Notes: generated by a model from the sequence alone, not told the origin. A stretch of DNA of 64,000 nt from Bryobacter sp. (GCA_022843605.1 JALHNI010000020.1:1-64000), one strand, 5' to 3'. Positions 1 through 64,000 are shown, counted from the stretch's first letter. Made by a program: numbers and translations.

Positions 1-36
1 GCGCTTTCCAGCGGCCCGCTAAATTACAATAGAGGC

Positions 37-939
37 TTGTCCGACCTCGTCCAAATCGCTGAGGCGCGTCCGCGCCTGCCGGAATGGCTGCGTCATGGCC
101 AGACCCACTTTGAGTCCGTCACGAACTTGAAGGCCGATCTGCGGCGTCTCAATCTGCACACGGTCTGCGAGTCCGCCCGCTGCCCGAACATCCACGAATG
201 CTTTAACCGCGGGGCCGCCACCTTCATGATTCTGGGTAACCTCTGCACCCGGGGTTGTGGCTTCTGTTCCGTGCCGAAGGCCAATCCGCGCAAGGTCCAG
301 TTCGAACTTGACCCGGAAGAGCCCGAGAACGTCGCACGTATGGCCGCGGCGCTTCACTGCCGGTATGTAGTGATCACTTCCGTCAATCGCGACGAACTTC
401 CAGACGGCGGCTCACACCATTGGGCGGAAACGGTCCGCGCGGTGCGGCGCGCGCTGCCTGAAGCCCGCGTCGAAGTACTCACCCCGGACTTTAACGGCGA
501 CCACAATGCCGTGGCCCGCGTCCTCGATGCCGGTCCCCACGTTTACAACCACAATATGGAGACCGTCTCCCGCCTCTATCGCCGCGTCCGGCCGCAAGCT
601 AACTACGCCCAGTCGCTAGAGGTTCTGCGCTTCGCCAAACAGTACCGTCCCGAGGCGATCACCAAATCCGGCTTAATGGTCGGGCTGGGTGAGACGCCGG
701 ACGAGGTTCACGCCTTGCTCCAGGACCTGCGACAGCAAGGCCACGCCGACGTCGCCACCATCGGCCAATATCTGCAGCCCACGCGGCGCAACATGCCGGT
801 GAAGAAGTACGTCACGCCCGCTGAATTCGATGCCTTCCGCGACCACGGACTCGGCCTCGGCTTCAAAATGGTCTTTTCCGGTCCGCTGGTCCGCAGTTCC
901 TACATGGCGGATATGGTGAGCGACGAGGCCAGTAAGTAG
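37..939 (+). CDS. lipA: Lipoyl synthase
   Basis: This radical-SAM enzyme inserts two sulfurs into octanoyl groups on E2/H proteins to make lipoyl cofactor in the cytoplasm. Both iron-sulfur cluster motifs are visible: the LipA-specific C44-x4-C49-x5-C55 and the radical-SAM C70-x3-C74-x2-C77. The conserved RSSY ligand motif lies near the C-terminus. The 300-aa length fits the family. The start is TTG at 37, the first in-frame start after the short upstream region and well placed relative to the first domain. lnt follows with no gap, so the two are probably co-transcribed. Confidence 0.97.
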   Translation: MSDLVQIAEARPRLPEWLRHGQTHFESVTNLKADLRRLNLHTVCESARCPNIHECFNRGAATFMILGNLCTRGCGFCSVPKANPRKVQFELDPEEPENVARMAAALHCRYVVITSVNRDELPDGGSHHWAETVRAVRRALPEARVEVLTPDFNGDHNAVARVLDAGPHVYNHNMETVSRLYRRVRPQANYAQSLEVLRFAKQYRPEAITKSGLMVGLGETPDEVHALLQDLRQQGHADVATIGQYLQPTRRNMPVKKYVTPAEFDAFRDHGLGLGFKMVFSGPLVRSSYMADMVSDEASK

Positions 940-2337
940 GTGCTGTGGGCCGTTCTGTCTGCGGCGCTTCTCGTCGCGATCCATGCCGGATTCCCGCTCG
1001 CCGCTCCGCTGGCGCTGCTCCCGTTGCTGTGGGCGATTCCGCAGGGGAAGGCCTTTCGACTCGGTTGGCTGACCGGCACGCTGCAGTGGGGCGGCATCTG
1101 CTACTGGATTGAGGGCACCCTTGCCCGTCATGGCGGACTGGATCCGTGGCTCGCCTGGCTCGCGCTGATTCTCTTCAGCCTTGCGAAAGGACTGCACACC
1201 GCCGTCTTCGCCTGGGCGGCGCGACCGCTGTTGAAGCACGCGCTCTGGGGCCCCGTTGCGATCGCCGCCCTGTGGGCCGGCCTGGAGCGCACGCATGGTG
1301 ACCTGGGCTTTGCATGGCTTACCCTGGGCAACGCCGGCATCAATGCTGCCTGGTTGACGCGCCTCGCGCCCTTCACCGGCGTCTACGGCATCTCGTTCCT
1401 CTTCGCGCTGACGGCCGCCGCCCTTCTCGCCGCCCGTCAGGACCGCCGCGCCCTCGCATGGCTCGCCCTGTGGGCGTTGCCGGTCGTCCTGCCGGCGTTG
1501 CAGGAGAAACCGGCCGATCAGCGGGCCGTCGCCGTCCAACCGAATTTCGACGAAGAAAACCCGCCGCGTGATCCCTACTTCCCGCTGTTCGATCTTTCCG
1601 GCCAAGGCCTGCGCGCCGCCGGCCAGAAGGCGCAAGCCGTCATCTGGCCTGAGGTCCCCGTTGGCGTCTACTACGACACTGACCTAGCCTTCCGCCTCGC
1701 CGCCAACCGCTTCTCCCGCGATACCCAAGCCCCGCTGATTCTGGGCAGTGTCGCCTTCGCCAAGCCTGGCGCACCCCGCAACTCTGCCCAGTTCATCGAC
1801 GCTCAAGGCAATGTCGCCGCCCGCTACGACAAGGTCAACCTCGTTCCGTTCGGCGAGTTCGTCCCCTGGCCCTTTGGTCTTCTCGTGGAGAAAGTCTCCA
1901 CCGAAGCCGGAACCTTTACGCCGGGCGACCGGGTAGTAGTGAACGGCCCCTGGGGCGCGTTTATCTGCTACGAATCCGCGTTTCCGCACTTTGTCCGCCA
2001 GTTCACCACGCAGGGCGCACAGGTGCTGGTGAACCTGACCAATGATGGCTACTTCGCACGCTCCGCCGCGCGCGAGCAGCATGTCTCGCTCGCCCGCATG
2101 CGCGCGGTCGAGAATGGCCGCTGGCTCTTGCGTGTCACCAACGACGGCTACACCATGTCGATCTCGTCCAGCGGCCGCATCGCGACGCAGGCCCCCGCTT
2201 ACCAAGCCACTGCGGCAGTGCTGCCCTTCGCTTTCGAAAAAGGCCTGACTTTCTACGCTAGGTTCGGGGACTGGTTCGCCTGGCTGTGCCTCGCGGCCGG
2301 TTTGGTGGCCGTCGTCTACGCCCGCTTGAAATCTTAG
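940..2337 (+). CDS. lnt: Apolipoprotein N-acyltransferase
   Basis: This inner-membrane enzyme adds the third acyl chain to the N-terminal cysteine of lipoproteins. The N-terminal ~180 residues hold several hydrophobic helices. The C-terminal part is a nitrilase-fold domain with the expected catalytic triad: E238 (in WPEVP), K298 (in YDKVNLVPFGE) and C343 (in ICYES). The GTG start at 940 directly follows the lipA stop. At 465 residues it is slightly shorter than the roughly 510 of E. coli Lnt but appears complete. Confidence 0.95.
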   Translation: MLWAVLSAALLVAIHAGFPLAAPLALLPLLWAIPQGKAFRLGWLTGTLQWGGICYWIEGTLARHGGLDPWLAWLALILFSLAKGLHTAVFAWAARPLLKHALWGPVAIAALWAGLERTHGDLGFAWLTLGNAGINAAWLTRLAPFTGVYGISFLFALTAAALLAARQDRRALAWLALWALPVVLPALQEKPADQRAVAVQPNFDEENPPRDPYFPLFDLSGQGLRAAGQKAQAVIWPEVPVGVYYDTDLAFRLAANRFSRDTQAPLILGSVAFAKPGAPRNSAQFIDAQGNVAARYDKVNLVPFGEFVPWPFGLLVEKVSTEAGTFTPGDRVVVNGPWGAFICYESAFPHFVRQFTTQGAQVLVNLTNDGYFARSAAREQHVSLARMRAVENGRWLLRVTNDGYTMSISSSGRIATQAPAYQATAAVLPFAFEKGLTFYARFGDWFAWLCLAAGLVAVVYARLKS

Positions 2338-2374
2338 CCGCTCGTAGCCACGGGCATGTGATACACCTACGAAG

Positions 2375-3946
2375 ATGTCGCAACAGAAGATCTTCGATGT
2401 GGTTGTCGTGGGTTCCGGCCCTTCGGGGGGCACGCTCGCCGCGCGACTGGCCCGCCAGGGCGTCGACGTGGCCCTGGTGGAGGGTGGGCCGAAACTAAAC
2501 ACCCGCACCGACTTCAACACCCACGCCATGCCCTACGAGTTTGCCAACCGGCACATCCCGACCATGAAGCCCGGCAAGCCCGGCATGGACTCGCAGCGGA
2601 CGCGCGGCGCCGGCGGCAAATCCCAAACCTGGAATGCCGTCGCCTGGCGTTTCTCGCAACGCGACTTCAAAGGCAAGGATTGGGACGACGGCGCCGGCGA
2701 AAACTGGCCCATCGATTATGCGGATCTGGCCCCGCACTACGACAGCGTTGAACGCGAAGTCGGCGTCTGCGGCAATCTGGACGGCCTCACCGATCTTCCG
2801 GACGGCATCTTTCTGCCGCCGGTGCCGCTCAAGTGCAGCGACGTTCTGCTGCAACGCGGCGCCGCGAAACTGGGTGTCAAGGTGATTCACGTGCGAAAGG
2901 CGACGTTGACTAAGCCCAAGTCCGGCCGGCCAGCGTGCCACTATTGCGGTAACTGCATGGCCGGCTGCGATGTCGCCGCCAAGTACAACTCTTACGACGT
3001 GCACATCATTCCCGCGATGCGCCAATCCGGCAAGTTGACCTTGTTCACCGACACGCTGGCCCGCGAGGTGATGCTTTCTCCGGAGAACAAGGTCACCGGA
3101 GTCGCCACCATCGACCGCGTGACGAAACAGCAAGGCGAAGTGCGCGGCCGCTCCGTCGTAGTTTCCTGTGCCTGCGTCCAAAGCGTGGGCCTGCTGCAGA
3201 TGTCCAAGTCGCGACGCTATCCAACCGGGCTCGCGAATTCAAGCGGCCACCTCGGCCAGCACTTCATCCCGCATTTCACCGGCGGCATCGAGTTCCTGCT
3301 CACCCAGTTGAAGGGCAAGCCGGTGGGCAACGACGAAGGCTTTCTGGATCACGCCTATCAGCCCTCGTTCATGCATACCCGCACCCGCCCCTATGCCCGC
3401 AGCTTCGGCGCGCAGTTCGGTTACCAGAACCGGCGCGGGATCGGCTGGGCCCGGCGTTTTTCCGGCTTTGGCGCTGACTTCAAGAACGCCGTCAAAGCCG
3501 CCTATCCGGCCTACGTCGTCTGGTCCCCGTACGGCGAGAAGATTCCCGATGGCCGTAGCCGTATCTTCCTGGATGAGAAGAACCTGGATGCCTGGGGCTT
3601 GCCCGAGGTCCGGCGGGAACTCAACTGGAGCGACAACGACTGGAAGATCTTCAACGACATGACGAACTGGGGGCGCGAAATCGTGCGCGCCTCGGGCGGC
3701 GAAATTCTCGAGGTGGCGACCGAACCGCGGCCGAACCATGAACTCGGCGGCTGCCGCATGGGCAGCGATCCCAAGAGCAGCGTCGTTGACCGGAACTGCC
3801 GTACTCACGACGTCGACAACCTCTACGTTGTCGATGGCAGTGTCTTCCCCTCGGCTTCCGAAAAGAATCCGACACACACCATGATGGCGCTGGCGGCGCG
3901 TACTGCCGATCATCTGGCTGGCCGCTTGAAGAAGGGAGAACTCTAA
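2375..3946 (+). CDS. GMC-family FAD oxidoreductase (gluconate 2-dehydrogenase large-subunit-like)
   Basis: This is an FAD-dependent alcohol or sugar oxidoreductase of the glucose-methanol-choline family. A dinucleotide-binding GSGPSG lies at residues 13-18, followed by an ARLARQGVDVALVEGG helix-strand. The C-terminal GMC signature includes HELGGCRMG and NPTHTMMALA. A four-cysteine cluster, C188, C191, C194 and C198, sits mid-protein, as in gluconate-dehydrogenase-type GMC proteins. It overlaps the next gene by one base (TAATG), and that partner is a subunit-3-like protein, so the two probably form a periplasmic dehydrogenase exported together. No cytochrome c subunit gene is adjacent. The sugar or alcohol substrate is unknown. 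Confidence 0.88.
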   Translation: MSQQKIFDVVVVGSGPSGGTLAARLARQGVDVALVEGGPKLNTRTDFNTHAMPYEFANRHIPTMKPGKPGMDSQRTRGAGGKSQTWNAVAWRFSQRDFKGKDWDDGAGENWPIDYADLAPHYDSVEREVGVCGNLDGLTDLPDGIFLPPVPLKCSDVLLQRGAAKLGVKVIHVRKATLTKPKSGRPACHYCGNCMAGCDVAAKYNSYDVHIIPAMRQSGKLTLFTDTLAREVMLSPENKVTGVATIDRVTKQQGEVRGRSVVVSCACVQSVGLLQMSKSRRYPTGLANSSGHLGQHFIPHFTGGIEFLLTQLKGKPVGNDEGFLDHAYQPSFMHTRTRPYARSFGAQFGYQNRRGIGWARRFSGFGADFKNAVKAAYPAYVVWSPYGEKIPDGRSRIFLDEKNLDAWGLPEVRRELNWSDNDWKIFNDMTNWGREIVRASGGEILEVATEPRPNHELGGCRMGSDPKSSVVDRNCRTHDVDNLYVVDGSVFPSASEKNPTHTMMALAARTADHLAGRLKKGEL

Positions 3947-4500
3947 TGGCTGAACGCCGCGAGACACTCAAGATCATTGGCGCTATCAGCGCGACCTGCA
4001 CTTTCCCGTACACCGGTAACGAACTGTACGGCCAACACGCTGACCCTCATGCCGGGCACGCCTCCGGCAAGCAGGCTTCCACCGGCCCGCGCAAGTTCTT
4101 CACTGAGGCCGAGTTCGCCCTGCTTTCGAAGCTGACCGACCTCATTATTCCGGACACCGACACGCCGGGCGCCGTGAAGGCTGGCGTGCCCGGCTATATT
4201 GATCTGGTGGTGGACGCCAACCCCGAGCATCGCAAGGTAATGCGGGAGGGCTTGGCCTGGCTGCAGGCGCAAGGCTTCGCCGCGATGGACCAACCGCGCC
4301 AGGTAGCCCTGCTGATGCCGCTCTCCGAAGTTCTTGACAAGGGCCGGGTGAAGACCCTGCCGGAGCGCTTCTTTCGCCTCGCCAAGAACCTCACCTGCGA
4401 CGGCTACTTCACCTCGCAGATCGGCATGAGCGAAACGCTGGGATTTAAAGGCGGCAGCATGATGGCCAACTATCCCTCCTGCGAGATTCCAGAACACTAA
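3946..4500 (+). CDS. Gluconate 2-dehydrogenase subunit 3-family protein, Tat-type signal
   Basis: This is a small 184-aa partner of the GMC oxidoreductase, overlapping its stop by one base. The N-terminus carries a twin-arginine-like ERRETLKIIGA motif followed by a short hydrophobic stretch, consistent with Tat export. By family precedent it would carry the folded FAD subunit out of the cytoplasm, since the large subunit shows no signal of its own. The core (about residues 45-170) is predicted alpha-helical and contains PDTDTPGA, typical of this family. The family call is by sequence resemblance, not by catalytic residues. Confidence 0.82.
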   Translation: MAERRETLKIIGAISATCTFPYTGNELYGQHADPHAGHASGKQASTGPRKFFTEAEFALLSKLTDLIIPDTDTPGAVKAGVPGYIDLVVDANPEHRKVMREGLAWLQAQGFAAMDQPRQVALLMPLSEVLDKGRVKTLPERFFRLAKNLTCDGYFTSQIGMSETLGFKGGSMMANYPSCEIPEH

Positions 4501-4536
4501 AGCGCGCGTCGTCTGGATTGCATAGAATGGCTGCTC

Positions 4537-6144
4537 ATGAAGCACCTACTCCGGACCCTGTTTGTCCTCCCGCTGACGCTCCCCTCTGCGGCTGCGCAGT
4601 TGTTGCCCGGCTTTGTGGATCCGGAGCCGGTTCTGCGGGCGGCCACGCAAGCGATCGGCGCGGACAAGCTTCGGTGCGTCACGTTGTCCGGCACGGGCTA
4701 CGCGGGCATGGTGGGCCAACAGCGCGAGTCCGGCTGGAACATCGATTGGCCGCGCGGCGAAGCCCTCGCCAACTATCAGCGCACCATGAACTGGGAGGCG
4801 CAGACTTCGAAAGAAGAGTTCGACCGTAAGCCCGGGCTGAACCCCGCTTCCTGGAAGTACGGCACCGGCTGGAAGGGCGGGACGCCTCTGCAGCAGCATT
4901 CCCGGCAAACTTTCGCCGTCAACGGCAGGCACGGCTGGCACCACGATGGTCCCGCGGGCCCGCCCATCGCCGCCCGGCCCGAAGACGCCGAGCGCTGGCA
5001 CCTCGATCTCTGGATGAATCCACATGGCTTCCTCAAAGCAGCCCGTCTGCCCGGAGCCAATCCCAAAGCGGTCTGGCGCTGGGAACTGGGCGAGAGCGGC
5101 CGCGATGGCCACACCGTTGCGCCGGAACGCGTCACCGTAGTCTCCATCACGGTCCTCGGCAAGTATCGCGTCGACGCCACCATCAACAAGGAGAACCTGC
5201 TGCAGCGGATTCACACTTGGGTGCCGGACCCGGTGCTCGGCGACATGAACTACGAGCATGAATTCACCAACGATACCTACATCTCGCTGGGCAACGGCAT
5301 CCGCTTTCCCACCGTCTGGCACCATCACGACGGTTGGGACGACAACTTCGGCGCCCAAGCGGTCACCGCCGGCCACAACGGCTTCGGCGGCGATTTCGGG
5401 CGCGTGATGGCGAACGTCTGTCCCGATCCGCTCGCCGTCCCGGCATCGGTGCGCCAAGCTACTTTTCCGACTACGGTGACCACCCAGAAGCTCGCTGAAG
5501 GTGTGTACCTGTTCGGCGGCGCTTCGCACAACAGTGTCGCGGTCGAGTTCAAGGACTATATCGCCGTCGTCGAAGCGCCTCTGGACGAGCGGCGCAATCT
5601 CGCCGTCATCGAGGCGATCGTCAAGCTGATTCCCAACAAGCCGATTCGCTTCCTGGTGAACACGCATCAGCACTTTGACCACATTGGCGGCTTGCGCACT
5701 TACATGCACATCGGCGCCACCATCATCACCCACTGGAAGAACCTGGCGTTTTACACGCGCGATGTTCTCAACTACGCGCCCCGCATGCTGGAGCCGGACA
5801 TGCTCTCACTCTGGCCACCCACCGAGGTCGCTGAAGGCTACCAGTATGAGACCGTGCGCGAAAACTACGTGCTCAGCGACGGCCGCCGGCAAATGCATAT
5901 CTCCTACGTGCAGCCCTTGGCGCATGTGGAAGGCATGTTGCTGGCTTATCTGCCGAACGAAAAAATCGTCATCGAAGCCGACCTGTACGACGGTGGTACG
6001 GTCACCGCCACCGCAGCCAATCAGGCGCTAAAGCGCCATGTGCAAAGGCTCGGGCTCGACGTCGTCACCATCGCCCCCATTCACGGACGTCCCGTCGCCT
6101 GGAACGACTTCCTGAAGCTCGTCGGCGGATCTACGCGCGACTGA
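4537..6144 (+). CDS. Secreted metallo-beta-lactamase-fold hydrolase
   Basis: This exported protein has a Sec signal peptide (residues 1-21, ending SAAAQ). The first ~310 residues have no recognised domain. They are followed by an MBL domain with the metal motif H377-x-H379-x-D381-H382 and further candidate ligands in [16 protein letters not shown] and the terminal PIHGRPV. It is probably a periplasmic metal-dependent hydrolase, and the substrate cannot be read from the sequence. The 535-aa length reflects the extra N-terminal region. Its 3' end overlaps the convergent DUF1552 gene by 14 bases. Confidence 0.87.
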
Positions 6145-7468
6145 ACACCGGGCTGGTAACCGTGCTGGTGCTATCGGAGAAGCTCTCTTGCTCGATACCC
6201 ATCGAGCGGAGAATGCTCAGGTAGACATTGGACATGCGCGTCTCGCCGCTGCGCCAGTATTGGCCATGCTTCAGGCCCATGTTGGCTCCACCGGCGATCA
6301 GCGTCGGAAGATTGCGCGAGGTATGCGTCGTGCTGGCGCCGCTGCCAAACAGCACGATCGTGTTGTCGAGCACACTGCCGTTGCGATCCTGATAGCTGTT
6401 CATCCGTTTAAAGAAATGCGCAATCTGTTCGCTGAGGAAGCGGTCATACTTGGCGAACTGCAATTGGCCTTCTTTGTCCGTCGCGTGCGATAGGTTATGG
6501 TGCGTCTTCGAGAGGCCCAACTTCAGCGGGAACGTATCGCTGATGCCCATGCCGTCTTCGCGATTCAACATGAATGCGACCGAACGCGTAATGTCCGCGT
6601 CGAACGCCAGCGCGATCAAGTCAAACATCGTACGGTAGTACTCGGCCGGCTCGCCTTCTGACGACGCGTCGAGATTCAGATGCGAGTAGTCCTGCTTCTT
6701 CAGCGGGATGTCGATCCAGCGTTCGGAGGCGATCAGACGGCTCTCCACTTCGTTCAGGGACGTCAGGTACTGGTCCATCCGCTCACGGTCGCCCTTACCG
6801 AGTTGCTGGTCGAGCGAACGAGCGCTTTCCACTACGGCGTCCACCAGCTTGATGCGCCGTTGCAGTTTCTCGTGTTCCGACTTCAGCGACGAATTGTCTC
6901 CGCGGAACAGGCGATCAAAAATGCGGCGGGGGCTGTTCTCCGCCGGGATCGGCCGGCCTTCCAGGCTGTAGGAGATCGTGCCCGTGCGCGATAGGAAACC
7001 CGTGCCGGCGTCGATCGAGAGCACCAGGGAAGGCTGGCGGCAATGCTGCTTCGTGTGCAGCGCGACCATCTGATCGAGCCCCACCGAGTTAAACGTGCCG
7101 GGCTTCGGATTGTGCAACGGCGCACCGGTCAGCCACATATCGGAACAGAGATGCGGATCCGCCTTCGGCCCACTCGGGTGGTACAAGCCGCCCATGAAGC
7201 TCAGTTGCTTACGGAAAGGGCTGAACGGCTCGGTCGATTTGCCGAACACGAAGCCGTCGTTGTTCTTCGCCGTCGGAAACCAGCTCCACTCTTCCAGTCC
7301 ATGCTCCGCGCGCGGCAGCGACATGCCGTTGGCCGTATAAAGGGCACAGAAGCGGCGAGGTGCCTGCGCGGTTACCTCCGCTCCCATAGCGTCGAGTACG
7401 GGTAGGGCGAGGGCGACGCCCCCCATCCCAGTGAGGAATGCGCGGCGGTCAAGTTGACGAGTGCTCAT
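6131..7468 (-). CDS. DUF1552 domain protein, Tat-exported
   Basis: This 445-aa protein belongs to the DUF1552 family, which is abundant in planctomycetes and acidobacteria and usually sits beside DUF1592 c-heme proteins, as here (24 bases downstream of 7493-11089). The N-terminus has a Tat-like signal ([11 protein letters not shown], then a hydrophobic stretch ending DAMGA). Family members resemble DUF1501 and sulfatase-like alkaline-phosphatase folds. The residues ALYTANGMS and GSGASTTH match the family pattern. No biochemical role is established, and function is unknown beyond co-occurrence with secreted cytochrome-like proteins. Confidence 0.85.
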
Positions 7469-7492
7469 CTGAATCTCCGTGACTGAATTCTA

Positions 7493-10400
7493 CTATTTTT
7501 CGAGGAAGAATTTACTGCTAACCACATAACGGACCATATCTTTCATGCGATAGCCCGTCGGTTTCAACTTGAGCGCGTCTTTTTTCAGGAAGCTCAGTTC
7601 GTTGTAGGTCAGATTGCGGCCGCAGGAATAGGTCGCCAGATGCTTCAAGACGCTGAACGCCACCTGGTCGATCCGATCTTCGCCGAGATAGCGCTTCAAG
7701 TCGTAGATGCCCGAAACCTCGGTCTTGTCGGGCAGTTGGGAACGCGCATCGACCGGTTGCTGCTTCATGCGGCCACCGGCATCGAACTCTTCCAGGGCGA
7801 CGCCCCAGGGATCGATCTTCGCGTGGCACTGCTGACAGCCCGGCTGATTACGATGCTGCTCCAGACGCTGGCGCAACGTCAGGTTCTGGGCGTCCTCGCT
7901 TAAAGCCGGCACGTTCGGCGGCGGTGCCGGTGGCGGCTCGGCGATGATTTTGCGCGCAAGCCAGGCTCCACGTTTCACCGGGTTCGATTCGCGGCCGTCC
8001 GACAATCCCGCCATCAAAGCCGCCTGAGTCAACACGCCACCCAACTCGCGACGTCCGTGCGGGATCGCCACGTACTTCAAACCGCTCTCCGTCTTCTCGC
8101 CCAGATCGTAGTACGTCGCCACCGCCTCGTTGGCGACCACGAAGTCGGAGGAGATCAGATTCCGCACCGGCAAGTTGTTCCGAATCAGATACTCCACAAA
8201 CTGGATCGGCTCCTGCCGTAAGTGCACGCGCGTATCGCGCGTCAGCTTAGGGAAACGTTTGCGATCCGGCTCCAGCACGCTGAACTTGTCCAGGCTCAGC
8301 CATTGCGACGTGAACTCGCGGCTGAACTCCGAGAAACGCGGACTCGCGACCATGCGGTCCACTTCCGCATCCAACCGGCTCTGCAAGGTTCCGGCAGCGG
8401 CGAGGTTCAGCGTCGTGCGATCCGGCGGACCGTTCCACAAAAAGTAAGAGAGCTTCGAAGCCAGTTCGTGGTTGTCGATCGGCTCTGGCTTCGGCGTCCG
8501 GCTCACCTCCGCCAGGAAGAGGAACTGCGGCGACGTCAAGACGACCTGCAACGCATCCTTCACGCTACCTTCGAAATTCTTGCTCGCCGCAAACGACTTC
8601 TGAAAGACGCTCATCAGCGCCGTCGTCTCACTGGCCGTCACCGGCCGGCGGTATGCGCGCTTCGCGAAGCGCGTAATAATCTCGCGCGCATAGGCGGGAC
8701 GATCCTCTTTGCGGGCAAAGTCGACGAAAATGTTGCGATGCGACGGCGGCGGCCAGCTCTCATAGAAGGGCCCTTCGAACTCCACCGAACGTACCTGAAG
8801 CCGCGGGATATCGCGTCCGTCTGTATACTCGCTGCGCACGGCGATCTCGCGGAAGCCCGCCAGATAGTTCACGTTGTCCTTCTCGACGTCCGGGCTGGGG
8901 TAGTTCCGAATCGCACCTTCGAATACCAGCTTCGTCGGCTGACTGCTGGAAACCGCTTGCGCGGTCCCGACCGGGGCGAACGTACTGCCGCAGTCGCGGC
9001 GCAATCCCAGATGAACGCCAACGCGAGGCGATCGTTTCTCGAAGGCCAGAAAGCTTTGCGTCACCTTGCTCGCGGCCGTCAATGGCGTGAACACCACCCG
9101 GTCCAGTTCCGCCACGCCCGCGTACTCCGCACTCAGCGGCAGGGCACCGGCTTCCAACCGTACGGCCAGGAAGGCGGGTTGCTCCAGCTTGCCGATGAAG
9201 CGGCGATCGCCCAGCGCCAACGTTAACTCTTGCGGCTTCTCCGCGGGCGGGGCGACCGCAAACTGACGGCCCGGATCGACCAGACCTTGAATCTCCGCCT
9301 CGCCGAGTGCTCGCCGATAGAGCCGCACTTCGTCGAGCTCGCCTTTGAAGAGCGACGGACCGGCGATGTGCCCCAGGCGCAAATCCGCCTTCGGGTTATC
9401 TAGATTCAGCCGACCCACCTCACCCTTGGCCACCGGATAGCCGTTCACATAAAGCTTCGTTTCTTTCGTGCCACGCCGCACCACGGCGGCGACATGCTGC
9501 CATGCGTTCGCCCGAATCACTCCTGGGCCGGACGCGACGTTGCCATTCGGCTGATCGTTCGGCCCGGTCGTTTCCAGGCGCAGCACGCCCTTGTCGTTCG
9601 GCGTCTCGAAGGACCAGCCATAATTGCCGCGCGATCCCAGACTGACAATGCCGCCGCGCCGCAATTGCTCAGGATGAATCCACGCCGCCACTGTAAAGTC
9701 GCCTTCGCCCACCGCCACCGTCTCGTTCCGCGGCACCACGACGGTATCGCCCTCTCCGTCCAGCGACACAGCCTTGCCAAATGGCGAGTCCACGATCTTG
9801 GCATCGCCTTCCAGGCGACCGGACGCTTGGCCGTCGAACGACCAATGGCCCGAGAGACTCTCGGTTAGCCGGGACGGATCCGCTGCCGGCAACTTGCCGC
9901 GCTCGGCCGGGTAAACGTTTACCTGATAGACGCCCGCCTTCGGGATCGTCACATTGCGTGCCGCCTTCAGATCCACCGCGATGGCGGATTCCGCCTTCTG
10001 TGCCACGGCGCCGGGATCGAGTAGTAAACCGTCGTTGTACTTGGAGGCCATCACCGTCACCCGGAAACGGCCGTGGTCCGGCAGTTCACGCAGCGAAATC
10101 TTGAAATTGGCCTTGGGCCCGTAAGTGCCGTCACCCTCGAACAGCTCATCGTTCGGAATCGCCGGCCGCAGTAAGAGTCCGCCGGGCACGGTGCTATAGG
10201 CGCTCCCCTTGGGATAGCCCATGCTGCCCCGCATACACGCAAACACCGCGTGGTAGATGCTGTCGAAGTCTCGCCATCCGCGCACCGTGTCATTGCCGGC
10301 GTAGCCCTCGATAAAGCGATACTTGGTGCGCATGAAGTCCGGCTCAAAGGCAAACGGCTTCTTCGCGGTCAACTGCGTCACCGTGAAGTCCTTGTTCTCC

Positions 10401-11089
10401 AGTAGCAGACTGTTTGCTCCCAGAATCAACTGCTCGGGCAGTGGTTGTGGGTTAACTGACTCGCCGAAATCAACGCGAAAATTCTGAATCGACGGCTTCG
10501 ACTTCGGGTCGACGATGGACCGGCTCAGCGCCTTGTCCGCGATCTCCAAGTAAGCTTCCAGCAGCAAGGGCGACAACTGCAGCGTGTCTTTGTTATTCAC
10601 AAAGCCGTCACTCGAAACTGCGTCTGGCGGAACGGTATCGGTAACGTCGTCTTCGAGCCCCAGCAGGTCACGCAGCGTGTTGCGATACTGCGCCACCGTC
10701 AAGCGCCGAACGACGCCGTTCTTGGGCGACGGGCGCAAACGCGCGACTTCCAGTGCCTTCGTAATCCAGGCCACCGTCTGTTGGCGCTCCGCCGCGGAGG
10801 GCTGCGGCAGGCCCTTGGGCGGCATCGTTCCGTTCTCCACGCGATGCCGGATTCCTTCCCACAGCCGAATGTGACGATCGTCCAGCGAGGTATCGAGGTG
10901 ATCGACGCGCACCCCGGCCACCATGTTGTCGGCGTTGTGGCACTGCGCACAGTTCTTCTGCAGAAACGGCTTCACCTGCTCGGCGAAGACGGGATCGACT
11001 GCCGGCGTGGGCTCCGTGGACTGAGGGGTCCAGAACGTCCAAGCCATCCCAGCCAGGGAGAACAAAAGCCAAAAATTCCGTGAAGTCAT
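7493..11089 (-). CDS. Large secreted c-heme protein with DUF1587/1592/1588/1595/1585-type domains and a LamG insert
   Basis: This 1198-aa exported protein has an N-terminal hydrophobic signal segment (residues ~6-20). A c-type heme motif C47-AQ-C50-H51 lies in a PSCyt1-like region and a second CQQCH near residue 1107. Between them come the DUF1587 region ([15 protein letters not shown]), a LamG/concanavalin-like domain at about 430-610 ([38 protein letters not shown]), and a C-terminal DUF1592/1588/1585 block. Such proteins are common in planctomycetes and acidobacteria. Roles in extracellular carbohydrate breakdown or electron transfer are suggested but unproven. LamG suggests glycan binding. 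It is probably co-transcribed with the downstream DUF1552 gene. Confidence 0.86.
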
Positions 11090-11145
11090 ATGGAGAAGGC
11101 GACTTCAATGCTATCACTGCTGGAAGTCCAGTTAAAGGCCTTCCG

Positions 11146-11862
11146 TTAGCGCTTACTGGCTTTTGTAACCGCCACTTCGTAGAACCCCACCGGGGCGGCG
11201 GCGCCCGCCGAGTCCAGCGCCAGCAACTCCAGGCGCAGCAAACCGTCCGGAAGGTCTCGGGCCTCCACCGTCACCCGTAGCGAAGACTCCGGCCAGCCCC
11301 GTCCCTCTCGCACCAACAATACCTTTTCCGACGCACTCAACACCCGCACCCGGTAGCCACTGGCCGGTTCCGGCGCCACCTCAAAGCGCAGTTCCACGCG
11401 TGCCACGTCCGAGCCAATCTCCAGGCGTAGCGCCGCGTCATTTCCACGAGTCGTGCCGCGCGGCAAGGTCAAGCTCACTTGTCTGGCTTCCAACACTGGC
11501 TGCATCTTTGCCTTGGGCCCCAGCCAGAACCATCCCGCTCCAGCCGTCAGCAGCACTGCGGCCGCAGCTTCCAGCCACCAGAGACCCCGCCGGCGCGGGC
11601 GAGTCTTCGCCATCAGCGCCCGGGCCACCGCCAACCGCTCACTCTGCCCGGTTTGCTCCAGGTAACCTCGCCAGGCGCGCGCCTCTGCCTCCGGCAATTG
11701 GCCTTGAGCGAGGGCGTCGATCCGGTCGTTCTCTACTTCGCGCACCAGCGCATGAAGTTCCGAATCGACAATCAGTGCCTCGCCAATCGCCTCACGCTCA
11801 GCTCCCTCGCCCTCCCCGAGCAGATAGCGCTCAATCTCTTCCCTCGAATATTCAGGCTTCAC
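11146..11862 (-). CDS. Single-pass membrane protein, putative anti-sigma factor
   Basis: This 238-aa protein is encoded 15 bases after a sigma-factor gene. It has a cytoplasmic helical region of ~90 residues (EIERYLLGEGEGAEREAIGEAL), an RPRRRG stop-transfer cluster, one membrane helix (about 94-114, LWWLEAAAAVLLTAGAGWFWL) and a ~120-residue beta-rich outer domain. The layout fits a membrane anti-sigma factor. The N-terminal region lacks the H-x3-C-x2-C zinc motif of classical ZAS anti-sigmas, so the assignment rests on position and topology. The start is GTG at 11862; no strong ribosome-binding site was seen, so translation may be coupled to the sigma gene. Confidence 0.65.
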   Translation of the reverse strand: MKPEYSREEIERYLLGEGEGAEREAIGEALIVDSELHALVREVENDRIDALAQGQLPEAEARAWRGYLEQTGQSERLAVARALMAKTRPRRRGLWWLEAAAAVLLTAGAGWFWLGPKAKMQPVLEARQVSLTLPRGTTRGNDAALRLEIGSDVARVELRFEVAPEPASGYRVRVLSASEKVLLVREGRGWPESSLRVTVEARDLPDGLLRLELLALDSAGAAAPVGFYEVAVTKASKR

Positions 11863-11877
11863 AATAAAATTGGCTTC

Positions 11878-12438
11878 TCATTTCTCAGTGTCCCGAATCG
11901 CCGATTCATCACGATTGAGCCCCTGCCGCACGCACTCTTCCAGCCGCTCGCGAATCCGCAACGCCCGATTTCGCAGGGCGTTGAGACCCAGTCCCCGCTC
12001 CTCGGCCAGTTCTTTTCTTTGCTCAATCTGCCGGGTCCCGCCGTAATAACCAAGAATCAGTTGGCGATGATCGGCATCCAACTTCTCCAGACATCGTTCC
12101 AGACACGCCATGGCCCGCGCATCTTCCGCCGCTTCCGTCTCCGGCGGGATCATCTTCTTCATCGCCAATTCACGGCGTCTCAGGCGGGTCGCGGTCTCCC
12201 GAAGCAGGAGTCGCGCGACGCCGGCGCAGTAGCGCTCCACGTGGTCAATCGGCTCTCCGTCACTCAGTTTGCGGGCCACCCGGTTCAGCGTCTCATCCGC
12301 CAGATCCTCGGGCTCCGCGCAGCGCTCCCATCGAAAGTAGCGGATCAGCCGCTGCCGCAGCTCCTCATAGAGGCCGCCTGCCGTCTCCCGGTCGTCCGCC
12401 AGCCGGCGAATCAATGCTTCGAGATGCGCCTTTTCCAC
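11878..12438 (-). CDS. ECF-like sigma-70 family RNA polymerase sigma factor
   Basis: This 186-aa protein has the layout of a two-domain sigma factor. A region-2-like segment (LIRYFRWERCAEPEDLADETLNR) is joined to a region-4-like helix-turn-helix block (LDADHRQLILGYYGG, then ELAEERGLGLNALRNRALRIRERL). The reading frame stays open far upstream inside the CHAT gene. I chose GTG at 12438 because it lies two bases after the CHAT stop and starts just before the first conserved helix. The gene is coupled to CHAT-TPR upstream and a putative membrane anti-sigma downstream, so it may report on the envelope system encoded by this operon. Confidence 0.82.
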   Translation of the reverse strand: MEKAHLEALIRRLADDRETAGGLYEELRQRLIRYFRWERCAEPEDLADETLNRVARKLSDGEPIDHVERYCAGVARLLLRETATRLRRRELAMKKMIPPETEAAEDARAMACLERCLEKLDADHRQLILGYYGGTRQIEQRKELAEERGLGLNALRNRALRIRERLEECVRQGLNRDESAIRDTEK

Positions 12439-12440
12439 CG

Positions 12441-15107
12441 CTAGCGCCAATCTCCCTGTAAATGGAAGCCGGCCCAGAAATAGGGGTCCTTCCAACGGGG
12501 ATCGGCGCGCATCGAGAGTTGGGCCTTGCGGAGTGCGGCCCCGGCCGCTAGACGCTCCTTTAGTAGCCCTTCGTAAAAGCGGCGCATCAGTTCCGCCGTC
12601 GCCCGATCCTCCACTTCCCATTGGCTGGCCAATACCTTCGCCGCGCCGGCATAGAGAAAGCCCCGCGTCAGGCTCATGGCTCCCTCGCCGTTCAGCTCAG
12701 CGCCCACAGCCGTGCTGCAGCCACTCAACACCACCAACTGCGCCGCCAGCCGCAAGTTGTAGATTTCGTACAAGCGCAAATGACCATTCCGAGGCCGGCC
12801 CTGCGCGTCCACCTGCGAAAAGATCACCGCCGACAACTCCGGCCTCGAAGCATCCACCGTGGCGTGCGTCGCCAGATGCACGATCGAGCTCTCCCGAATG
12901 GCCGCCTGGTCCATCAGGCTCCGCGTCGCCTCCAGTCCGGTCCATTGGATGGCCGTCCCTGCCGGCGCCAGCTTCAGAATCTCCGCAGCCTCAATCCTCG
13001 AAAAGTGCAGCCGCCCGTAGTCGCTCTTCCGTTCGGACGTCAGGAAGTCGTTGCTGCCCTTCAGCCGTGGATCGCTCGCGTCGAACACCGGGTCGGCTAC
13101 GACGCTCAGCTTCTGTTTCGCCGTCGGCCGTACCGTTGCCCGTAGCCCCACCAGCGTCGCGGCCGAGGGCAACTCAACCACCTCAAAACGGTCGAGCGTG
13201 TTCCCCAAGGCCTGAAAGCTCAAATGGTCAAGCGGCGCATCCGGCACCACCACCAGGCGCGAAATGCCTGGCATGGCTCCCAGTGGCGCAATCAGGAGCC
13301 GGTGGAGTTCTCCTGACGCCACGGCATCGCTGGCCCTTTTCGCGATCGACGTCCGCAGTCGCGCCACCAACGCTTCCACCATCTTCCGCTTGGGCATGCG
13401 CACGGCGCGCAGACGGTTTCGCGTCAGCACCCAGGCCCAGCCGCCTTCATCATCGAGGGCATACTCCACCAGCGCGGTCCGTGCGTCCGGTATCTGCCGT
13501 TGAATCGCTTCGATCGACGCGACCGTCCCGGCATTCACGGCGCGATCGGCATGCAGCTTGCGCCATTGCTCAAAAAGCCCATCCAGGTTCCTTCGCGCTT
13601 CCAGCACCGCCGGACCGGGAGCCCCGCCGCTCAGGCGCTGCAGCCGTTGCGCCTGCGTATGAATCTCGCGAGTGAGTGCTCGTTCCCGAGCCACCCACGT
13701 CTGATCCTCGGCGCGTGTTTCGCGTGCCGCCAGCACCCGATCCAGCAGTAGCCTCGCCCGGCTCCGCTCGCTCATCGCGAAAGCGGCGCGCTCGTCCTTC
13801 AGCGCCATCAACAGCGAGATCGCCTCCCGATAGACGCGCTGCTGCGTCGCAAAAAATGCCCCTCGAAGTTCCGGACTCACCACGCCTGCGCGCAATCCTT
13901 CAATCAAGTCGACCGCCGCTTCCAGTGCGGGACGCGCGTCGTTCAGCCGTCCTGACTGCCGCAATGCCCGCGCCCGTACCGCCTCTGAGGCGGCCTGCCC
14001 CAAGCGGTTTCCAACCGCCTCCTGCATCTCTACCGCTTCGGCAGCCACCCGCACTGCTTCGTCCGTCCGTCCGGCTTTCAGGTACGCTTCCGCCAGTTTC
14101 TCGAGTGTCTGGGCTTCGCCGTACCGGTCGCCCAGTTGACGCTTGATCGCCAGCGACTCCTCATAAAGCGCCAGGTCACCGGTTAAGCCGGCCAAGTTGT
14201 GGAGCACATATGCCTGCCCGCGACGGTCGTTCTTCTCTCGCAGGACAGCCAGAGCCTTCTCGAATGAGTCCTTCCCTCCGGCGCCTTCAACCATGCCCAG
14301 GTTGCTCAACGTATACGCTTCACCCACCGCATCCCCGAGCTTGCGCCAAATGCCCAGCGCCTGCGCGTATCGCGAGCGCGCTTGCCGCACCTCACCGAGC
14401 GACGCGTACATCAGCCCGATGCTGTTCAGCGTGTCCGCCTCGCCCCGCGGGCTCTTCAACTTTCGCCAGATTCCCAAGGCCTCTTCGTAAGCCAGCAACG
14501 CCTTCTCCACCTCTCCCCAGGTGTATTCGACGCTCGCCAGCCCAAAGAGTGTGTAGGCTACTCCTATTTCGTCGGCGATCTCCTTGCGGATGGCCATCGC
14601 CTCGCGATACGCCGACAGCGCTTCCGGGTTCCGGCCTAAGGACCATTGCGTTGAACCGAGGTTGTGCAACGCCAGAGCCTGTTCGAAACGTTCACCCGTC
14701 ACCCGGCGTATAGCTAGCGCGCGCTCGTAGTGCTCAATGCCCTCGTTGGCTGCCCCCGTAGCGACCAGAACGCGCGCTATTCCGTAATGCAGGCCCGCCT
14801 TCAGCTTGTTGTCGCCGCGGTCCCCCAGTGTGGCCAGGCCGGCCCGAAACTCGTCGAGCGCCTTTGCACGGTCCCCCGTCAGATCGAGCAACTGTCCCAG
14901 CCGCCAGCGGGCTCTTGCTTCCGGCTCAGCTTCGTGGACTTGTTTCCACAGCTCCGCTGCCCGCGCATAGAGCGGGATCGCCTCCCGGTGCGTTTTTGCC
15001 TCCAGCCGTAGCTTCTCCGCTGCGCTGAAAAGTTCCGGAGCGCTTTCCTGAGCGAACCCGAAACTGGCGAACAGCAGAACCACTAGACGGCAGCCAGCCT
15101 GCTGCAT
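12441..15107 (-). CDS. Secreted TPR-CHAT protein (caspase-like peptidase)
   Basis: This 888-aa protein has a Sec-type signal (residues ~1-19, ending FGFAQ). About ten tetratricopeptide repeats span residues ~30-390 (for example LHNLGSTQWSLGRNPEALSAYREAMAI). After a helical linker comes a C-terminal CHAT domain (~540-888). The predicted catalytic dyad is intact: H748 in HLATHATVD and C797 in VLSGCSTA. CHAT proteins are caspase/separase-fold cysteine peptidases often found in signalling or conflict systems. Here the signal sequence puts the protease outside the cytoplasm, and the gene sits between a Ser/Thr kinase (22-base gap) and a sigma factor (2-base gap). Confidence 0.9.
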   Translation of the reverse strand: MQQAGCRLVVLLFASFGFAQESAPELFSAAEKLRLEAKTHREAIPLYARAAELWKQVHEAEPEARARWRLGQLLDLTGDRAKALDEFRAGLATLGDRGDNKLKAGLHYGIARVLVATGAANEGIEHYERALAIRRVTGERFEQALALHNLGSTQWSLGRNPEALSAYREAMAIRKEIADEIGVAYTLFGLASVEYTWGEVEKALLAYEEALGIWRKLKSPRGEADTLNSIGLMYASLGEVRQARSRYAQALGIWRKLGDAVGEAYTLSNLGMVEGAGGKDSFEKALAVLREKNDRRGQAYVLHNLAGLTGDLALYEESLAIKRQLGDRYGEAQTLEKLAEAYLKAGRTDEAVRVAAEAVEMQEAVGNRLGQAASEAVRARALRQSGRLNDARPALEAAVDLIEGLRAGVVSPELRGAFFATQQRVYREAISLLMALKDERAAFAMSERSRARLLLDRVLAARETRAEDQTWVARERALTREIHTQAQRLQRLSGGAPGPAVLEARRNLDGLFEQWRKLHADRAVNAGTVASIEAIQRQIPDARTALVEYALDDEGGWAWVLTRNRLRAVRMPKRKMVEALVARLRTSIAKRASDAVASGELHRLLIAPLGAMPGISRLVVVPDAPLDHLSFQALGNTLDRFEVVELPSAATLVGLRATVRPTAKQKLSVVADPVFDASDPRLKGSNDFLTSERKSDYGRLHFSRIEAAEILKLAPAGTAIQWTGLEATRSLMDQAAIRESSIVHLATHATVDASRPELSAVIFSQVDAQGRPRNGHLRLYEIYNLRLAAQLVVLSGCSTAVGAELNGEGAMSLTRGFLYAGAAKVLASQWEVEDRATAELMRRFYEGLLKERLAAGAALRKAQLSMRADPRWKDPYFWAGFHLQGDWR

Positions 15108-15129
15108 GAGCCCCAGTATATCGGGCTGC

Positions 15130-17424
15130 CTAGCGAATCAGCTTCTGAAAAACGCTGACGATGCGGTCCGGGCTCTCCCGCGCCACGAAGTTGAAGTTCC
15201 GGCCCGACTTCAGCTTGATGTGAAAGGCCTTCATCCCCTGAATGGCCATGCGGTTCATCTTCACCTCGTCGATGTCCGAAAGTGGCGCATCAAAACTATC
15301 GCCGGCAAAGCTCGTTTCGTAGCGCACCGTCTGGTCCACCACGCGCAGCACGCCCCGGCAGTGGTTCCACTGGCGATCGTAAGGATTCAGCCCTTTCAGG
15401 CCCTGATGATCGTGAGAGACAGGCCACGAGTAGCGAGTGGGTCCCGGCAACGGTTGCGGTAACGGCTGAGGCAAAGGCTGCGGCAGCGCCTGGGTGTTCT
15501 GATGCTGCTGATCCGGTGGCTGCGGAAAGGGCAGGGGACTCTGAACGCGCCGGACCTCCACCAGAGCCGTAGCCGTAACGGCCCGTCCGCCCGCGTCCAC
15601 CGCCGTCAGCACGTAGCGGGCATTCTGACGTGGCTGCACTCGAGTCTCGCCCTGCAGCGCCACCGGACCCGGTTCAGGCGAAATCGAAACCTTCGCTGCC
15701 CCGCTCACTGACCAGCTCAAGCTCACCGGTTGACCGGCTTCGACACTCGCCGGCTGCGCCTGAAACGAATTGATCCGGGGACCCGTCACCGGATCGACCC
15801 TTGGCACCAACACCGTCGAATTGCCCGACGGCGAAAAGCCCTTCGACTCCACGCTCAGCAGCACCTGAGCCTGCTGCGTCGCACCATCCGGGCCCACTGC
15901 CTCAAGCGTATAGGTCTTCGATTCGCCCGGCCGCAACTCCTGGCTCCCACTCGCCGCCACGCTTTGTCCGTCCAGCTTCACGTTCGAGCCGTTCTGCACC
16001 TCCCAACTGAGCAAAGCCAATTCGCCCGCCTTGACGCGGTCCGGCGTCACCTCCAGCCGCGAAATGCGGGCCCCTTCGGGAGAAACGACGCTCACCTCCA
16101 GCTTGCGCCGCACCACCTCGCCGCTGCGGGGACGGGCAATCAGCGTATAGGTCGTCGTGTCCGACGGGGAGACATTGGCGCTGCCCGACGGACCTTGCTT
16201 CCCAACCCCTTCAATCTCGACACTCTCCGCATCCGCCACATCCCAGGACAGCTTCACCGCCTCGCCGCGCTTCACGCTTTGCGGCTCCGCTCGAAACGCC
16301 TTAATCTGCGGCACGGCGCTAGGGCGCAGGAAAAGCCAGAGCGCTGCCAGCAACAACAGGCCACCCAGGGCGCCCGCCAGCACCAGCCAGTTCCTGGACG
16401 GTGGCACCGGCGCAGGCACTGGTAACGGTAAAGGCAGCGGCGCCGGCTTCGCCTCGTCCTTGCGCTGAAACGCCCGCTCCATCTCCAGCATGTCCGGATA
16501 GCGATCTTCCACGCGCAACGCCAAGCCCTTCATCAGTACCGCTTCCGTGCCGGGTGGCATGGCGATCCCCAAAGCGCTTGGCGGCGCCAGAGTGTCGGAC
16601 TTAAAACGGTCCGGCGCCGCCGGCGGCATGGTCCCGGTGATCGCCCGGTAGAAGGTCGCCGCAGTCGCGTAAACGTCGGTCCAGGGCCCCTGCTGGCCCT
16701 TGCTCTCGTACTGCTCAAACGGAGCGTAGCCGTGCTTCAGAATCACCGACAGATTCAGGCTCTTCTGCCCCATGGCCTGCCGGGCCGCCCCGAAGTCGAT
16801 CACCTTCACATGACCGCTGCGCACCAGAAAGATGTTGTCCGCGCTGATGTCGCGATGCAGCACCCCCGCCGCGTGAACCTCCCGCAGCGCGTCCATCACC
16901 CACAGCAAATACTTGAGCGCCTGCTCCGCCGGGATCTTGCCGCCCTGCTGCTCAAGGTGCTTGTCCAGCGTGATTCCGTCCAGAAACTCGAGGATCATGT
17001 AAGCCGTGTCATTCTCGGCGAAGAAGTCCTCCACGCGCACAATGTTCGGATGATCCTGAAACTTGCGCACCAGGCGCGCTTCGTCCAGAAAGCGCTCGAG
17101 CCCCCACTGATAGTCCTTTTTGAAGCTCGCCGACGCCGGAAAGACGCTCGGCTCGCCGCGCATCCGCACGGCCATTCCCGAAGGAAAATACTCCTTCACC
17201 GCGACCTTCGAGTCGAGCACCAGATCCCTACCGATATACGTGATGCCGAAGCCGCCATCCCCCAGCACCCGGCCAACCAGATAACGCTCCTTCAGGACGA
17301 TGCCAGGAGCCAGATGGAGCAGGGAATCGACCGCCGTACCCGCCACATAGCCGCATTTCGCGCACACCGCCGCCCCGCCGCTCAACTCCATGCACCCCAG
17401 ACAATACTGCGCCGCGTTCTCCAT
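15130..17424 (-). CDS. Membrane Ser/Thr protein kinase with N-terminal zinc ribbon, Ig-like repeats and PH-like C-terminus
   Basis: This is a 764-aa Hanks-type kinase. A zinc ribbon (C8, C11, C21, C24) precedes the kinase domain: glycine loop 55-60 (GDGGFG), K77 (VAVKE), HRD 190-192 and DFG 210-212, so it should be active. A transmembrane helix follows at about 345-365. The outer part has about three Ig/bacterial-surface-type beta repeats (each containing LSW and TYTL-like strands), a PLPQ proline repeat, and a ~90-residue C-terminal region resembling a bacterial PH-like domain (VVDQTVRYETSFAGDSF, then IKLKSGRNFNFVA). It lies 3 bases downstream of a PP2C gene, giving a kinase-phosphatase pair. 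Confidence 0.93.
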   Translation of the reverse strand: MENAAQYCLGCMELSGGAAVCAKCGYVAGTAVDSLLHLAPGIVLKERYLVGRVLGDGGFGITYIGRDLVLDSKVAVKEYFPSGMAVRMRGEPSVFPASASFKKDYQWGLERFLDEARLVRKFQDHPNIVRVEDFFAENDTAYMILEFLDGITLDKHLEQQGGKIPAEQALKYLLWVMDALREVHAAGVLHRDISADNIFLVRSGHVKVIDFGAARQAMGQKSLNLSVILKHGYAPFEQYESKGQQGPWTDVYATAATFYRAITGTMPPAAPDRFKSDTLAPPSALGIAMPPGTEAVLMKGLALRVEDRYPDMLEMERAFQRKDEAKPAPLPLPLPVPAPVPPSRNWLVLAGALGGLLLLAALWLFLRPSAVPQIKAFRAEPQSVKRGEAVKLSWDVADAESVEIEGVGKQGPSGSANVSPSDTTTYTLIARPRSGEVVRRKLEVSVVSPEGARISRLEVTPDRVKAGELALLSWEVQNGSNVKLDGQSVAASGSQELRPGESKTYTLEAVGPDGATQQAQVLLSVESKGFSPSGNSTVLVPRVDPVTGPRINSFQAQPASVEAGQPVSLSWSVSGAAKVSISPEPGPVALQGETRVQPRQNARYVLTAVDAGGRAVTATALVEVRRVQSPLPFPQPPDQQHQNTQALPQPLPQPLPQPLPGPTRYSWPVSHDHQGLKGLNPYDRQWNHCRGVLRVVDQTVRYETSFAGDSFDAPLSDIDEVKMNRMAIQGMKAFHIKLKSGRNFNFVARESPDRIVSVFQKLIR
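15445..15486 (-). repeat. Tandem Pro-Gln-Pro-Leu coding repeat
   Basis: On the minus strand 42 bases encode three and a half copies of the LPQP unit in the kinase gene, between the last Ig-like repeat and the PH-like end. Synonymous codons vary between copies, so the repeat looks maintained at protein level and probably forms a stiff polyproline spacer. Confidence 0.75.
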
Positions 17425-17427
17425 CTT

Positions 17428-18141
17428 TCAAACCCTCCAGACGGCAATCGCCGACTCGTTGTCCGCCTCGCCGCTGGCCATCCGGGCCAGCCGCTCTCTC
17501 AGCCGCAATTGCATTCCGCCCAGCCATTCCGACGCTCCCCGTGCTCGAACCCGTTCGGCCTCCATCTCGAGTTCCGTCACTAGTTCCCAGAAACCGTCGC
17601 TGGCCAGCAGGAACGCATCCCCGCTCTCCACCGTCGCCGCCCCGGCCGACATCTCCGCCGTCAGACCGCCCAGGCTTTTCAGCAATCGGTTCCGGTCCGG
17701 ATGCTGCCGGATCTCGGCCGCGCTTATCCGGCCTGCGTCCACCAACGTTTGCGGCACACTATGGTCCAACGTCTGTTCGACGATCGCCCCGGCCCGAAAC
17801 CGGTAGAGCCGCGAGTCGCCGCTGTACACCCACCGCGCCTCCTGCCCGTTCGAAGCCAGCAGCACCAGCGTGGTGCGCATCGCTTTCCACTCGGGACGCT
17901 CCACCTGCTTCGCACGCACCGCTTCATTGGCCGCCTCGCCCAACTGCATAAGATCCGGGTTCTGGCCAAACCCCTCGGCGATCGCCCTTAGGGCGGCTCC
18001 GGAGGCGATCTCGCCACCGCCCATGCCGCCCAAGCCGTCGGCCAGCGCCCAGCCGTACCATTCACCAGCAGCGCCGCTCCACACCGCGTCCTGATTCGTC
18101 TCCCGGCCCCCGAGTTCGCAGATCTGCGCCGTCTCAAACAT
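17428..18141 (-). CDS. PP2C-family Ser/Thr protein phosphatase (soluble)
   Basis: This 237-aa metal-dependent phosphatase should reverse phosphorylation by the adjacent kinase. The PP2C motifs are all present: GRETNQDAV near the N-terminus, ALADGLGGMGGGE, YSGDSRLYRF, LASDGFWE and the terminal DNESAIAV. These supply the aspartates expected for the two-metal centre. There is no membrane segment. It is coupled by 3-base gaps to the trypsin-FHA gene upstream and the kinase gene downstream. It is the shorter of two PP2C proteins in this operon and is not a close copy of the other. Confidence 0.93.
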   Translation of the reverse strand: MFETAQICELGGRETNQDAVWSGAAGEWYGWALADGLGGMGGGEIASGAALRAIAEGFGQNPDLMQLGEAANEAVRAKQVERPEWKAMRTTLVLLASNGQEARWVYSGDSRLYRFRAGAIVEQTLDHSVPQTLVDAGRISAAEIRQHPDRNRLLKSLGGLTAEMSAGAATVESGDAFLLASDGFWELVTELEMEAERVRARGASEWLGGMQLRLRERLARMASGEADNESAIAVWRV

Positions 18142-18144
18142 CGC

Positions 18145-19317
18145 CTATCCGTTCCCCAACTCGAACTCGTTCTCTCGCGTGGCCAGATAGAAGCGATCCC
18201 CGCGCTTCAGTTCCTTCGCCTGCCCGGCCGGGAGGCGGGTCCCGTTAGCCAGAAACGTCCCATTGCTCGACCCCAGATCCTCCAGCCACACCCGCCCGGT
18301 CGACGCTTCGTGCCGCACCTGGCAGTGCCGCTTCGACACGCCCGCGGCATCCTCCGGATACACCAACTGAGCCATCTTCGCGTCGCGCCCCAGCGCGAGC
18401 GTCACACCTTCCAGTGCGATATTCTGCCCGGCGTAGTAGCCCGAAACGCCCCGCAAGGCTGGCCGCACCACCGGCGATGGTGCGGAAGCGGCCAGGGCTC
18501 CCTGTCTTCGGGTCGCCAGCATGCGCCGCACCGCTACCACGAGCACACCCGCCAACAGCCCCACGAGCCAACCCGGAATCGTGGGTCCAGCGGACGTCAC
18601 CTCCCCGATTCCACAACGGCTGCTTTCCACCTCGGCCGCAATCTTCAGACCTTTCAATTCGTCCAGCAACTCCGCACTCTCGATCGCGAAGTTCATGCCG
18701 TCGGCCAGTGGCACGCGCTCTTCCTTGCCGTCCGCCGTCAGCACGGAGACCAGCGCCTTCATCGAATTGATTCCGATGACGCGCCCGCAATCATCGAACA
18801 GCGGGCCGCCGGAATTGCCCGGATTCGCCGCCGCCGTCGTCTGGATCAGGCGCTCCCCAGCGCTCGGCCCCCTCTTATTGCTCGCAAAGAATTTGCTGAT
18901 CACGCCCTGCGTGATCGTCGGGATGTGCATCCCCTCCGCCCCGGCCAGGCTCTTGGCCGCGCCGGGATAGCCGATCGCCCACACCGCTTGCCCGTCCCGC
19001 AACTGCGGTCGCCCCCCGAAGCGCACCGTAGGCCCTCCGAGCGCCTTCTGCACCTCCAGTACAGCCAGATCCTTGTCCTTGTTGAACCACCGCACCTTGG
19101 CTTCGCTGGTCAGGCGGTTCTCATTCATCACCCAGATTTGCGACTCGCCCCGCATGCAGCAGACGTGCCAATTCGTCGCCACCAGACGCTCGCCGATCCA
19201 GAAGCCGCTCCCCGAACTCTTCTCCAGCAGCACCAGCACCGTACTGCTCTTCATCTGCGCCATCGGCGGCTCAGCCGCCAAACGCAGCGCAATCGCCAGT
19301 AGCGTGAACCACCTCAC
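18145..19317 (-). CDS. Membrane trypsin-like serine protease fused to a C-terminal FHA domain
   Basis: This 390-aa protein has a signal/anchor (residues 1-16). A trypsin-like domain follows with an intact triad: H51 (TNWHVC), D83 (KDKDLAVL) and S169 (NPGNSGGPLF). After one membrane helix (about 248-263) and a basic segment, residues ~300-390 form an FHA domain (LALGRD, VSKRHCQV, LGSSNGTF). Topology predicts a periplasmic protease and a cytoplasmic phosphothreonine reader, which would link envelope proteolysis to the kinase/PP2C pair. It shares 4-base ATGA coupling with the upstream PP2C-TM gene. The fusion order is the striking part. Confidence 0.92.
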   Translation of the reverse strand: MRWFTLLAIALRLAAEPPMAQMKSSTVLVLLEKSSGSGFWIGERLVATNWHVCCMRGESQIWVMNENRLTSEAKVRWFNKDKDLAVLEVQKALGGPTVRFGGRPQLRDGQAVWAIGYPGAAKSLAGAEGMHIPTITQGVISKFFASNKRGPSAGERLIQTTAAANPGNSGGPLFDDCGRVIGINSMKALVSVLTADGKEERVPLADGMNFAIESAELLDELKGLKIAAEVESSRCGIGEVTSAGPTIPGWLVGLLAGVLVVAVRRMLATRRQGALAASAPSPVVRPALRGVSGYYAGQNIALEGVTLALGRDAKMAQLVYPEDAAGVSKRHCQVRHEASTGRVWLEDLGSSNGTFLANGTRLPAGQAKELKRGDRFYLATRENEFELGNG

Positions 19318-20357
19318 CTCTTCCCGCCTCCCGATGCAGGAGGCGAAACCTCGGGTTCGTCGATTGGAGGCGGGGCGGCTGTTTCGGGTTCCGGATTCGC
19401 CGCTTCATGGATCTCCGGCAGCTGACTCGTGTCAAACCGCTCCGAACCTTTCTGGCGCCCCGGCGCGGCCACCACCACCGGCTTCGGCTCGGAAAGCATC
19501 ACCCACCAGGCCGCGCACACGCCCGCCACCAGCAGCGCTCCCGCCACCATCACCTGAATCCCACGTCCCGCTCGCTTCACGGTCACCGGCGGCAGCACCT
19601 CAACCACGGAAGCTTCCTGGGCAGCCTCCAGCATCAGCACCGTGATGTTGTCCTGGTCCGGATCGTCCACCGCCAGAGCCGCCGCCACCAACTGCTCGCA
19701 GTATTCCTGGGCGTCGCCCGCACGCGCAGGGAAATTCCCGGGCGCAATACTCTTGAAGAGTCCATCGCTCGCCAGCAGCAGCCCATCGCCCACCGCCACC
19801 GCCATCGGCCGCAAACTGCGATCCACCTGCTCCAGCCGTTGTGCCCCCAGATAGCTCGTCAACGACTCCCGTTGCGGATCGCTCTGGGCCGCTTCGCGCG
19901 TCAGTGCCCCGGCCAGTACCTGCGCGTCCAGTTCCGCTGCGTAAATGTGCGCGCGATTCAGTTGAGTCAGCTCTCCCGCACGTCGCAGAAACAAGGCGCT
20001 GTCGCCCACCGAGATCCAGTAGAGCTCCGTTTCGCGCAGCACTGCGGCCACCAGCGTCGTGCCCCCGTCGTCCGCCACCACCTGGCGCACCGCATCCTGA
20101 GCCGCGTTCAAGGCCCGTGTCAAAGCATCCGGAACGCTCTCCTCCGCTGCCTTGGTCTGGTAGGTATCGAGAAACGCCTTCACCGCCGCCCGGCTGGCCA
20201 GTTCCCCATGCTCCAGGCCACCCATACCGTCGGCCAGCACCGCGACGAACCCCGCGTGCGCACAGAACTCGGTATCGGCTGGATTCGAGAAGCCGAAAGC
20301 GTCCTGCTGGCCTTCCCTTCGCCCGATATGCTGCGCGTTGCCGAATGCGTACTTCAT
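19314..20357 (-). CDS. PP2C-family phosphatase with C-terminal membrane helix
   Basis: This 347-aa protein has an N-terminal PP2C domain (GRREGQQDAF, LADGMGGLEHGE, ISVGDSALF, LASDGLFKS, DPDQDNITVLML), with all metal-binding acids present. A membrane helix follows at about 268-290 (VMVAGALLVAGVCAAWWVML), then a ~50-residue low-complexity, proline- and acid-rich tail ending beyond the membrane. The catalytic domain should be cytoplasmic. It overlaps both flanking genes by 4 bases, so expression is tightly coupled to the FHA protein and the trypsin-FHA protease. Two phosphatases for one kinase suggests different localisations or targets. Confidence 0.92.
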   Translation of the reverse strand: MKYAFGNAQHIGRREGQQDAFGFSNPADTEFCAHAGFVAVLADGMGGLEHGELASRAAVKAFLDTYQTKAAEESVPDALTRALNAAQDAVRQVVADDGGTTLVAAVLRETELYWISVGDSALFLRRAGELTQLNRAHIYAAELDAQVLAGALTREAAQSDPQRESLTSYLGAQRLEQVDRSLRPMAVAVGDGLLLASDGLFKSIAPGNFPARAGDAQEYCEQLVAAALAVDDPDQDNITVLMLEAAQEASVVEVLPPVTVKRAGRGIQVMVAGALLVAGVCAAWWVMLSEPKPVVVAAPGRQKGSERFDTSQLPEIHEAANPEPETAAPPPIDEPEVSPPASGGGKR

Positions 20358-20923
20358 GCGTCCCAGCGAAAGCCTTCACGCACGAAAGCCACCAGCACGA
20401 GTTGCGACTGGCCCACCTCCATCACGTCGCCCGCCCGTATCTCCATCGGCGAATGGACCACCTCGCCGTTGCAATAGACGAGTCCGCTCGCTTCGCCCGG
20501 GGCCAGCCAAAAGCTGCCCCGCTTGGGTTCAAACGTCACCACTGCATGTCTGTCGCGCGAGACGCTCTCATCTCCCGGAATGCTCACGTCCATCGCCGGT
20601 GACCGGCCCACGAAGTTCTTGGCCGCATGCAAACGGAAGTCCTGCCCGCGATCCGGCCCTTCGATACAAACCAGCCATCCCACCACCGGCTCCACTTTGC
20701 CGCTGCCGCGCATCAGGGGCACGGTCTTCCCGCCCACCGGCGTCGGCGTCGACGGCATCGCCATCGCCGCCTGCCCGGCCAGCGGCGGATCCGGCGCCGC
20801 TGGCCGCAACGGCACAGTCTTGCCACCCGGAATCAGCGGCGCCGCCTCAGAGGGCTTCGGGCACCAGGGACACGCATGGTGCTTTGCCGGGTCATAGAAA
20901 TGTCCATCCGCGCAGCGAATCAT
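20354..20923 (-). CDS. FHA-domain protein with N-terminal zinc-binding motif
   Basis: This 189-aa protein starts with a probable zinc site (RCADGHFYDPAKHHACPWC). A proline-rich linker follows, carrying the GGKTVPL heptad twice; its threonines are candidate phosphosites. The C-terminal FHA domain is at about 95-185 (FVGRSPAMDVSIPGDESVSRDRHAVV). FHA domains bind phosphothreonine, so the protein could be an adaptor for the operon kinase. I chose ATG at 20923 because it overlaps the upstream stop by 4 bases and immediately precedes the zinc motif; the open frame upstream of it lies inside the stator gene. Confidence 0.9.
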   Translation of the reverse strand: MIRCADGHFYDPAKHHACPWCPKPSEAAPLIPGGKTVPLRPAAPDPPLAGQAAMAMPSTPTPVGGKTVPLMRGSGKVEPVVGWLVCIEGPDRGQDFRLHAAKNFVGRSPAMDVSIPGDESVSRDRHAVVTFEPKRGSFWLAPGEASGLVYCNGEVVHSPMEIRAGDVMEVGQSQLVLVAFVREGFRWDA

Positions 20924-21735
20924 TCGCCCGCTCCTTTCTTCGCAGCTGGCTTCTGGATCGCCGCCAACTCCTTCGCAAAACTTTCTTTGAACTCCGGAGA
21001 CGGCTCGAACTTTACGCTGTAATCCCGGGCCGTGAATAACGTACCCACCCACGTTCCCGTGCGCTCCTGCGAAAGACTCGCCGTTGGCATGTAGAACAGT
21101 TTTCCGTCGAAGAGGTAGTATCCGCTCACCGACACCGGACTGCCGTTGCCGTTGCTCCCGAAGTACTTGTAATAGACCTTCTGCTCCCCGCCCGGCGAAC
21201 CATCTCGCGCCGACCAAAGCTCTGTCCCCGGCCCCTGCCGCACCTCCGTCCGGATCTCGTCGCTGAACGTCCGGTCCTGCTTCTTACTCGGGTCCATGCG
21301 CGGCGTCAATTCGCCCTTGGAGGTCTTAATGTTCACGCCCTCCAGGAAAAGGTCCACGTCGTGCGAACTCCGCCATGCCATGCCCACCACCAGTGGATTA
21401 CGCGCTTCCAACTTGCGCGCCTTCTGCTGCGCTTGTTCCAGTTCCTGCTTCGCCCGATTCAGATCGCCTTGCTGCTTCTGGATGCGCCGCTGCAGGTCAT
21501 CCATCTGCTGCATCAGCTTCTGTCCATCGGCGCTCTTGCTCAGCTTCTCCCGGAGAGACCGCAACTCCTCCTCCATCGCCGTGATGTCCTGCTGCGCCTC
21601 TTTCGCATTCGGACCGGTTGGCTTCCAGTAAGGAAACAGCACGAGTGTCATAAAGCAAAACACGCCGAGAGCACCGCACAAAATGTCCAGCAGCGACATG
21701 TTGAAGATGTTGATCTCCCTTTGCCTCGCGCGCAT
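20920..21735 (-). CDS. MotB/ExbD-like stator protein with periplasmic coiled coil
   Basis: This 271-aa single-pass protein begins with EINIFNMSLLDIL followed by ~18 hydrophobic residues. The arrangement mirrors ExbD/MotB, where an aspartate at the start of the only helix carries the ion; here it is D17. A long coiled coil (about 43-115) is followed by a beta-rich domain (about 120-250) containing DVDLFLEGV and VSGYYLFDG, reminiscent of DUF2135-type sandwiches. There is no OmpA-type peptidoglycan domain. The MotA/ExbB-like gene lies 3 bases upstream. It is inferred to be the rod of an ion-driven motor reaching into the periplasm. Confidence 0.78.
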   Translation of the reverse strand: MRARQREINIFNMSLLDILCGALGVFCFMTLVLFPYWKPTGPNAKEAQQDITAMEEELRSLREKLSKSADGQKLMQQMDDLQRRIQKQQGDLNRAKQELEQAQQKARKLEARNPLVVGMAWRSSHDVDLFLEGVNIKTSKGELTPRMDPSKKQDRTFSDEIRTEVRQGPGTELWSARDGSPGGEQKVYYKYFGSNGNGSPVSVSGYYLFDGKLFYMPTASLSQERTGTWVGTLFTARDYSVKFEPSPEFKESFAKELAAIQKPAAKKGAGE

Positions 21736-21738
21736 CGC

Positions 21739-22572
21739 CTAGTTCCCCACGTACAGCCGGTTGATCAGGTTCCGCAGCGTATAGTCGCCCGCCAAATTCA
21801 CCGCGCGCTCCTCCTGCTCCTGCACCAGTTGCAGCAGGAACACCAGTAGTGCGCTTTGCGACAACGCCACCATCGTGCAATCGAAGCCCACGGCGAGCGT
21901 CTTGGCCATCTCCTTCAGGTCGAGTTCCTTCGCCGGATCGCCGGCTTGCGCCAGCGACGCCCCCAGTCCGAAGACCGTTCCGATGAAGCCCAACGTCGGC
22001 ACCAGCCAGGCGACGAAGCGCACCATGCCGTACTGCAGATCCACCCGGTGCGCGAGCAATTCCAGGCTGCTCGTCATCACTCCTGACGCCTGCTCAACGG
22101 AGCGGCTGGATTGAAACTGCAAAATCGACAGGTTGATCAGCGACGCTACAAAACCGCTGTCGCGGTCGAATTGCCCCATCACCCGCCGCCGGATCGGCCC
22201 CAGATCCTTCGGCGTCAACACCGTGTGCTCATCTTCGGGCAGAAATCCGGCCTTCAGCAGTGCTTCCTCGCGCGCCCCTGCCCGCCAGCGCACAAACAAC
22301 TCGCCCAGACCCAGAAAGAAGACAACATGCATAATGTTCTGAATTGTTAGCGGATAGGGGAAGTGCAACGACGGACGGTCGAACAGCAGGACGGTGAGGC
22401 GCCCTTCGGGAATCAGGCTCGCCGCGCCAATGAACAGCAGCGAGACGCCGATTGCCGCGAAGGCTGCCAGCCTTCGGTCAGGCCGGTACCAGAATCCATC
22501 GAGTTGCAGTCGCACGGGCGGCCCGGGTGTGCCCTGTGAAGGCATCGTCGGTGTCATCTGAGTCGGGTTCAT
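21739..22572 (-). CDS. MotA/TolQ/ExbB-family proton channel protein
   Basis: This 277-aa membrane protein has four predicted helices: ~35-54, ~77-95, ~183-207 and ~225-250. The last two match the ExbB/TolQ/MotA channel core, with P192 and GFIGTVFGLG in helix 3 and GFDCTMVALSQSALLV in helix 4, where T233 lies at the position of the conserved ExbB threonine. A charged cytoplasmic loop lies between helices 2 and 3. With the downstream stator gene it should form a proton- or sodium-driven rotor-like unit. No TonB, TolA, FliG or OmpA-type partner is nearby. Confidence 0.86.
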   Translation of the reverse strand: MNPTQMTPTMPSQGTPGPPVRLQLDGFWYRPDRRLAAFAAIGVSLLFIGAASLIPEGRLTVLLFDRPSLHFPYPLTIQNIMHVVFFLGLGELFVRWRAGAREEALLKAGFLPEDEHTVLTPKDLGPIRRRVMGQFDRDSGFVASLINLSILQFQSSRSVEQASGVMTSSLELLAHRVDLQYGMVRFVAWLVPTLGFIGTVFGLGASLAQAGDPAKELDLKEMAKTLAVGFDCTMVALSQSALLVFLLQLVQEQEERAVNLAGDYTLRNLINRLYVGN

Positions 22573-22580
22573 AGTTTCCT

Positions 22581-22988
22581 TTAGGCTTGGCAGAACGGAC
22601 AGACGCCCCCCACGGGCTTGACGGCTCCGCAGCCGCAGCGCACCAGGCGTTGGCTACGTACCAGAGGGGCCGACTTCTGACGCAGAATGTCCAGCAGATC
22701 CGCCACGGCGATCTCCACTGACCCGAAGCGCAGCGTATCCGCCGCGCTCACTTGCTCCGACTGAATCGCCCGCGCCACACCGCCGCGCACCACAAAGGTG
22801 CCATTGCTGCTGCCGCGATCCGTCACCGACAGCCGGCCCTCTCCCAGGTCACCCAGCACGGCGTGCAGGCGGCTCACCGAGGTGTCGGCAATCGGAATAT
22901 CAGCCGCGGCATCCCGGCCCACCGAATAGCTGCGCAATGTTCTGGTTCCTGTCCCTTCTCCATCAAGTGACCGTGTTGCCAAAAACAT
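22581..22988 (-). CDS. Small FHA-domain protein with C-terminal zinc ribbon
   Basis: This 135-aa protein is the first gene of the minus-strand operon. The FHA domain spans residues ~20-95 (SVGRDAAADIPI, SVSRLHAVL, DRGSSNGTFVV). The tail forms a zinc ribbon with paired cysteines, RCGCG and CPFC. It probably reads phosphothreonine and docks to partners. I chose ATG at 22988, with an adjacent in-frame GTG at 22991. No clear Shine-Dalgarno was seen. The upstream 85 bases are shared with a divergent gene and must hold the operon promoter, but no convincing -10/-35 pair could be assigned. Confidence 0.88.
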   Translation of the reverse strand: MFLATRSLDGEGTGTRTLRSYSVGRDAAADIPIADTSVSRLHAVLGDLGEGRLSVTDRGSSNGTFVVRGGVARAIQSEQVSAADTLRFGSVEIAVADLLDILRQKSAPLVRSQRLVRCGCGAVKPVGGVCPFCQA

Positions 22989-23076
22989 CACGCAGAATTT
23001 GCGGCTTAACGAAACTTTGCAGGCCTTCGCGCCACTTCCTCGCCCCCCTCGCGTAAACTAGGGCGCGAAGGAACCT

Positions 23077-23412
23077 ATGAAGCGAATCTTCTTGATCTGC
23101 CTTTCCGCCGTTTCACTCTTTGCCGCGGACGTCACCGGCAAATGGACCGCCGCCATCGAAGGCCCCCAAGGCCAGATGGAACTGCTCTTTAACTTCAAGC
23201 AGGAGGGCGAAAAGCTCACCGGCACCTCCCAAAGCCCCATGGGCGAGATGACGATCTCCGAGGGCAAAGTAGAAGGCGACGTGATCACCTTCACCGTAGC
23301 CACGGACCAGTTCAAGGTCGTTCACAAAGGCAAGGTCGAAGGAGACCAGATCAAGGTCACCGTCGAAATCGGCGACCGCCAAATGGACTTCGTCGCCAAA
23401 CGCGCCAAGTAA
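23077..23412 (+). CDS. Small secreted beta-rich protein of unknown function
   Basis: This 111-aa protein has a Sec signal peptide (residues 1-17, MKRIFLICLSAVSLFAA). The mature part alternates short strands (GKWTAAIEGPQGQMELLFNF, KLTGTS, ISEGKVEGDVITFTV), suggesting a small lipocalin-like or beta-barrel fold. No catalytic motif is seen. It is transcribed divergently from the FHA-motor operon, 85 bases apart, so the two may share a regulatory region. Small secreted proteins of this style are frequent in acidobacteria. I do not recognise a named family. Confidence 0.8.
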   Translation: MKRIFLICLSAVSLFAADVTGKWTAAIEGPQGQMELLFNFKQEGEKLTGTSQSPMGEMTISEGKVEGDVITFTVATDQFKVVHKGKVEGDQIKVTVEIGDRQMDFVAKRAK

Positions 23413-23421
23413 GCTGCTCTG

Positions 23422-23923
23422 TCAGTTGCCAGGCAACGCCAACGTCCGATACCAATTGAAGTTGACGGCATCGACCCCGTGCGCTTGTAGCTGGTGGCAG
23501 AGAGTTAAGTCATCGGTAAAGACGAGGATCCTGTTGTGCCGCGAAAAGGCAACTGTCGGTTAACCCGAGTCGCCAGAACAAGTCGTGATGCGCGGGAACG
23601 GAACTCGGATAGTACTTTTCCTCCAGCAGGTCGGTGACCGCCGTCAAGACCTCGAAGAAGTGGTAGTCGCCCCTGGGCGCTAGGTTGCTCACCTCGGTGA
23701 GCACGTTGGGCGTTGTGTAGATCTTGGTAAAGCAGCCGCTCTCGATCATTGTTTCCAGGCTTTCGAAGTCGGACTGCGTATAGGCCTGCGCACGCTTCGA
23801 AGTCGCCAGTTGTTCAGGGCCACACTTACCGATCACGTACACGAACAGCAGGTTGGTATCGAGAAGGATTCCCTTCTTCCGATACTTGTGGAACAACTCC
23901 AATCCCTCCTCCGAACTGATCAC
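23422..23923 (-). pseudogene. PIN-domain protein disrupted by a frameshift
   Basis: The reading frame starting at 23923 encodes a PIN-like N-terminus (GILLDTNLLFVYVIG) and continues to LTDSCLFAA, then runs out at a stop at 23510. In the +1-shifted frame the sequence continues sensibly as NRILVFTDDLTLCHQLQAHG and on to a stop at 23422-23424, restoring the TDD acidic motif typical of the end of a PIN nuclease. The shift is near 23540 (codons TTC GCG G/CAC AAC). It is a true mutation, a sequencing error or, less likely, recoding. Intact, it would be a ~166-aa RNase-like protein. It is coupled to the upstream partner by a 4-base overlap. Confidence 0.82.
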
Positions 23924-24201
23924 AGTTGACGGATTCTCACGTACTTCATCGATCCGGTCTGGGCATCAATACCGACGCTCTTGTAGACTCGCGGATCTTT
24001 CTTGAACATTGACGAGAATTGCACCGCCGGAGGGTCGCTAGGCAGGATTGTCGACGGTGGCGGAAATGCGCTGAAAGTCACTTTCCAGAGCTGCTCGTCC
24101 TCCGCCAACTCAACTTCTTCGAGTCTCATATCGGTGTAACCATTGAGAACTAACGTTGCTGCGTCCTGCGCTGACTTAATCGCGGAAGGGGCATCGATCA
24201 T
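23920..24201 (-). CDS. Small protein paired with the PIN-domain gene
   Basis: This protein of about 93 residues (105 if the GTG at 24237 is used) overlaps the PIN gene by 4 bases, so the two form a two-gene unit. The ATG at 24201 avoids overlapping the comM 3' end, while the GTG would overlap it by 17 bases; neither has a clear Shine-Dalgarno. The sequence (DAATLVLNGYTDMRLEEVEL, then LWKVTFSAFPPPS) looks like a small alpha-beta domain with no obvious DNA-binding motif. Position suggests an antitoxin or accessory protein, but nothing in the sequence proves it. Confidence 0.6.
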   Translation of the reverse strand: MIDAPSAIKSAQDAATLVLNGYTDMRLEEVELAEDEQLWKVTFSAFPPPSTILPSDPPAVQFSSMFKKDPRVYKSVGIDAQTGSMKYVRIRQL

Positions 24202-24220
24202 ATGGCCATCATACCCGGTG

Positions 24221-25759
24221 CTAAGCTCCCCAGCCACGATCCAGACTCCGGTACTGCACCGCCTCGGCCAGATGCTTGGCCTCCACCCGCTCGCTTCGCC
24301 CCAGGTCGGCGACCGTCCGCGCCACCTTCAGAATCCGGTCATGCGCCCGAGCCGATAACGCCATCTTCCGGATCGCCAGTTCCAAGGTCCGCTCGCCCGC
24401 CGCATCCAGCGCACAGACCTCCCGTAGCCGCGCCGGTGGAATATAGGCGTTATAGAACCCTCTCGCCAGTTGGATCGCCCGCGTCGCCTCCACCCGCTGC
24501 CGTATCTCGGCCGACGAAGCGCCCTCGTTCTTCGACCGCAGGTCCTGATACGGCACCGCCGGCACGTCGATCTGAATATCAATGCGGTCCAGCAACGGGC
24601 CGCTGATCTTCCCGAGATAGCGCTGAATAATGGCTCCCGTGCAACGGCACTCCCGGCTCGCATCTCCCCAAAAACCGCAAGGACAAGGGTTCATCGCACA
24701 CACCAACATCACCCGGGCAGGGAAGACCAGCGACATGTTGGACCGGGCCAACGACACCTGTCCGTCCTCCAGCGGCTGCCTCAACAACTCAAGCACATGC
24801 CTCGAGAACTCCGGCAGTTCGTCCAGAAACAGGATGCCGTTGTGGGCCAAACTCACCTCGCCCGGCTTCGGCGTCCCCGACCCGCCGCCGATCAACCCCG
24901 CATCCGAGACCGCATGGTGCGGAGCCCGGTACGGGCGTTCCACCAGCAGGCCCGCCCCGGGCGGCAACACCCCCGCCACCGAATGCACCTGCGTCGTCTC
25001 CAGCGCCTCCGGAAAGGTCAGCAACGGCAGAATCGTGCAGAGACGCTTGGCCAGCATCGTCTTGCCCGACCCTGGCGGACCAATCATCAGCGCGTTGTGA
25101 ACCCCCGCTGCCGCCACCTCCAGCGCCCGCTTCGCCGACGCTTGGCCCCGCACGTCGCGGAAGTCGTGGGCGTCGGCGTTCGTCTCGTCCGACCGCGTCG
25201 ACCTCGGCACGCCGCTCGGCACCGCAAAATCCGGATTCGCCAGCAACTTCACCACTTCCGCCAGATGCTCCGCCGGATACACCTTCACTCCTTCCACCAC
25301 CGCCGCCTCGTGCGCATTCTCCGCCGGCACGATCAGATGGGGAATGCCGTGCCGCCTCGCACAAACGGCAATCGACAGCGCGCCGCGCACCGGCCGGATC
25401 TTTCCGTCCAAAGACAACTCCCCCACAATCAGCGGGTCAAACGGCTCCCGCGCAATGTGATTCCGGAAAGCACCCATCGCTCCCAGGACGCCCAAAGCCA
25501 TCGGCAGGTCGAAGCTCGCGCCTTCTTTCCGTACGTTCGCCGGAGCCAGGTTGATCGTCACCGCGCGGCTGGGATAGCCAAAACCCGAATGCACCAACGC
25601 TGACTTAATCCGCTCTCGGCTCTCCCGCACCGCCGTATCGGGCAACCCCACTGTCACAAAATCGCGGTCTGACCCGTGCGAGTGCAGGTCAACTTCAATG
25701 TCGATCGGATGCGCGTCAATCCCAAACACGGCCGCGCTCTTCATGCGGTACAGGCTCAT
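24221..25759 (-). CDS. comM: YifB/ComM-family Mg-chelatase-like AAA+ ATPase
   Basis: This 512-aa protein is about the normal length for ComM. An N-terminal S5/Lon-type domain (~1-170, VGLPDTAVRESRERIKSAL) is followed by the Mg-chelatase AAA+ core with Walker A GPPGSGKTMLAKRL (~215-228) and Walker B ILFLDELPEF. The C-terminal Mg_chelatase_C region carries SARAHDRILKVARTVADL. ComM is a hexameric helicase aiding branch migration during natural transformation in Vibrio. By family, this gene may serve DNA uptake or recombination, although no other competence gene is in the window. Confidence 0.94.
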   Translation of the reverse strand: MSLYRMKSAAVFGIDAHPIDIEVDLHSHGSDRDFVTVGLPDTAVRESRERIKSALVHSGFGYPSRAVTINLAPANVRKEGASFDLPMALGVLGAMGAFRNHIAREPFDPLIVGELSLDGKIRPVRGALSIAVCARRHGIPHLIVPAENAHEAAVVEGVKVYPAEHLAEVVKLLANPDFAVPSGVPRSTRSDETNADAHDFRDVRGQASAKRALEVAAAGVHNALMIGPPGSGKTMLAKRLCTILPLLTFPEALETTQVHSVAGVLPPGAGLLVERPYRAPHHAVSDAGLIGGGSGTPKPGEVSLAHNGILFLDELPEFSRHVLELLRQPLEDGQVSLARSNMSLVFPARVMLVCAMNPCPCGFWGDASRECRCTGAIIQRYLGKISGPLLDRIDIQIDVPAVPYQDLRSKNEGASSAEIRQRVEATRAIQLARGFYNAYIPPARLREVCALDAAGERTLELAIRKMALSARAHDRILKVARTVADLGRSERVEAKHLAEAVQYRSLDRGWGA

Positions 25760-25911
25760 ATAAAGTAAGTGGAATCAGCTCGCCAAAATTCTCAATTATT
25801 TCTGCGTCAATCTCATCTTCGCCACATCTTCTCCATATAAATTGCAGTCAAGATAAACTTCCTACATCTTTCTTCTCCGCGCTGTAATCTTGGGAAAGAA
25901 GAAAGAGAGAC

Positions 25912-26757
25912 ATGGCGTCCGCCGTAGCCCGACCCCAAATTGCCGCTTCCGTGATTGCGAGTTCGTCCCTTCTGGCCGATCGGGCTTTCATTGAGAGTGA
26001 ACTCCGCAGCATCTTGCCGGCGCCGGCACTGTCGCCCGTCAGCGCCTGTATGGACTACGCTGTCCTCGGTGAGGCTCAGCGTCTTCGCCCGATCCTTGCT
26101 GTCCGCGCAGGTCAGCTTTCCGATTCTGATCCGGCTCTCACCCTGAGGGCCGCTGCCGCCGTCGAGATGCTGCATTGCGCTTCGCTCATCGTGGACGACT
26201 TGCCCTGCATGGATAATGACGCCACCCGGCGTAACCGCCCTTCCGCTCACGTCGCGTATGGCGAATCCACAGCGCTGCTCGCCGCCTTTGGCCTGGTAGC
26301 CCTCGCCGCCCGCACCGTAATTGAGCAGGATGCGGCGGAAGTCCACTGGGCTGGTCAACGCCGCTTCCAAGTCGCCCTTTTGCGCACCCTCGATTGTCGA
26401 AGTTTGATCGGCGGCCAAGTCATGGACCTGGAGCTTTCCGGCGATCGCCGCGAACAGTGCCGCGAATTGCTGAACGACTTGAAGACCGTTCCGTTGTTCC
26501 TTCTCGCCATCGAAGCCGGAGTGGCCTACGCGCCCGCTCCCCCTTATCCCGCGCTGAAACAGTTCGGGCGCCAATACGGAATTGCCCTACAAATGACCGA
26601 CGACTACCTGGACGGTGAGGCCAAGGACATCGCGCCTCTCACCCGCCATCTTGAGGCCACCACCGAGTGCCTGGCTCCCTTCGGAGCCGCTGCCCGTCCT
26701 TTGCTTGAGTTAGTGGAGTACCTACATGTCCGCGCGCAAGATCATCGTCATCGGTAG
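25912..26757 (+). CDS. crtE: Polyprenyl (probably geranylgeranyl) diphosphate synthase
   Basis: This 281-aa trans-prenyltransferase supplies the C20 precursor for the carotenoid operon. Both aspartate-rich motifs are present: DDLPCMDND (first) and QMTDDYLD (second). A GGQVMDLEL segment between them is typical of GGPP synthases. The ATG at 25912 follows an AAGAGAG-type ribosome-binding site. The 150 bases upstream are AT-rich for this genome (for example CATATAAATT near 25835) and probably hold the operon promoter. The 3' end overlaps crtI by 32 bases, so the C-terminus is slightly shorter than in some homologues. Confidence 0.9.
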   Translation: MASAVARPQIAASVIASSSLLADRAFIESELRSILPAPALSPVSACMDYAVLGEAQRLRPILAVRAGQLSDSDPALTLRAAAAVEMLHCASLIVDDLPCMDNDATRRNRPSAHVAYGESTALLAAFGLVALAARTVIEQDAAEVHWAGQRRFQVALLRTLDCRSLIGGQVMDLELSGDRREQCRELLNDLKTVPLFLLAIEAGVAYAPAPPYPALKQFGRQYGIALQMTDDYLDGEAKDIAPLTRHLEATTECLAPFGAAARPLLELVEYLHVRAQDHRHR

Positions 26758-28210
26758 TGGCTTCGGCGGCCTGGGCGCCGCGGTCCGGCTGCAATCGAGA
26801 GGCTACCAGGTTGAACTCGTTGAGGCCCGTGACATGCTCGGAGGCCGGGCTTACGTCTACGAGCAGGATGGCTTCAAGTTCGACGCCGGCCCCACCGTCA
26901 TCACCGCCCCCTTCATGATCGACGAGCTGTTCGAAGGCGCTGGCCGCCGCACCGCGGACTACGTTCGCATCGTCCCCGTCGACCCCTTCTACCGCATCGA
27001 GTTTCACGATGGCCGCTCCTTCGAGTACGGCGGCGATGAGGCTGAGACCGAGCGTAAGGTTGCGGCGTTCTCGCCGGATGACGTAGAAGGCTATCGCGCC
27101 ATGATCCGCGCTACCAAGGATATCTTCGCCAAGGGCTTCCTCGAACTCTCCGACCGCCCGTTTCTCAAATTCAGCGACATGCTGAAAGTCGCTCCCGACC
27201 TCATCCGGCTGCAGAGTTACAAGACCGTCTACAGCTTTGTCTCGGGCTACATCAAGGACGACTTACTCCGGCGTGTCTTTAGCTTTCATCCCCTGCTGGT
27301 TGGCGGAAACCCCTTCCAAACCACCAGCATCTATGCGCTGATCCACCACCTGGAGCGCGAGTGGGGCGTCCATTACGCCATGGGCGGCACGGGCGCCGTG
27401 GTTCAGGGCCTCGGCCGCCTCTTTGCAGAGTTAGGTGGCAAGGTCCGCTTGAACTCTCCCGTGAAGCGCATTCTCACCTCTGGCGGCGCGGCTAACGGTG
27501 TTGAACTGGAAGGTGGCGAGCAGATCCAGTCGCACGCCGTCGTCTCAAACGCCGATATCGCCAATACCTACCGGCTCATGCTCCCGCCTGAAGAGCGCAA
27601 GCGCAATAGCAATCGCCATTTGGAGAGCATGCGTTACTCCATGTCGCTGTTCGTCATCTACTTCGGCACGAAAAAGCAATACCCGGACTTACGCCATCAC
27701 ACCATCATCCTTTGCGAACGCTATAAAGAGTTACTCCACGAGATCTTCAATACGAAGGTCCTTTCCCCGGATTCGTCCTTGTACCTTCACCGCCCCTCCG
27801 CAACTGACCCGTCGATGGCCCCTCCCGGCAACGACTGCTTCTACGTCCTGATCCCGGTCCCCAACCAGCAAAGCGGCATCGACTGGCGCAAACAGTCCGG
27901 CCCCTTCCGCGATCGCGTCATGAAGCTCCTCGACGAACACTACATGCCCGGCCTGCTCGACAATTTGGCCACCGAGCGCTGCTTCAGCCCACTCGACTTC
28001 GAGACCACCTTGCGCAGCTACGCCGGCGCCGCTTTCTCCTTTGAGCCGATCTTTCGCCAGTCCGCCTGGTTTCGGCCCCATAATGAATCTGAGGACATCC
28101 GGCAGTTGTACTTCGTCGGGGCCGGCACTCATCCCGGCGCAGGCGTTCCCGGCGTCCTCTCCTCGGCCAAGATTGTGGAAAAACTGATTTGCGAACGGCT
28201 ACCGAACTAG
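26726..28210 (+). CDS. crtI: Phytoene desaturase
   Basis: This 494-aa FAD enzyme introduces double bases into phytoene at the membrane. The N-terminal dinucleotide fold is classic (IVIGSGFGGLGAAVRLQSRGY, then E, DMLGGRAYVYEQDGFKFDAGPTVI). The C-terminal CrtI signature, GAGTHPGAGVPGVLSSAKIV, is intact. The number of desaturation steps cannot be read from the sequence. The ATG lies inside the crtE end (32-base overlap), and the 3' end overlaps crtB by 22 bases. It is the strongest marker that this operon makes a carotenoid. Confidence 0.95.
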   Translation: MSARKIIVIGSGFGGLGAAVRLQSRGYQVELVEARDMLGGRAYVYEQDGFKFDAGPTVITAPFMIDELFEGAGRRTADYVRIVPVDPFYRIEFHDGRSFEYGGDEAETERKVAAFSPDDVEGYRAMIRATKDIFAKGFLELSDRPFLKFSDMLKVAPDLIRLQSYKTVYSFVSGYIKDDLLRRVFSFHPLLVGGNPFQTTSIYALIHHLEREWGVHYAMGGTGAVVQGLGRLFAELGGKVRLNSPVKRILTSGGAANGVELEGGEQIQSHAVVSNADIANTYRLMLPPEERKRNSNRHLESMRYSMSLFVIYFGTKKQYPDLRHHTIILCERYKELLHEIFNTKVLSPDSSLYLHRPSATDPSMAPPGNDCFYVLIPVPNQQSGIDWRKQSGPFRDRVMKLLDEHYMPGLLDNLATERCFSPLDFETTLRSYAGAAFSFEPIFRQSAWFRPHNESEDIRQLYFVGAGTHPGAGVPGVLSSAKIVEKLICERLPN

Positions 28211-29091
28211 CTCCGCTCTACGACGAGGCGGCCCGCGCCACGGCCGTCGGCTCCAAGAGCTTCTACTTTGCCACGCGCTTTTTCCCTCGCGACCTGGCCC
28301 AGTCCGCCCACGCCGTCTATTGGTTTTGCCGCACCACCGATGATCTCGTCGACGAATGCTCCAGCGTCGAGCAGGGCCGCAGCGAACTCGAAGCCTGGGC
28401 CATTGCCACCAGCCGCGCCCTCGACGAATGGCGTTCCCCCAACCGGGTTCTCGCCGTCTTCACCGACGCCGTAGCCCGTCACGCCATCCCGCATGACCTG
28501 CCCTTCGAGCTCATCGAAGGCATGCGCATGGACCTCAACAGCACCCGTTACCGCACCTTCGATGAACTCCGCGTCTTCTGTTATCGCGTCGCCTCCGTCG
28601 TCGGCCTGATGATGTCTCACGTCATCGGCTTCCAGCGTCCCGAGGACTCCGGCCCCGGCCTCAACTACGCCATCGACCTCGGCATCGCCATGCAACTCAC
28701 CAACATCCTGCGCGACCTCGGCGAAGATTGGCAGCGTGGCCGCGTCTATCTGCCCGCGGAGGAAATGGCTCAATTCGGCTATACCCCCGAAATGCTCGGC
28801 CGCGGCGAACGCAACCCCGCCTTCCAGGCCCTCATGGAGTTCCAGATCGCCCGCGCCCGCCGCTTCTACGCCGCCGCCGCTCCTGGTATCCCACTCCTGA
28901 ATCGCGATGGCCGCTTCGCCGTCCAGGTCGCTTCCGATGTCTATAGCCAGATTCTCTGCCGCATTGAAGCCGCCAATTACGACGTCTTCTCGCGGCGCGC
29001 TGTCGTTCCGCCGCTCGAAAAATACTGGATCACCACCCGGCGCATGGCCCTGCCCATGGCCCGGCATCTCTTACGAGCCCGCCTCTCATGA
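28189..29091 (+). CDS. crtB: Phytoene synthase
   Basis: This 300-aa squalene/phytoene synthase condenses two GGPP into phytoene. The two Asp-rich motifs are present: D51-D52-LV-D55-E and, later, NILRDLGEDWQRGRVYLP. The start is TTG at 28189, inside the crtI 3' end, and gives the expected N-terminus just before SKSFYFATRFFP. The next gene overlaps by 4 bases. The order crtE-crtI-crtB gives a complete route from FPP to a desaturated C40 backbone. No cyclase is present in the window, so the product may be acyclic. Confidence 0.95.
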   Translation: MRTATELAPLYDEAARATAVGSKSFYFATRFFPRDLAQSAHAVYWFCRTTDDLVDECSSVEQGRSELEAWAIATSRALDEWRSPNRVLAVFTDAVARHAIPHDLPFELIEGMRMDLNSTRYRTFDELRVFCYRVASVVGLMMSHVIGFQRPEDSGPGLNYAIDLGIAMQLTNILRDLGEDWQRGRVYLPAEEMAQFGYTPEMLGRGERNPAFQALMEFQIARARRFYAAAAPGIPLLNRDGRFAVQVASDVYSQILCRIEAANYDVFSRRAVVPPLEKYWITTRRMALPMARHLLRARLS

Positions 29092-30512
29092 TCAAGCAGA
29101 GCATCCGCGATAGTTCCTTAGCCGCCCTGGCCGGCGTCATCGTCAGCTATACCGCGTTCTATGCGTTCGGCACGCCGCTCGCCACAGAAGCGATCGCCGA
29201 ATGGATCATGGCCGAAACCCCCTCCGCCTGGGCCCTCCCGATCTTGAACGTCCTCGGCGATTGGGCCAAGCCCTGGGCCATCACCGGCGGCCTTGCCACG
29301 CTCGGCTTCGCTCTCTGGATCCCGTCCATCCTCTCCCGTCGCAGCCTCCTTTGGCTGGGCTTAACACCGATCCTCGCCCTCGCCTACGCCTGGCTCTTCG
29401 AGTTTCCGTCACCCGCCGGCAATGCCGCGTTCTGGCTGCCCTCCGCCGCCACCCTCTGGGCCCTCCTCCGCTATCCCTTCGCCACCACCGAGTCTCCGCG
29501 CCGCCGCGAGTTCCTCATTGAAACCGCCATGCTCTCCGGTACCGTCGGTGTCGCCGCCGAAAGCTACCTCCGCAACCGGTCCATCGCCCAAAGCGCCGTC
29601 GTCCCCGTAGACCTGTTCCCCATGGTGATGCCGCGCAACCCCCTCCCCAAGGAAATTGTCCGCAAACCCATCACCCCCGTCGGCCAGTTCTACGTCATGA
29701 GCAAGAACTCCGTCGACCCCGCCCTCGATCCCCGCCGCTGGCGTCTCCGCATCAAGCGCGAAGGCCGCCTCGTCCGCGACTTCAGCTACCGCGAACTCCT
29801 CGATCTGCCCCGCACCGAGCGTTACCAGACGCTCCGCTGCATCTCCAACACCCTCAAAACCGACCTCATGGGCACGGCCTACTGGAGTGGCCTACGCCTC
29901 GATCAACTCCTCCCCCGTCGCGATGCCGGCGACGACGCGCTGGAGGCCGTAGTCCTCGGCGTCGACGGCCACGGCGACAGTTTCCCCGTCGACTACGCCT
30001 TCCAGGACGAATTCATGCTTGCCCTGGGCATGAACGGCCAAACCCTCAACCGCAACCACGGCTTCCCCATCCGCCTCCTGGTGCCGCGCTACTACGGCTT
30101 CAAGAACATCAAATGGATCGGCGAAATTGACTTCGTCCGCCAACCCTATTTCGGCACCTGGCCCAAGCGCGGCTTCTCCAAGGACGCCTTCGTCCACACC
30201 ATGTCCCACGTCGATCGTTTGCACCGGCAACCCGGCCAACTCCAACTCGGCGGCGTGGCCTTCGCCGGCACCCGCGGCATCCAGCGCGTGGAAGCCCGCG
30301 TCGATCGCGAACCCTGGCAAAACATGACCCTCGAACCCGCGCTTTCTGTCTATACTTGGACACGGTGGCAAGGCGTGCTGCCGGCCTCTCCCAATGCGCA
30401 AGTCGTCCAGGTCCGGGCCCAGGATGGCACCGGCCGCTGGCAGCTTGAGCAGGAGAAGCCGCAGTTTCCCGATGGTGTCGCCGGGCCCACTCTCCGCCGC
30501 ATCCCTTCATAA
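29088..30512 (+). CDS. Membrane-anchored SUOX-like molybdopterin oxidoreductase
   Basis: This 474-aa protein has an N-terminal membrane part of about four helices (~1-145), then a sulfite-oxidase-type molybdopterin domain. C251 in TLRCISNTL is the expected Mo-ligating cysteine. The surrounding blocks WRLRIKREG and FSYRELLDLPRTERYQTL and the C-terminal WTRWQGVLPASPNAQVVQVRA match the SUOX fold. It is coupled by 4 bases to crtB and by 1 base to the glycosyltransferase. A molybdoenzyme inside a carotenoid operon is unexpected. Sulfite oxidase or repair of oxidised residues are alternatives, and a role in carotenoid modification is only inferred from context. Confidence 0.85.
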   Translation: MIKQSIRDSSLAALAGVIVSYTAFYAFGTPLATEAIAEWIMAETPSAWALPILNVLGDWAKPWAITGGLATLGFALWIPSILSRRSLLWLGLTPILALAYAWLFEFPSPAGNAAFWLPSAATLWALLRYPFATTESPRRREFLIETAMLSGTVGVAAESYLRNRSIAQSAVVPVDLFPMVMPRNPLPKEIVRKPITPVGQFYVMSKNSVDPALDPRRWRLRIKREGRLVRDFSYRELLDLPRTERYQTLRCISNTLKTDLMGTAYWSGLRLDQLLPRRDAGDDALEAVVLGVDGHGDSFPVDYAFQDEFMLALGMNGQTLNRNHGFPIRLLVPRYYGFKNIKWIGEIDFVRQPYFGTWPKRGFSKDAFVHTMSHVDRLHRQPGQLQLGGVAFAGTRGIQRVEARVDREPWQNMTLEPALSVYTWTRWQGVLPASPNAQVVQVRAQDGTGRWQLEQEKPQFPDGVAGPTLRRIPS

Positions 30513-31627
30513 TGGACCCCTACGACTCAGAACGCTTTTTCGCCAAACTGCAATCGTCCGAGTCGATGGTTCTTGCGGCCGCCGCCGCACTTTCCCTTGC
30601 GATGGCCTTCTTCGCCTGGAAGTCCCGCCGCAATTACCTCAAACTGCCTGAACTCCCCAAACAGCCGGAATCGCCCACCAGCCTCACCGCCATCATTCCC
30701 GCACGCAACGAAGCAGCCAATATCGCCCGCGCCGTCAGCAGCTTTCCGCATAATCCCGTTGTCGTCGTTGATGACTTCTCCACCGACGCCACCGCCCAAC
30801 TCGCAACCCAGGCCGGAGCCCGGGTGATTCAACCGCCGAAGCTCAAGCGCGGCGTCGTCGGCAAGAATAACGCCTGCTTCGCCGGTTCACAGCAAGCCAC
30901 CACTGACTGGATGCTCTTCGTTGACGCCGACACCTGGTACCGTCCGGAACTCGCCTCGTCCCTCGTCAGCTATGCCACGAAGTACGACCTTTCGCTCGCC
31001 ACCGTCTTCCTCAAACAGGAATGCGTCACCGTCTGGGAGAAGATCATCCTGCCCTACGCATTCGCCCTCTATTTCTGCGGCGTGAATGGCAAACAGGTGA
31101 ATACCTCATCCAGCTCCGAAGCTCTGGCCAATGGCCAGTGCATGTTGTGGAAGCGCTCCTCCTACCAGTTCGTCGGAGGCCACGGCACCGTCGCCACTTC
31201 CGTCATTGAAGACGTCGATCTCGCCCGCTTAGCGAAGCGCCACGCGCTACGCCTGCGGGTCCTGCGAGCGGAGCATCTCGGCAGTGTACGCATGTACGAT
31301 GGCTTTGCCGCCATCTGGCGCGGCTTCCAAAAGAACGCCTTTCGCTTTCTGGTCGTCAACCCCGGCACCGGCTTTCAGGTCGTCGTCGCCTCCATCGTCA
31401 TGGCCTCCTGGCTGCCCATGATGATCGCGCTGATCACCCACAAACTGTGGATCGCCGCCGTCCTCTTTTATCTTCTGCCCTGCGCCCTCTTCGCCCCCTG
31501 GTATGGCTCGTTCCTCGGCATCCTGTTGACCCCCCTCGCCATCTACCTTTTTCAGGCCATCGCGCTCAACGCCATGATCTCCACCACCTTCAACCTGCGC
31601 ACCACTTGGAAGGGCCGTGCCGTCTGA
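30512..31627 (+). CDS. Membrane family-2 glycosyltransferase, probably carotenoid glycosyltransferase
   Basis: This 371-aa GT2 enzyme has an N-terminal membrane helix (~21-41). The GT-A domain has IIPARNEAANIARAV, VVVVDDFSTD, the metal-binding DAD in LFVDADTWYRP and the acceptor-side EDVDLARLAK. C-terminal hydrophobic helices lie at ~285-360. It resembles the CruC and CrtQ types, which add a sugar to carotenoid hydroxyl or carboxyl ends. The start ATG overlaps the upstream stop (TAATG). With the following acyltransferase it suggests a glycosyl-ester carotenoid, although sugar and acceptor are unknown. Confidence 0.85.
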   Translation: MDPYDSERFFAKLQSSESMVLAAAAALSLAMAFFAWKSRRNYLKLPELPKQPESPTSLTAIIPARNEAANIARAVSSFPHNPVVVVDDFSTDATAQLATQAGARVIQPPKLKRGVVGKNNACFAGSQQATTDWMLFVDADTWYRPELASSLVSYATKYDLSLATVFLKQECVTVWEKIILPYAFALYFCGVNGKQVNTSSSSEALANGQCMLWKRSSYQFVGGHGTVATSVIEDVDLARLAKRHALRLRVLRAEHLGSVRMYDGFAAIWRGFQKNAFRFLVVNPGTGFQVVVASIVMASWLPMMIALITHKLWIAAVLFYLLPCALFAPWYGSFLGILLTPLAIYLFQAIALNAMISTTFNLRTTWKGRAV

Positions 31628-32333
31628 ACTGATTCAGTATCCGGTTCCCTGGGACTTGGTTCGCGGGCTCACGCCGCACCTGGCAAACCGCACGCCGCGC
31701 AACATCGTTGATTTCACCGCCCGCATCGTCGAGCGCATGAATCCTGCCCCTGAAATCCAGGGGCTGCACCTGTTGCCGGAAAACGCGCGCTTTATTCTGA
31801 CCGCGAATCATTACCAGCGCCCCGGCCTGTGGATCCTCCATACCGCCGCCGTTCTCACCCAGGCCCTCGTCCAACGCTACGGCCCCGCCGATCCGCCCGT
31901 CCGCTGGATCGTTACCGCCAACTGGCCCCCCATCCGGCTCGGCCCCTGGACGATCCCCTCGCCCGGCGACTGGCTCCTGCCCCGCGTCGCCGAAGTGCTC
32001 CAGTGCTACCCGGTCTCGTTTGCCGGCCACAATCCTGCCTTCACCGCCCGCTCCGTGCGCCGCATTTTGAAGGACGCCCGCAGCAGTCCCGCCGCCATCG
32101 GCATCTTCCCGGAAGGCGTCGCGGGCTCTGCCGGACACCTCACCGCCCCCTTGCCCGGCGTCGACCGTTTCCTCGCCCACCTCGGCAAAGCCGGCCTGCC
32201 TCTCGTCCCCTGCGGCGTCTCCGAAGCTGGCCGCTTCGTCATCCGCTTCGGCGAGCCCATCCCCTCCGCTGACTTGGCTGCCTCCGATGACGCCGCCACT
32301 CTAGCCATGCAACGCATCAGCCTTCTACTGTAG
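31617..32333 (+). CDS. PlsC-like acyltransferase, probably carotenoid glycoside acyltransferase
   Basis: This 238-aa protein of the 1-acylglycerol-3-phosphate acyltransferase superfamily has a block 1 reading TANHYQRPG, where the usual H-x4-D has glycine in place of aspartate. Block 3 is FPEGVAGSAG. It may act on the sugar added by the upstream GT2, as CruD or CrtO do. The GTG start at 31617 overlaps the glycosyltransferase by 11 bases. Its stop codon (TAG, 32331-32333) lies within the first REP palindrome, so the repeat forms the 3' edge of the operon. Confidence 0.8.
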   Translation: MPSELIQYPVPWDLVRGLTPHLANRTPRNIVDFTARIVERMNPAPEIQGLHLLPENARFILTANHYQRPGLWILHTAAVLTQALVQRYGPADPPVRWIVTANWPPIRLGPWTIPSPGDWLLPRVAEVLQCYPVSFAGHNPAFTARSVRRILKDARSSPAAIGIFPEGVAGSAGHLTAPLPGVDRFLAHLGKAGLPLVPCGVSEAGRFVIRFGEPIPSADLAASDDAATLAMQRISLLL

Positions 32334-32874
32334 GACCGACCTCCCGGTCGGTCCCACCCGGCTCAAACGCACTCGACCATCGCCACTCAGCAACGCACTG
32401 CACCAACCCCGCCTTCACCGGATTGCGCTCAATGTAGCGCACGATCTTCTCCAACTCGCGCGGCGTCCTCACCCAATGGTCATCGGATTCGTGTTCCCAG
32501 AACGGTCGCCCCGTGCGGCCGAGAATCTCATTGGCCCTCTTTGCTGAGTACCCTTTGACCGCCTTAGTGATGCGGCTTAATGGAGCAGCGGGAAAGATCA
32601 GGACGTGAACATGATTCGGCATGAGCACCCTAGCCCTCATGCGGTAGAGTCCAAGTTCCCGCTCCCGATGAGTAAGGCTTTCGGCAACAGATGCGGCCAC
32701 AGCCGGATCCCCGAGCCAGCGTGGTCCCGTCTCCGCGCAATCCAATATCTCGTCAGCCTAAGTGAAACGAGCAGCAGTCACGCTCACCGGCAGCGAACCA
32801 TGGAGTCGCCAGGTGACAAACAATGCTGCGCCGGTGGGCTGCCAATGCGGCAAGTGCCGCCGATAAAAAGTCAA
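32317..32874 (-). pseudogene. REP-associated tyrosine transposase (RAYT), interrupted by an in-frame TAG
   Basis: The N-terminal part from TTG at 32874 reads LTFYRRHLPHWQPTGAALFV, typical of RAYT/Y1 transposases. An amber codon at 32758-32760 (RFT-stop-ADEILD) interrupts it, and the same frame then continues through the HUH motif PNHVHVLIF to a stop at 32317. A CAG-to-TAG change would explain the break. The last residues (TDREVGPT) are encoded by the REP palindrome itself. RAYTs process REP elements. This copy is probably dead unless suppressed, but the flanking REPs remain. Confidence 0.82.
32330..32355 (+). repeat. REP palindrome, copy 1
   Basis: A 26-base element with 9-base arms GGACCGACC/GGTCGGTCC around a TCCC loop. 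It contains the stop codon of the upstream acyltransferase and encodes the end of the RAYT frame on the other strand. Confidence 0.9.
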
Positions 32875-32898
32875 ACATCCCCCACCGGGTCCGCACCC

Positions 32899-32930
32899 CA
32901 GCCGGACCGGCCAGGAGGCCGGTCCGGCTG
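32899..32930 (+). repeat. Long palindrome with 14-base arms
   Basis: Arms CAGCCGGACCGGCC and GGCCGGTCCGGCTG flank a 4-base AGGA loop, giving a perfect 14-bp hairpin just upstream of the RAYT frame. It shares the GGACCG core with the REP copies but is longer, and may be a variant REP or the partner half of a REP pair. Confidence 0.85.
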
Positions 32931-32944
32931 GAGTGCAAACCACC

Positions 32945-32970
32945 GTAGGACCGACCTCCCGGTCGGTCCC
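32945..32970 (+). repeat. REP palindrome, copy 2
   Basis: Identical over 26 bases, and in the same orientation, to the copy at 32330-32355, so the two exactly bracket the RAYT pseudogene. It lies 6 bases beyond the 3' end of the TIGR03437 gene and could also act as its transcript-end hairpin. Confidence 0.9.
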
Positions 32971-32976
32971 AAAACA

Positions 32977-34350
32977 CTACTGAATCGCCGTCACCAGCGT
33001 CTGTGGCAGCGCCACCCCGTCCGTCGTTACGGTAAACGGCACGGCGTTTCCAGTCGGCGCACCGGCCGGAATCGTAATGTTGAACTGATACAGACCGACG
33101 AAGTTCGGCGCCAGGCCTGCATAGATCAACCCGCTCGCCGGCACCTGCACGTCACCGAAGCGGACAGTGAAGTTGGGCAGCGAGTTCAACGCCGTGGTGA
33201 TCACTCCCGGCGGATTCGCCGGCGAGACCGCCCCGAACCCGACCCCGTAAGTCAGAATCACGTCGCCGGCCTTCGCTGGCCTCGAGTTCACTCCCGCAAT
33301 GAATCCCACCGGACCCACGAACGCTCCGTCCGTATGCAGCGCACCCAGATACTGGTTGTCGCCCACCTTAAACACCGGCGGGGAAAGAATCCCGGGCGAT
33401 CGTGCCGCCACCGTGACACTTAGCGAATTGCTTTCGCCCGCCGCGTTCCTCACGATCACCGCCGCCGGACCCGTACCCAGATCCCCAGGGACCTGCGCAT
33501 TGATCTGTCCCGGCGCCACAAACGAGATAAACGCAGGCTTGCCGCCAATCGTCACGCTGACGCCATTCGTCGTCGTTGGCGCATTGTTGCCCTGGAAGCC
33601 CTGGCCCCAATCGCCTGTTCCGGTCGCAAAGTTAGTGCCGAAGATTTCAATCCAGCTTCCCGAGGCTACTGTCCGATTCGCGCCAAACGCACCCGCCGTA
33701 ATGATGCCGCCGTCCGAAATCGTGGGCCTGGGTCCGCCGCCGCCAGCCGCCGGGGTCAACGTATAGTTTGCCGTGAACACTCTGTCGCCGGTGTTCTGGC
33801 CGTTCAGGTTCGCCGCGTTCCCGGCCACGTAAATAATGACGTTGCCCTGGTCCGTGGCCGGCGGATCCCATTGGACCGTCCATGTGTTGTTTGGCACGCG
33901 AAGGGGTTCGGATTGTTGGACGGATTGGAGCGGTTGATTTGCCGGGCACGACGCCTGCTTTTCCGACTCACGTGTGAAATCTACTGATGAGCACAACACG
34001 AACGAAGTATTGTTGCCGGCTGTCAGAGACCCGGCTTGGGTCTTACTGTTGCTGGCCAAACGGGAGGTTAATTGGAAGCCGAACCCGCGCACCGTTGGGG
34101 TCGTGTCGGTCACCGTAACCGTGAGCGTCTGCCGTACTCCCGGCGTGTAGGTCAGTCCCCCGGGAAATGTCACCGAGACGCTGCCACCTGCCGGATTCAA
34201 GGTCCCGACATGGCAACTACTTGATGCGCAACTCTGTTCACCCGGTACGCCCGAGGAGCCTGGGACTGGTCCGTTAGGAATAGCCAGTAGCGCTACAGGC
34301 AGCGCAAAAATCCCCAACAACGCAAAGTCGCGTAGTCTGTTCATCTTCAT
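32977..34350 (-). CDS. Secreted protein with reeler-like N-terminal domain and Solibacter-type TIGR03437 C-terminal domain
   Basis: This 457-aa exported protein has a signal peptide at ~1-26. The N-terminal domain begins with a cysteine-rich CASSSCHVG, then beta-strands typical of 'choice-of-anchor V' or reeler-like domains (GLTYTPGVRQTLTVTV). The C-terminal ~230 residues match the acidobacterial TIGR03437 paralogue domain (FGTNFA, ISFVAPGQINAQVP, LTYGVGFG, GLYQFNITIPA). ATG at 34350 was chosen because a GGGGAGA ribosome-binding site lies just upstream; an in-frame TTG at 34362 is poorer. It probably faces the cell surface or exterior. Function is unknown. Confidence 0.85.
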   Translation of the reverse strand: MKMNRLRDFALLGIFALPVALLAIPNGPVPGSSGVPGEQSCASSSCHVGTLNPAGGSVSVTFPGGLTYTPGVRQTLTVTVTDTTPTVRGFGFQLTSRLASNSKTQAGSLTAGNNTSFVLCSSVDFTRESEKQASCPANQPLQSVQQSEPLRVPNNTWTVQWDPPATDQGNVIIYVAGNAANLNGQNTGDRVFTANYTLTPAAGGGGPRPTISDGGIITAGAFGANRTVASGSWIEIFGTNFATGTGDWGQGFQGNNAPTTTNGVSVTIGGKPAFISFVAPGQINAQVPGDLGTGPAAVIVRNAAGESNSLSVTVAARSPGILSPPVFKVGDNQYLGALHTDGAFVGPVGFIAGVNSRPAKAGDVILTYGVGFGAVSPANPPGVITTALNSLPNFTVRFGDVQVPASGLIYAGLAPNFVGLYQFNITIPAGAPTGNAVPFTVTTDGVALPQTLVTAIQ

Positions 34351-34505
34351 AAATCTCCCCAATGATTAACGAAACTCTACAATCAGCCCCGAAGAAGCTT
34401 GATACATCTAGTAAATCATAAGCCATCAATTCGTCGCGTTAAGACTTGGCAAAATCTCCGGCGGCCGCGTAAAGTTCGCAACTTCGGGCCCACAAGCGGC
34501 GTCAC

Positions 34506-35915
34506 ATGTGTGACATGCGCGCTTTACTGGCCTTGCTTTTGCTTACGATAAGTTCCGCCGGCCAGATTGTAATTCAGCCAAAAAAGCCGATTCCCACCCG
34601 CACCATCGAGGGCACCCTCCGCCTGCGGGATGCCAAACGCCTCATTCTGGACGCCGACGACAAGCGCACCATCCTCATCCAGATCGACAAACAGACCGAC
34701 TTCGGCCGCAAAGACCTGTCCTCACTTCAGCCCGGCGATCTCATCCGGATTGACGCCCGCGAAGGCGAGGAAGCCTACCTCTTCGCCGTCACCGTCGAAC
34801 TTGTCCGCGCCGGCACCAAAGAAGAGCGCGCCAAGGCCAGCCAACCGCTCCCGCCCGACGCCTTCGGGGCCCAAGTCGAGATGGATGCCCAATCCAAACG
34901 GCCCAGCATGTCCGGCCCCGGCAGCTCTCCCCCCGCTGCCTCACCCGAAAAACAGACGGCCGCCCAGAAAGCGCAGGCCGAAGACGAAATTCCCGAACCG
35001 CGCGAGAACTACACCGTCCTCAAGACCAACGATGGCGCCGATCCTGACCGTCCGAAGCTCTCCCGCGGCCGCCCCCGCAAATCTACCACCCAGGAACCCG
35101 AGACGGAATCCAGCGAACCCGTCGTCACCGCCGGACCCGATCCCGTCCTCGTGGCGACCGCCGCCAACACCCCAGCCCGCGAACCGGGCCGCGAACCAAG
35201 TCGCGAAACCCCTGCCGCCCCCCGCGAGGATCCCATCCTCGCCAAAGCCCGCGAAGCCATCGGTAACCTCACCGGCGATCTTCCCAACTACGTCGTCCGC
35301 CAAATGACCACTCGCCGTTACAGCAATACCCACAAAGTGGAGTGGAAAGTGGCCGATATCGTGGAAGCCGACCTCATCGTCGAAGCTGGCTCTGAGCGCT
35401 ATCGCAACCTCAAGATCAATGGCAAGGTGGCCAAGCAGCGCCCCGAGGACACCGGCGCCTGGAGCGTCGGTGAATTCGTCACCACCCCCACCCAACTCCT
35501 CGGCTCAGGAGCCGCCGAATTCAAGAACCGGATCGAAACGGCCATCAATGGCCGCAAAGCTTGGCGCTATGACTTCAACGTTCCCCAGGAACGCTCCGGC
35601 TGGCGCATCGAGATCGCCGGACAGTCTTACTATCCCGCCCAACGCGGTCGCCTTTGGCTCGATAAGGAGACCGCCCGCGTCCTCCGTCTCGAAATGGAAG
35701 GCCGCCAGTTTCCCGGCGAGTTCCCCATCGACAAAGCCGAGATGACCCTCGAGTATGATTTCGTCGCCATCGGCAGCCGCAAGTTCTTCCTGCCCGTGAA
35801 GAGCGAAGTCCTTTCCTGTCATCGCGGTAAGCCCGATTGCAGCCTCAACGTCCTCGAGTTCCGCAACTACCGCAAGTTCGAGGCGGAAAGCCAGCTCATC
35901 ACCGACCCGCAATAG
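34506..35915 (+). CDS. Secreted protein of unknown function with a disordered middle and beta-rich C-terminus
   Basis: This 469-aa protein has a signal peptide (ATG at 34506 or, three codons later, 34515; cleavage near SSAGQ). An N-terminal ~90-residue beta domain (EGTLRLRDAKRLILDADDKR) is followed by ~140 residues rich in Pro, Glu, Lys and Arg that look disordered. The C-terminal domain, ~245-465, resembles LolA-like or outer-membrane lipoprotein-sorting folds in its strand pattern (YRNLKINGKVAKQRPEDTG, RVLRLEMEGRQFPGEFPID). No catalytic motif was recognised and the resemblance is weak. Confidence 0.8.
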   Translation: MCDMRALLALLLLTISSAGQIVIQPKKPIPTRTIEGTLRLRDAKRLILDADDKRTILIQIDKQTDFGRKDLSSLQPGDLIRIDAREGEEAYLFAVTVELVRAGTKEERAKASQPLPPDAFGAQVEMDAQSKRPSMSGPGSSPPAASPEKQTAAQKAQAEDEIPEPRENYTVLKTNDGADPDRPKLSRGRPRKSTTQEPETESSEPVVTAGPDPVLVATAANTPAREPGREPSRETPAAPREDPILAKAREAIGNLTGDLPNYVVRQMTTRRYSNTHKVEWKVADIVEADLIVEAGSERYRNLKINGKVAKQRPEDTGAWSVGEFVTTPTQLLGSGAAEFKNRIETAINGRKAWRYDFNVPQERSGWRIEIAGQSYYPAQRGRLWLDKETARVLRLEMEGRQFPGEFPIDKAEMTLEYDFVAIGSRKFFLPVKSEVLSCHRGKPDCSLNVLEFRNYRKFEAESQLITDPQ

Positions 35916-36027
35916 TCGGTCACAACACTTCAAAATAGTTGCTAACCCGTTCACCCCACACCGCTTAGCCCCCCGGCTGGGCTCGTTTTCCGACTGTCCC
36001 CTTGACGCCCCGCGCTATCGTGAAATT

Positions 36028-36053
36028 GTAGGACCGACCTCCTGGTCGGTCCC
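36028..36053 (+). repeat. REP palindrome, copy 3
   Basis: Same 26-base element as the two copies flanking the RAYT pseudogene, with one change in the loop (TCCC to TCCT). Arms are conserved. It is about 3 kb from the RAYT, so the element has spread locally. Confidence 0.88.
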
Positions 36054-36112
36054 GTCCAGCCCAACAGCGCACTCTAGCAGTTTTCCCCTGTAACCGATTG
36101 ATCTCAAAAGCA

Positions 36113-36131
36113 AAACCCCGAAATTGGGTTT
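36113..36131 (-). terminator. Possible Rho-independent terminator
   Basis: On the minus strand AAACCC and GGGTTT pair across a 7-base loop and are followed by TTGCTTTT. It lies 20 bases beyond the stop of the cyanophycinase-like gene. The stem is short and AT-rich at its base, so confidence is moderate. Confidence 0.5.
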
Positions 36132-36150
36132 GTTTCGTAATCCTGCCTTT

Positions 36151-36933
36151 TCAGTTCCCGCGCCGCCGCGTCGCCAAGTCAAATTCGTCGCCCGCCGACA
36201 GAAAGTAGAAAGGCTTCCCGTGCTCGTAGATCGCCACTTTGCTCGTGCCCACCACCCGGAACCGGTCGCCGCTCACCACAATGGCCGTGCCCTCGTCGAT
36301 CCCCAGTCCCAGCAAGGCTGGCCGCTCCTGCACCACCGGCACCATATCGCGTTCGCGCTTGCGCGCCAGCAAATGCTGGTCAATCGCGACGCCGCGCAGA
36401 AAGCCCAAACCTTCCTGGTAATCCCGGTCCACCATGATCGTGTTGCCGCTCCGAGCCCCGCGCACCATAAACGAGCCTTGAATCGTCGCCCCCGCCGACG
36501 TGCCCCCAATCACTCCGCCCCGATCCAGCAACGCCCGCAGTTCCTGGTGCACCTTCGTATTCAGGTAGGAATCTACCAGCCTCCAATGGCGTCCGCCCGT
36601 AAACCAGACTCCACCGGCCTGCTTCAATACGGCGGCGAAGGTCTCTGTATCGGAGTCCGACTTCTTGCGCGTATGCAGCATCGTCACCTTGCGCGCGCCC
36701 GCCTTGGCCAGAAAGCTATTCGCGGCGTAGTCGGCGGGAAACTCGTCGCGATCGTCGGCGGTGGGAATGATCACGATCGGCGCTTCGGGGCCACCGGCCA
36801 TTTCGATGAATCGGCCCACGATCTCCGGTCCCAGGTCACCGCCACCGGCCACGATCAGGTGTCCCTTAGCCGGCCCCACCTTGGTTTGCCCGCAAAGACC
36901 GATGGCGATCAGCGACGCGAGAATCAGGTTCAT
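36151..36933 (-). CDS. Secreted cyanophycinase-like S51 serine peptidase
   Basis: This 260-aa protein belongs to the class-I glutamine amidotransferase-like S51 peptidases. A short hydrophobic N-terminus (MNLILASLIAIGLCGQ) suggests export. The nucleophile is S146 in GGTSAGAT. GGGDLGPEIVGRF and VWFTGGRHWRLVDSY match cyanophycinase blocks. The substrate is uncertain: cyanophycin-like dipeptides, isoaspartyl peptides or another peptide. ATG at 36933 overlaps the upstream oxidoreductase stop by 4 bases; a longer open frame upstream lies inside that gene and was rejected. Confidence 0.88.
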   Translation of the reverse strand: MNLILASLIAIGLCGQTKVGPAKGHLIVAGGGDLGPEIVGRFIEMAGGPEAPIVIIPTADDRDEFPADYAANSFLAKAGARKVTMLHTRKKSDSDTETFAAVLKQAGGVWFTGGRHWRLVDSYLNTKVHQELRALLDRGGVIGGTSAGATIQGSFMVRGARSGNTIMVDRDYQEGLGFLRGVAIDQHLLARKRERDMVPVVQERPALLGLGIDEGTAIVVSGDRFRVVGTSKVAIYEHGKPFYFLSAGDEFDLATRRRGN

Positions 36934-37895
36934 GAAACCAACAATACCGCCTTGCCGATCACCCGCCGCTGGTCCAAGTCCTGAAGGGCGTCCACCAGAT
37001 GATCGAACGAATACTCCTGCCGCACCTGCGGCTTCAGTGCAAATCCGGCCAGCGACCTTTGCGCCTCCGCCAGGTAGCCGGGCCGCGGAATCGCGTAGGC
37101 GCCCCAAACGGCCCCCACCACCGAAAAATTCTTGATCAGAATCCGGTTCGCCGCGATGCTCGGGATCCTTCCCGACGCAAACCCGATCACCAGCAGCCGC
37201 CCCTCCAGTGCAATGCACTTCGTGGAAAGGTCAAAGGCGTCGCCGCCCACCGGATCGTAGATGACGTCGGCGCCGCGCCCGCCGGTCAGGCGCTTCACCT
37301 CGTCCGGCCAACCGGCCTGCGTGTAGTCGATCACCTCGTCCGCCCCGACGCTCACCGCAAAGGCCCGCTTGGTCTCGGTGGAAGCCGTGGCGATCACTCG
37401 CGCCCCCATCGCCTTGCCGATCTGGATCGCGGCCATCCCCACGCCGCTCGCCCCCGCGTGAACCAGCAATGTCTCGCCCCGCTCCAGGCGGGCCCGCCGT
37501 TCCAGCGCATACCATCCCGTATGGTAGACAATCGGGAACGCCGCGCCTTCGGCAAAGCTCCAGCTCTCGGGCAACGCAAAGACGTGCGTCGCCGGCACCA
37601 CCGAACTCTCGCCGAATCCGTTTTGCAGGCAAAGTGCCATCACCCGGTCGCCCGCGCGAAACCCGGTCACGCCGTCGCCCACTTCTTCCACCACGCCGGC
37701 CGCTTCGGCTCCGGGAGTAAACGGGAAGGGAGGCTTAATCTGGTATTGTCCACGTACCTGCAGTAAGTCGAAGAAGTTAAGCCCTGCCGCGCGGTGCCGG
37801 ATCCGGACCTGCCCAGCGCCCACCTCCGGGGTTCCCGCCTCTCCCAACTGCAGCGAACTCGGTTCGCCCCATGCGTGTACTTGCCAGGCTTTCAT
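36930..37895 (-). CDS. NADPH:quinone oxidoreductase-family (zinc-independent MDR) protein
   Basis: This 321-aa medium-chain dehydrogenase/reductase has an N-terminal GroES-like fold (GLNFFDLLQVRGQY, PGAEAAGVVEEVG) and a Rossmann domain with VHAGASGVGMAAIQIGKAMGARVIAT. The zinc-ligand residues of alcohol dehydrogenases are missing, as in QOR/zeta-crystallin enzymes, so it should reduce quinones or enones with NADPH. Its start ATG directly abuts the upstream YdjC-like stop, and its stop overlaps the cyanophycinase-like start. Confidence 0.92.
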   Translation of the reverse strand: MKAWQVHAWGEPSSLQLGEAGTPEVGAGQVRIRHRAAGLNFFDLLQVRGQYQIKPPFPFTPGAEAAGVVEEVGDGVTGFRAGDRVMALCLQNGFGESSVVPATHVFALPESWSFAEGAAFPIVYHTGWYALERRARLERGETLLVHAGASGVGMAAIQIGKAMGARVIATASTETKRAFAVSVGADEVIDYTQAGWPDEVKRLTGGRGADVIYDPVGGDAFDLSTKCIALEGRLLVIGFASGRIPSIAANRILIKNFSVVGAVWGAYAIPRPGYLAEAQRSLAGFALKPQVRQEYSFDHLVDALQDLDQRRVIGKAVLLVS

Positions 37896-38825
37896 TTACT
37901 TTTTCTCCAACCGGCTCATCTCGCGCCAAGTGGTCTGCTTCAAGCCGAGTTCTTTCATCAGGTCGCGCGTCGCCGGATCAGTAAAGTAGCGGTAATCCGC
38001 CCAGCGGTTTTCCCAGGAGTTGGTGATGTTCTTCAGCTCTTCGTCGTTGATCCCCAGGTGGACAATTAGCATGGTCACGCCAGGCTTTAAGTTCCGCAGG
38101 AGCTTGTCGTAAGCCACACTGCGCTCGGCCACTGTCCGCCCAGGCACTCCGGTCACCAGATGGTCCAGCACCACATGCCCGTCGCGCTCCTTCTTCTCGA
38201 GCATCGCCGCGGTGATCGGATATCCGTCTTTTGCGGCCGCGGCCATCGCTTCGGGTTGTGGACGCATCAGCATCACGGGCAGTTTGTATTCGCGTCCCAG
38301 CTTCGCGTAGACCTCCCAATAGTCCACGCGGGCATATAGCGTGCCCATGTGCGTATCCAGGTGAGTCGGCTTCCAGCCTGTCGCCAGTGCCTTCTCGATC
38401 TGCGCTCGTAACTCGGTCTCCACTTCGGCCGCCGTTGCGTGCTGCGCCACGGCACGGACGTCTCGCCAAAGATAGCCTTCCGGGTCCATCAAACCGGGTA
38501 CTTTGTCGCGCGAGGCAACGGGCCCCCAGCGGTACTTCTTCCACTCACTGGTGAGCGTCAGGTGTAGCCCGATATCGAATTGGGGGTTAGCCTTAGCGAA
38601 GTTCGCAATTTCGAGAAACCAGGGGCAGGGAACCATCACGCTGGCTGACGTCACCATGCCGTGCCGTAGGGCCTCCATACTGGCCTGATTTACGGTGTGT
38701 GACATGCCCAGGTCGTCGGCGTGCACCATCAGCACACGGTCCTGCGGGCTAAAGCCCATGCGCTCGGCGGTCGATTGAGCTTGTAGGGCGGCGCTGGCCA
38801 ACGCCAAGGTCAGAATGAATCGCAT
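37896..38825 (-). CDS. Secreted ChbG/YdjC-like carbohydrate deacetylase
   Basis: This 309-aa protein has a signal peptide ([17 protein letters not shown]). The YdjC-type TIM-barrel carries the metal motif HADDLGMSH near the mature N-terminus and a later LDTHMGTL histidine. Family members remove acetyl groups from N-acetylated oligosaccharides such as chitobiose. Export suggests it acts on wall or environmental glycans. The ATG at 38825 was chosen for the clean signal peptide; upstream in-frame codons would bury it. It is the first gene of a three-gene minus-strand operon. Confidence 0.88.
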
Positions 38826-38955
38826 TACCGTTGAGGATACCGAAGATCCCGCCGGCTGACGCAACAGTCGTAACGGTAACTTTCCTCTGCCTGCCTGCAT
38901 CTCACCGTTAGATCGATTTTGCTTCGTCTCGGTCCGACGTAAGTTCGGAGTTTCT

Positions 38956-39948
38956 TTGTACCCTTCCTGTGTCTTATTCCTTTGCCTAAGTCCACTGCTA
39001 TTTGGTCAAAAGGCACACTTGATTCCCGCCGAGCCCGTGCGTATGCCGGGTGTCGGCGATTCCAACAGTCCCTTGCATTGGAATCGCGAGGGCCGTTTAG
39101 TCCTCTTCAATTCAGACGGTACCCCCATGCGCATGGAGGGGGACGATCAGTTTACCCTCGGCGAGCCGTTGCGCTTGAATTTTCCGCGCGAAACTGCCTG
39201 GATCGAATCCACCTGGACCGAAGGCGACGGCGTCGTCTATACCTGGTATCACCATGAGCAGATTCTCGACTGTGGAGAATTGCCGCCCCTTTCTATGCCG
39301 AAGATCGGCGCCGCCGTCTCCCGCGACGATGGCCATACATTTGAGGATCTGGGCATTGTCCTCTCGGCTGGGCATGAGCCGAACTGTGCGGCGCAAAACG
39401 GCTTCTTCGCGGGCGGTCATGGAGACTTCACCGTGGTGCTTGACCGGGAGCATCGCTACTTCTATTTTCACTACTCCGCTTACGGCGGTGACGTATCCAC
39501 GCAAGGCGTCGCCATGGCGCGCATGGCCTTTGAAGATCGTGATCAGCCGGTGGGAGCCGTCTGGAAGTATGCGGCCGAAGGCTGGATAGAGCCCGGCGTT
39601 GGCGGCGAGACTCGCCCCATTTTCCCGGCTGCGGTCAGTTGGGCCGAGCCGAACGCGGAAGCCTTCTGGGGCGCCTCTGTCCACTGGAATACCCACCTCA
39701 ACCAATGGGTGATGCTGCTGAACCACACCTGCTGCTTCGCCGGTTGGCCGCAGGAGGGCGTTTACATCTCCTACTCCCCTGACTTGGCTGACCCGTCACT
39801 TTGGAGTCAGCCTGCCATGCTGGTTAATCACGGCGGGTGGTATCCACAAGTGATGGGCCTCGGGCCCGGCGAAACCGATAAGGTCGCCGGACGCGAGGCC
39901 CGCTTTTACATGCACGGTGTGTCCGAGTGGACGATTGTCTTCGAGTAA
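38956..39948 (+). CDS. Secreted beta-propeller-like protein, possibly glycosidase-related
   Basis: This 330-aa protein begins with TTG at 38956, supported by a GGAG ribosome-binding site 5 bases upstream and a good signal peptide ([14 protein letters not shown]). The body has repeated Asp-box-like or five-blade motifs ([61 protein letters not shown]). These resemble BNR or GH43-type propellers. No family was firmly recognised and catalytic acids are not assigned. It is divergent from the YdjC-like deacetylase, hinting at shared glycan work, and its stop abuts the convergent cysK stop. Confidence 0.8.
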
Positions 39949-40908
39949 CTAAACCTCGTTGAACATGCCCTCGAACAGGGCGCTGGTCAGGTAACGCTCG
40001 CCCGCGTCCGGCAGGACGACGACGATGATCTTACCGGCCATCTCCGGACGCTTCGCCACGCGAATCGCGCCCACGGCCGCCGCGCCGCAAGAGATCCCGC
40101 AGAGGATGCCCTCTTCTTTGGCCAAGCGGCGAGCCATGTCGATAGCTTCTTCGTTGGTCACCTGTTCCACTTCGTCGATGACGCTAAGGTCGAGGTTGTC
40201 GGGGATAAAGCCCGCGCCGATGCCCTGAATCTTATGAGGACCGGGCTTCAGTTCAGCGCCCGCCAGTTTCTGCGAGATCACGGGGCTGTGCACCGGCTCC
40301 ACGGCCACCGACAGGATCGGCTTGCCCTTGGCCTGCTTGATGTAGCGCGAAACGCCCGTAATCGTACCGCCCGTGCCGACGCCGCCCACAAAAACGTCCA
40401 CCTTGCCGTCGGTGTCGTCCCAGATCTCGGGGCCCGTGGTTTTGAAGTGAATGTCCGGGTTGGCCGGGTTCTTGAATTGCTGCAACAGCACGTACTTGTC
40501 GGGATCGGTCGCGGCAATCTCTTCAGCCTTGCCGATCGCGCCCTTCATGCCCTTCGGGCCTTCGGTGAGCACCAGATTGGCTCCGTAGACCTTTAGCACC
40601 TTGCGCCGCTCGATCGACATTGTCTCCGGCATGGTAAGCGTGATGGGATAACCGCGCGCTGCGGCCACGAAAGCCAGCGCGATGCCGGTGTTGCCCGACG
40701 TCGGCTCCACGATCTCTTTGCCGGGGCCCAGCAGTCCGCGCTTCTCCGCGTCCCAAATCATGGAGGCACCGATGCGGCACTTCACCGAGTACGCCGGATT
40801 TCGGCCTTCGATCTTGGCCAGCACGGTGGCGCCTGCGCCATCCGTGACACGATTCAACCGTACGAGCGGCGTACGCCCGATACTCAACGAATTATCTTCA
40901 AACCACAT
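39949..40908 (-). CDS. cysK: Cysteine synthase A (O-acetylserine sulfhydrylase)
   Basis: This 319-aa PLP enzyme makes cysteine from O-acetylserine and sulfide. The Schiff-base lysine lies in [11 protein letters not shown], and the substrate loop [12 protein letters not shown] and the [15 protein letters not shown] phosphate-binding loop are intact. Length fits the family. The ATG at 40908 follows an AAGGAG site. An Rrf2-family regulator gene lies 29 bases upstream in the same direction, an arrangement consistent with cysteine-responsive control. Confidence 0.96.
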
Positions 40909-40937
40909 GGTTGCTTTCTCCTTGTAAGTCTCTGAGG

Positions 40938-41378
40938 CTAGATCACCCAGTCGGCCACATACTTCGCCCGTTTCTCTTGCCAGGTTCGGGCCAGGTCTCC
41001 AAAGTTTGTCTGATCGGTTACCAGGGCGATGTTGTCGTCCACCTGTTTCCAAAGGTCTGCGAAGGGGCTTTCCGTCCGGCGGCGGCTCTTCTTGTTTTCC
41101 ACGAAACGCAGCACGTCACCGATCAGGATCGAGTTCGCCGGCTTGGCCAACAGGTAGCCGCCTTCGGCGCCTCGGCGCGATTCAACGAAGCCACCTTGCT
41201 TCAAGCTGGCCAGGATCAGTTCCAGAAACTTCTGCGGGATGCGCTGGCGCTCTGCGATCTCCGCGATCTTGATCGGCACGCCGGGCTTCTGAAGGGCGAG
41301 ATCGAAGATGGCCTGCAAAGCGTACTCGGCTTTTACCGACAGGTTGAACACGGTTGGAGTAATCCCCTCTTTGTACAT
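40938..41378 (-). CDS. Rrf2-family transcription regulator (CymR/IscR-like, no cysteines)
   Basis: This 146-aa winged-helix protein ([16 protein letters not shown], then [21 protein letters not shown] and [13 protein letters not shown]) contains no cysteine, so it cannot hold the Fe-S cluster of IscR or NsrR. That and its position before cysK point to a CymR-like regulator of cysteine metabolism. The start is given as ATG 41378, but the promoter seen at 41383-41410 would start transcription almost at that codon. GTG at 41351, preceded by AAAGAGGGG, is a credible alternative giving 137 residues. Confidence 0.9.
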
Positions 41379-41382
41379 CGAG

Positions 41383-41410
41383 ATTATCGGATACTGGCGG
41401 CCTTTGTCAA
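41383..41410 (-). promoter_or_regulatory. Sigma-70-type promoter of rrf2-cysK
   Basis: On the minus strand a perfect TTGACA (41405-41410) is followed after 16 bases by GATAAT (41383-41388), predicting a transcription start near 41376. This would be nearly leaderless for the ATG at 41378 and fits the GTG at 41351 better. Confidence 0.72.
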
Positions 41411-41433
41411 AGAGGCGCTAGAATCGAGATCCT

Positions 41434-42033
41434 ATGGAGCGTCTAATCCGACCTGACCATGCCCGAGCCGCCCTAGTGCTGACGCACGGGGCCGGTTCGA
41501 ACGCCGACGCGCCTTTGCTGGTTGCGCTCAGTGGCGCACTGGGTGAGCGCGGCTGGGCTGTTTGGCGTGTTAATCTCGCTTACCGCCTGAAGCGTCCCTC
41601 CGGGCCACCGCATCCTTCGACGACCGCCGCCGACCGGGCGAGTCTGGCCGAGGCCATCGTGCATCTGCAATCCGAAACTGGCTTGCCCGTCTTTGCCTGT
41701 GGCCATTCCTACGGCGGCCGCCAGGCGACCATGCTAGCGGCCGAACAACCCGAACTGATGAGAGGGTTGCTGATTCTTAGCTATCCGCTGCATCCGCCCG
41801 CGCAGCCGGCGAAGCTTCGGGTGGAGCATCTGCCGGCGCTCTCGGTGCCGACGCTTTTCGTCAGTGGCACACGAGACGACTTTGGTACGCCGGAAGAACT
41901 CGGCGCGGCCTTTGAGACCATACCCGCGCTACACGATCTTGTGTTGCTCCCGCGCTGTGGGCACAGCCTATCGCCCAAAGAGGCGCCCCAGATCGCCGAA
42001 CTTTGGGATCAGTTCAGCGGCCGATTCGTGTAG
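41434..42033 (+). CDS. Small alpha/beta hydrolase (KANL3/Tex30-like)
   Basis: This 199-aa cytoplasmic hydrolase has the serine nucleophile in CGHSYGGRQA, an acid in SGTRDDFGTP and the histidine in RCGHSLSP, so the triad is complete. The oxyanion-side motif VLTHGAGSNAD lies at the N-terminus. The substrate is unknown. Its last 25 bases overlap the end of the convergent GT39 gene. Confidence 0.9.
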   Translation: MERLIRPDHARAALVLTHGAGSNADAPLLVALSGALGERGWAVWRVNLAYRLKRPSGPPHPSTTAADRASLAEAIVHLQSETGLPVFACGHSYGGRQATMLAAEQPELMRGLLILSYPLHPPAQPAKLRVEHLPALSVPTLFVSGTRDDFGTPEELGAAFETIPALHDLVLLPRCGHSLSPKEAPQIAELWDQFSGRFV

Positions 42034-43784
42034 AGGCTTTTGCCGCCGATGGTGCGCACCAGATGAAGTCCGTCGCCGAGCAGCGGACGAACCCGGGAGA
42101 CAGAAGGGTTTTCGATGAACAGATACTGGCGTTCGGGGCTCCGCCAAATGGCGAGCAAGTCAGCGTCGGTGATGAAGACCGCCGGTGCTCCGGCCTCATT
42201 CGAGCCGTATTCGAGGTTATTCACCCGTCCATTGAGCAGCAGGGCGCGGTCGACGGGCGCATAGAAGAAGATCGACGAGAAGGTGTAGTACTGGTTGTCG
42301 ATGATCACCTGTCCGGGTGGGGACTGTTTCAGGACTTGCGCCAACGGCTGGGAGGAGAGATAGGGGTCAAACGTCACCATGGCCCAGCGTGCGGCATTCA
42401 AGAAAATGACCATCATTCCGGCCAAGGCCAGCAGCCTCGACTTGCCGCGCAACAGAAAGGCGCCCAAGGAACCGGTCAGGAAGGCGAGGCCTGCCAGGAG
42501 CAACGGACCCCGCAGATAAGCAAATGAGCGCAGGGTCAGGTCGCCCATATGGCCCATCGACAGGGTGTAGGCTTCGGTCGCCTGGGTGACTAGGGCTTGC
42601 GAGATGTCGCCGGGCGCGGGAAGATGCCAGACCTGAGCCAGGATGAAGGCGATGGCCGCGAGCGCGGCCGCGCAGATCGCCCCCGCCGTTCTCGCCGGCC
42701 ATTCGCTGGAGGTGGACGCCAATGCGCCAGCCAGCAGTAGGGCCATGGCCGGGTAGGCGGGCATCGAGTAATACTCCTGAGTCGTGGAGAAAGTGAAGAA
42801 CAACATCGTAAAGCCCGCCCAACACAGGCACACCATCCGCATGCGGGAGGCGCGATCGGGTCCGCGGAAGCGCTGACCCCAGACCGCCGGCATCCAAGCA
42901 CTCCACGGAAAGAACCACACTAAGTGCAGCAGCCAGAACAAATGGCGCGGCACGGTATTGTAGTCCCGCGGAAAGCGCATATTGAGGAAGCGAAAGACGT
43001 GTTCATTGAAGAAATAGAACCAGAAAAAGCCGCGGTAGTGTCCGGGTTCGCTCTTCATCGTCCAATCGAAGTACGGAGGATTCCGCAACGTCGCTACGAC
43101 GTGCCAGGGCAGGCCGATCGCCAGCAGAATAGCCAGTGCACTCAGCGGATGGAGACGCCGCCAAGTGCGGGCCGCGAAGAGTTGGCCGGTGATCAGCAGA
43201 TAGAGTCCGGCGGCGGCCACCGGGAATAGCGCCGCGATCAGCCCTTTCAGCAGGAGACCGGTGCCGATCGAGGCGCCCATGGTCCAGGCCCATCTCCGCG
43301 GCTGTTGCTCATCGGGATCCAGGGCGCGCAGAAAACCCCACAGCGCCAGGGCAATGGTGAGCGTCAAGATGACGTCGGGGATGAGGATGCGCGTGAAGAG
43401 GAAGAGGCCGACCCCGGTAGCCATGGTGAGACCCGCGCAGAGGCCGGTCAACTCGCCGAACGCCCAGCGGCCCATACGGAATGTCACCAGACACAAGGCG
43501 ATGATCGAGAGCGCGATGGGCAAACGCGCGGCCCAGTCGGTGACTCCGAAGACAGCGAACGAGGACGCCATCATCCAGTAGACGAGCGGCGACTTTTCGA
43601 GGTACTTGACACCATCCAGCCGGGCCGTGACCCAGTCACCTGAGGAGAGCATGTTCTTGGCGATGGTGGCCTGTACGGCATCGACGTCGTCCATGAGCGA
43701 GGGCGGCGCGAGCGTGCTGACCAGGTAGATGAGGGCCGCCGCCAGGACGACCGTTAACTCCGCGCGGCGGGTTGTATGTTCCAT
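42009..43784 (-). CDS. Family-39 membrane glycosyltransferase (ArnT/PMT-like)
   Basis: This 591-aa integral-membrane protein has about a dozen hydrophobic helices. The GT39 signature is near the N-terminus: MDDVDAVQATIAKNML with an acidic pair in the first loop, then LDGVKYLEKSPLVYW. The C-terminal ~100 residues form a small soluble domain. It likely transfers a sugar from a polyprenyl phosphate to lipid or protein on the outer face. ATG at 43784 is preferred; an upstream start at 43820 would deepen the overlap with asnB. It is last in a minus-strand operon with asparagine synthetase and a polysaccharide permease. Confidence 0.88.
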   Translation of the reverse strand: MEHTTRRAELTVVLAAALIYLVSTLAPPSLMDDVDAVQATIAKNMLSSGDWVTARLDGVKYLEKSPLVYWMMASSFAVFGVTDWAARLPIALSIIALCLVTFRMGRWAFGELTGLCAGLTMATGVGLFLFTRILIPDVILTLTIALALWGFLRALDPDEQQPRRWAWTMGASIGTGLLLKGLIAALFPVAAAGLYLLITGQLFAARTWRRLHPLSALAILLAIGLPWHVVATLRNPPYFDWTMKSEPGHYRGFFWFYFFNEHVFRFLNMRFPRDYNTVPRHLFWLLHLVWFFPWSAWMPAVWGQRFRGPDRASRMRMVCLCWAGFTMLFFTFSTTQEYYSMPAYPAMALLLAGALASTSSEWPARTAGAICAAALAAIAFILAQVWHLPAPGDISQALVTQATEAYTLSMGHMGDLTLRSFAYLRGPLLLAGLAFLTGSLGAFLLRGKSRLLALAGMMVIFLNAARWAMVTFDPYLSSQPLAQVLKQSPPGQVIIDNQYYTFSSIFFYAPVDRALLLNGRVNNLEYGSNEAGAPAVFITDADLLAIWRSPERQYLFIENPSVSRVRPLLGDGLHLVRTIGGKSLYTNRPLN

Positions 43785-45655
43785 CGCTTCATCCACAGAA
43801 ACAGCGTCAGTAACCCCCAAAGGTGGTAGCCCAGGTTGGCCTTGCGATCCAGGTGCCGCTTGATGGTGTTGGCCATGACGCTTTCGCTAAAGAGTCCGGT
43901 TGCCCGAACATTGTTCGGGCTTAACGTTTCGAGCAGCAAGGGACGCAAAATGGTGCGAAACCATTGGTGGGTGGGGATGTCGAAGCCCTGTTTGGGCCGG
44001 TTTAGGACCGCGGCGGGCAGTTTGTCGGCCATCAGGCTACGCAGGACAAACTTGAGGCGTCCATCGCGGGTGGGTGCCTTCGTCGCGAGCTTCAGATTCT
44101 CCGGAAGAGAGTTCGCGAACTCGATGACTCGATGGTCCAGGAAGGGCGGCCGCACCTCGAGCGAGTGCGCCATGCTCATGCGGTCGCATTTCGTCAGGAT
44201 GTCATCGGGCAGATAGTATCGCTGGTCCGCCCAGAGATACTGGTTGAGTGCACCGGACTGCGCATACTCGCCGGGCATCCAGCGAAACAGGTCGCGGACT
44301 CTGCGGCGGCCGTCGCGCAGATAGAGGTGTTTCCGCTCCTCGTCCGAGTGCGTCCCGTTCCAGTAGAGATGCGCGGTATCCGGGTCCATCAGGCTACCGG
44401 ACAAGAACCGCTTGGCTTTGTACTCCGTGCTGATCTTGTCGTCAGAGACAGGCCACAGCTTCAAGCCCGCTAACAGCGAACGCCGAGCCCAGGCTGGCAC
44501 TCGGCGGGCCTGGGCCGCGTACTGGTCCGCCAAATAGGTTGAGTAACCGGCGAAGAGTTCGTCCGCGCCTTCACCGCTGAGGGCCACGGTGACTTGTTTT
44601 CGGCACATCTGGGAGAGATACCAGACGGGCAGGGCACCGGAATCCGCGCTGGGTTCGTCGGAGAAGTGCGTCATGCGCTCGATGACTTCGGACAGGTCTT
44701 TTTCGGGCTGCAGGTCGAACTCTTCGTGCTCGGTTCCGTACTCCGCCGCCACTTGCCGGAAGTACTGACTTTCGTCAAAGGACTTGCCACGGAAGGAGAC
44801 CGAGAAGGTCTTGAGCTTCTGTGTAGACATGCCAGCGGCATAGTGCAGGATGGTGGAAGAATCCAGCCCACCAGAGGCCCAAACACCCACTGGCACGTCC
44901 GCCACGAGGTGTTCACGTACGGAAGCCTTGAGTAACTGGTCGAGGTCGGCCTTGGCACTTTCGAGCGAATGGCGCTGCTCCGGCCAAAGAGACAGCGTCC
45001 AGTAGCACTCATGCCGGACATCGCCACCCCACCACTCCATCCAATAGCCGGGGCGGAGCTTGGTGATGCCCTCCACCAGGGTGTAGGGCGTGGGGACGTA
45101 GTTCAGGGAAAGATAGTAACTGAGGCCTTCGAGGTCGATGCGGCGGTCGATTTCGGGATGCTCGAAGATGGCTTTGAGTTCCGAGCCAAAGTAAAGGTCG
45201 AGCCCCCGCTGATAGAAATACAGAGGCTTGATTCCGACGCGATCGCGGACCAGTAGCAGCCGCTGCTGTTCTTCCTGCCAGAGGGCAATCGCGAACATGC
45301 CGCGAAGACGTTTAAAGCAATCCGTATCCCATTCCAGAAAGGCTTTCAGCACGACTTCGGTGTCGCAGCGGGAACTGAACCGATGCCCGCGTTGTTCCAA
45401 TTCGCGTCGCAGTTCCTGATGATTGTAGACCTCGCCATTGAAGGCGATCACGGTGTTCCCGTCGGCGCTGGTCATGGGTTGGTCACCGCCCGCCAGATCA
45501 ATAATCTTGAGGCGGACGGCGCCTAACGAGATCTTCTCCGATTCCCAAATTCCGGATTGATCGGGACCTCGATGGTGCAGCGTATCCGTAACGCGGCGCA
45601 TGCGCCCTTCCGGCGCGGCTTTATCCAGGTGAGTGAAGCCTGCAATGCCACACAT
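43754..45655 (-). CDS. asnB: Glutamine-hydrolysing asparagine synthetase
   Basis: This 633-aa protein begins MCGIAGF, with the N-terminal cysteine (C2) as glutaminase nucleophile after Met removal. NHRGPDQ-like and FNGEVYNH blocks follow. The C-terminal synthetase domain has the ATP-binding SGGLDSS motif. At 633 residues it is longer than E. coli AsnB (554) and resembles the versions found in polysaccharide and exosortase clusters, which amidate sugars or peptides. It sits between GT39 and an LdhA-like gene, 6 bases from the latter. A role in surface-polymer amidation is inferred. Confidence 0.92.
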   Translation of the reverse strand: MCGIAGFTHLDKAAPEGRMRRVTDTLHHRGPDQSGIWESEKISLGAVRLKIIDLAGGDQPMTSADGNTVIAFNGEVYNHQELRRELEQRGHRFSSRCDTEVVLKAFLEWDTDCFKRLRGMFAIALWQEEQQRLLLVRDRVGIKPLYFYQRGLDLYFGSELKAIFEHPEIDRRIDLEGLSYYLSLNYVPTPYTLVEGITKLRPGYWMEWWGGDVRHECYWTLSLWPEQRHSLESAKADLDQLLKASVREHLVADVPVGVWASGGLDSSTILHYAAGMSTQKLKTFSVSFRGKSFDESQYFRQVAAEYGTEHEEFDLQPEKDLSEVIERMTHFSDEPSADSGALPVWYLSQMCRKQVTVALSGEGADELFAGYSTYLADQYAAQARRVPAWARRSLLAGLKLWPVSDDKISTEYKAKRFLSGSLMDPDTAHLYWNGTHSDEERKHLYLRDGRRRVRDLFRWMPGEYAQSGALNQYLWADQRYYLPDDILTKCDRMSMAHSLEVRPPFLDHRVIEFANSLPENLKLATKAPTRDGRLKFVLRSLMADKLPAAVLNRPKQGFDIPTHQWFRTILRPLLLETLSPNNVRATGLFSESVMANTIKRHLDRKANLGYHLWGLLTLFLWMKRWNIQPAARS

Positions 45656-45661
45656 GGTGCG

Positions 45662-46633
45662 CTAAAGCTTCACCAGATGGGTGCAGGAGCCGGTGGCCTC
45701 AAAGTCGGTGATGTTCTGGAGGGTGGTGCTGGCGATGTTTTCGAGTGCCTGTCGCGTGTAGAAGGCCTGATGGCCGGTAATCAGGACATTGGGAAGTGTG
45801 AGCAGCCGGGCAAAGACGTCGTCCTGTAGCACGCTGCCCGAGAGGTCGGCGAAGAACATACCAGCTTCCTCCTCATAGACATCCAGGCCAAGATAGCCGA
45901 GTTGCCCGGTCTTCAGTCCTCGAATGGCAGCCAAGGCATCCACCAGGCCGCCGCGGCTGGTGTTGATCAGCATGGCGCCGGGCTTCATGGCGTCCACCGC
46001 GGCATCATCGACCAAATGATAGGTTTGGGGCGTTAGCGGGCAATGGAGAGAGATGATGTCGCTGGAGGTGAGCAAATCCTGCCAACTGACGTACTCCACG
46101 GCCAAATTTGCCTGGGGAAAAGGATCGGTGGCGAGGACGCGGCAGCCGAAGCCGCGCATGATGCCCGCAAAAACCGAGCCGATCTGTCCGGTTCCAACCA
46201 CGCCCACGGTGCGCCCGTGGATGTCAAAGCCCATCAGTCCGTCCAGCAGAAAGTTGTTCTCATGCACGCGGGCATTGGCTCGCACGAGCTTCCGGTTCAG
46301 CGCCAGAATGAGGGCGACGGCGTGTTCGGCGACGGCGTAAGGGCTGTAGGCCGGCACCCGGCCGACGACCATTCCGTGGTGCGCGGCTGCCTGTAAATCG
46401 ACATGATTGAAGCCCGCCGAACGCAGCGCAATGAACTTGGTGCCGCCAGCGGCTAAAGCGGCGATGGCCTCGGCGTTGGCGTTGTCATTGACGAAGAGAC
46501 ACACAGCCGGGTAGTCTGTGGCGAGTTTTGCTGTCGCCGCGCTGAGGGAGGTTTCGAAGAAGGTAATCGGGTGAGACGACCCTTGGTAGAAGGGCTGTTC
46601 GTCACGGCGGGCGCTAAAAAAGGCAGTTCGCAT
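45662..46633 (-). CDS. D-lactate dehydrogenase-like 2-hydroxyacid dehydrogenase
   Basis: This 323-aa NAD-dependent D-2-hydroxyacid dehydrogenase closely follows the LdhA pattern: VGVVGTGQIGSVFAGIM for NAD binding, NTSRGGLVD (catalytic Arg), DVYEEE (Glu) and TGHQAFYT (His). It should interconvert pyruvate and D-lactate. It lies 6 bases upstream of asnB and 3 bases downstream of an ABC permease, an unusual setting for a fermentative enzyme. D-lactate is a component of modified peptidoglycan and some polymers, so a biosynthetic role is possible. Confidence 0.9.
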   Translation of the reverse strand: MRTAFFSARRDEQPFYQGSSHPITFFETSLSAATAKLATDYPAVCLFVNDNANAEAIAALAAGGTKFIALRSAGFNHVDLQAAAHHGMVVGRVPAYSPYAVAEHAVALILALNRKLVRANARVHENNFLLDGLMGFDIHGRTVGVVGTGQIGSVFAGIMRGFGCRVLATDPFPQANLAVEYVSWQDLLTSSDIISLHCPLTPQTYHLVDDAAVDAMKPGAMLINTSRGGLVDALAAIRGLKTGQLGYLGLDVYEEEAGMFFADLSGSVLQDDVFARLLTLPNVLITGHQAFYTRQALENIASTTLQNITDFEATGSCTHLVKL

Positions 46634-46636
46634 AAC

Positions 46637-47449
46637 TTAGAGGACATCCGCGAAGCCGCGCTTGAGTTGCCGGAAGAGCAGTCCGCCGAGCATAAAGACT
46701 GACAGGGCGGAAAAGCCCATCCAGCCAAACTGCTGCCAGTCCGGCGCCTGACTCACCAGGAGCAAGTCCCGATAGGAGGTGACGGCAGCCGAAAGAGGAT
46801 TCAGGCTCATCAGGAAACGGAATCGAGCCGGAACCTGTTCGACCGTGATGAAGATCGGCGTCAACCAGAACCATAGTGTCAAGGCGACTAGGACGAACTG
46901 GGCGGTGTCACGCAGGAAGACCTGCAGGCTGGCCACAATCCACCCGAGGCCCACGCTGAACAAACCCAGCAAGAGCATATAAGCGGGTAGCAACAGGGGC
47001 CACGCCGTTAGCCCCTCGCCCCAGATTGCGACGGCGACCAGCGCCAGCACCAGTGTCATCAGGTGGTTGACGAGGGACGAAAGGAAAATGGAGACGGGGA
47101 TCATTTCGGACGGAAACAAGGTCTTGGTGATGAGATTCGAGTTGTCCACCAAGCAAGTGGAGCAGCGCGCGACAGTGTCCTGAAAGAGTAACCAAGGCAG
47201 TTGGCCGCAGAAAAGAAACAAGGTGTAGTTACCTGTTTTTTGCCCCGGCGGAACGCGCATCCCCAAACAATAGTGGAAGACGAAGGTCCAACTGGCCAGC
47301 AGGACCAGCGGATGCACCAGCATCCAAATCCAGCCGGCACTGGAGCCGACAAAGCGCCGCGTAAAGTCGCGGCGGACCATTTCGGCCAGCAGCGTCCGTC
47401 TCGCAAACAGATTGCCAAAAAAATGTTTCCCGGGCCATGCGGACATCAA
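46637..47449 (-). CDS. ABC-2-type polysaccharide export permease (Wzm/TagG-like)
   Basis: This 270-aa membrane protein has six predicted helices and the Wzm/TagG layout: an amphipathic start (LLAEMVRRDFTRRF), then LLVHPLVLLASWTFVF-like helices and the motif LWFWLTPIFITVEQVP. It would export O-antigen or another surface polymer. The matching ATPase gene (wzt) is not next to it on either side. It heads an operon with LdhA-like, AsnB and GT39 genes. Confidence 0.9.
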   Translation of the reverse strand: MMSAWPGKHFFGNLFARRTLLAEMVRRDFTRRFVGSSAGWIWMLVHPLVLLASWTFVFHYCLGMRVPPGQKTGNYTLFLFCGQLPWLLFQDTVARCSTCLVDNSNLITKTLFPSEMIPVSIFLSSLVNHLMTLVLALVAVAIWGEGLTAWPLLLPAYMLLLGLFSVGLGWIVASLQVFLRDTAQFVLVALTLWFWLTPIFITVEQVPARFRFLMSLNPLSAAVTSYRDLLLVSQAPDWQQFGWMGFSALSVFMLGGLLFRQLKRGFADVL

Positions 47450-47490
47450 CCTTTAGGATAACGCTCTTAGACGTGATAAATTAGCGCAAT

Positions 47491-48225
47491 ATGCGGCTTC
47501 TAGTCGTTGAAGACGAAAAACGGATCGCCGATTTTTTGGCGAGGGGTCTGGAGAGCGCGGGCTACGCGGTGGATTTGGCCGGCGACGGTTCCACCGGTCT
47601 CGAGTTGATTCACCAAACGGATTACGATCTGGTGATTTTGGATATGATGCTGCCCGATATGGACGGCTTGACAGTGCTGGAGAAGATTCGGAACCGGAAG
47701 ACGAGTGCGCCGGTATTGATCCTGAGCGCCCGCGGGGGGGTGGATGACCGGGTTCGCGGGTTGGAGTTCGGCGCCGACGACTATCTGACCAAACCTTTTG
47801 CTTTCGTGGAGTTGTTGGCTCGCGTCCGGGTGCTCCTGCGCCGTGGGCAGCCGACTCCGGAGCGCCTACAGGTTGGCGATCTGGTGTTGGATTGTATCCG
47901 GCGTAAAGTGCATCGTGGTTCCGATCAGATCGATCTGGCACCGAAGGAATTCTCGATTCTCGAGTATCTGATGCGCAGCAAGGGCCGCCCCGTCAGCCGC
48001 ACGATGATCGTGGAACACGTCTGGGACATGGACTACGACGGACTCACCAATATCGTGGATGTTTACATTCGCCATTTGCGGGCCAAAGTGGATGACCGGT
48101 ATCCGGATAAGCTGATCCACACGGTTCGCGGCGTTGGTTATCTGGTGGAAGAGAGTTCGACCACGGCCGACAAAGCGCCCAAGGCGGAAGCCGCTTCTGC
48201 GCTGAATAGCGGCCAGGTCGAATAG
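47491..48225 (+). CDS. OmpR-family response regulator
   Basis: This 244-aa protein has a receiver domain with D51 as phosphoacceptor (VILDMMLPD), acidic pocket E7-D8 and K in DDYLTKPF. The C-terminal winged helix is of the OmpR/PhoB type (LDCIRRKVHRGSDQIDLAPKE, then YIRHLRAKVDDRYPDKLIHTVRGVGY). It is followed by its histidine kinase after 5 bases. Signal and targets are unknown. It is transcribed divergently from the polysaccharide operon, 41 bases away, so that operon is a candidate target. Confidence 0.96.
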   Translation: MRLLVVEDEKRIADFLARGLESAGYAVDLAGDGSTGLELIHQTDYDLVILDMMLPDMDGLTVLEKIRNRKTSAPVLILSARGGVDDRVRGLEFGADDYLTKPFAFVELLARVRVLLRRGQPTPERLQVGDLVLDCIRRKVHRGSDQIDLAPKEFSILEYLMRSKGRPVSRTMIVEHVWDMDYDGLTNIVDVYIRHLRAKVDDRYPDKLIHTVRGVGYLVEESSTTADKAPKAEAASALNSGQVE

Positions 48226-48230
48226 CCTTT

Positions 48231-49709
48231 ATGCCCTCATCGGGCCGAGGCGGTTGGCGGGCCGTTACCCGCAGCCTGCGTTTCCGGCTCACTGTCAGCT
48301 ACGTCGTCCTCTTTATGGTCGCTCTGGTAGCGATTGGTCTCGGTTTCCGCGGGCTGCTCTCCAGTGCTTCGCGCCGTCAGGTGGAACAGACTCTCGAAGA
48401 GGAGTTTGGCGAAGTGAAGGGCTTCCTGCGGCTGGAACGCGGCAAGCCGGTGTGGTTTTTTGACCGGCAGGATCCTGACGAAGCCGTGATTGTCGCGCGG
48501 TTGCGCAACGGCGTGTTTGTGTTGGCCGATTCGACCGGCAGCATCCTTGAGGCCTCGTCACTTTCCCGTCAGATTGGTTTGCAATCACGCGCGGAGATTG
48601 TGCGGGTGTTGGCCGCCAATCGCCCGATCCTGAGGTTGCTACGGGATCCGGAAGGAGAGGAGTATGTGCTGCGGGAAGGAATCCTGGTGGACGGGCAGGC
48701 GCATTATTTTGTGGCACTGGGCTTGTCGCTGGCCGACTCCAACCGGCTGATCGGACAGTTCACCAAAGCCTATTTTCTGTTGGTGCCGTTGGGCCTGGTG
48801 CTGATCGGATGGGCCGGGTGGTGGTTCGCGGGACGCGCTCTGGCGCCAGTGGTGGGAATCGCCAACGCCGCACGGGAGATCAGCAGTTCCAACCTCACCC
48901 TGCGCCTGGCGCCTCCAGGATCGAACGACGAACTCGAGAATCTTGTGGCCACCTTTAACGGCATGATGGAGCGCCTGGAACAGTCCTTCAATCAGGTGCG
49001 CCAGTTCTCGACCGACGTCTCGCACGAATTGCGAACGCCGCTCACCGTCATTCGGGGACACCTGGAGGTGGCGCTGATGACGGCCAAGACTCCAGAGCAG
49101 TATCAGGACTCTATCCATACGGCATTGCAGGACGTTGAACGCATCAGCCACATTGTCCGCGCTCTGTTGCAGCTTTCACAGGCCGAGAGCGGCCAATTAG
49201 CACTGCAGAAACAGCCGGTAGATCTGGTGGCTCTGATTGACGAACTGCGGGAGCAGTACGTCATGACGGGTGAGGATCGCGGGATCCGGTTCGAACTGAA
49301 CCTTCCGGAGATGGCGGTGGTGGAAGGTGATCGCGTACAGTTGGAGCGGCTGATTACCAATCTGGTGACGAACGCGATCAAGTATTCCCATGAGGGCGGT
49401 CTGATCTCGATCTCAATCGCGCTGCTGGAGCACGACGTAGAACTGGTGGTGGAGGATCGAGGGAGGGGCATTGCGCCGACCGATATTCCCCATATTTTCG
49501 ATCGCTTCTACCGGGTGCGCAGCCACGACTCGAGTCCGGAGAAAGGGCTGGGCCTGGGGCTGAGCTTTGTAGCGTGGATTGCGAAGGCGCACGGCGGGTC
49601 GATACGGGTGGAAAGCGCCGTGGGCCAGGGCAGCCGGTTCATCGTTTCTTTGCCGGTGCCCGAGGAAGGCTTAGAATCATCAAATGAGCTTCGAGATTCT
49701 AAAGCGTGA
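48231..49709 (+). CDS. Sensor histidine kinase (HAMP-HisKA-HATPase)
   Basis: This 492-aa membrane sensor has two helices (~18-40 and ~180-200) bracketing a ~140-residue periplasmic sensor, then HAMP and the HisKA box with H265 in FSTDVSHELRTPL. The ATPase domain has N-box NLVTNAIKYSH and G boxes DRGRGIAP and GLGLGLSFV. It should phosphorylate the upstream response regulator. Its 3' end overlaps the STAS gene by 26 bases, so the phosphorelay may also connect to an anti-sigma-antagonist-type protein. Confidence 0.96.
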   Translation: MPSSGRGGWRAVTRSLRFRLTVSYVVLFMVALVAIGLGFRGLLSSASRRQVEQTLEEEFGEVKGFLRLERGKPVWFFDRQDPDEAVIVARLRNGVFVLADSTGSILEASSLSRQIGLQSRAEIVRVLAANRPILRLLRDPEGEEYVLREGILVDGQAHYFVALGLSLADSNRLIGQFTKAYFLLVPLGLVLIGWAGWWFAGRALAPVVGIANAAREISSSNLTLRLAPPGSNDELENLVATFNGMMERLEQSFNQVRQFSTDVSHELRTPLTVIRGHLEVALMTAKTPEQYQDSIHTALQDVERISHIVRALLQLSQAESGQLALQKQPVDLVALIDELREQYVMTGEDRGIRFELNLPEMAVVEGDRVQLERLITNLVTNAIKYSHEGGLISISIALLEHDVELVVEDRGRGIAPTDIPHIFDRFYRVRSHDSSPEKGLGLGLSFVAWIAKAHGGSIRVESAVGQGSRFIVSLPVPEEGLESSNELRDSKA

Positions 49710-50094
49710 GCGCGAAGGCATTGTCATCCTTGATCTAAAGGGCCGGCTGGTGGTGGGTGACGGCGCCTCCCAGTTGCGCGAAGAGATTCTGGCGCTTGCC
49801 GCGGCTGGGAGTAACCGCGTGGTGCTGAACTTGGCGGCCGTGGATTTCATCGATTCGACGGGCCTTGGCGCCATGGTGATCTGCTTCACGACGCTGAAGA
49901 AGAGCGGCGGGGCGCTTAAGCTCTGCAACCTGGCCGAGCGAGAGATCGAACTCCTGGTGCTGACCAAGCTGACCAGCGTCTTCGAACTTTTCGATGACGA
50001 GCAGCACGCCCTGAACAGCTTTTTTCCGGGCCGCGAAATGAAGCGGTTTGACATCTTGAGCTTCGTACAGAAGCAGCGTGAGGATAGCAAGTGA
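49684..50094 (+). CDS. STAS-domain anti-sigma factor antagonist-like protein
   Basis: This 136-aa SpoIIAA-like protein has the conserved phosphorylatable serine S58 in FIDSTGLGA. Such proteins bind anti-sigma kinases or form part of stressosome-like switches. No partner anti-sigma kinase is adjacent. It starts inside the histidine kinase gene (26-base overlap) and overlaps the following peptidase gene by 4 bases, so it is translated with both. Confidence 0.92.
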   Translation: MSFEILKREREGIVILDLKGRLVVGDGASQLREEILALAAAGSNRVVLNLAAVDFIDSTGLGAMVICFTTLKKSGGALKLCNLAEREIELLVLTKLTSVFELFDDEQHALNSFFPGREMKRFDILSFVQKQREDSK

Positions 50095-51665
50095 AGCTCG
50101 TCATTACCCTACTTGTTGGCAGCCTGGCCTGGGCCCAGCAGCCTTCGCTTGAGGCGCTGAAGCAGGAAGCATTGGCCGGTGTCGAGGCCCGCAAGAAGAT
50201 GGTGCAGGAGATCGTCGACATGGTCTTCAGTTTCGGCGAACTCGGCTTTCAGGAAGTTGAGACCTCGCGGTACCTTACGGGAGTTCTGGAGAAGCATGGC
50301 TTCAAGGTGACCCGCGGCGTGGCGGGGATGCCCACCGCCTGGGTGGCCGAATGGAGTTACGGCAGCGGCAAGCCGGCGATCGGCTTTATCACCGATATCG
50401 ACGGGATCCCGCGCGCGTCGCAGAAGCCCGGCGTCGCCTATCATGAGCCCCAGATCGAAGGCGCGCCCGGCCACGGCGAAGGCCACAATTCGGGCATGGC
50501 GGTGAATATCGTCGCCTCGATCGTGTTGAAGGACCTGATGGCCAAGCACAAGGTGAATGGCTCGATTCGCTTGTATCCGGGAGTGGCAGAGGAACTGGTG
50601 GCGACCAAGGCGTTCTTTGTGCGCGAAGGACTGTTTAAGGACCTGGACCTGATGCTGGGCTGCCACGTGGGGCGCGAACTGGCGACGTCGTATGGACAGG
50701 CGGCGAACAACTCCGGTCTGGTTTCGGTGCAGTACACCTTTAAGGGCGTCGCCGCGCACGCCGCCGGAGGCCCTTGGAAGGGTAAGAGTGCGCTGGACGC
50801 CGTGGAACTGATGAACATTATGTGGAACTACAAGCGCGAGCATTTGCGACCGGAGCAAAGATCCCACTACGTGATCGTGAACGGCGGCGATCAGCCAAAC
50901 GTGGTTCCTTCAGAATCGACGGTCTGGTATTACTTCCGCGAACAGGATTTCCCCCGTATTCGGGAGCTGCATGAATACGGCTCCACGATGGCGAAGGCGG
51001 CGGCGATGGCCACCGGCACGACGTTTACGCAGCGGACGGTGGGCTCGGCTTGGCCGAACTACTTCAATAAAGTGGTGGCCGAGGTGCAGCAGAAGAACAT
51101 CGAGATGGTGGGCGTGCCAACCTGGACAGAAGCCGACCAGACGCTGGCGAGGGAGTTGCAGCGCGAGATCGGCGTGACGAAGGTGGAAGCGCTTTACGAC
51201 AAGCCCAAGCCGTTGGAAGCGCCTAAGGAATGGCGCGGTGGCGGCACGGATGACATCGGCGATATCTCCTGGGTGGTGCCGACCGTCTATATGCGCTATC
51301 CGGCGAACATTCCGAATCTGCCAGGCCATAGCTGGGCCGATGCCGTGTCGATGGCGACACCGATCGCTCATAAGGGGTCAGTGACCGGGGCGAAGGTGCA
51401 GGCCACGACGGCGCTGGATTTTCTGCTGAAGCCAACATTATTGACCGAGGCGTGGAAGCATTTTCGCGAAGTGCAGACCAAGGACCAGAAGTACACGCCG
51501 CTGATTGCCGATACCGATGTGCCGGCGATTGAGCTGAATCGCGACAAGATGGAGAAGTTCAAGCCCCAGATGGAGAAGCTTTACTACAATCCCGCCAAGT
51601 ACGGCACTTACCTGGAGCAACTGGGGATCGCCTATCCCACGGTGCGGAAGGCGACCAAGGAATAG
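50091..51665 (+). CDS. Secreted M20-family amidohydrolase (AbgB-like)
   Basis: This 524-aa M20D peptidase or amidohydrolase has a signal peptide (MKLVITLLVGSLAWAQ). Metal-site blocks include GEGHNSGMAVN, the GVAEELVATK glutamate pair and the late HSWADAVSMATPIAHKG. It resembles p-aminobenzoyl-glutamate or indole-acetyl-amino-acid hydrolases. Export suggests scavenging of conjugates outside the cytoplasm. It is 1 base from the next gene and co-transcribed with it. Confidence 0.9.
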   Translation: MKLVITLLVGSLAWAQQPSLEALKQEALAGVEARKKMVQEIVDMVFSFGELGFQEVETSRYLTGVLEKHGFKVTRGVAGMPTAWVAEWSYGSGKPAIGFITDIDGIPRASQKPGVAYHEPQIEGAPGHGEGHNSGMAVNIVASIVLKDLMAKHKVNGSIRLYPGVAEELVATKAFFVREGLFKDLDLMLGCHVGRELATSYGQAANNSGLVSVQYTFKGVAAHAAGGPWKGKSALDAVELMNIMWNYKREHLRPEQRSHYVIVNGGDQPNVVPSESTVWYYFREQDFPRIRELHEYGSTMAKAAAMATGTTFTQRTVGSAWPNYFNKVVAEVQQKNIEMVGVPTWTEADQTLARELQREIGVTKVEALYDKPKPLEAPKEWRGGGTDDIGDISWVVPTVYMRYPANIPNLPGHSWADAVSMATPIAHKGSVTGAKVQATTALDFLLKPTLLTEAWKHFREVQTKDQKYTPLIADTDVPAIELNRDKMEKFKPQMEKLYYNPAKYGTYLEQLGIAYPTVRKATKE

Positions 51666-51666
51666 T

Positions 51667-53049
51667 ATGCGATTCCTGAGTCTTTTTCTGTGGTTGGCGG
51701 CAGCGGCAGTGTGCCAACCGCCAACGGCACTGGACCGGTATGTGGCCTCACCGGATTCAAGCTACAAGTGGGAGGTCGTGCAGACGCATCCGTATCCGAA
51801 GGCCACAGCCTACGTTCTCGAGATGACTAGCCAGACCTGGCTGACGGGCCAGGAAGTGGACCGTCAGGCATGGAAGCACTATCTCGTCGTGATCCGGCCT
51901 AAGGAAGTGAAGACGGATATCGCCTTTTTGTTCATAAACGGCGGCAACAACAATAGTCCGAAGCCGCCTTCGCCCGACCTTGGGCTGGTGGATGCCGCGT
52001 TAACGACTGGTTCGGTGGTGGCGGATCTGCGCATGGTGCCCAATCAGCCGCTCGTCTTCAATGGCGCCAAGCCGATGACCGAGGACGGACTGATTGCCTA
52101 TACGTGGGACAAGTACTTGCGGACCGGTGACGAGAAGTGGCCGATGCGGCTGCCGATGACTAAGGCGGCCGTGCGGGCGCTGGATACGGTGACGGCGTTC
52201 TGTGCCTCCGAGGCCGGCGGCAAGGCTAAGGTGGATCGGTTCGTTGTGGCCGGCGGCTCGAAGCGCGGCTGGACCGCCTGGACCACGGCGGCCGTTGAGG
52301 CAGCGGCCGGCAAACGGGTGATCGCGGTGGTGCCCCTGGTGATCGACCTGCTGAACATCGTTCCCAGCTTCGAGCACCACTATCGGGTTTACGGGGCTTG
52401 GTCGCCGGCGATCAAGGACTACGAGAACGCCGGCGTGATGAATTGGACCGGCACCAAGCAATACAAAGCGCTGATGAAGATTGAGGAGCCGTTCGAGTAC
52501 CGGCAACGGCTGACGATGCCCAAGTACATTGTGAACTCGGCGGGAGACCAGTTCTTTCTGCCGGATTCTTCGCAGTTTTACTGGGATGACCTGAAGGGGC
52601 CCAAGTATCTGCGCTATATCCCGAACACGGATCATTCGCTCCGCAACTCTGACGCCTTACAAGGGATGCTGGCTTATTACGACTCCGTGATTCAAGGCAA
52701 GACGCCGCCCAAGTATGGTTGGAAGTTTCAAAAGAACGGCGATATTGTGGTCACGGCGGAGGGCAATCCCAGCAGCGTGAAGCTGTGGGCGGCCAACAAT
52801 CCCGAGAAGCGCGACTTCCGGCTGGCGGTGGTTGGTCCGGCGTATAAATCCACCGACCTGGCGAGGGACGCCAAGGGCAACTGGGTGGCGGCGCTGCCGA
52901 AGATGGCCAAAGGCTTTACGGCTTACTTCGTGGAGGTGACCTGGCCGAGCGGTATGAAGTTCCCGTTCAAGTTCACGACGCCCGTGCGGGTTTGGCCCGA
53001 TGTTTACCCATTTCCGGCCTTCAAGCCGGTTCCTCCTGAGGTGAAGTAA
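51667..53049 (+). CDS. PhoPQ-activated pathogenicity-related (PqaA-type) alpha/beta protein
   Basis: This 460-aa secreted protein (signal ending AAAVCQ) has the PhoPQ_related family signature: WKHYLVVIRPKEVKTDIAFL, NGGNNN, VVAGGSKRGWTAWTTAA (nucleophile-elbow-like GGSKRG) and YIPNTDHSLRNSD. The fold is alpha/beta-hydrolase-like. Function in the family is poorly known. It sits between the M20 hydrolase and an esterase, suggesting an operon of exported hydrolases. Confidence 0.92.
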   Translation: MRFLSLFLWLAAAAVCQPPTALDRYVASPDSSYKWEVVQTHPYPKATAYVLEMTSQTWLTGQEVDRQAWKHYLVVIRPKEVKTDIAFLFINGGNNNSPKPPSPDLGLVDAALTTGSVVADLRMVPNQPLVFNGAKPMTEDGLIAYTWDKYLRTGDEKWPMRLPMTKAAVRALDTVTAFCASEAGGKAKVDRFVVAGGSKRGWTAWTTAAVEAAAGKRVIAVVPLVIDLLNIVPSFEHHYRVYGAWSPAIKDYENAGVMNWTGTKQYKALMKIEEPFEYRQRLTMPKYIVNSAGDQFFLPDSSQFYWDDLKGPKYLRYIPNTDHSLRNSDALQGMLAYYDSVIQGKTPPKYGWKFQKNGDIVVTAEGNPSSVKLWAANNPEKRDFRLAVVGPAYKSTDLARDAKGNWVAALPKMAKGFTAYFVEVTWPSGMKFPFKFTTPVRVWPDVYPFPAFKPVPPEVK

Positions 53050-53871
53050 ATGCTCCGAATCGCTCTTTTCCTGGCGGCGACCAGCCTGCTGGTGGCGCAG
53101 CGCAATGCGCCCGAGCCGGCCAGTGAGCTGCTTTGGCCGGCCGGTGCGCCGGGTGCGGTGGGCGCGGAAGAACTCGACAAGCCTTCGCTGACGCCCTGGC
53201 TGCCGGCGAAGGGTAACGGAATGGCGGTGGTGGTGTGTCCTGGCGGCGGGTATGGGGCGCTGGCGATGGACCACGAGGGCAAGCAGATTGCCCAATGGCT
53301 GAACTCGCAAGGCATCGCGGCATTTGTGCTGAAGTACCGGCTGGGTCCGCGATACCGGCATCCGGCGCCGCTGGCAGACGCGCAGCAGGCGCTCAGGATG
53401 GTACGGTCGCGGGCAGCAAGCCTGGGCATTCAGAAGGTCGGCATCTGGGGCTTCTCGGCTGGGGGCCATTTGGCCTCTACCGCGGCCACCCTCTTCGACG
53501 GCCCGGAAACGCGGCCGGATTTTGCGATTCTGGCCTATCCGGTGATCACGTTTACCGATGAGGCGCAGGTACACAAAGGCTCCCGGCGCAATCTGTTGGG
53601 CGATCAGCCGGACCCGAAGCTGGTAGCGCAGCTTTCCACGGAACTGCGCGTGACGGCGAACACGCCGCCGATCTTCCTATTCCACACCAACGAGGACAAG
53701 GGCGTGCCGCCGGAGAATAGCATCCTGTTCTATCTGGCTTGCCGCAAGGCCGGGGTGCCGGTGGAGATGCATATCTACGAGAAGGGTCCTCATGGAGTGG
53801 GCTTGGCGCATACGGACTACGCGCTGGCTTCGTGGTCGGCGCGATTGACCGATTGGCTCCGCAGGCGCTAA
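53050..53871 (+). CDS. Secreted alpha/beta-hydrolase esterase (acetyl-xylan-esterase-like)
   Basis: This 273-aa protein has a signal peptide (MLRIALFLAATSLLVAQ). The triad is complete: serine in GFSAGGHLAS, aspartate in HTNEDKGVP and histidine in GPHGVGLA. HGGGY-like CPGGGYGALA forms the oxyanion site. Such BD-FAE/XynB-type enzymes remove acyl groups from plant polysaccharides. It directly abuts the PqaA-like stop. Confidence 0.92.
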   Translation: MLRIALFLAATSLLVAQRNAPEPASELLWPAGAPGAVGAEELDKPSLTPWLPAKGNGMAVVVCPGGGYGALAMDHEGKQIAQWLNSQGIAAFVLKYRLGPRYRHPAPLADAQQALRMVRSRAASLGIQKVGIWGFSAGGHLASTAATLFDGPETRPDFAILAYPVITFTDEAQVHKGSRRNLLGDQPDPKLVAQLSTELRVTANTPPIFLFHTNEDKGVPPENSILFYLACRKAGVPVEMHIYEKGPHGVGLAHTDYALASWSARLTDWLRRR

Positions 53872-53887
53872 GCAGTACAATCGGGGC

Positions 53888-54553
53888 ATGAGACGAATCC
53901 TTGCTGTTTCGCTCGCGCTCTTTGTGGCGCCGGCCTGGTCCGGAAAGAAGCCGGTGGAACCGGCCTTCGCCTCCACGGACGAAGTGGAGATTACGGCGAC
54001 TATGCACATCGATCGCGCTGAGATCACGCAATTGGTGGGCGCCGAGCTTGAACCCCATATCTATGTGGTCGAGGTGAAGGTGCGTCCCAAGGGCGAGAAG
54101 CCATTGCGGATCAACCTGGATGACTTTGTGATCCTCAAGACCGACGACGGGCAACGGTCGACGCCGTTTGCACCCTCGCAGATCGCGTCCACCGGTGGGC
54201 TGACGCTGAAGAGCGAGCGCATTGGCGGCTGGGCGCATCAGGGGAACGGTCCGGTGTGGGGCGGCGTGGGAAATCGGGCGCCCGGACGCATGCCGGGCAA
54301 CGGGGGAGCGATCGGAAGCCAGACCGGTGGCGCCGACGCGACCGGGGTTCAAGCCCAAGCCAAGACCGGTACCGAGCCAGCAGACAATCCGCTGTTGACG
54401 GTGCTGAAGGCCAAAGTGCTGAAGGAGCAGGAGACGACGGAGATCACGACCGGGCTGCTTTATTTTCCGCTTGAAGGCAAGCTGAAGCTGAAGAACCTGA
54501 CGCTGCTGTACAAAGCGCCGGGCGGTAAGATGGAGATCGTCTTTCAGCGATAA
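53888..54553 (+). CDS. Secreted protein of unknown function
   Basis: This 221-aa protein has a signal peptide (~1-19) and a beta-rich N-terminal domain (DEVEITATMHIDRAEITQL, then IYVVEVKVRPKGEKPLRINL). A glycine-rich, low-complexity middle (GNGPVWGGVGNRAPGRMPGN) is followed by a conserved-looking C-terminal strand region. No family was recognised. It overlaps the DUF1501 gene by one base (TAATG), so it is tied to the downstream c-heme module. Confidence 0.78.
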   Translation: MRRILAVSLALFVAPAWSGKKPVEPAFASTDEVEITATMHIDRAEITQLVGAELEPHIYVVEVKVRPKGEKPLRINLDDFVILKTDDGQRSTPFAPSQIASTGGLTLKSERIGGWAHQGNGPVWGGVGNRAPGRMPGNGGAIGSQTGGADATGVQAQAKTGTEPADNPLLTVLKAKVLKEQETTEITTGLLYFPLEGKLKLKNLTLLYKAPGGKMEIVFQR

Positions 54554-55932
54554 TGACCCGGCGCGAACTCCTCGAACGCACGACCCTCGGTTTTGGCGGA
54601 ATGGTTCTGACGGACCTGTTGCGGGGAGCCACGCCCAATGATCTGAAGCCGAGGGCGGTCCACTTTCCGGCGCGGGCCAACGCGGTCATCCAACTGGTGC
54701 AGAACGGCGGGCCCAGCCAGATGGACCTGTTCGACCCGAAGCCGATCCTGCAAAAGATGGCTGGGCAGCCATTGCCGGGCGGCGTGGAAATTCATCAACC
54801 GAACAACGTCAACACGCTGTTGCCGTCGCCGTTCAGCTTTACGAAGTACGGGCAATGCGGGATGGACGTCTCCGAGATGCTGCCGCATACGGCGCGGATG
54901 GTGGACGAGTTGTGCTTCATCCGCAGCATGCACACCGAGCACAACAATCACCTGGAAGCGCTGAACATGCTGCTCTCCTGCAAGATCTTTCCCGGGCGTC
55001 CGGTGATGGGCGCGTGGATCAGCTATGCGTTGGGGACAGAGAATCAGAGCCTGCCGGCGTACGTGGTGTTGCGGGACCCAACTGGCTACACGATCGGTGG
55101 CAAGCAGCTTTGGGCGAACGGTTATCTGCCGGCGTTGTACTCGGGCGTGGAGTTCAGCATGAAGGGTGCGCCGGTGCACCATCTGAACCCGCCGGAGAAG
55201 CAGCCCGAGGGGGCGCAACGGACGACGCTGGATCTGCTGGCGAAGATCAACGAGCAGCATTTGGCGCAGCATCCGGGGGAACTGGAACTGGAAGCGCGGA
55301 TCAGGAACTTTGAGTTGGCCGCGCGAATGCAACTGGCGGCGGGCGATGTACTCGATATCTCAAAGGAATCGGAGATTACCAAGAAGCTCTATGGCATCGA
55401 CGATCCTAAGTCGGGCGCCTATGGTTTGCGCTGCCTGATGGCGCGCAGGCTGGTGGAGAAGGGTGTGCGGTTTGTGCAGGTGACGACGAGCCCGGGCCAG
55501 CCCTGGGATCACCACAACAGCATCAAGAAGGATATGCACAAGATCGCCAATGAGGTGGATCAGGGTTCTGCGGCGTTGATTGCCGACCTGAAGAGCCGCG
55601 GACTGCTCGACAGTACGATCGTGATGTGGGCGGGCGAGTTTGGGCGGCTGCCCACGACGCAGAATGGCGACGGGCGGGACCATAACCGGAACGCCTTCAC
55701 GATCTGGTTTGCGGGTGGCGGCTTCAAGAAGGGCCTCATTTACGGGGAGACGGACGAGTTTGGTTACAAGGCGGTGGTAAACCGCGTGCCGGTGCCGGAC
55801 ATGATCGCGACGGTGCTGCGGCAGTTGGGTGTCGATCACCGCAAGGTGGAGTACGCGCATGGGGGCCGGATGGAGACGCCGGCCGATGTCACGGTGACCG
55901 GGGCGAAGCCGGTGCTGGAGTTGCTGGCGTGA
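54553..55932 (+). CDS. DUF1501 domain protein, Tat-type signal
   Basis: This 459-aa protein has a Tat-like start (MTRRELLERTTLGFGGMVL). DUF1501 proteins are alkaline-phosphatase-superfamily-like secreted proteins of planctomycetes and acidobacteria and nearly always pair with DUF1549/1553 c-heme proteins, as here. Recognisable blocks are QNGGPSQMDLFDPKP near the N-terminus and MWAGEFGRLPTTQ, GRDHNRNAFTIW later. The activity is unknown. It overlaps the next gene by 4 bases. Confidence 0.92.
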   Translation: MTRRELLERTTLGFGGMVLTDLLRGATPNDLKPRAVHFPARANAVIQLVQNGGPSQMDLFDPKPILQKMAGQPLPGGVEIHQPNNVNTLLPSPFSFTKYGQCGMDVSEMLPHTARMVDELCFIRSMHTEHNNHLEALNMLLSCKIFPGRPVMGAWISYALGTENQSLPAYVVLRDPTGYTIGGKQLWANGYLPALYSGVEFSMKGAPVHHLNPPEKQPEGAQRTTLDLLAKINEQHLAQHPGELELEARIRNFELAARMQLAAGDVLDISKESEITKKLYGIDDPKSGAYGLRCLMARRLVEKGVRFVQVTTSPGQPWDHHNSIKKDMHKIANEVDQGSAALIADLKSRGLLDSTIVMWAGEFGRLPTTQNGDGRDHNRNAFTIWFAGGGFKKGLIYGETDEFGYKAVVNRVPVPDMIATVLRQLGVDHRKVEYAHGGRMETPADVTVTGAKPVLELLA

Positions 55933-58631
55933 GGGCCTGGCTGCTGTTGACGCCATTCTGTTTGGCCGCGGCCGAGGCACCGCGTTTCGAAAAAGACGTG
56001 TTGCCAGTGCTGACGAAGTACTGCTTTACGTGTCATGGGCAGAGTTCGCCGAAACTAGGGCTCGATCTGCGGACGGCGGCAGGGACGTTGCGGGGTAGCC
56101 ATAACGGTCCGGTGATTGAGAAGGGTAAGCCTGAGGAGAGTCTGTTGTGGAAGAAGGTGTCTTCGCGCCAGATGCCGCCGGCGATCTATGGCCAGAAGAT
56201 TCCGGATGCCGATCTGGAGACGATCAAATTGTGGATTGCCGGAGGCGCGCCGTCGGATGCGGTAGCGGTGACGGCGCAGGTGCCGGCGGTGATCCAGGGG
56301 CGCTGCGTGAGTTGCCACGGCGCGAAGTCGGCCGCGGCGGGGTTGCGGCTGCATACGGTAGCCGATGTGTTGAAGGGCAGCGCGAACGGGCCGGTGATCG
56401 TCGAAGGATTCTCGGATCGCAGCCTGTTGGTTCGGCGGATCGCCAATCACAATATGCCACCTCAGGGCCCTCCGTTGACGGAGCCGGAGATCAGCGCGGT
56501 GCGTGAATGGATTGACCGGGGGGAGTTCAAGGAACTGGTGACGGCCAACGCGGCGGACCGTCCGTTTAGCCCGTTGGAAGCGCCGCCGATCACCGCAGAG
56601 CAGCGCAAGTTTTGGGCCTTTCAGAAGCCGGAACCGGCTCCGCTGCCCAACGTAAAGGCGCGTAGCCGGGTGCGGACGCCGATCGACAGTCATGTTCTGG
56701 CAAAGTTGGAAGCGAAGGGGCTGACGTATTCGCCGGACGCGCCCAACGAGAAGTTGATGCGGCGGGCGTATCTCGACCTGACCGGTTTGCCTCCGACGCT
56801 CGAGGAGATCAAGACTTTTCGCGACGATAAGTCCGGGCAAGCCTATGAGAAGCTGCTGGACCGTTTGTTGAGTTCTCCCGCGTACGGCGAGCGCTGGGGC
56901 CGGCAGTGGCTGGATGCGGCGGGCTACGTCGATACGACGGGCAAGGACTTTGACCCGAAGAAGGCGGAGTATGCCGACGGGATGTGGCGCTATCGGGACT
57001 ACGTCATCAAGGCGACCAACGAAGACAAGCCCTGGAACCGTTTTCTTACGGAGCAATTGGCCGGGGATGAACTGGTCGACTGGCGGGAAGCTCCGGGGCG
57101 GACGCCGCAGATCAACGAATTGCTGGCGGCGACGGGCTATCTGCGGACGATTCTGGACATCACTGAGGAGGACATCAGCAACCTGCCAGTGGAGCGCTAC
57201 GAGGCGCTGTTTAAGCTGGTGGAGAAGGTGGGCAGCAGCACCGTCGGAATGACGGTAGGCTGTGCGCGTTGCCACACGCACAAGTTCGATCCGATTCCGC
57301 AGCGGGACTACTATCGGTTTCTGGCGTTGTTCACGACGGCCTATAATCCGACGGACTGGATTCAGCCCCAGAACCACCACCTGTACACGGTCGGCAAGGC
57401 GGAGCAAGAGGCGATCGAGGCGTTTAACAAGACGATCGATGCCGAGCGCAAACCGGTGGAAGCGAAGCTGCTGGAAGAGAAGCTAAAGACGTTGCCCGAG
57501 GCGATCCGCGCGGACGTGAAGGCGGCGCTCGAGACGGCGGCGGATAAGCGGGACGACGTTCAGAAATACCTCGCCGGCAAGTTCGGCAGTCTGCAGAAGG
57601 ACTTGGCGAAGGATCCGCTGATCGTGGCGATTGAGGCGAAGCGGAAGAAGCTCGAAAAGATCCAGGCGTTGTGGGATGTGGGGACACCGCCGAGCATCCG
57701 GCTTCTGCAGCGCGGAAGCGCAGACGCGCCAGGCCCGAGAGTGACGCCAGGGTTCCTGGGCATCCTGTCGAAGCCGGAGGCGACTGATGCCGTCCGGCCT
57801 GTGGCGGCGGTTGGCAAGACATCCGGCATGCGGCTCGCGTTTGCCGAGTGGCTGACCAGCCCGGAGCATCCATTGACGGCCCGGGTGATCGTGAACCGGA
57901 TTTGGCAAGGACATTTCGGTACGGGGATCGTGGCGACGCCGGACAATTTTGGCGTGAACGGGGCCGCACCGAGCAATCAGGCGCTGCTGGACTATCTGGC
58001 GCTCGACTTTATGCGGAACGGCTGGAGCGCGAAGCGCCTGCACAAGCAGATCATGCTGTCGACGGCTTACCGGCAGTCGTCGCGACAGAACGAGAGGGCG
58101 AACCGGATTGACCCGGACAATGCCTTGCTGTGGCGCATGAACCTGCGTCGGCTGGATGCCGAAGCGTTGCGCGACTCGGTGATGGCAGTGGCCGGCAAAC
58201 TGGACCGGACCGCGGGTGGACCACCCATTGCACTCGAGATGCGCCCGGACGGGTTGCAGGTGGTTTCGACCAAAGAGACGGAGGCTGCGAAGTGGCGCCG
58301 CAGCATCTATGTGACGCACCGGCGGACATACCCGATGAGCTTTCTCGGCGTGTTTGACTATCCGATTATCGACACGAACTGCACGCGGCGGGTGCCCTCG
58401 GCGACGCCGCTGCAGTCGTTGACGATGTTGAATGACGACTTTGTCTGGCAGGCGGCAGAGGCATTGGCCAAGCACGCGGACAGCAGCGTCGATACGGTTT
58501 ATCAACTCGCGCTTTCCCGGCCGCCGACGCCCGCGGAACGGCAGTTGGCAGCCGCTTTTCTGGAGAAGATGCCGTTTAAGGCGTTCGCCCAAGTGCTACT
58601 GAGTTCGAACGAATTCCTGTACGTGGATTGA
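55929..58631 (+). CDS. Secreted c-heme PSD1-type protein (PSCyt1-DUF1549-DUF1553)
   Basis: This 900-aa exported protein has a short signal (~1-16). There are two c-type heme motifs in PSCyt1-like repeats (C32-FT-C35-H36 and C126-VS-C129-H130) and a third CARCH in the DUF1549 region. DUF1549 is centred on RAYLDLTGLPPT and AYGERWGRQWLDAAGY. The C-terminal DUF1553 holds ILSKPEATDAVR, VNRIWQGHFGTGIV and LRRLDAEALRD. The family is linked to secreted redox or glycan-degrading systems without proof. The GTG start at 55929 overlaps the DUF1501 stop. Confidence 0.92.
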   Translation: MRAWLLLTPFCLAAAEAPRFEKDVLPVLTKYCFTCHGQSSPKLGLDLRTAAGTLRGSHNGPVIEKGKPEESLLWKKVSSRQMPPAIYGQKIPDADLETIKLWIAGGAPSDAVAVTAQVPAVIQGRCVSCHGAKSAAAGLRLHTVADVLKGSANGPVIVEGFSDRSLLVRRIANHNMPPQGPPLTEPEISAVREWIDRGEFKELVTANAADRPFSPLEAPPITAEQRKFWAFQKPEPAPLPNVKARSRVRTPIDSHVLAKLEAKGLTYSPDAPNEKLMRRAYLDLTGLPPTLEEIKTFRDDKSGQAYEKLLDRLLSSPAYGERWGRQWLDAAGYVDTTGKDFDPKKAEYADGMWRYRDYVIKATNEDKPWNRFLTEQLAGDELVDWREAPGRTPQINELLAATGYLRTILDITEEDISNLPVERYEALFKLVEKVGSSTVGMTVGCARCHTHKFDPIPQRDYYRFLALFTTAYNPTDWIQPQNHHLYTVGKAEQEAIEAFNKTIDAERKPVEAKLLEEKLKTLPEAIRADVKAALETAADKRDDVQKYLAGKFGSLQKDLAKDPLIVAIEAKRKKLEKIQALWDVGTPPSIRLLQRGSADAPGPRVTPGFLGILSKPEATDAVRPVAAVGKTSGMRLAFAEWLTSPEHPLTARVIVNRIWQGHFGTGIVATPDNFGVNGAAPSNQALLDYLALDFMRNGWSAKRLHKQIMLSTAYRQSSRQNERANRIDPDNALLWRMNLRRLDAEALRDSVMAVAGKLDRTAGGPPIALEMRPDGLQVVSTKETEAAKWRRSIYVTHRRTYPMSFLGVFDYPIIDTNCTRRVPSATPLQSLTMLNDDFVWQAAEALAKHADSSVDTVYQLALSRPPTPAERQLAAAFLEKMPFKAFAQVLLSSNEFLYVD

Positions 58632-58932
58632 GGGCTGCGGAGCCAAGCCAATTTGCTGGTTTCCATCTACCTCTTTTGAGATTGCCGATGGGGGGCATTT
58701 AAAGAGGTCCCGATTTGCCCACTTTGAGAATGGCAGGCTCCCCAAACGTTCCAGGTCTTGCCGTGTCGGTGGGAGGGTTGAAGTGCTTGAAAAAATAGGG
58801 ATTCGGATGGCGAAGGACCGGGTTAGAGAAGCATGTTAACCGATGATTGAGCGGTCCTGCAATCGCATCGTCCCCCCCATTCAGTGGGAGCCGATCCCCG
58901 CATGAAACCTAGGCGTGGCACTTTTGGTTAGG
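58632..58932. other. Intergenic region without recognisable genes
   Basis: About 300 bases between the PSD1-type gene and the next promoter. Codon structure is absent on both strands, and no tRNA, repeat or convincing hairpin was seen. Confidence 0.6.
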
Positions 58933-58961
58933 TTAACTTAACAGTGTCTCTGTTTTGTAAT
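58933..58961 (+). promoter_or_regulatory. Possible sigma-70-like promoter
   Basis: TTAACT (58933-58938) and TGTAAT (58956-58961) are separated by 17 bases. They lie 22 bases before a strong AAGAAGGA ribosome-binding site, so they would serve the small gene starting near 58984. Confidence 0.5.
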
Positions 58962-58983
58962 TGCGACTAAAGAAGGAAACAAT

Positions 58984-59514
58984 CTGAAGCCTGAAGACCT
59001 GGGATTTGCCGATACCGACAACGAACCCGCTAAACCGGAGAGTTGTCACTTGGAAGGGCTGGAATGCCTAAGTTGTGTCAAGCACTCGGCTTCGAACCTG
59101 GCAGGGATCTGCATCGGTCTGAGCGCTGAAACGGCGCGGGTCTCGTTTCTGAAGCTATATCCCGACACGGCTTGTTTGCCAATGGCACAAACGTTTGTCC
59201 GGGCGTATCGCAATGCGGTGCCCGAGTTGCTTCCTGTGGTCTCGATTCCGCTTGATCCTTTTGCGGTCGAGTTCAAACGCATCCTTCCCCTGGTGGCGTG
59301 GCAAAGTCCGGTGGAAGATGTACGCGCGGTCGTCCAGGCCGAGGCGGGTTCGCAGTTCCTGAGCAGCCTCGCGCGAATGTCTGAAGCGATTGGCGGGTCC
59401 CATAGCGGGGTTGGGTCAACGGAGTGGGAGATAGCGGTAGCAGTGGCTGAGGTCGTCTCAGAAGTGAGCACCCAGGCCAACCGCCGTGTCGACGAAGTCT
59501 TCCCGAGGCAATAA
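58984..59514 (+). CDS. Hypothetical protein, possible rare CTG start
   Basis: The frame is open from 58942 to the stop at 59512. CTG at 58984 follows AAGAAGGA by an ideal 6-base spacing and gives 176 residues (LKPEDLGFADTDNEPAKPE...). The conventional alternative, TTG at 59050, gives 154 residues and has no good ribosome-binding site. The protein has a cysteine trio near its start (ESCHLEGLECLSCVKH) and a helical C-terminus (EIAVAVAEVVSEVSTQAN). No family was recognised. It stands alone, with no operon partner. Confidence 0.6.
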   Translation: MKPEDLGFADTDNEPAKPESCHLEGLECLSCVKHSASNLAGICIGLSAETARVSFLKLYPDTACLPMAQTFVRAYRNAVPELLPVVSIPLDPFAVEFKRILPLVAWQSPVEDVRAVVQAEAGSQFLSSLARMSEAIGGSHSGVGSTEWEIAVAVAEVVSEVSTQANRRVDEVFPRQ

Positions 59515-59767
59515 CGCGCACACCGGTGATGCGGATTGGCTGGCCGGGGTACAAAGTCGGCTACGACGGTGTTGATGGTTCCCTTCATCACGGCACCGGT
59601 GGCTACTATGCCAAGGCCGGAGTCAATGAAGGGTTTCCTCGTCACCGTTGAGTTTACGACTCTGTGCGCCGAGAACGGTAGCCAGTAGCAGAGCGGTTCC
59701 AGCAAGCAAGGTTCGGATGGCACGATCCGTTGATTGTAGGGCGAGGGACTCGGGGTTTCAGAACGGC
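59515..59767. other. Intergenic region between converging transcripts
   Basis: These ~250 bases separate the small gene and the ppdK terminator. A 40-codon Gly/Tyr-rich open frame (59529-59651) has no ribosome-binding site and is not called. Nothing else was seen. Confidence 0.5.
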
Positions 59768-59795
59768 AAAGGGCGGACCCGAAGGTCCGCCCTTT
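59768..59795 (-). terminator. Rho-independent-like terminator of ppdK with UUCG loop
   Basis: A perfect 12-bp stem (AAAGGGCGGACC / GGTCCGCCCTTT) closes a TTCG tetraloop on the minus strand, with the C-G closing pair that makes UUCG loops very stable. It lies 20 bases past the ppdK stop. The T-tail is short (TTTGCC). Confidence 0.8.
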
Positions 59796-59814
59796 GTCCT
59801 GACGCGAACAGTGG

Positions 59815-62547
<2,733 letters not shown>

Positions 62548-62624
62548 TCAACGTCCTTTCAAACTAACTACTAGAAACTTGTGGGCAGGCTCAGCCGCAA
62601 GGGCCGACCTGGTCTTTGATCCGC

Positions 62625-64000
62625 TTAGGATTTGGTGACGATTTCAGAGAAATCTGCCAGGGTAGAAAACTCCGTGAGCAGGCTCCTCAGTAAGGTTAAC
62701 CGATTCCGCCTGATGGCCGCATCTTCGACGTTGACCATCACGTGGGTGAAGAAGTCGTCGACGGCGGGCCTGAGGGAGGCAATGGCCTCGAGATTCGCAC
62801 CGTGATGGGTGGTGAGGGCGGATTTAACGCGGGTGAGTTCCGCGGCGAGATTGGCCTCGGGGCCAGGCTCCAGTTTGGAGGCGTCGATGACGCCGACTTC
62901 GGTGAATCTGGCCTGGGTGAGGATGTTCTTGATGCGCTTGAAGGCGGCGGCGAGGGGCTCGAAGTTTTCGGTCTTGCGAACGGCCTTGACGGCTTCGAGG
63001 CGGGCGAGGACGTCTTTGAGGTCTGTCCAGCCGGCGGCGAGTACGGCGGCGACTTCGTCATAGGCGAAGCCGCGAATTTCGCGGAAGTAATAGCCGACGC
63101 GGTCGGCAAAGAACTTCTCGAGTTGGGCGTCGCCTCCGGTTAGCTGAGGGATGGTGAGTTTGAGCTGGCCTTCCACGAGGATCTTGACGATGCCTTGTGC
63201 GGCGCGGCGGAGGGCCAGCGGATCACTGGAGCCTTTGGGGATGATGCCGATGCCGAAGCAGCCACGCAGAGTATCGACCTTGTCGGCGAGACTGAGGTAC
63301 TGGCCTTCGATCGTTGTGGGGATCGAGTCCTCCATGGAGGTGGGCTTGTACTGGTCGTAGATGGCTTGGGCGACGGCCTCGGGGTGACCTTGGGCGCGCG
63401 CATAGATGCCGCCGATCTGGCCCTGGAGTTCGGTAAATTCCTTGACCATGTCGGTGGTGAGGTCGACTTTGGCGATCTTCGCGGCGTCGATGGAGGCTTG
63501 CGGGGCGCCGAGTTCCTTGAGGAGTGCGATGACGCGGTTGGTCTTGTCGAGGTAGCTGCCGAGCTGGGCCTGGAAGGTGACTTTGGCCAGGTCTTCGACA
63601 CGTTCGGTGAGCGAGCGCTTTTGGTCGGTGTCGTAAAAGAAGCGGGCGTCGTTGAAGCGGGCGCGGAGGACGCGCTCGTTGCCGTGTTTGACGAGACCTT
63701 CGGGGTCAGCGGCGATGTTCATGACGGCGATGAAGTGCGGCGAGAGCTTGCCGTCGTTGGTTTCCACGGAGAAATACTTCTGGTGGAAGCGCATCACGGT
63801 GACGAGCACTTCGGTGGGAAGCTCGAGGTAACTGGGATCGAACTCACCGAGGATTGCCGTGGGGAATTCGGTGATGTAGGTGAGCGTGTGCTCCAGCGCG
63901 GCGTCGGGTTTGGTTTTGAGCCCCTTCTTGGCGATGAGGCTGACGATTTCGCCACGGATCTTGCGCTGGCGCTCGGCACCATCCAGGATGACGAAGTTCC
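62625..64000 (-). CDS. glyS: Glycyl-tRNA synthetase beta subunit (N-terminus beyond the window)
   Basis: The frame is open from the stop at 62625 to the window edge, giving 458 codons of the C-terminal part of the ~690-aa beta subunit of bacterial alpha2beta2 GlyRS. Recognisable blocks are EFDPSYLELPTEVLVTVMRF, NERVLRARFNDARFFYDTDQ and LADKVDTLRGCFGIG. The C-terminal region ends with the anticodon-binding-like DDFFTHVMVNVEDAAIRRNR. The missing start, and presumably glyQ, lie to the right of the window. Confidence 0.95.
   Translation of the reverse strand, partial: NFVILDGAERQRKIRGEIVSLIAKKGLKTKPDAALEHTLTYITEFPTAILGEFDPSYLELPTEVLVTVMRFHQKYFSVETNDGKLSPHFIAVMNIAADPEGLVKHGNERVLRARFNDARFFYDTDQKRSLTERVEDLAKVTFQAQLGSYLDKTNRVIALLKELGAPQASIDAAKIAKVDLTTDMVKEFTELQGQIGGIYARAQGHPEAVAQAIYDQYKPTSMEDSIPTTIEGQYLSLADKVDTLRGCFGIGIIPKGSSDPLALRRAAQGIVKILVEGQLKLTIPQLTGGDAQLEKFFADRVGYYFREIRGFAYDEVAAVLAAGWTDLKDVLARLEAVKAVRKTENFEPLAAAFKRIKNILTQARFTEVGVIDASKLEPGPEANLAAELTRVKSALTTHHGANLEAIASLRPAVDDFFTHVMVNVEDAAIRRNRLTLLRSLLTEFSTLADFSEIVTKS

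Follow-up and report, generated by a model that had tools for sequence, protein, structure and literature searches.

Among published systems, the motor described here is closest to TolQ-like motors whose partners are Asp-helix-vWA proteins of unknown function (PMC12204202, Mol Biol Evol 2025). Likenesses are also found with other known systems. In Zorya, the ZorAB proteins combine a MotA/ExbB-type channel with an Asp-helix stator and are joined to other proteins. The type VI secretion system (T6SS) is a precedent for a membrane machine regulated by a kinase and an FHA protein (PMC3953482), and in its threonine phosphorylation pathway (PpkA-Fha-PppA) a kinase, a PP2C and an FHA protein govern an envelope machine. 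The Agl-Glt gliding machinery, in turn, brings together a TolQR-type motor and an FHA membrane protein.

Here we analyse a cluster of eleven genes in the window (the whole stretch of DNA analysed, 64,000 nucleotides from a 6.9 Mb genome), eight of which form a module with an ExbB/TolQ-type channel. The window pair consists of a TolQ-like channel and an Asp-helix partner, without tolR. It shares with the motors of PMC12204202 the TolQ/ExbB-like channel, the proton-binding Asp helix and the lack of tolR, and several relatives of the window stator have a vWA domain. In contrast, the arm of the window stator itself is a TerD-like sandwich (a borderline assignment) and not vWA, while FHA proteins, a kinase, PP2C or a tethered protease are not mentioned in the available part of that article.

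By the features tested, the eight-gene module is not Zorya. The 277-aa channel ends directly after its last long helix (219-268), with no long ZorA tail, and there was no PADLOC match to ZorA at E up to 1. The stator has no OmpA match, and its model has a coiled coil and a beta-sandwich instead of a peptidoglycan-binding domain; ZorB1 reached only 13.4 bits (E 0.0085, PADLOC) against the operon proteins, and no match to the ZorC, ZorD or ZorE effectors was found among the ten operon proteins scanned with PADLOC. No ZorA structure was present among the best 50 Foldseek matches for the channel model, an absence that excludes nothing. The likeness to the T6SS pathway is limited to the control logic, as no T6SS family is present among the eleven genes, and the window FHA proteins score 23-28 bits with the TagH model, against a cut-off of 120. 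For Agl-Glt, the GltG score in the window is 36 against a cut-off of 650, and a kinase, PP2C or tethered protease are not among the parts listed in the available portion of its description (PMC3169522).

Gene order and the separate CHAT-sigma cassette

We confirmed eleven ORFs in the window, on the minus strand from 22991 to 11146 (Table 1). The inter-gene spacings, in the 5′ to 3′ direction, are 8, 3, −4, −4, −4, 3, 3, 22, 2 and 15 bases, which bears out the initial annotation of eleven genes on one strand with gaps of at most 22 bases and three 4-base overlaps. Its domain assignments were examined with Pfam and NCBIfam models, which agreed for FHA, MotA_ExbB, the two PP2Cs, Trypsin_2, Pkinase and CHAT with TPR; the putative ExbD/MotB-like stator had no ExbD or OmpA/MotB match and the putative anti-sigma factor no anti-sigma match in Pfam, and the start of the sigma gene was corrected. 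The operon is composed of two modules. Module 1 (15130-22991, eight genes) encodes, in order, an FHA-zinc ribbon protein, the ExbB/TolQ-type channel, the Asp-helix stator, a zinc ribbon-FHA protein, a PP2C, a trypsin-TM-FHA protein, a second PP2C and a zinc ribbon kinase. Module 2 (11146-15107) is a separate cassette of three genes, for a TPR-CHAT protein, a sigma factor and a TM protein.

Table 1 Genes of the minus-strand operon in the window, from first to last, with the evidence for each assignment
Feature	Coordinates	Strand	Evidence
FHA protein with C-terminal zinc ribbon (RCGCGAVK..CPFC), 136 aa, first gene	22581..22991	-	NCBIfam FHA-family matches
ExbB/TolQ/MotA-type channel, 277 aa	21739..22572	-	PF01618 34.6 bits; AlphaFold pLDDT 91; Foldseek; conservation
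Stator: N-terminal TM helix with Asp17, coiled coil 44-110, periplasmic beta-sandwich 112-245	20920..21735	-	Alignment; model pLDDT 85
N-terminal zinc ribbon (RCADGHFYDPAKHHACPWC) and FHA, 189 aa	20354..20923	-	FHA 30.0 bits; Yop-YscD_cpl 34.6 bits; ribbon conserved
PP2C phosphatase, C-terminal TM helix, 347 aa	19314..20357	-	PP2C_2 60.8 bits
Signal peptide-like start, trypsin-like protease (H51, D83, S169), TM helix, cytoplasmic FHA	18145..19317	-	Trypsin_2 94.9 bits; FHA 49.2 bits
Soluble PP2C phosphatase, 237 aa	17428..18141	-	PP2C_2 30.7 bits; Stp1-type 120 bits
Zinc ribbon, Ser/Thr kinase (K77, HRD 190-192, DFG 210-212), TM helix, predicted extracytoplasmic Ig-like repeats	15130..17424	-	Pkinase 110.6 bits
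Separate cassette: signal peptide-like start, TPR repeats, CHAT (HLATH, SGCS)	12441..15107	-	CHAT 201.8 bits
Separate cassette: divergent ECF-like sigma factor, 186 aa	11878..12438	-	TIGR02989 57.9 bits, under its cut-off
Separate cassette: single-TM protein, candidate anti-sigma	11146..11862	-	Homologues 3′ of sigma gene in L101, L104

The likeliest start of the sigma gene is a GTG at 12438, immediately 3′ of the CHAT stop codon. The encoded protein (186 aa) matches the sigma-70 ECF models only under their cut-offs (57.9 bits for TIGR02989), and the third protein, with one TM helix, has no anti-sigma match in Pfam.

An earlier reading of the locus took all eleven genes as a single system, and a device of this kind would have the CHAT protein and the sigma factor as output of the motor. 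The two modules are on the same strand, with a gap of 22 bases, and their junction is common to a close relative, L021, in which the three genes are 61-64% identical to those of the window, so that it has persisted. However, the window and L021 are the only cases in which the trio lies 3′ of the core; it is absent from all other mapped core clusters, and occurs alone, as a cassette without the motor, in genomes G004, G005 and G024. In motor-free genomes the CHAT, sigma and TM genes are consecutive at L101 and L104, and CHAT and sigma genes are found together at L102 and L109. The single eleven-gene system is thus not supported, and we regard a joint device with this output as decidedly unlikely.

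For the cassette itself, the Csx29-Csx30-CASP-sigma proteins of Craspase (PMC10028731) offer an analogy, since in both cases a TPR-CHAT protease is accompanied by two further proteins, one of them an ECF-like sigma factor. By this analogy, the CHAT protease would perhaps cleave the TM protein, and in this way free the sigma factor. In contrast to Craspase, the window CHAT protein begins with a signal peptide-like sequence and the third protein is anchored in the membrane; no Cas7-11 or CRISPR genes are found among the eleven proteins.

Channel and stator of the proposed motor

The PF01618 match of the channel (34.6 bits against a cut-off of 22.9) places it in the MotA/TolQ/ExbB superfamily. 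Its AlphaFold model (pLDDT 91) matches ExbB, TolQ and MotA structures with a Foldseek probability of 1.00 (E about 1e-3), and a profile search led to PomA/MotA/TolQ (E 0.01-0.03). Three residues of the pore helices, Thr193, Thr199 and Thr233, are invariant in the alignment, and we take them to correspond to the pore Thr ring described for MotA/TolQ/ExbB-type motors. A further residue, Thr117 in the loop LPEDxxTVL, was considered as a phosphosite and dropped because it is too variable (Ser/Thr in 32 of 40).

The stator has no match to ExbD, OmpA/MotB or vWA in Pfam. Its identity is given by the N-terminal helix, the sole TM helix of the protein, with an Asp that is invariant in the family (76/76 members). 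In the model (pLDDT 85), this helix is followed by a coiled coil and then by a beta-sandwich. The list of folds for this arm is led by TerD-family structures (Z 7.9 and 7.6, Foldseek E 3e-3), with borderline values of a kind that can be background, and one relative of the stator matches DUF2135 (E 9e-4). The partner has a vWA fold in relatives such as L008/L086, and the arm looks vWA-like in Latescibacterota, Gemmatimonadota and some Gammaproteobacteria (L008 by Pfam, the others by MIDAS-like motifs read from the sequence).

The TolQ/ExbB-like fold of the channel and the vWA or beta-sandwich arms in the periplasm would also suit a machine that transmits force in gliding, secretion or the maintenance of the outer membrane. 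In such a machine the FHA proteins and kinase would be regulators, on the pattern of Agl-Glt gliding or type VI secretion, and the proteases would process only the machine's own parts. TolQ proteins with Asp-helix-vWA partners are proposed as force transducers (PMC12204202), and in Myxococcus the FHA protein GltG acts with AglRQS (PMC3169522). Nevertheless, clustering of the flanking genes revealed no recurrent outer-membrane, secretion or TonB/TolA partner beside the clusters, and we consider such a role unlikely.

Several variants of the channel-stator pair were observed. Binatota-type clusters (L031, L032, L033, L034, L042) have two different tandem stator genes and no trypsin-FHA gene. A minimal form is found in Alphaproteobacteria (L060, L061, L062, L066, L068, L070, L071, L079; Methylobacterium, Xanthobacter, Bosea), with ExbB, a coiled-coil stator of 470-670 aa, frequently an FHA-TM protein, and no kinase. 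The Gemmatimonadota ExbB loci L087-L099 have proline-rich vWA-like stators, some of them divergently oriented, with two additional gene families recurrent alongside. The sole plasmid match is an ExbB relative with 40% identity, at 163318-164061 of the conjugative Rhizobium leguminosarum plasmid NZ_CP125637.1.

Phosphorylation proteins and tethered proteases

The FHA domains of two of the FHA proteins score 30-49 bits with Pfam. The C-terminal ribbon pattern is present in 26/41 upstream FHA proteins, and the ribbons of the upstream FHA protein, the downstream FHA protein and the kinase are all three found in the window's clade and none of them in the other clade. The catalytic motifs of the kinase are invariant in all 35 aligned members (35/35), as are the metal-binding Asp residues of the PP2Cs (59/59). 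The C-terminal part of the kinase, in contrast, is variable (ankyrin, Sel1, FGE-sulfatase, nuclease-like or Ig), which suggests that the kinases of different members may respond to different inputs. A Latescibacterota cluster with several further kinases contains a trypsin-TM-kinase-ankyrin fusion of 1029 aa (L073:15629-18718).

In the alignment of the trypsin-FHA proteins (n=30), every sequence (30/30) has the FHA-site residues Gly-Arg and His, and 18 have an intact His-Asp-Ser triad. Cys177 and Cys235 of the trypsin domain are kept in nearly all aligned proteins, which is consistent with an oxidising periplasm. An M4 (thermolysin-type)-TM-FHA protein with HExxH is found only in L059, L064/L065, L084 and L086, and the trypsin is degenerate in each of them. 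M4 is thus present in 4/8 loci with a degenerate trypsin, against 0/18 of the others (26 loci; Fisher p 0.005). All four belong to one ExbB clade, and the replacement of trypsin by M4 may be one single event. Six loci have an additional vWA-TM-FHA protein, recognised in L026 and L029 by reading the sequence and in L027, L037, L056 and L058 by Pfam. On sequence comparison, the putative periplasmic output is conserved while its enzyme changes. In L025, L030, L072 and L096 only a degenerate trypsin, and no M4, was seen, so that proteolysis may not be universal across the clusters. HtrA-type proteases are present in every relative genome, where a trypsin search is therefore non-discriminating. A PP2C-M4 peptidase-FHA fusion of 1024 aa adjoins the cluster of Pseudomonas sp. 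WN033 (L084:6252-9326, minus strand).

Recurrence and proposed function of the eight-gene module

To determine how often these genes recur together, an ExbB-like protein aligned from four genomes was used to scan one genome per species, which gave 97 confirmed relatives, of which 80 were kept. The 82 loci, among them the window itself and one locus present in duplicate, were mapped with the window proteins and family profiles, and paralogues were checked by genome search. Metagenome bins are the source of most loci, many of which lie on short contigs, and phyla were assigned by record title, which is not always right. This search for conserved neighbourhoods, of the kind suggested in the initial annotation, reveals that the eight-gene set, often in the same order, is present in at least six phyla. 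All partner families (FHA, PP2C, trypsin-FHA, kinase and stator) are found in 26/82 ExbB loci, and ExbB together with FHA and PP2C in 43/82; in 203 of the 281 neighbouring same-strand core gene pairs the spacing does not exceed 30 bases. The more complete clusters belong, by record title, to Acidobacteriota, Pseudomonadota, Binatota, Latescibacterota, Gemmatimonadota, Balneolota and Rhodothermota. The phyla are intermixed in several places of the ExbB tree, which is limited by title errors and bins.

The motor is present in 4/101 relatives, and the zinc ribbon-FHA gene in 4/4 of these against 1/97 of the others (E < 1e-15), a co-retention with a chance of 1.2e-6 if genomes are treated as independent and phylogeny is ignored. 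One relative, G034, has the set split over two contigs: C70 carries the ExbB-stator pair by itself, and C27 carries FHA-FHA-PP2C-PP2C-kinase without the motor (L007 10907-12561 and L146 7051-11155), and the two FHA genes on C27 abut exactly where the motor genes are usually located in other genomes. That this genome keeps both halves apart, in a family where both are rare, points to a joint function. Together with the exchange of trypsin for M4 it supports a functional linkage from sequence alone, and argues for module 1 as one functionally linked system. Each of the domain families is common individually, as would be expected for chance neighbours or independent operons, but the ordered recurrence in at least six phyla and the co-retention when split contradict this explanation, which we regard as extremely improbable. 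ExbB-stator(-FHA) genes without a kinase occur in many loci of Alphaproteobacteria and Planctomycetota, and a G059 contig has FHA-PP2C-trypsin-kinase without the motor, which indicates that the modules can part.

In the same-genus genome G001 there is no stator, ExbB or zinc ribbon-FHA gene. Homology between G001 and the window breaks off at either edge of the block (10975 and 24225), and the two flanks are on different contigs. This patchy, accessory distribution, seen also in the 4/101 relatives, would fit a defence against phages or predators, in which a Zorya-like motor would respond to envelope damage by releasing the tethered proteases. MotAB-like motors can drive defence, as in Zorya (PMC11890865), and known defence sets include proteases and kinases. 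However, the PADLOC scan of the operon proteins gave no specific system, recurrent defence neighbours were not seen by simple clustering of the flanking genes, and there is neither a tailed ZorA nor a peptidoglycan-binding ZorB; a defence function is somewhat unlikely in our judgement. The PADLOC kinase matches (PD-T4-6, MADS6) were rejected as generic kinase matches.

Two other features of the window were recorded. A PIN-like gene with a small partner, possibly a toxin-antitoxin pair, lies at 23510-24237, between ComM and the operon. At about 42000 the GC skew changes from negative to positive; DnaA boxes are not above chance, and no dnaA was seen nearby.

From the gene content, the recurrence, the conservation of domains and active sites, the exchange of proteases and the separateness of the cassette, all obtained by computation, we propose that the genes at 15130-22991 encode one inner-membrane machine, a phospho-gated, proton-driven envelope motor that would recruit or position periplasmic proteases, a proposal to which we assign roughly even chances. 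The phosphorylation-gated, ion-driven device with periplasmic proteolysis of the initial annotation fits the comparative evidence and is strengthened by it, but not as an eleven-gene unit. The ExbB/TolQ-like channel and the Asp-helix stator would form the ion-driven motor, with a periplasmic arm made of a coiled coil that ends in a beta-sandwich. The kinase, with one TM anchor and a variable C-terminal part, would phosphorylate threonines of the motor or partner proteins, and the FHA-zinc ribbon proteins would bind these phosphothreonines in the cytoplasm, linking the trypsin-TM-FHA protein with the kinase and the motor. Once the kinase is active, the FHA tail of the trypsin-TM-FHA protein would bring the periplasmic protease to the motor, and the two PP2Cs would reset the machine. 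We infer this motor activity, phospho-dependent docking and protease recruitment, as well as the substrate and purpose: the output would be envelope proteolysis, with phosphorylation setting its timing and the force of the motor possibly helping.

No published description of the eight-gene cluster was found in open-access full text. More tentatively, the module may represent a categorically new class of envelope machine, in which an ion motor, a Ser/Thr phospho-switch operating through FHA adaptors, and interchangeable FHA-tailed proteases would act together in destroying envelope or invading proteins. If true, this would, to our knowledge, be the first TolQ/ExbB-class motor combined with a complete kinase-phosphatase-FHA switch and membrane-tethered proteases, and it would join three fields: force-transducing motors, Hanks-type signalling and envelope proteolysis.
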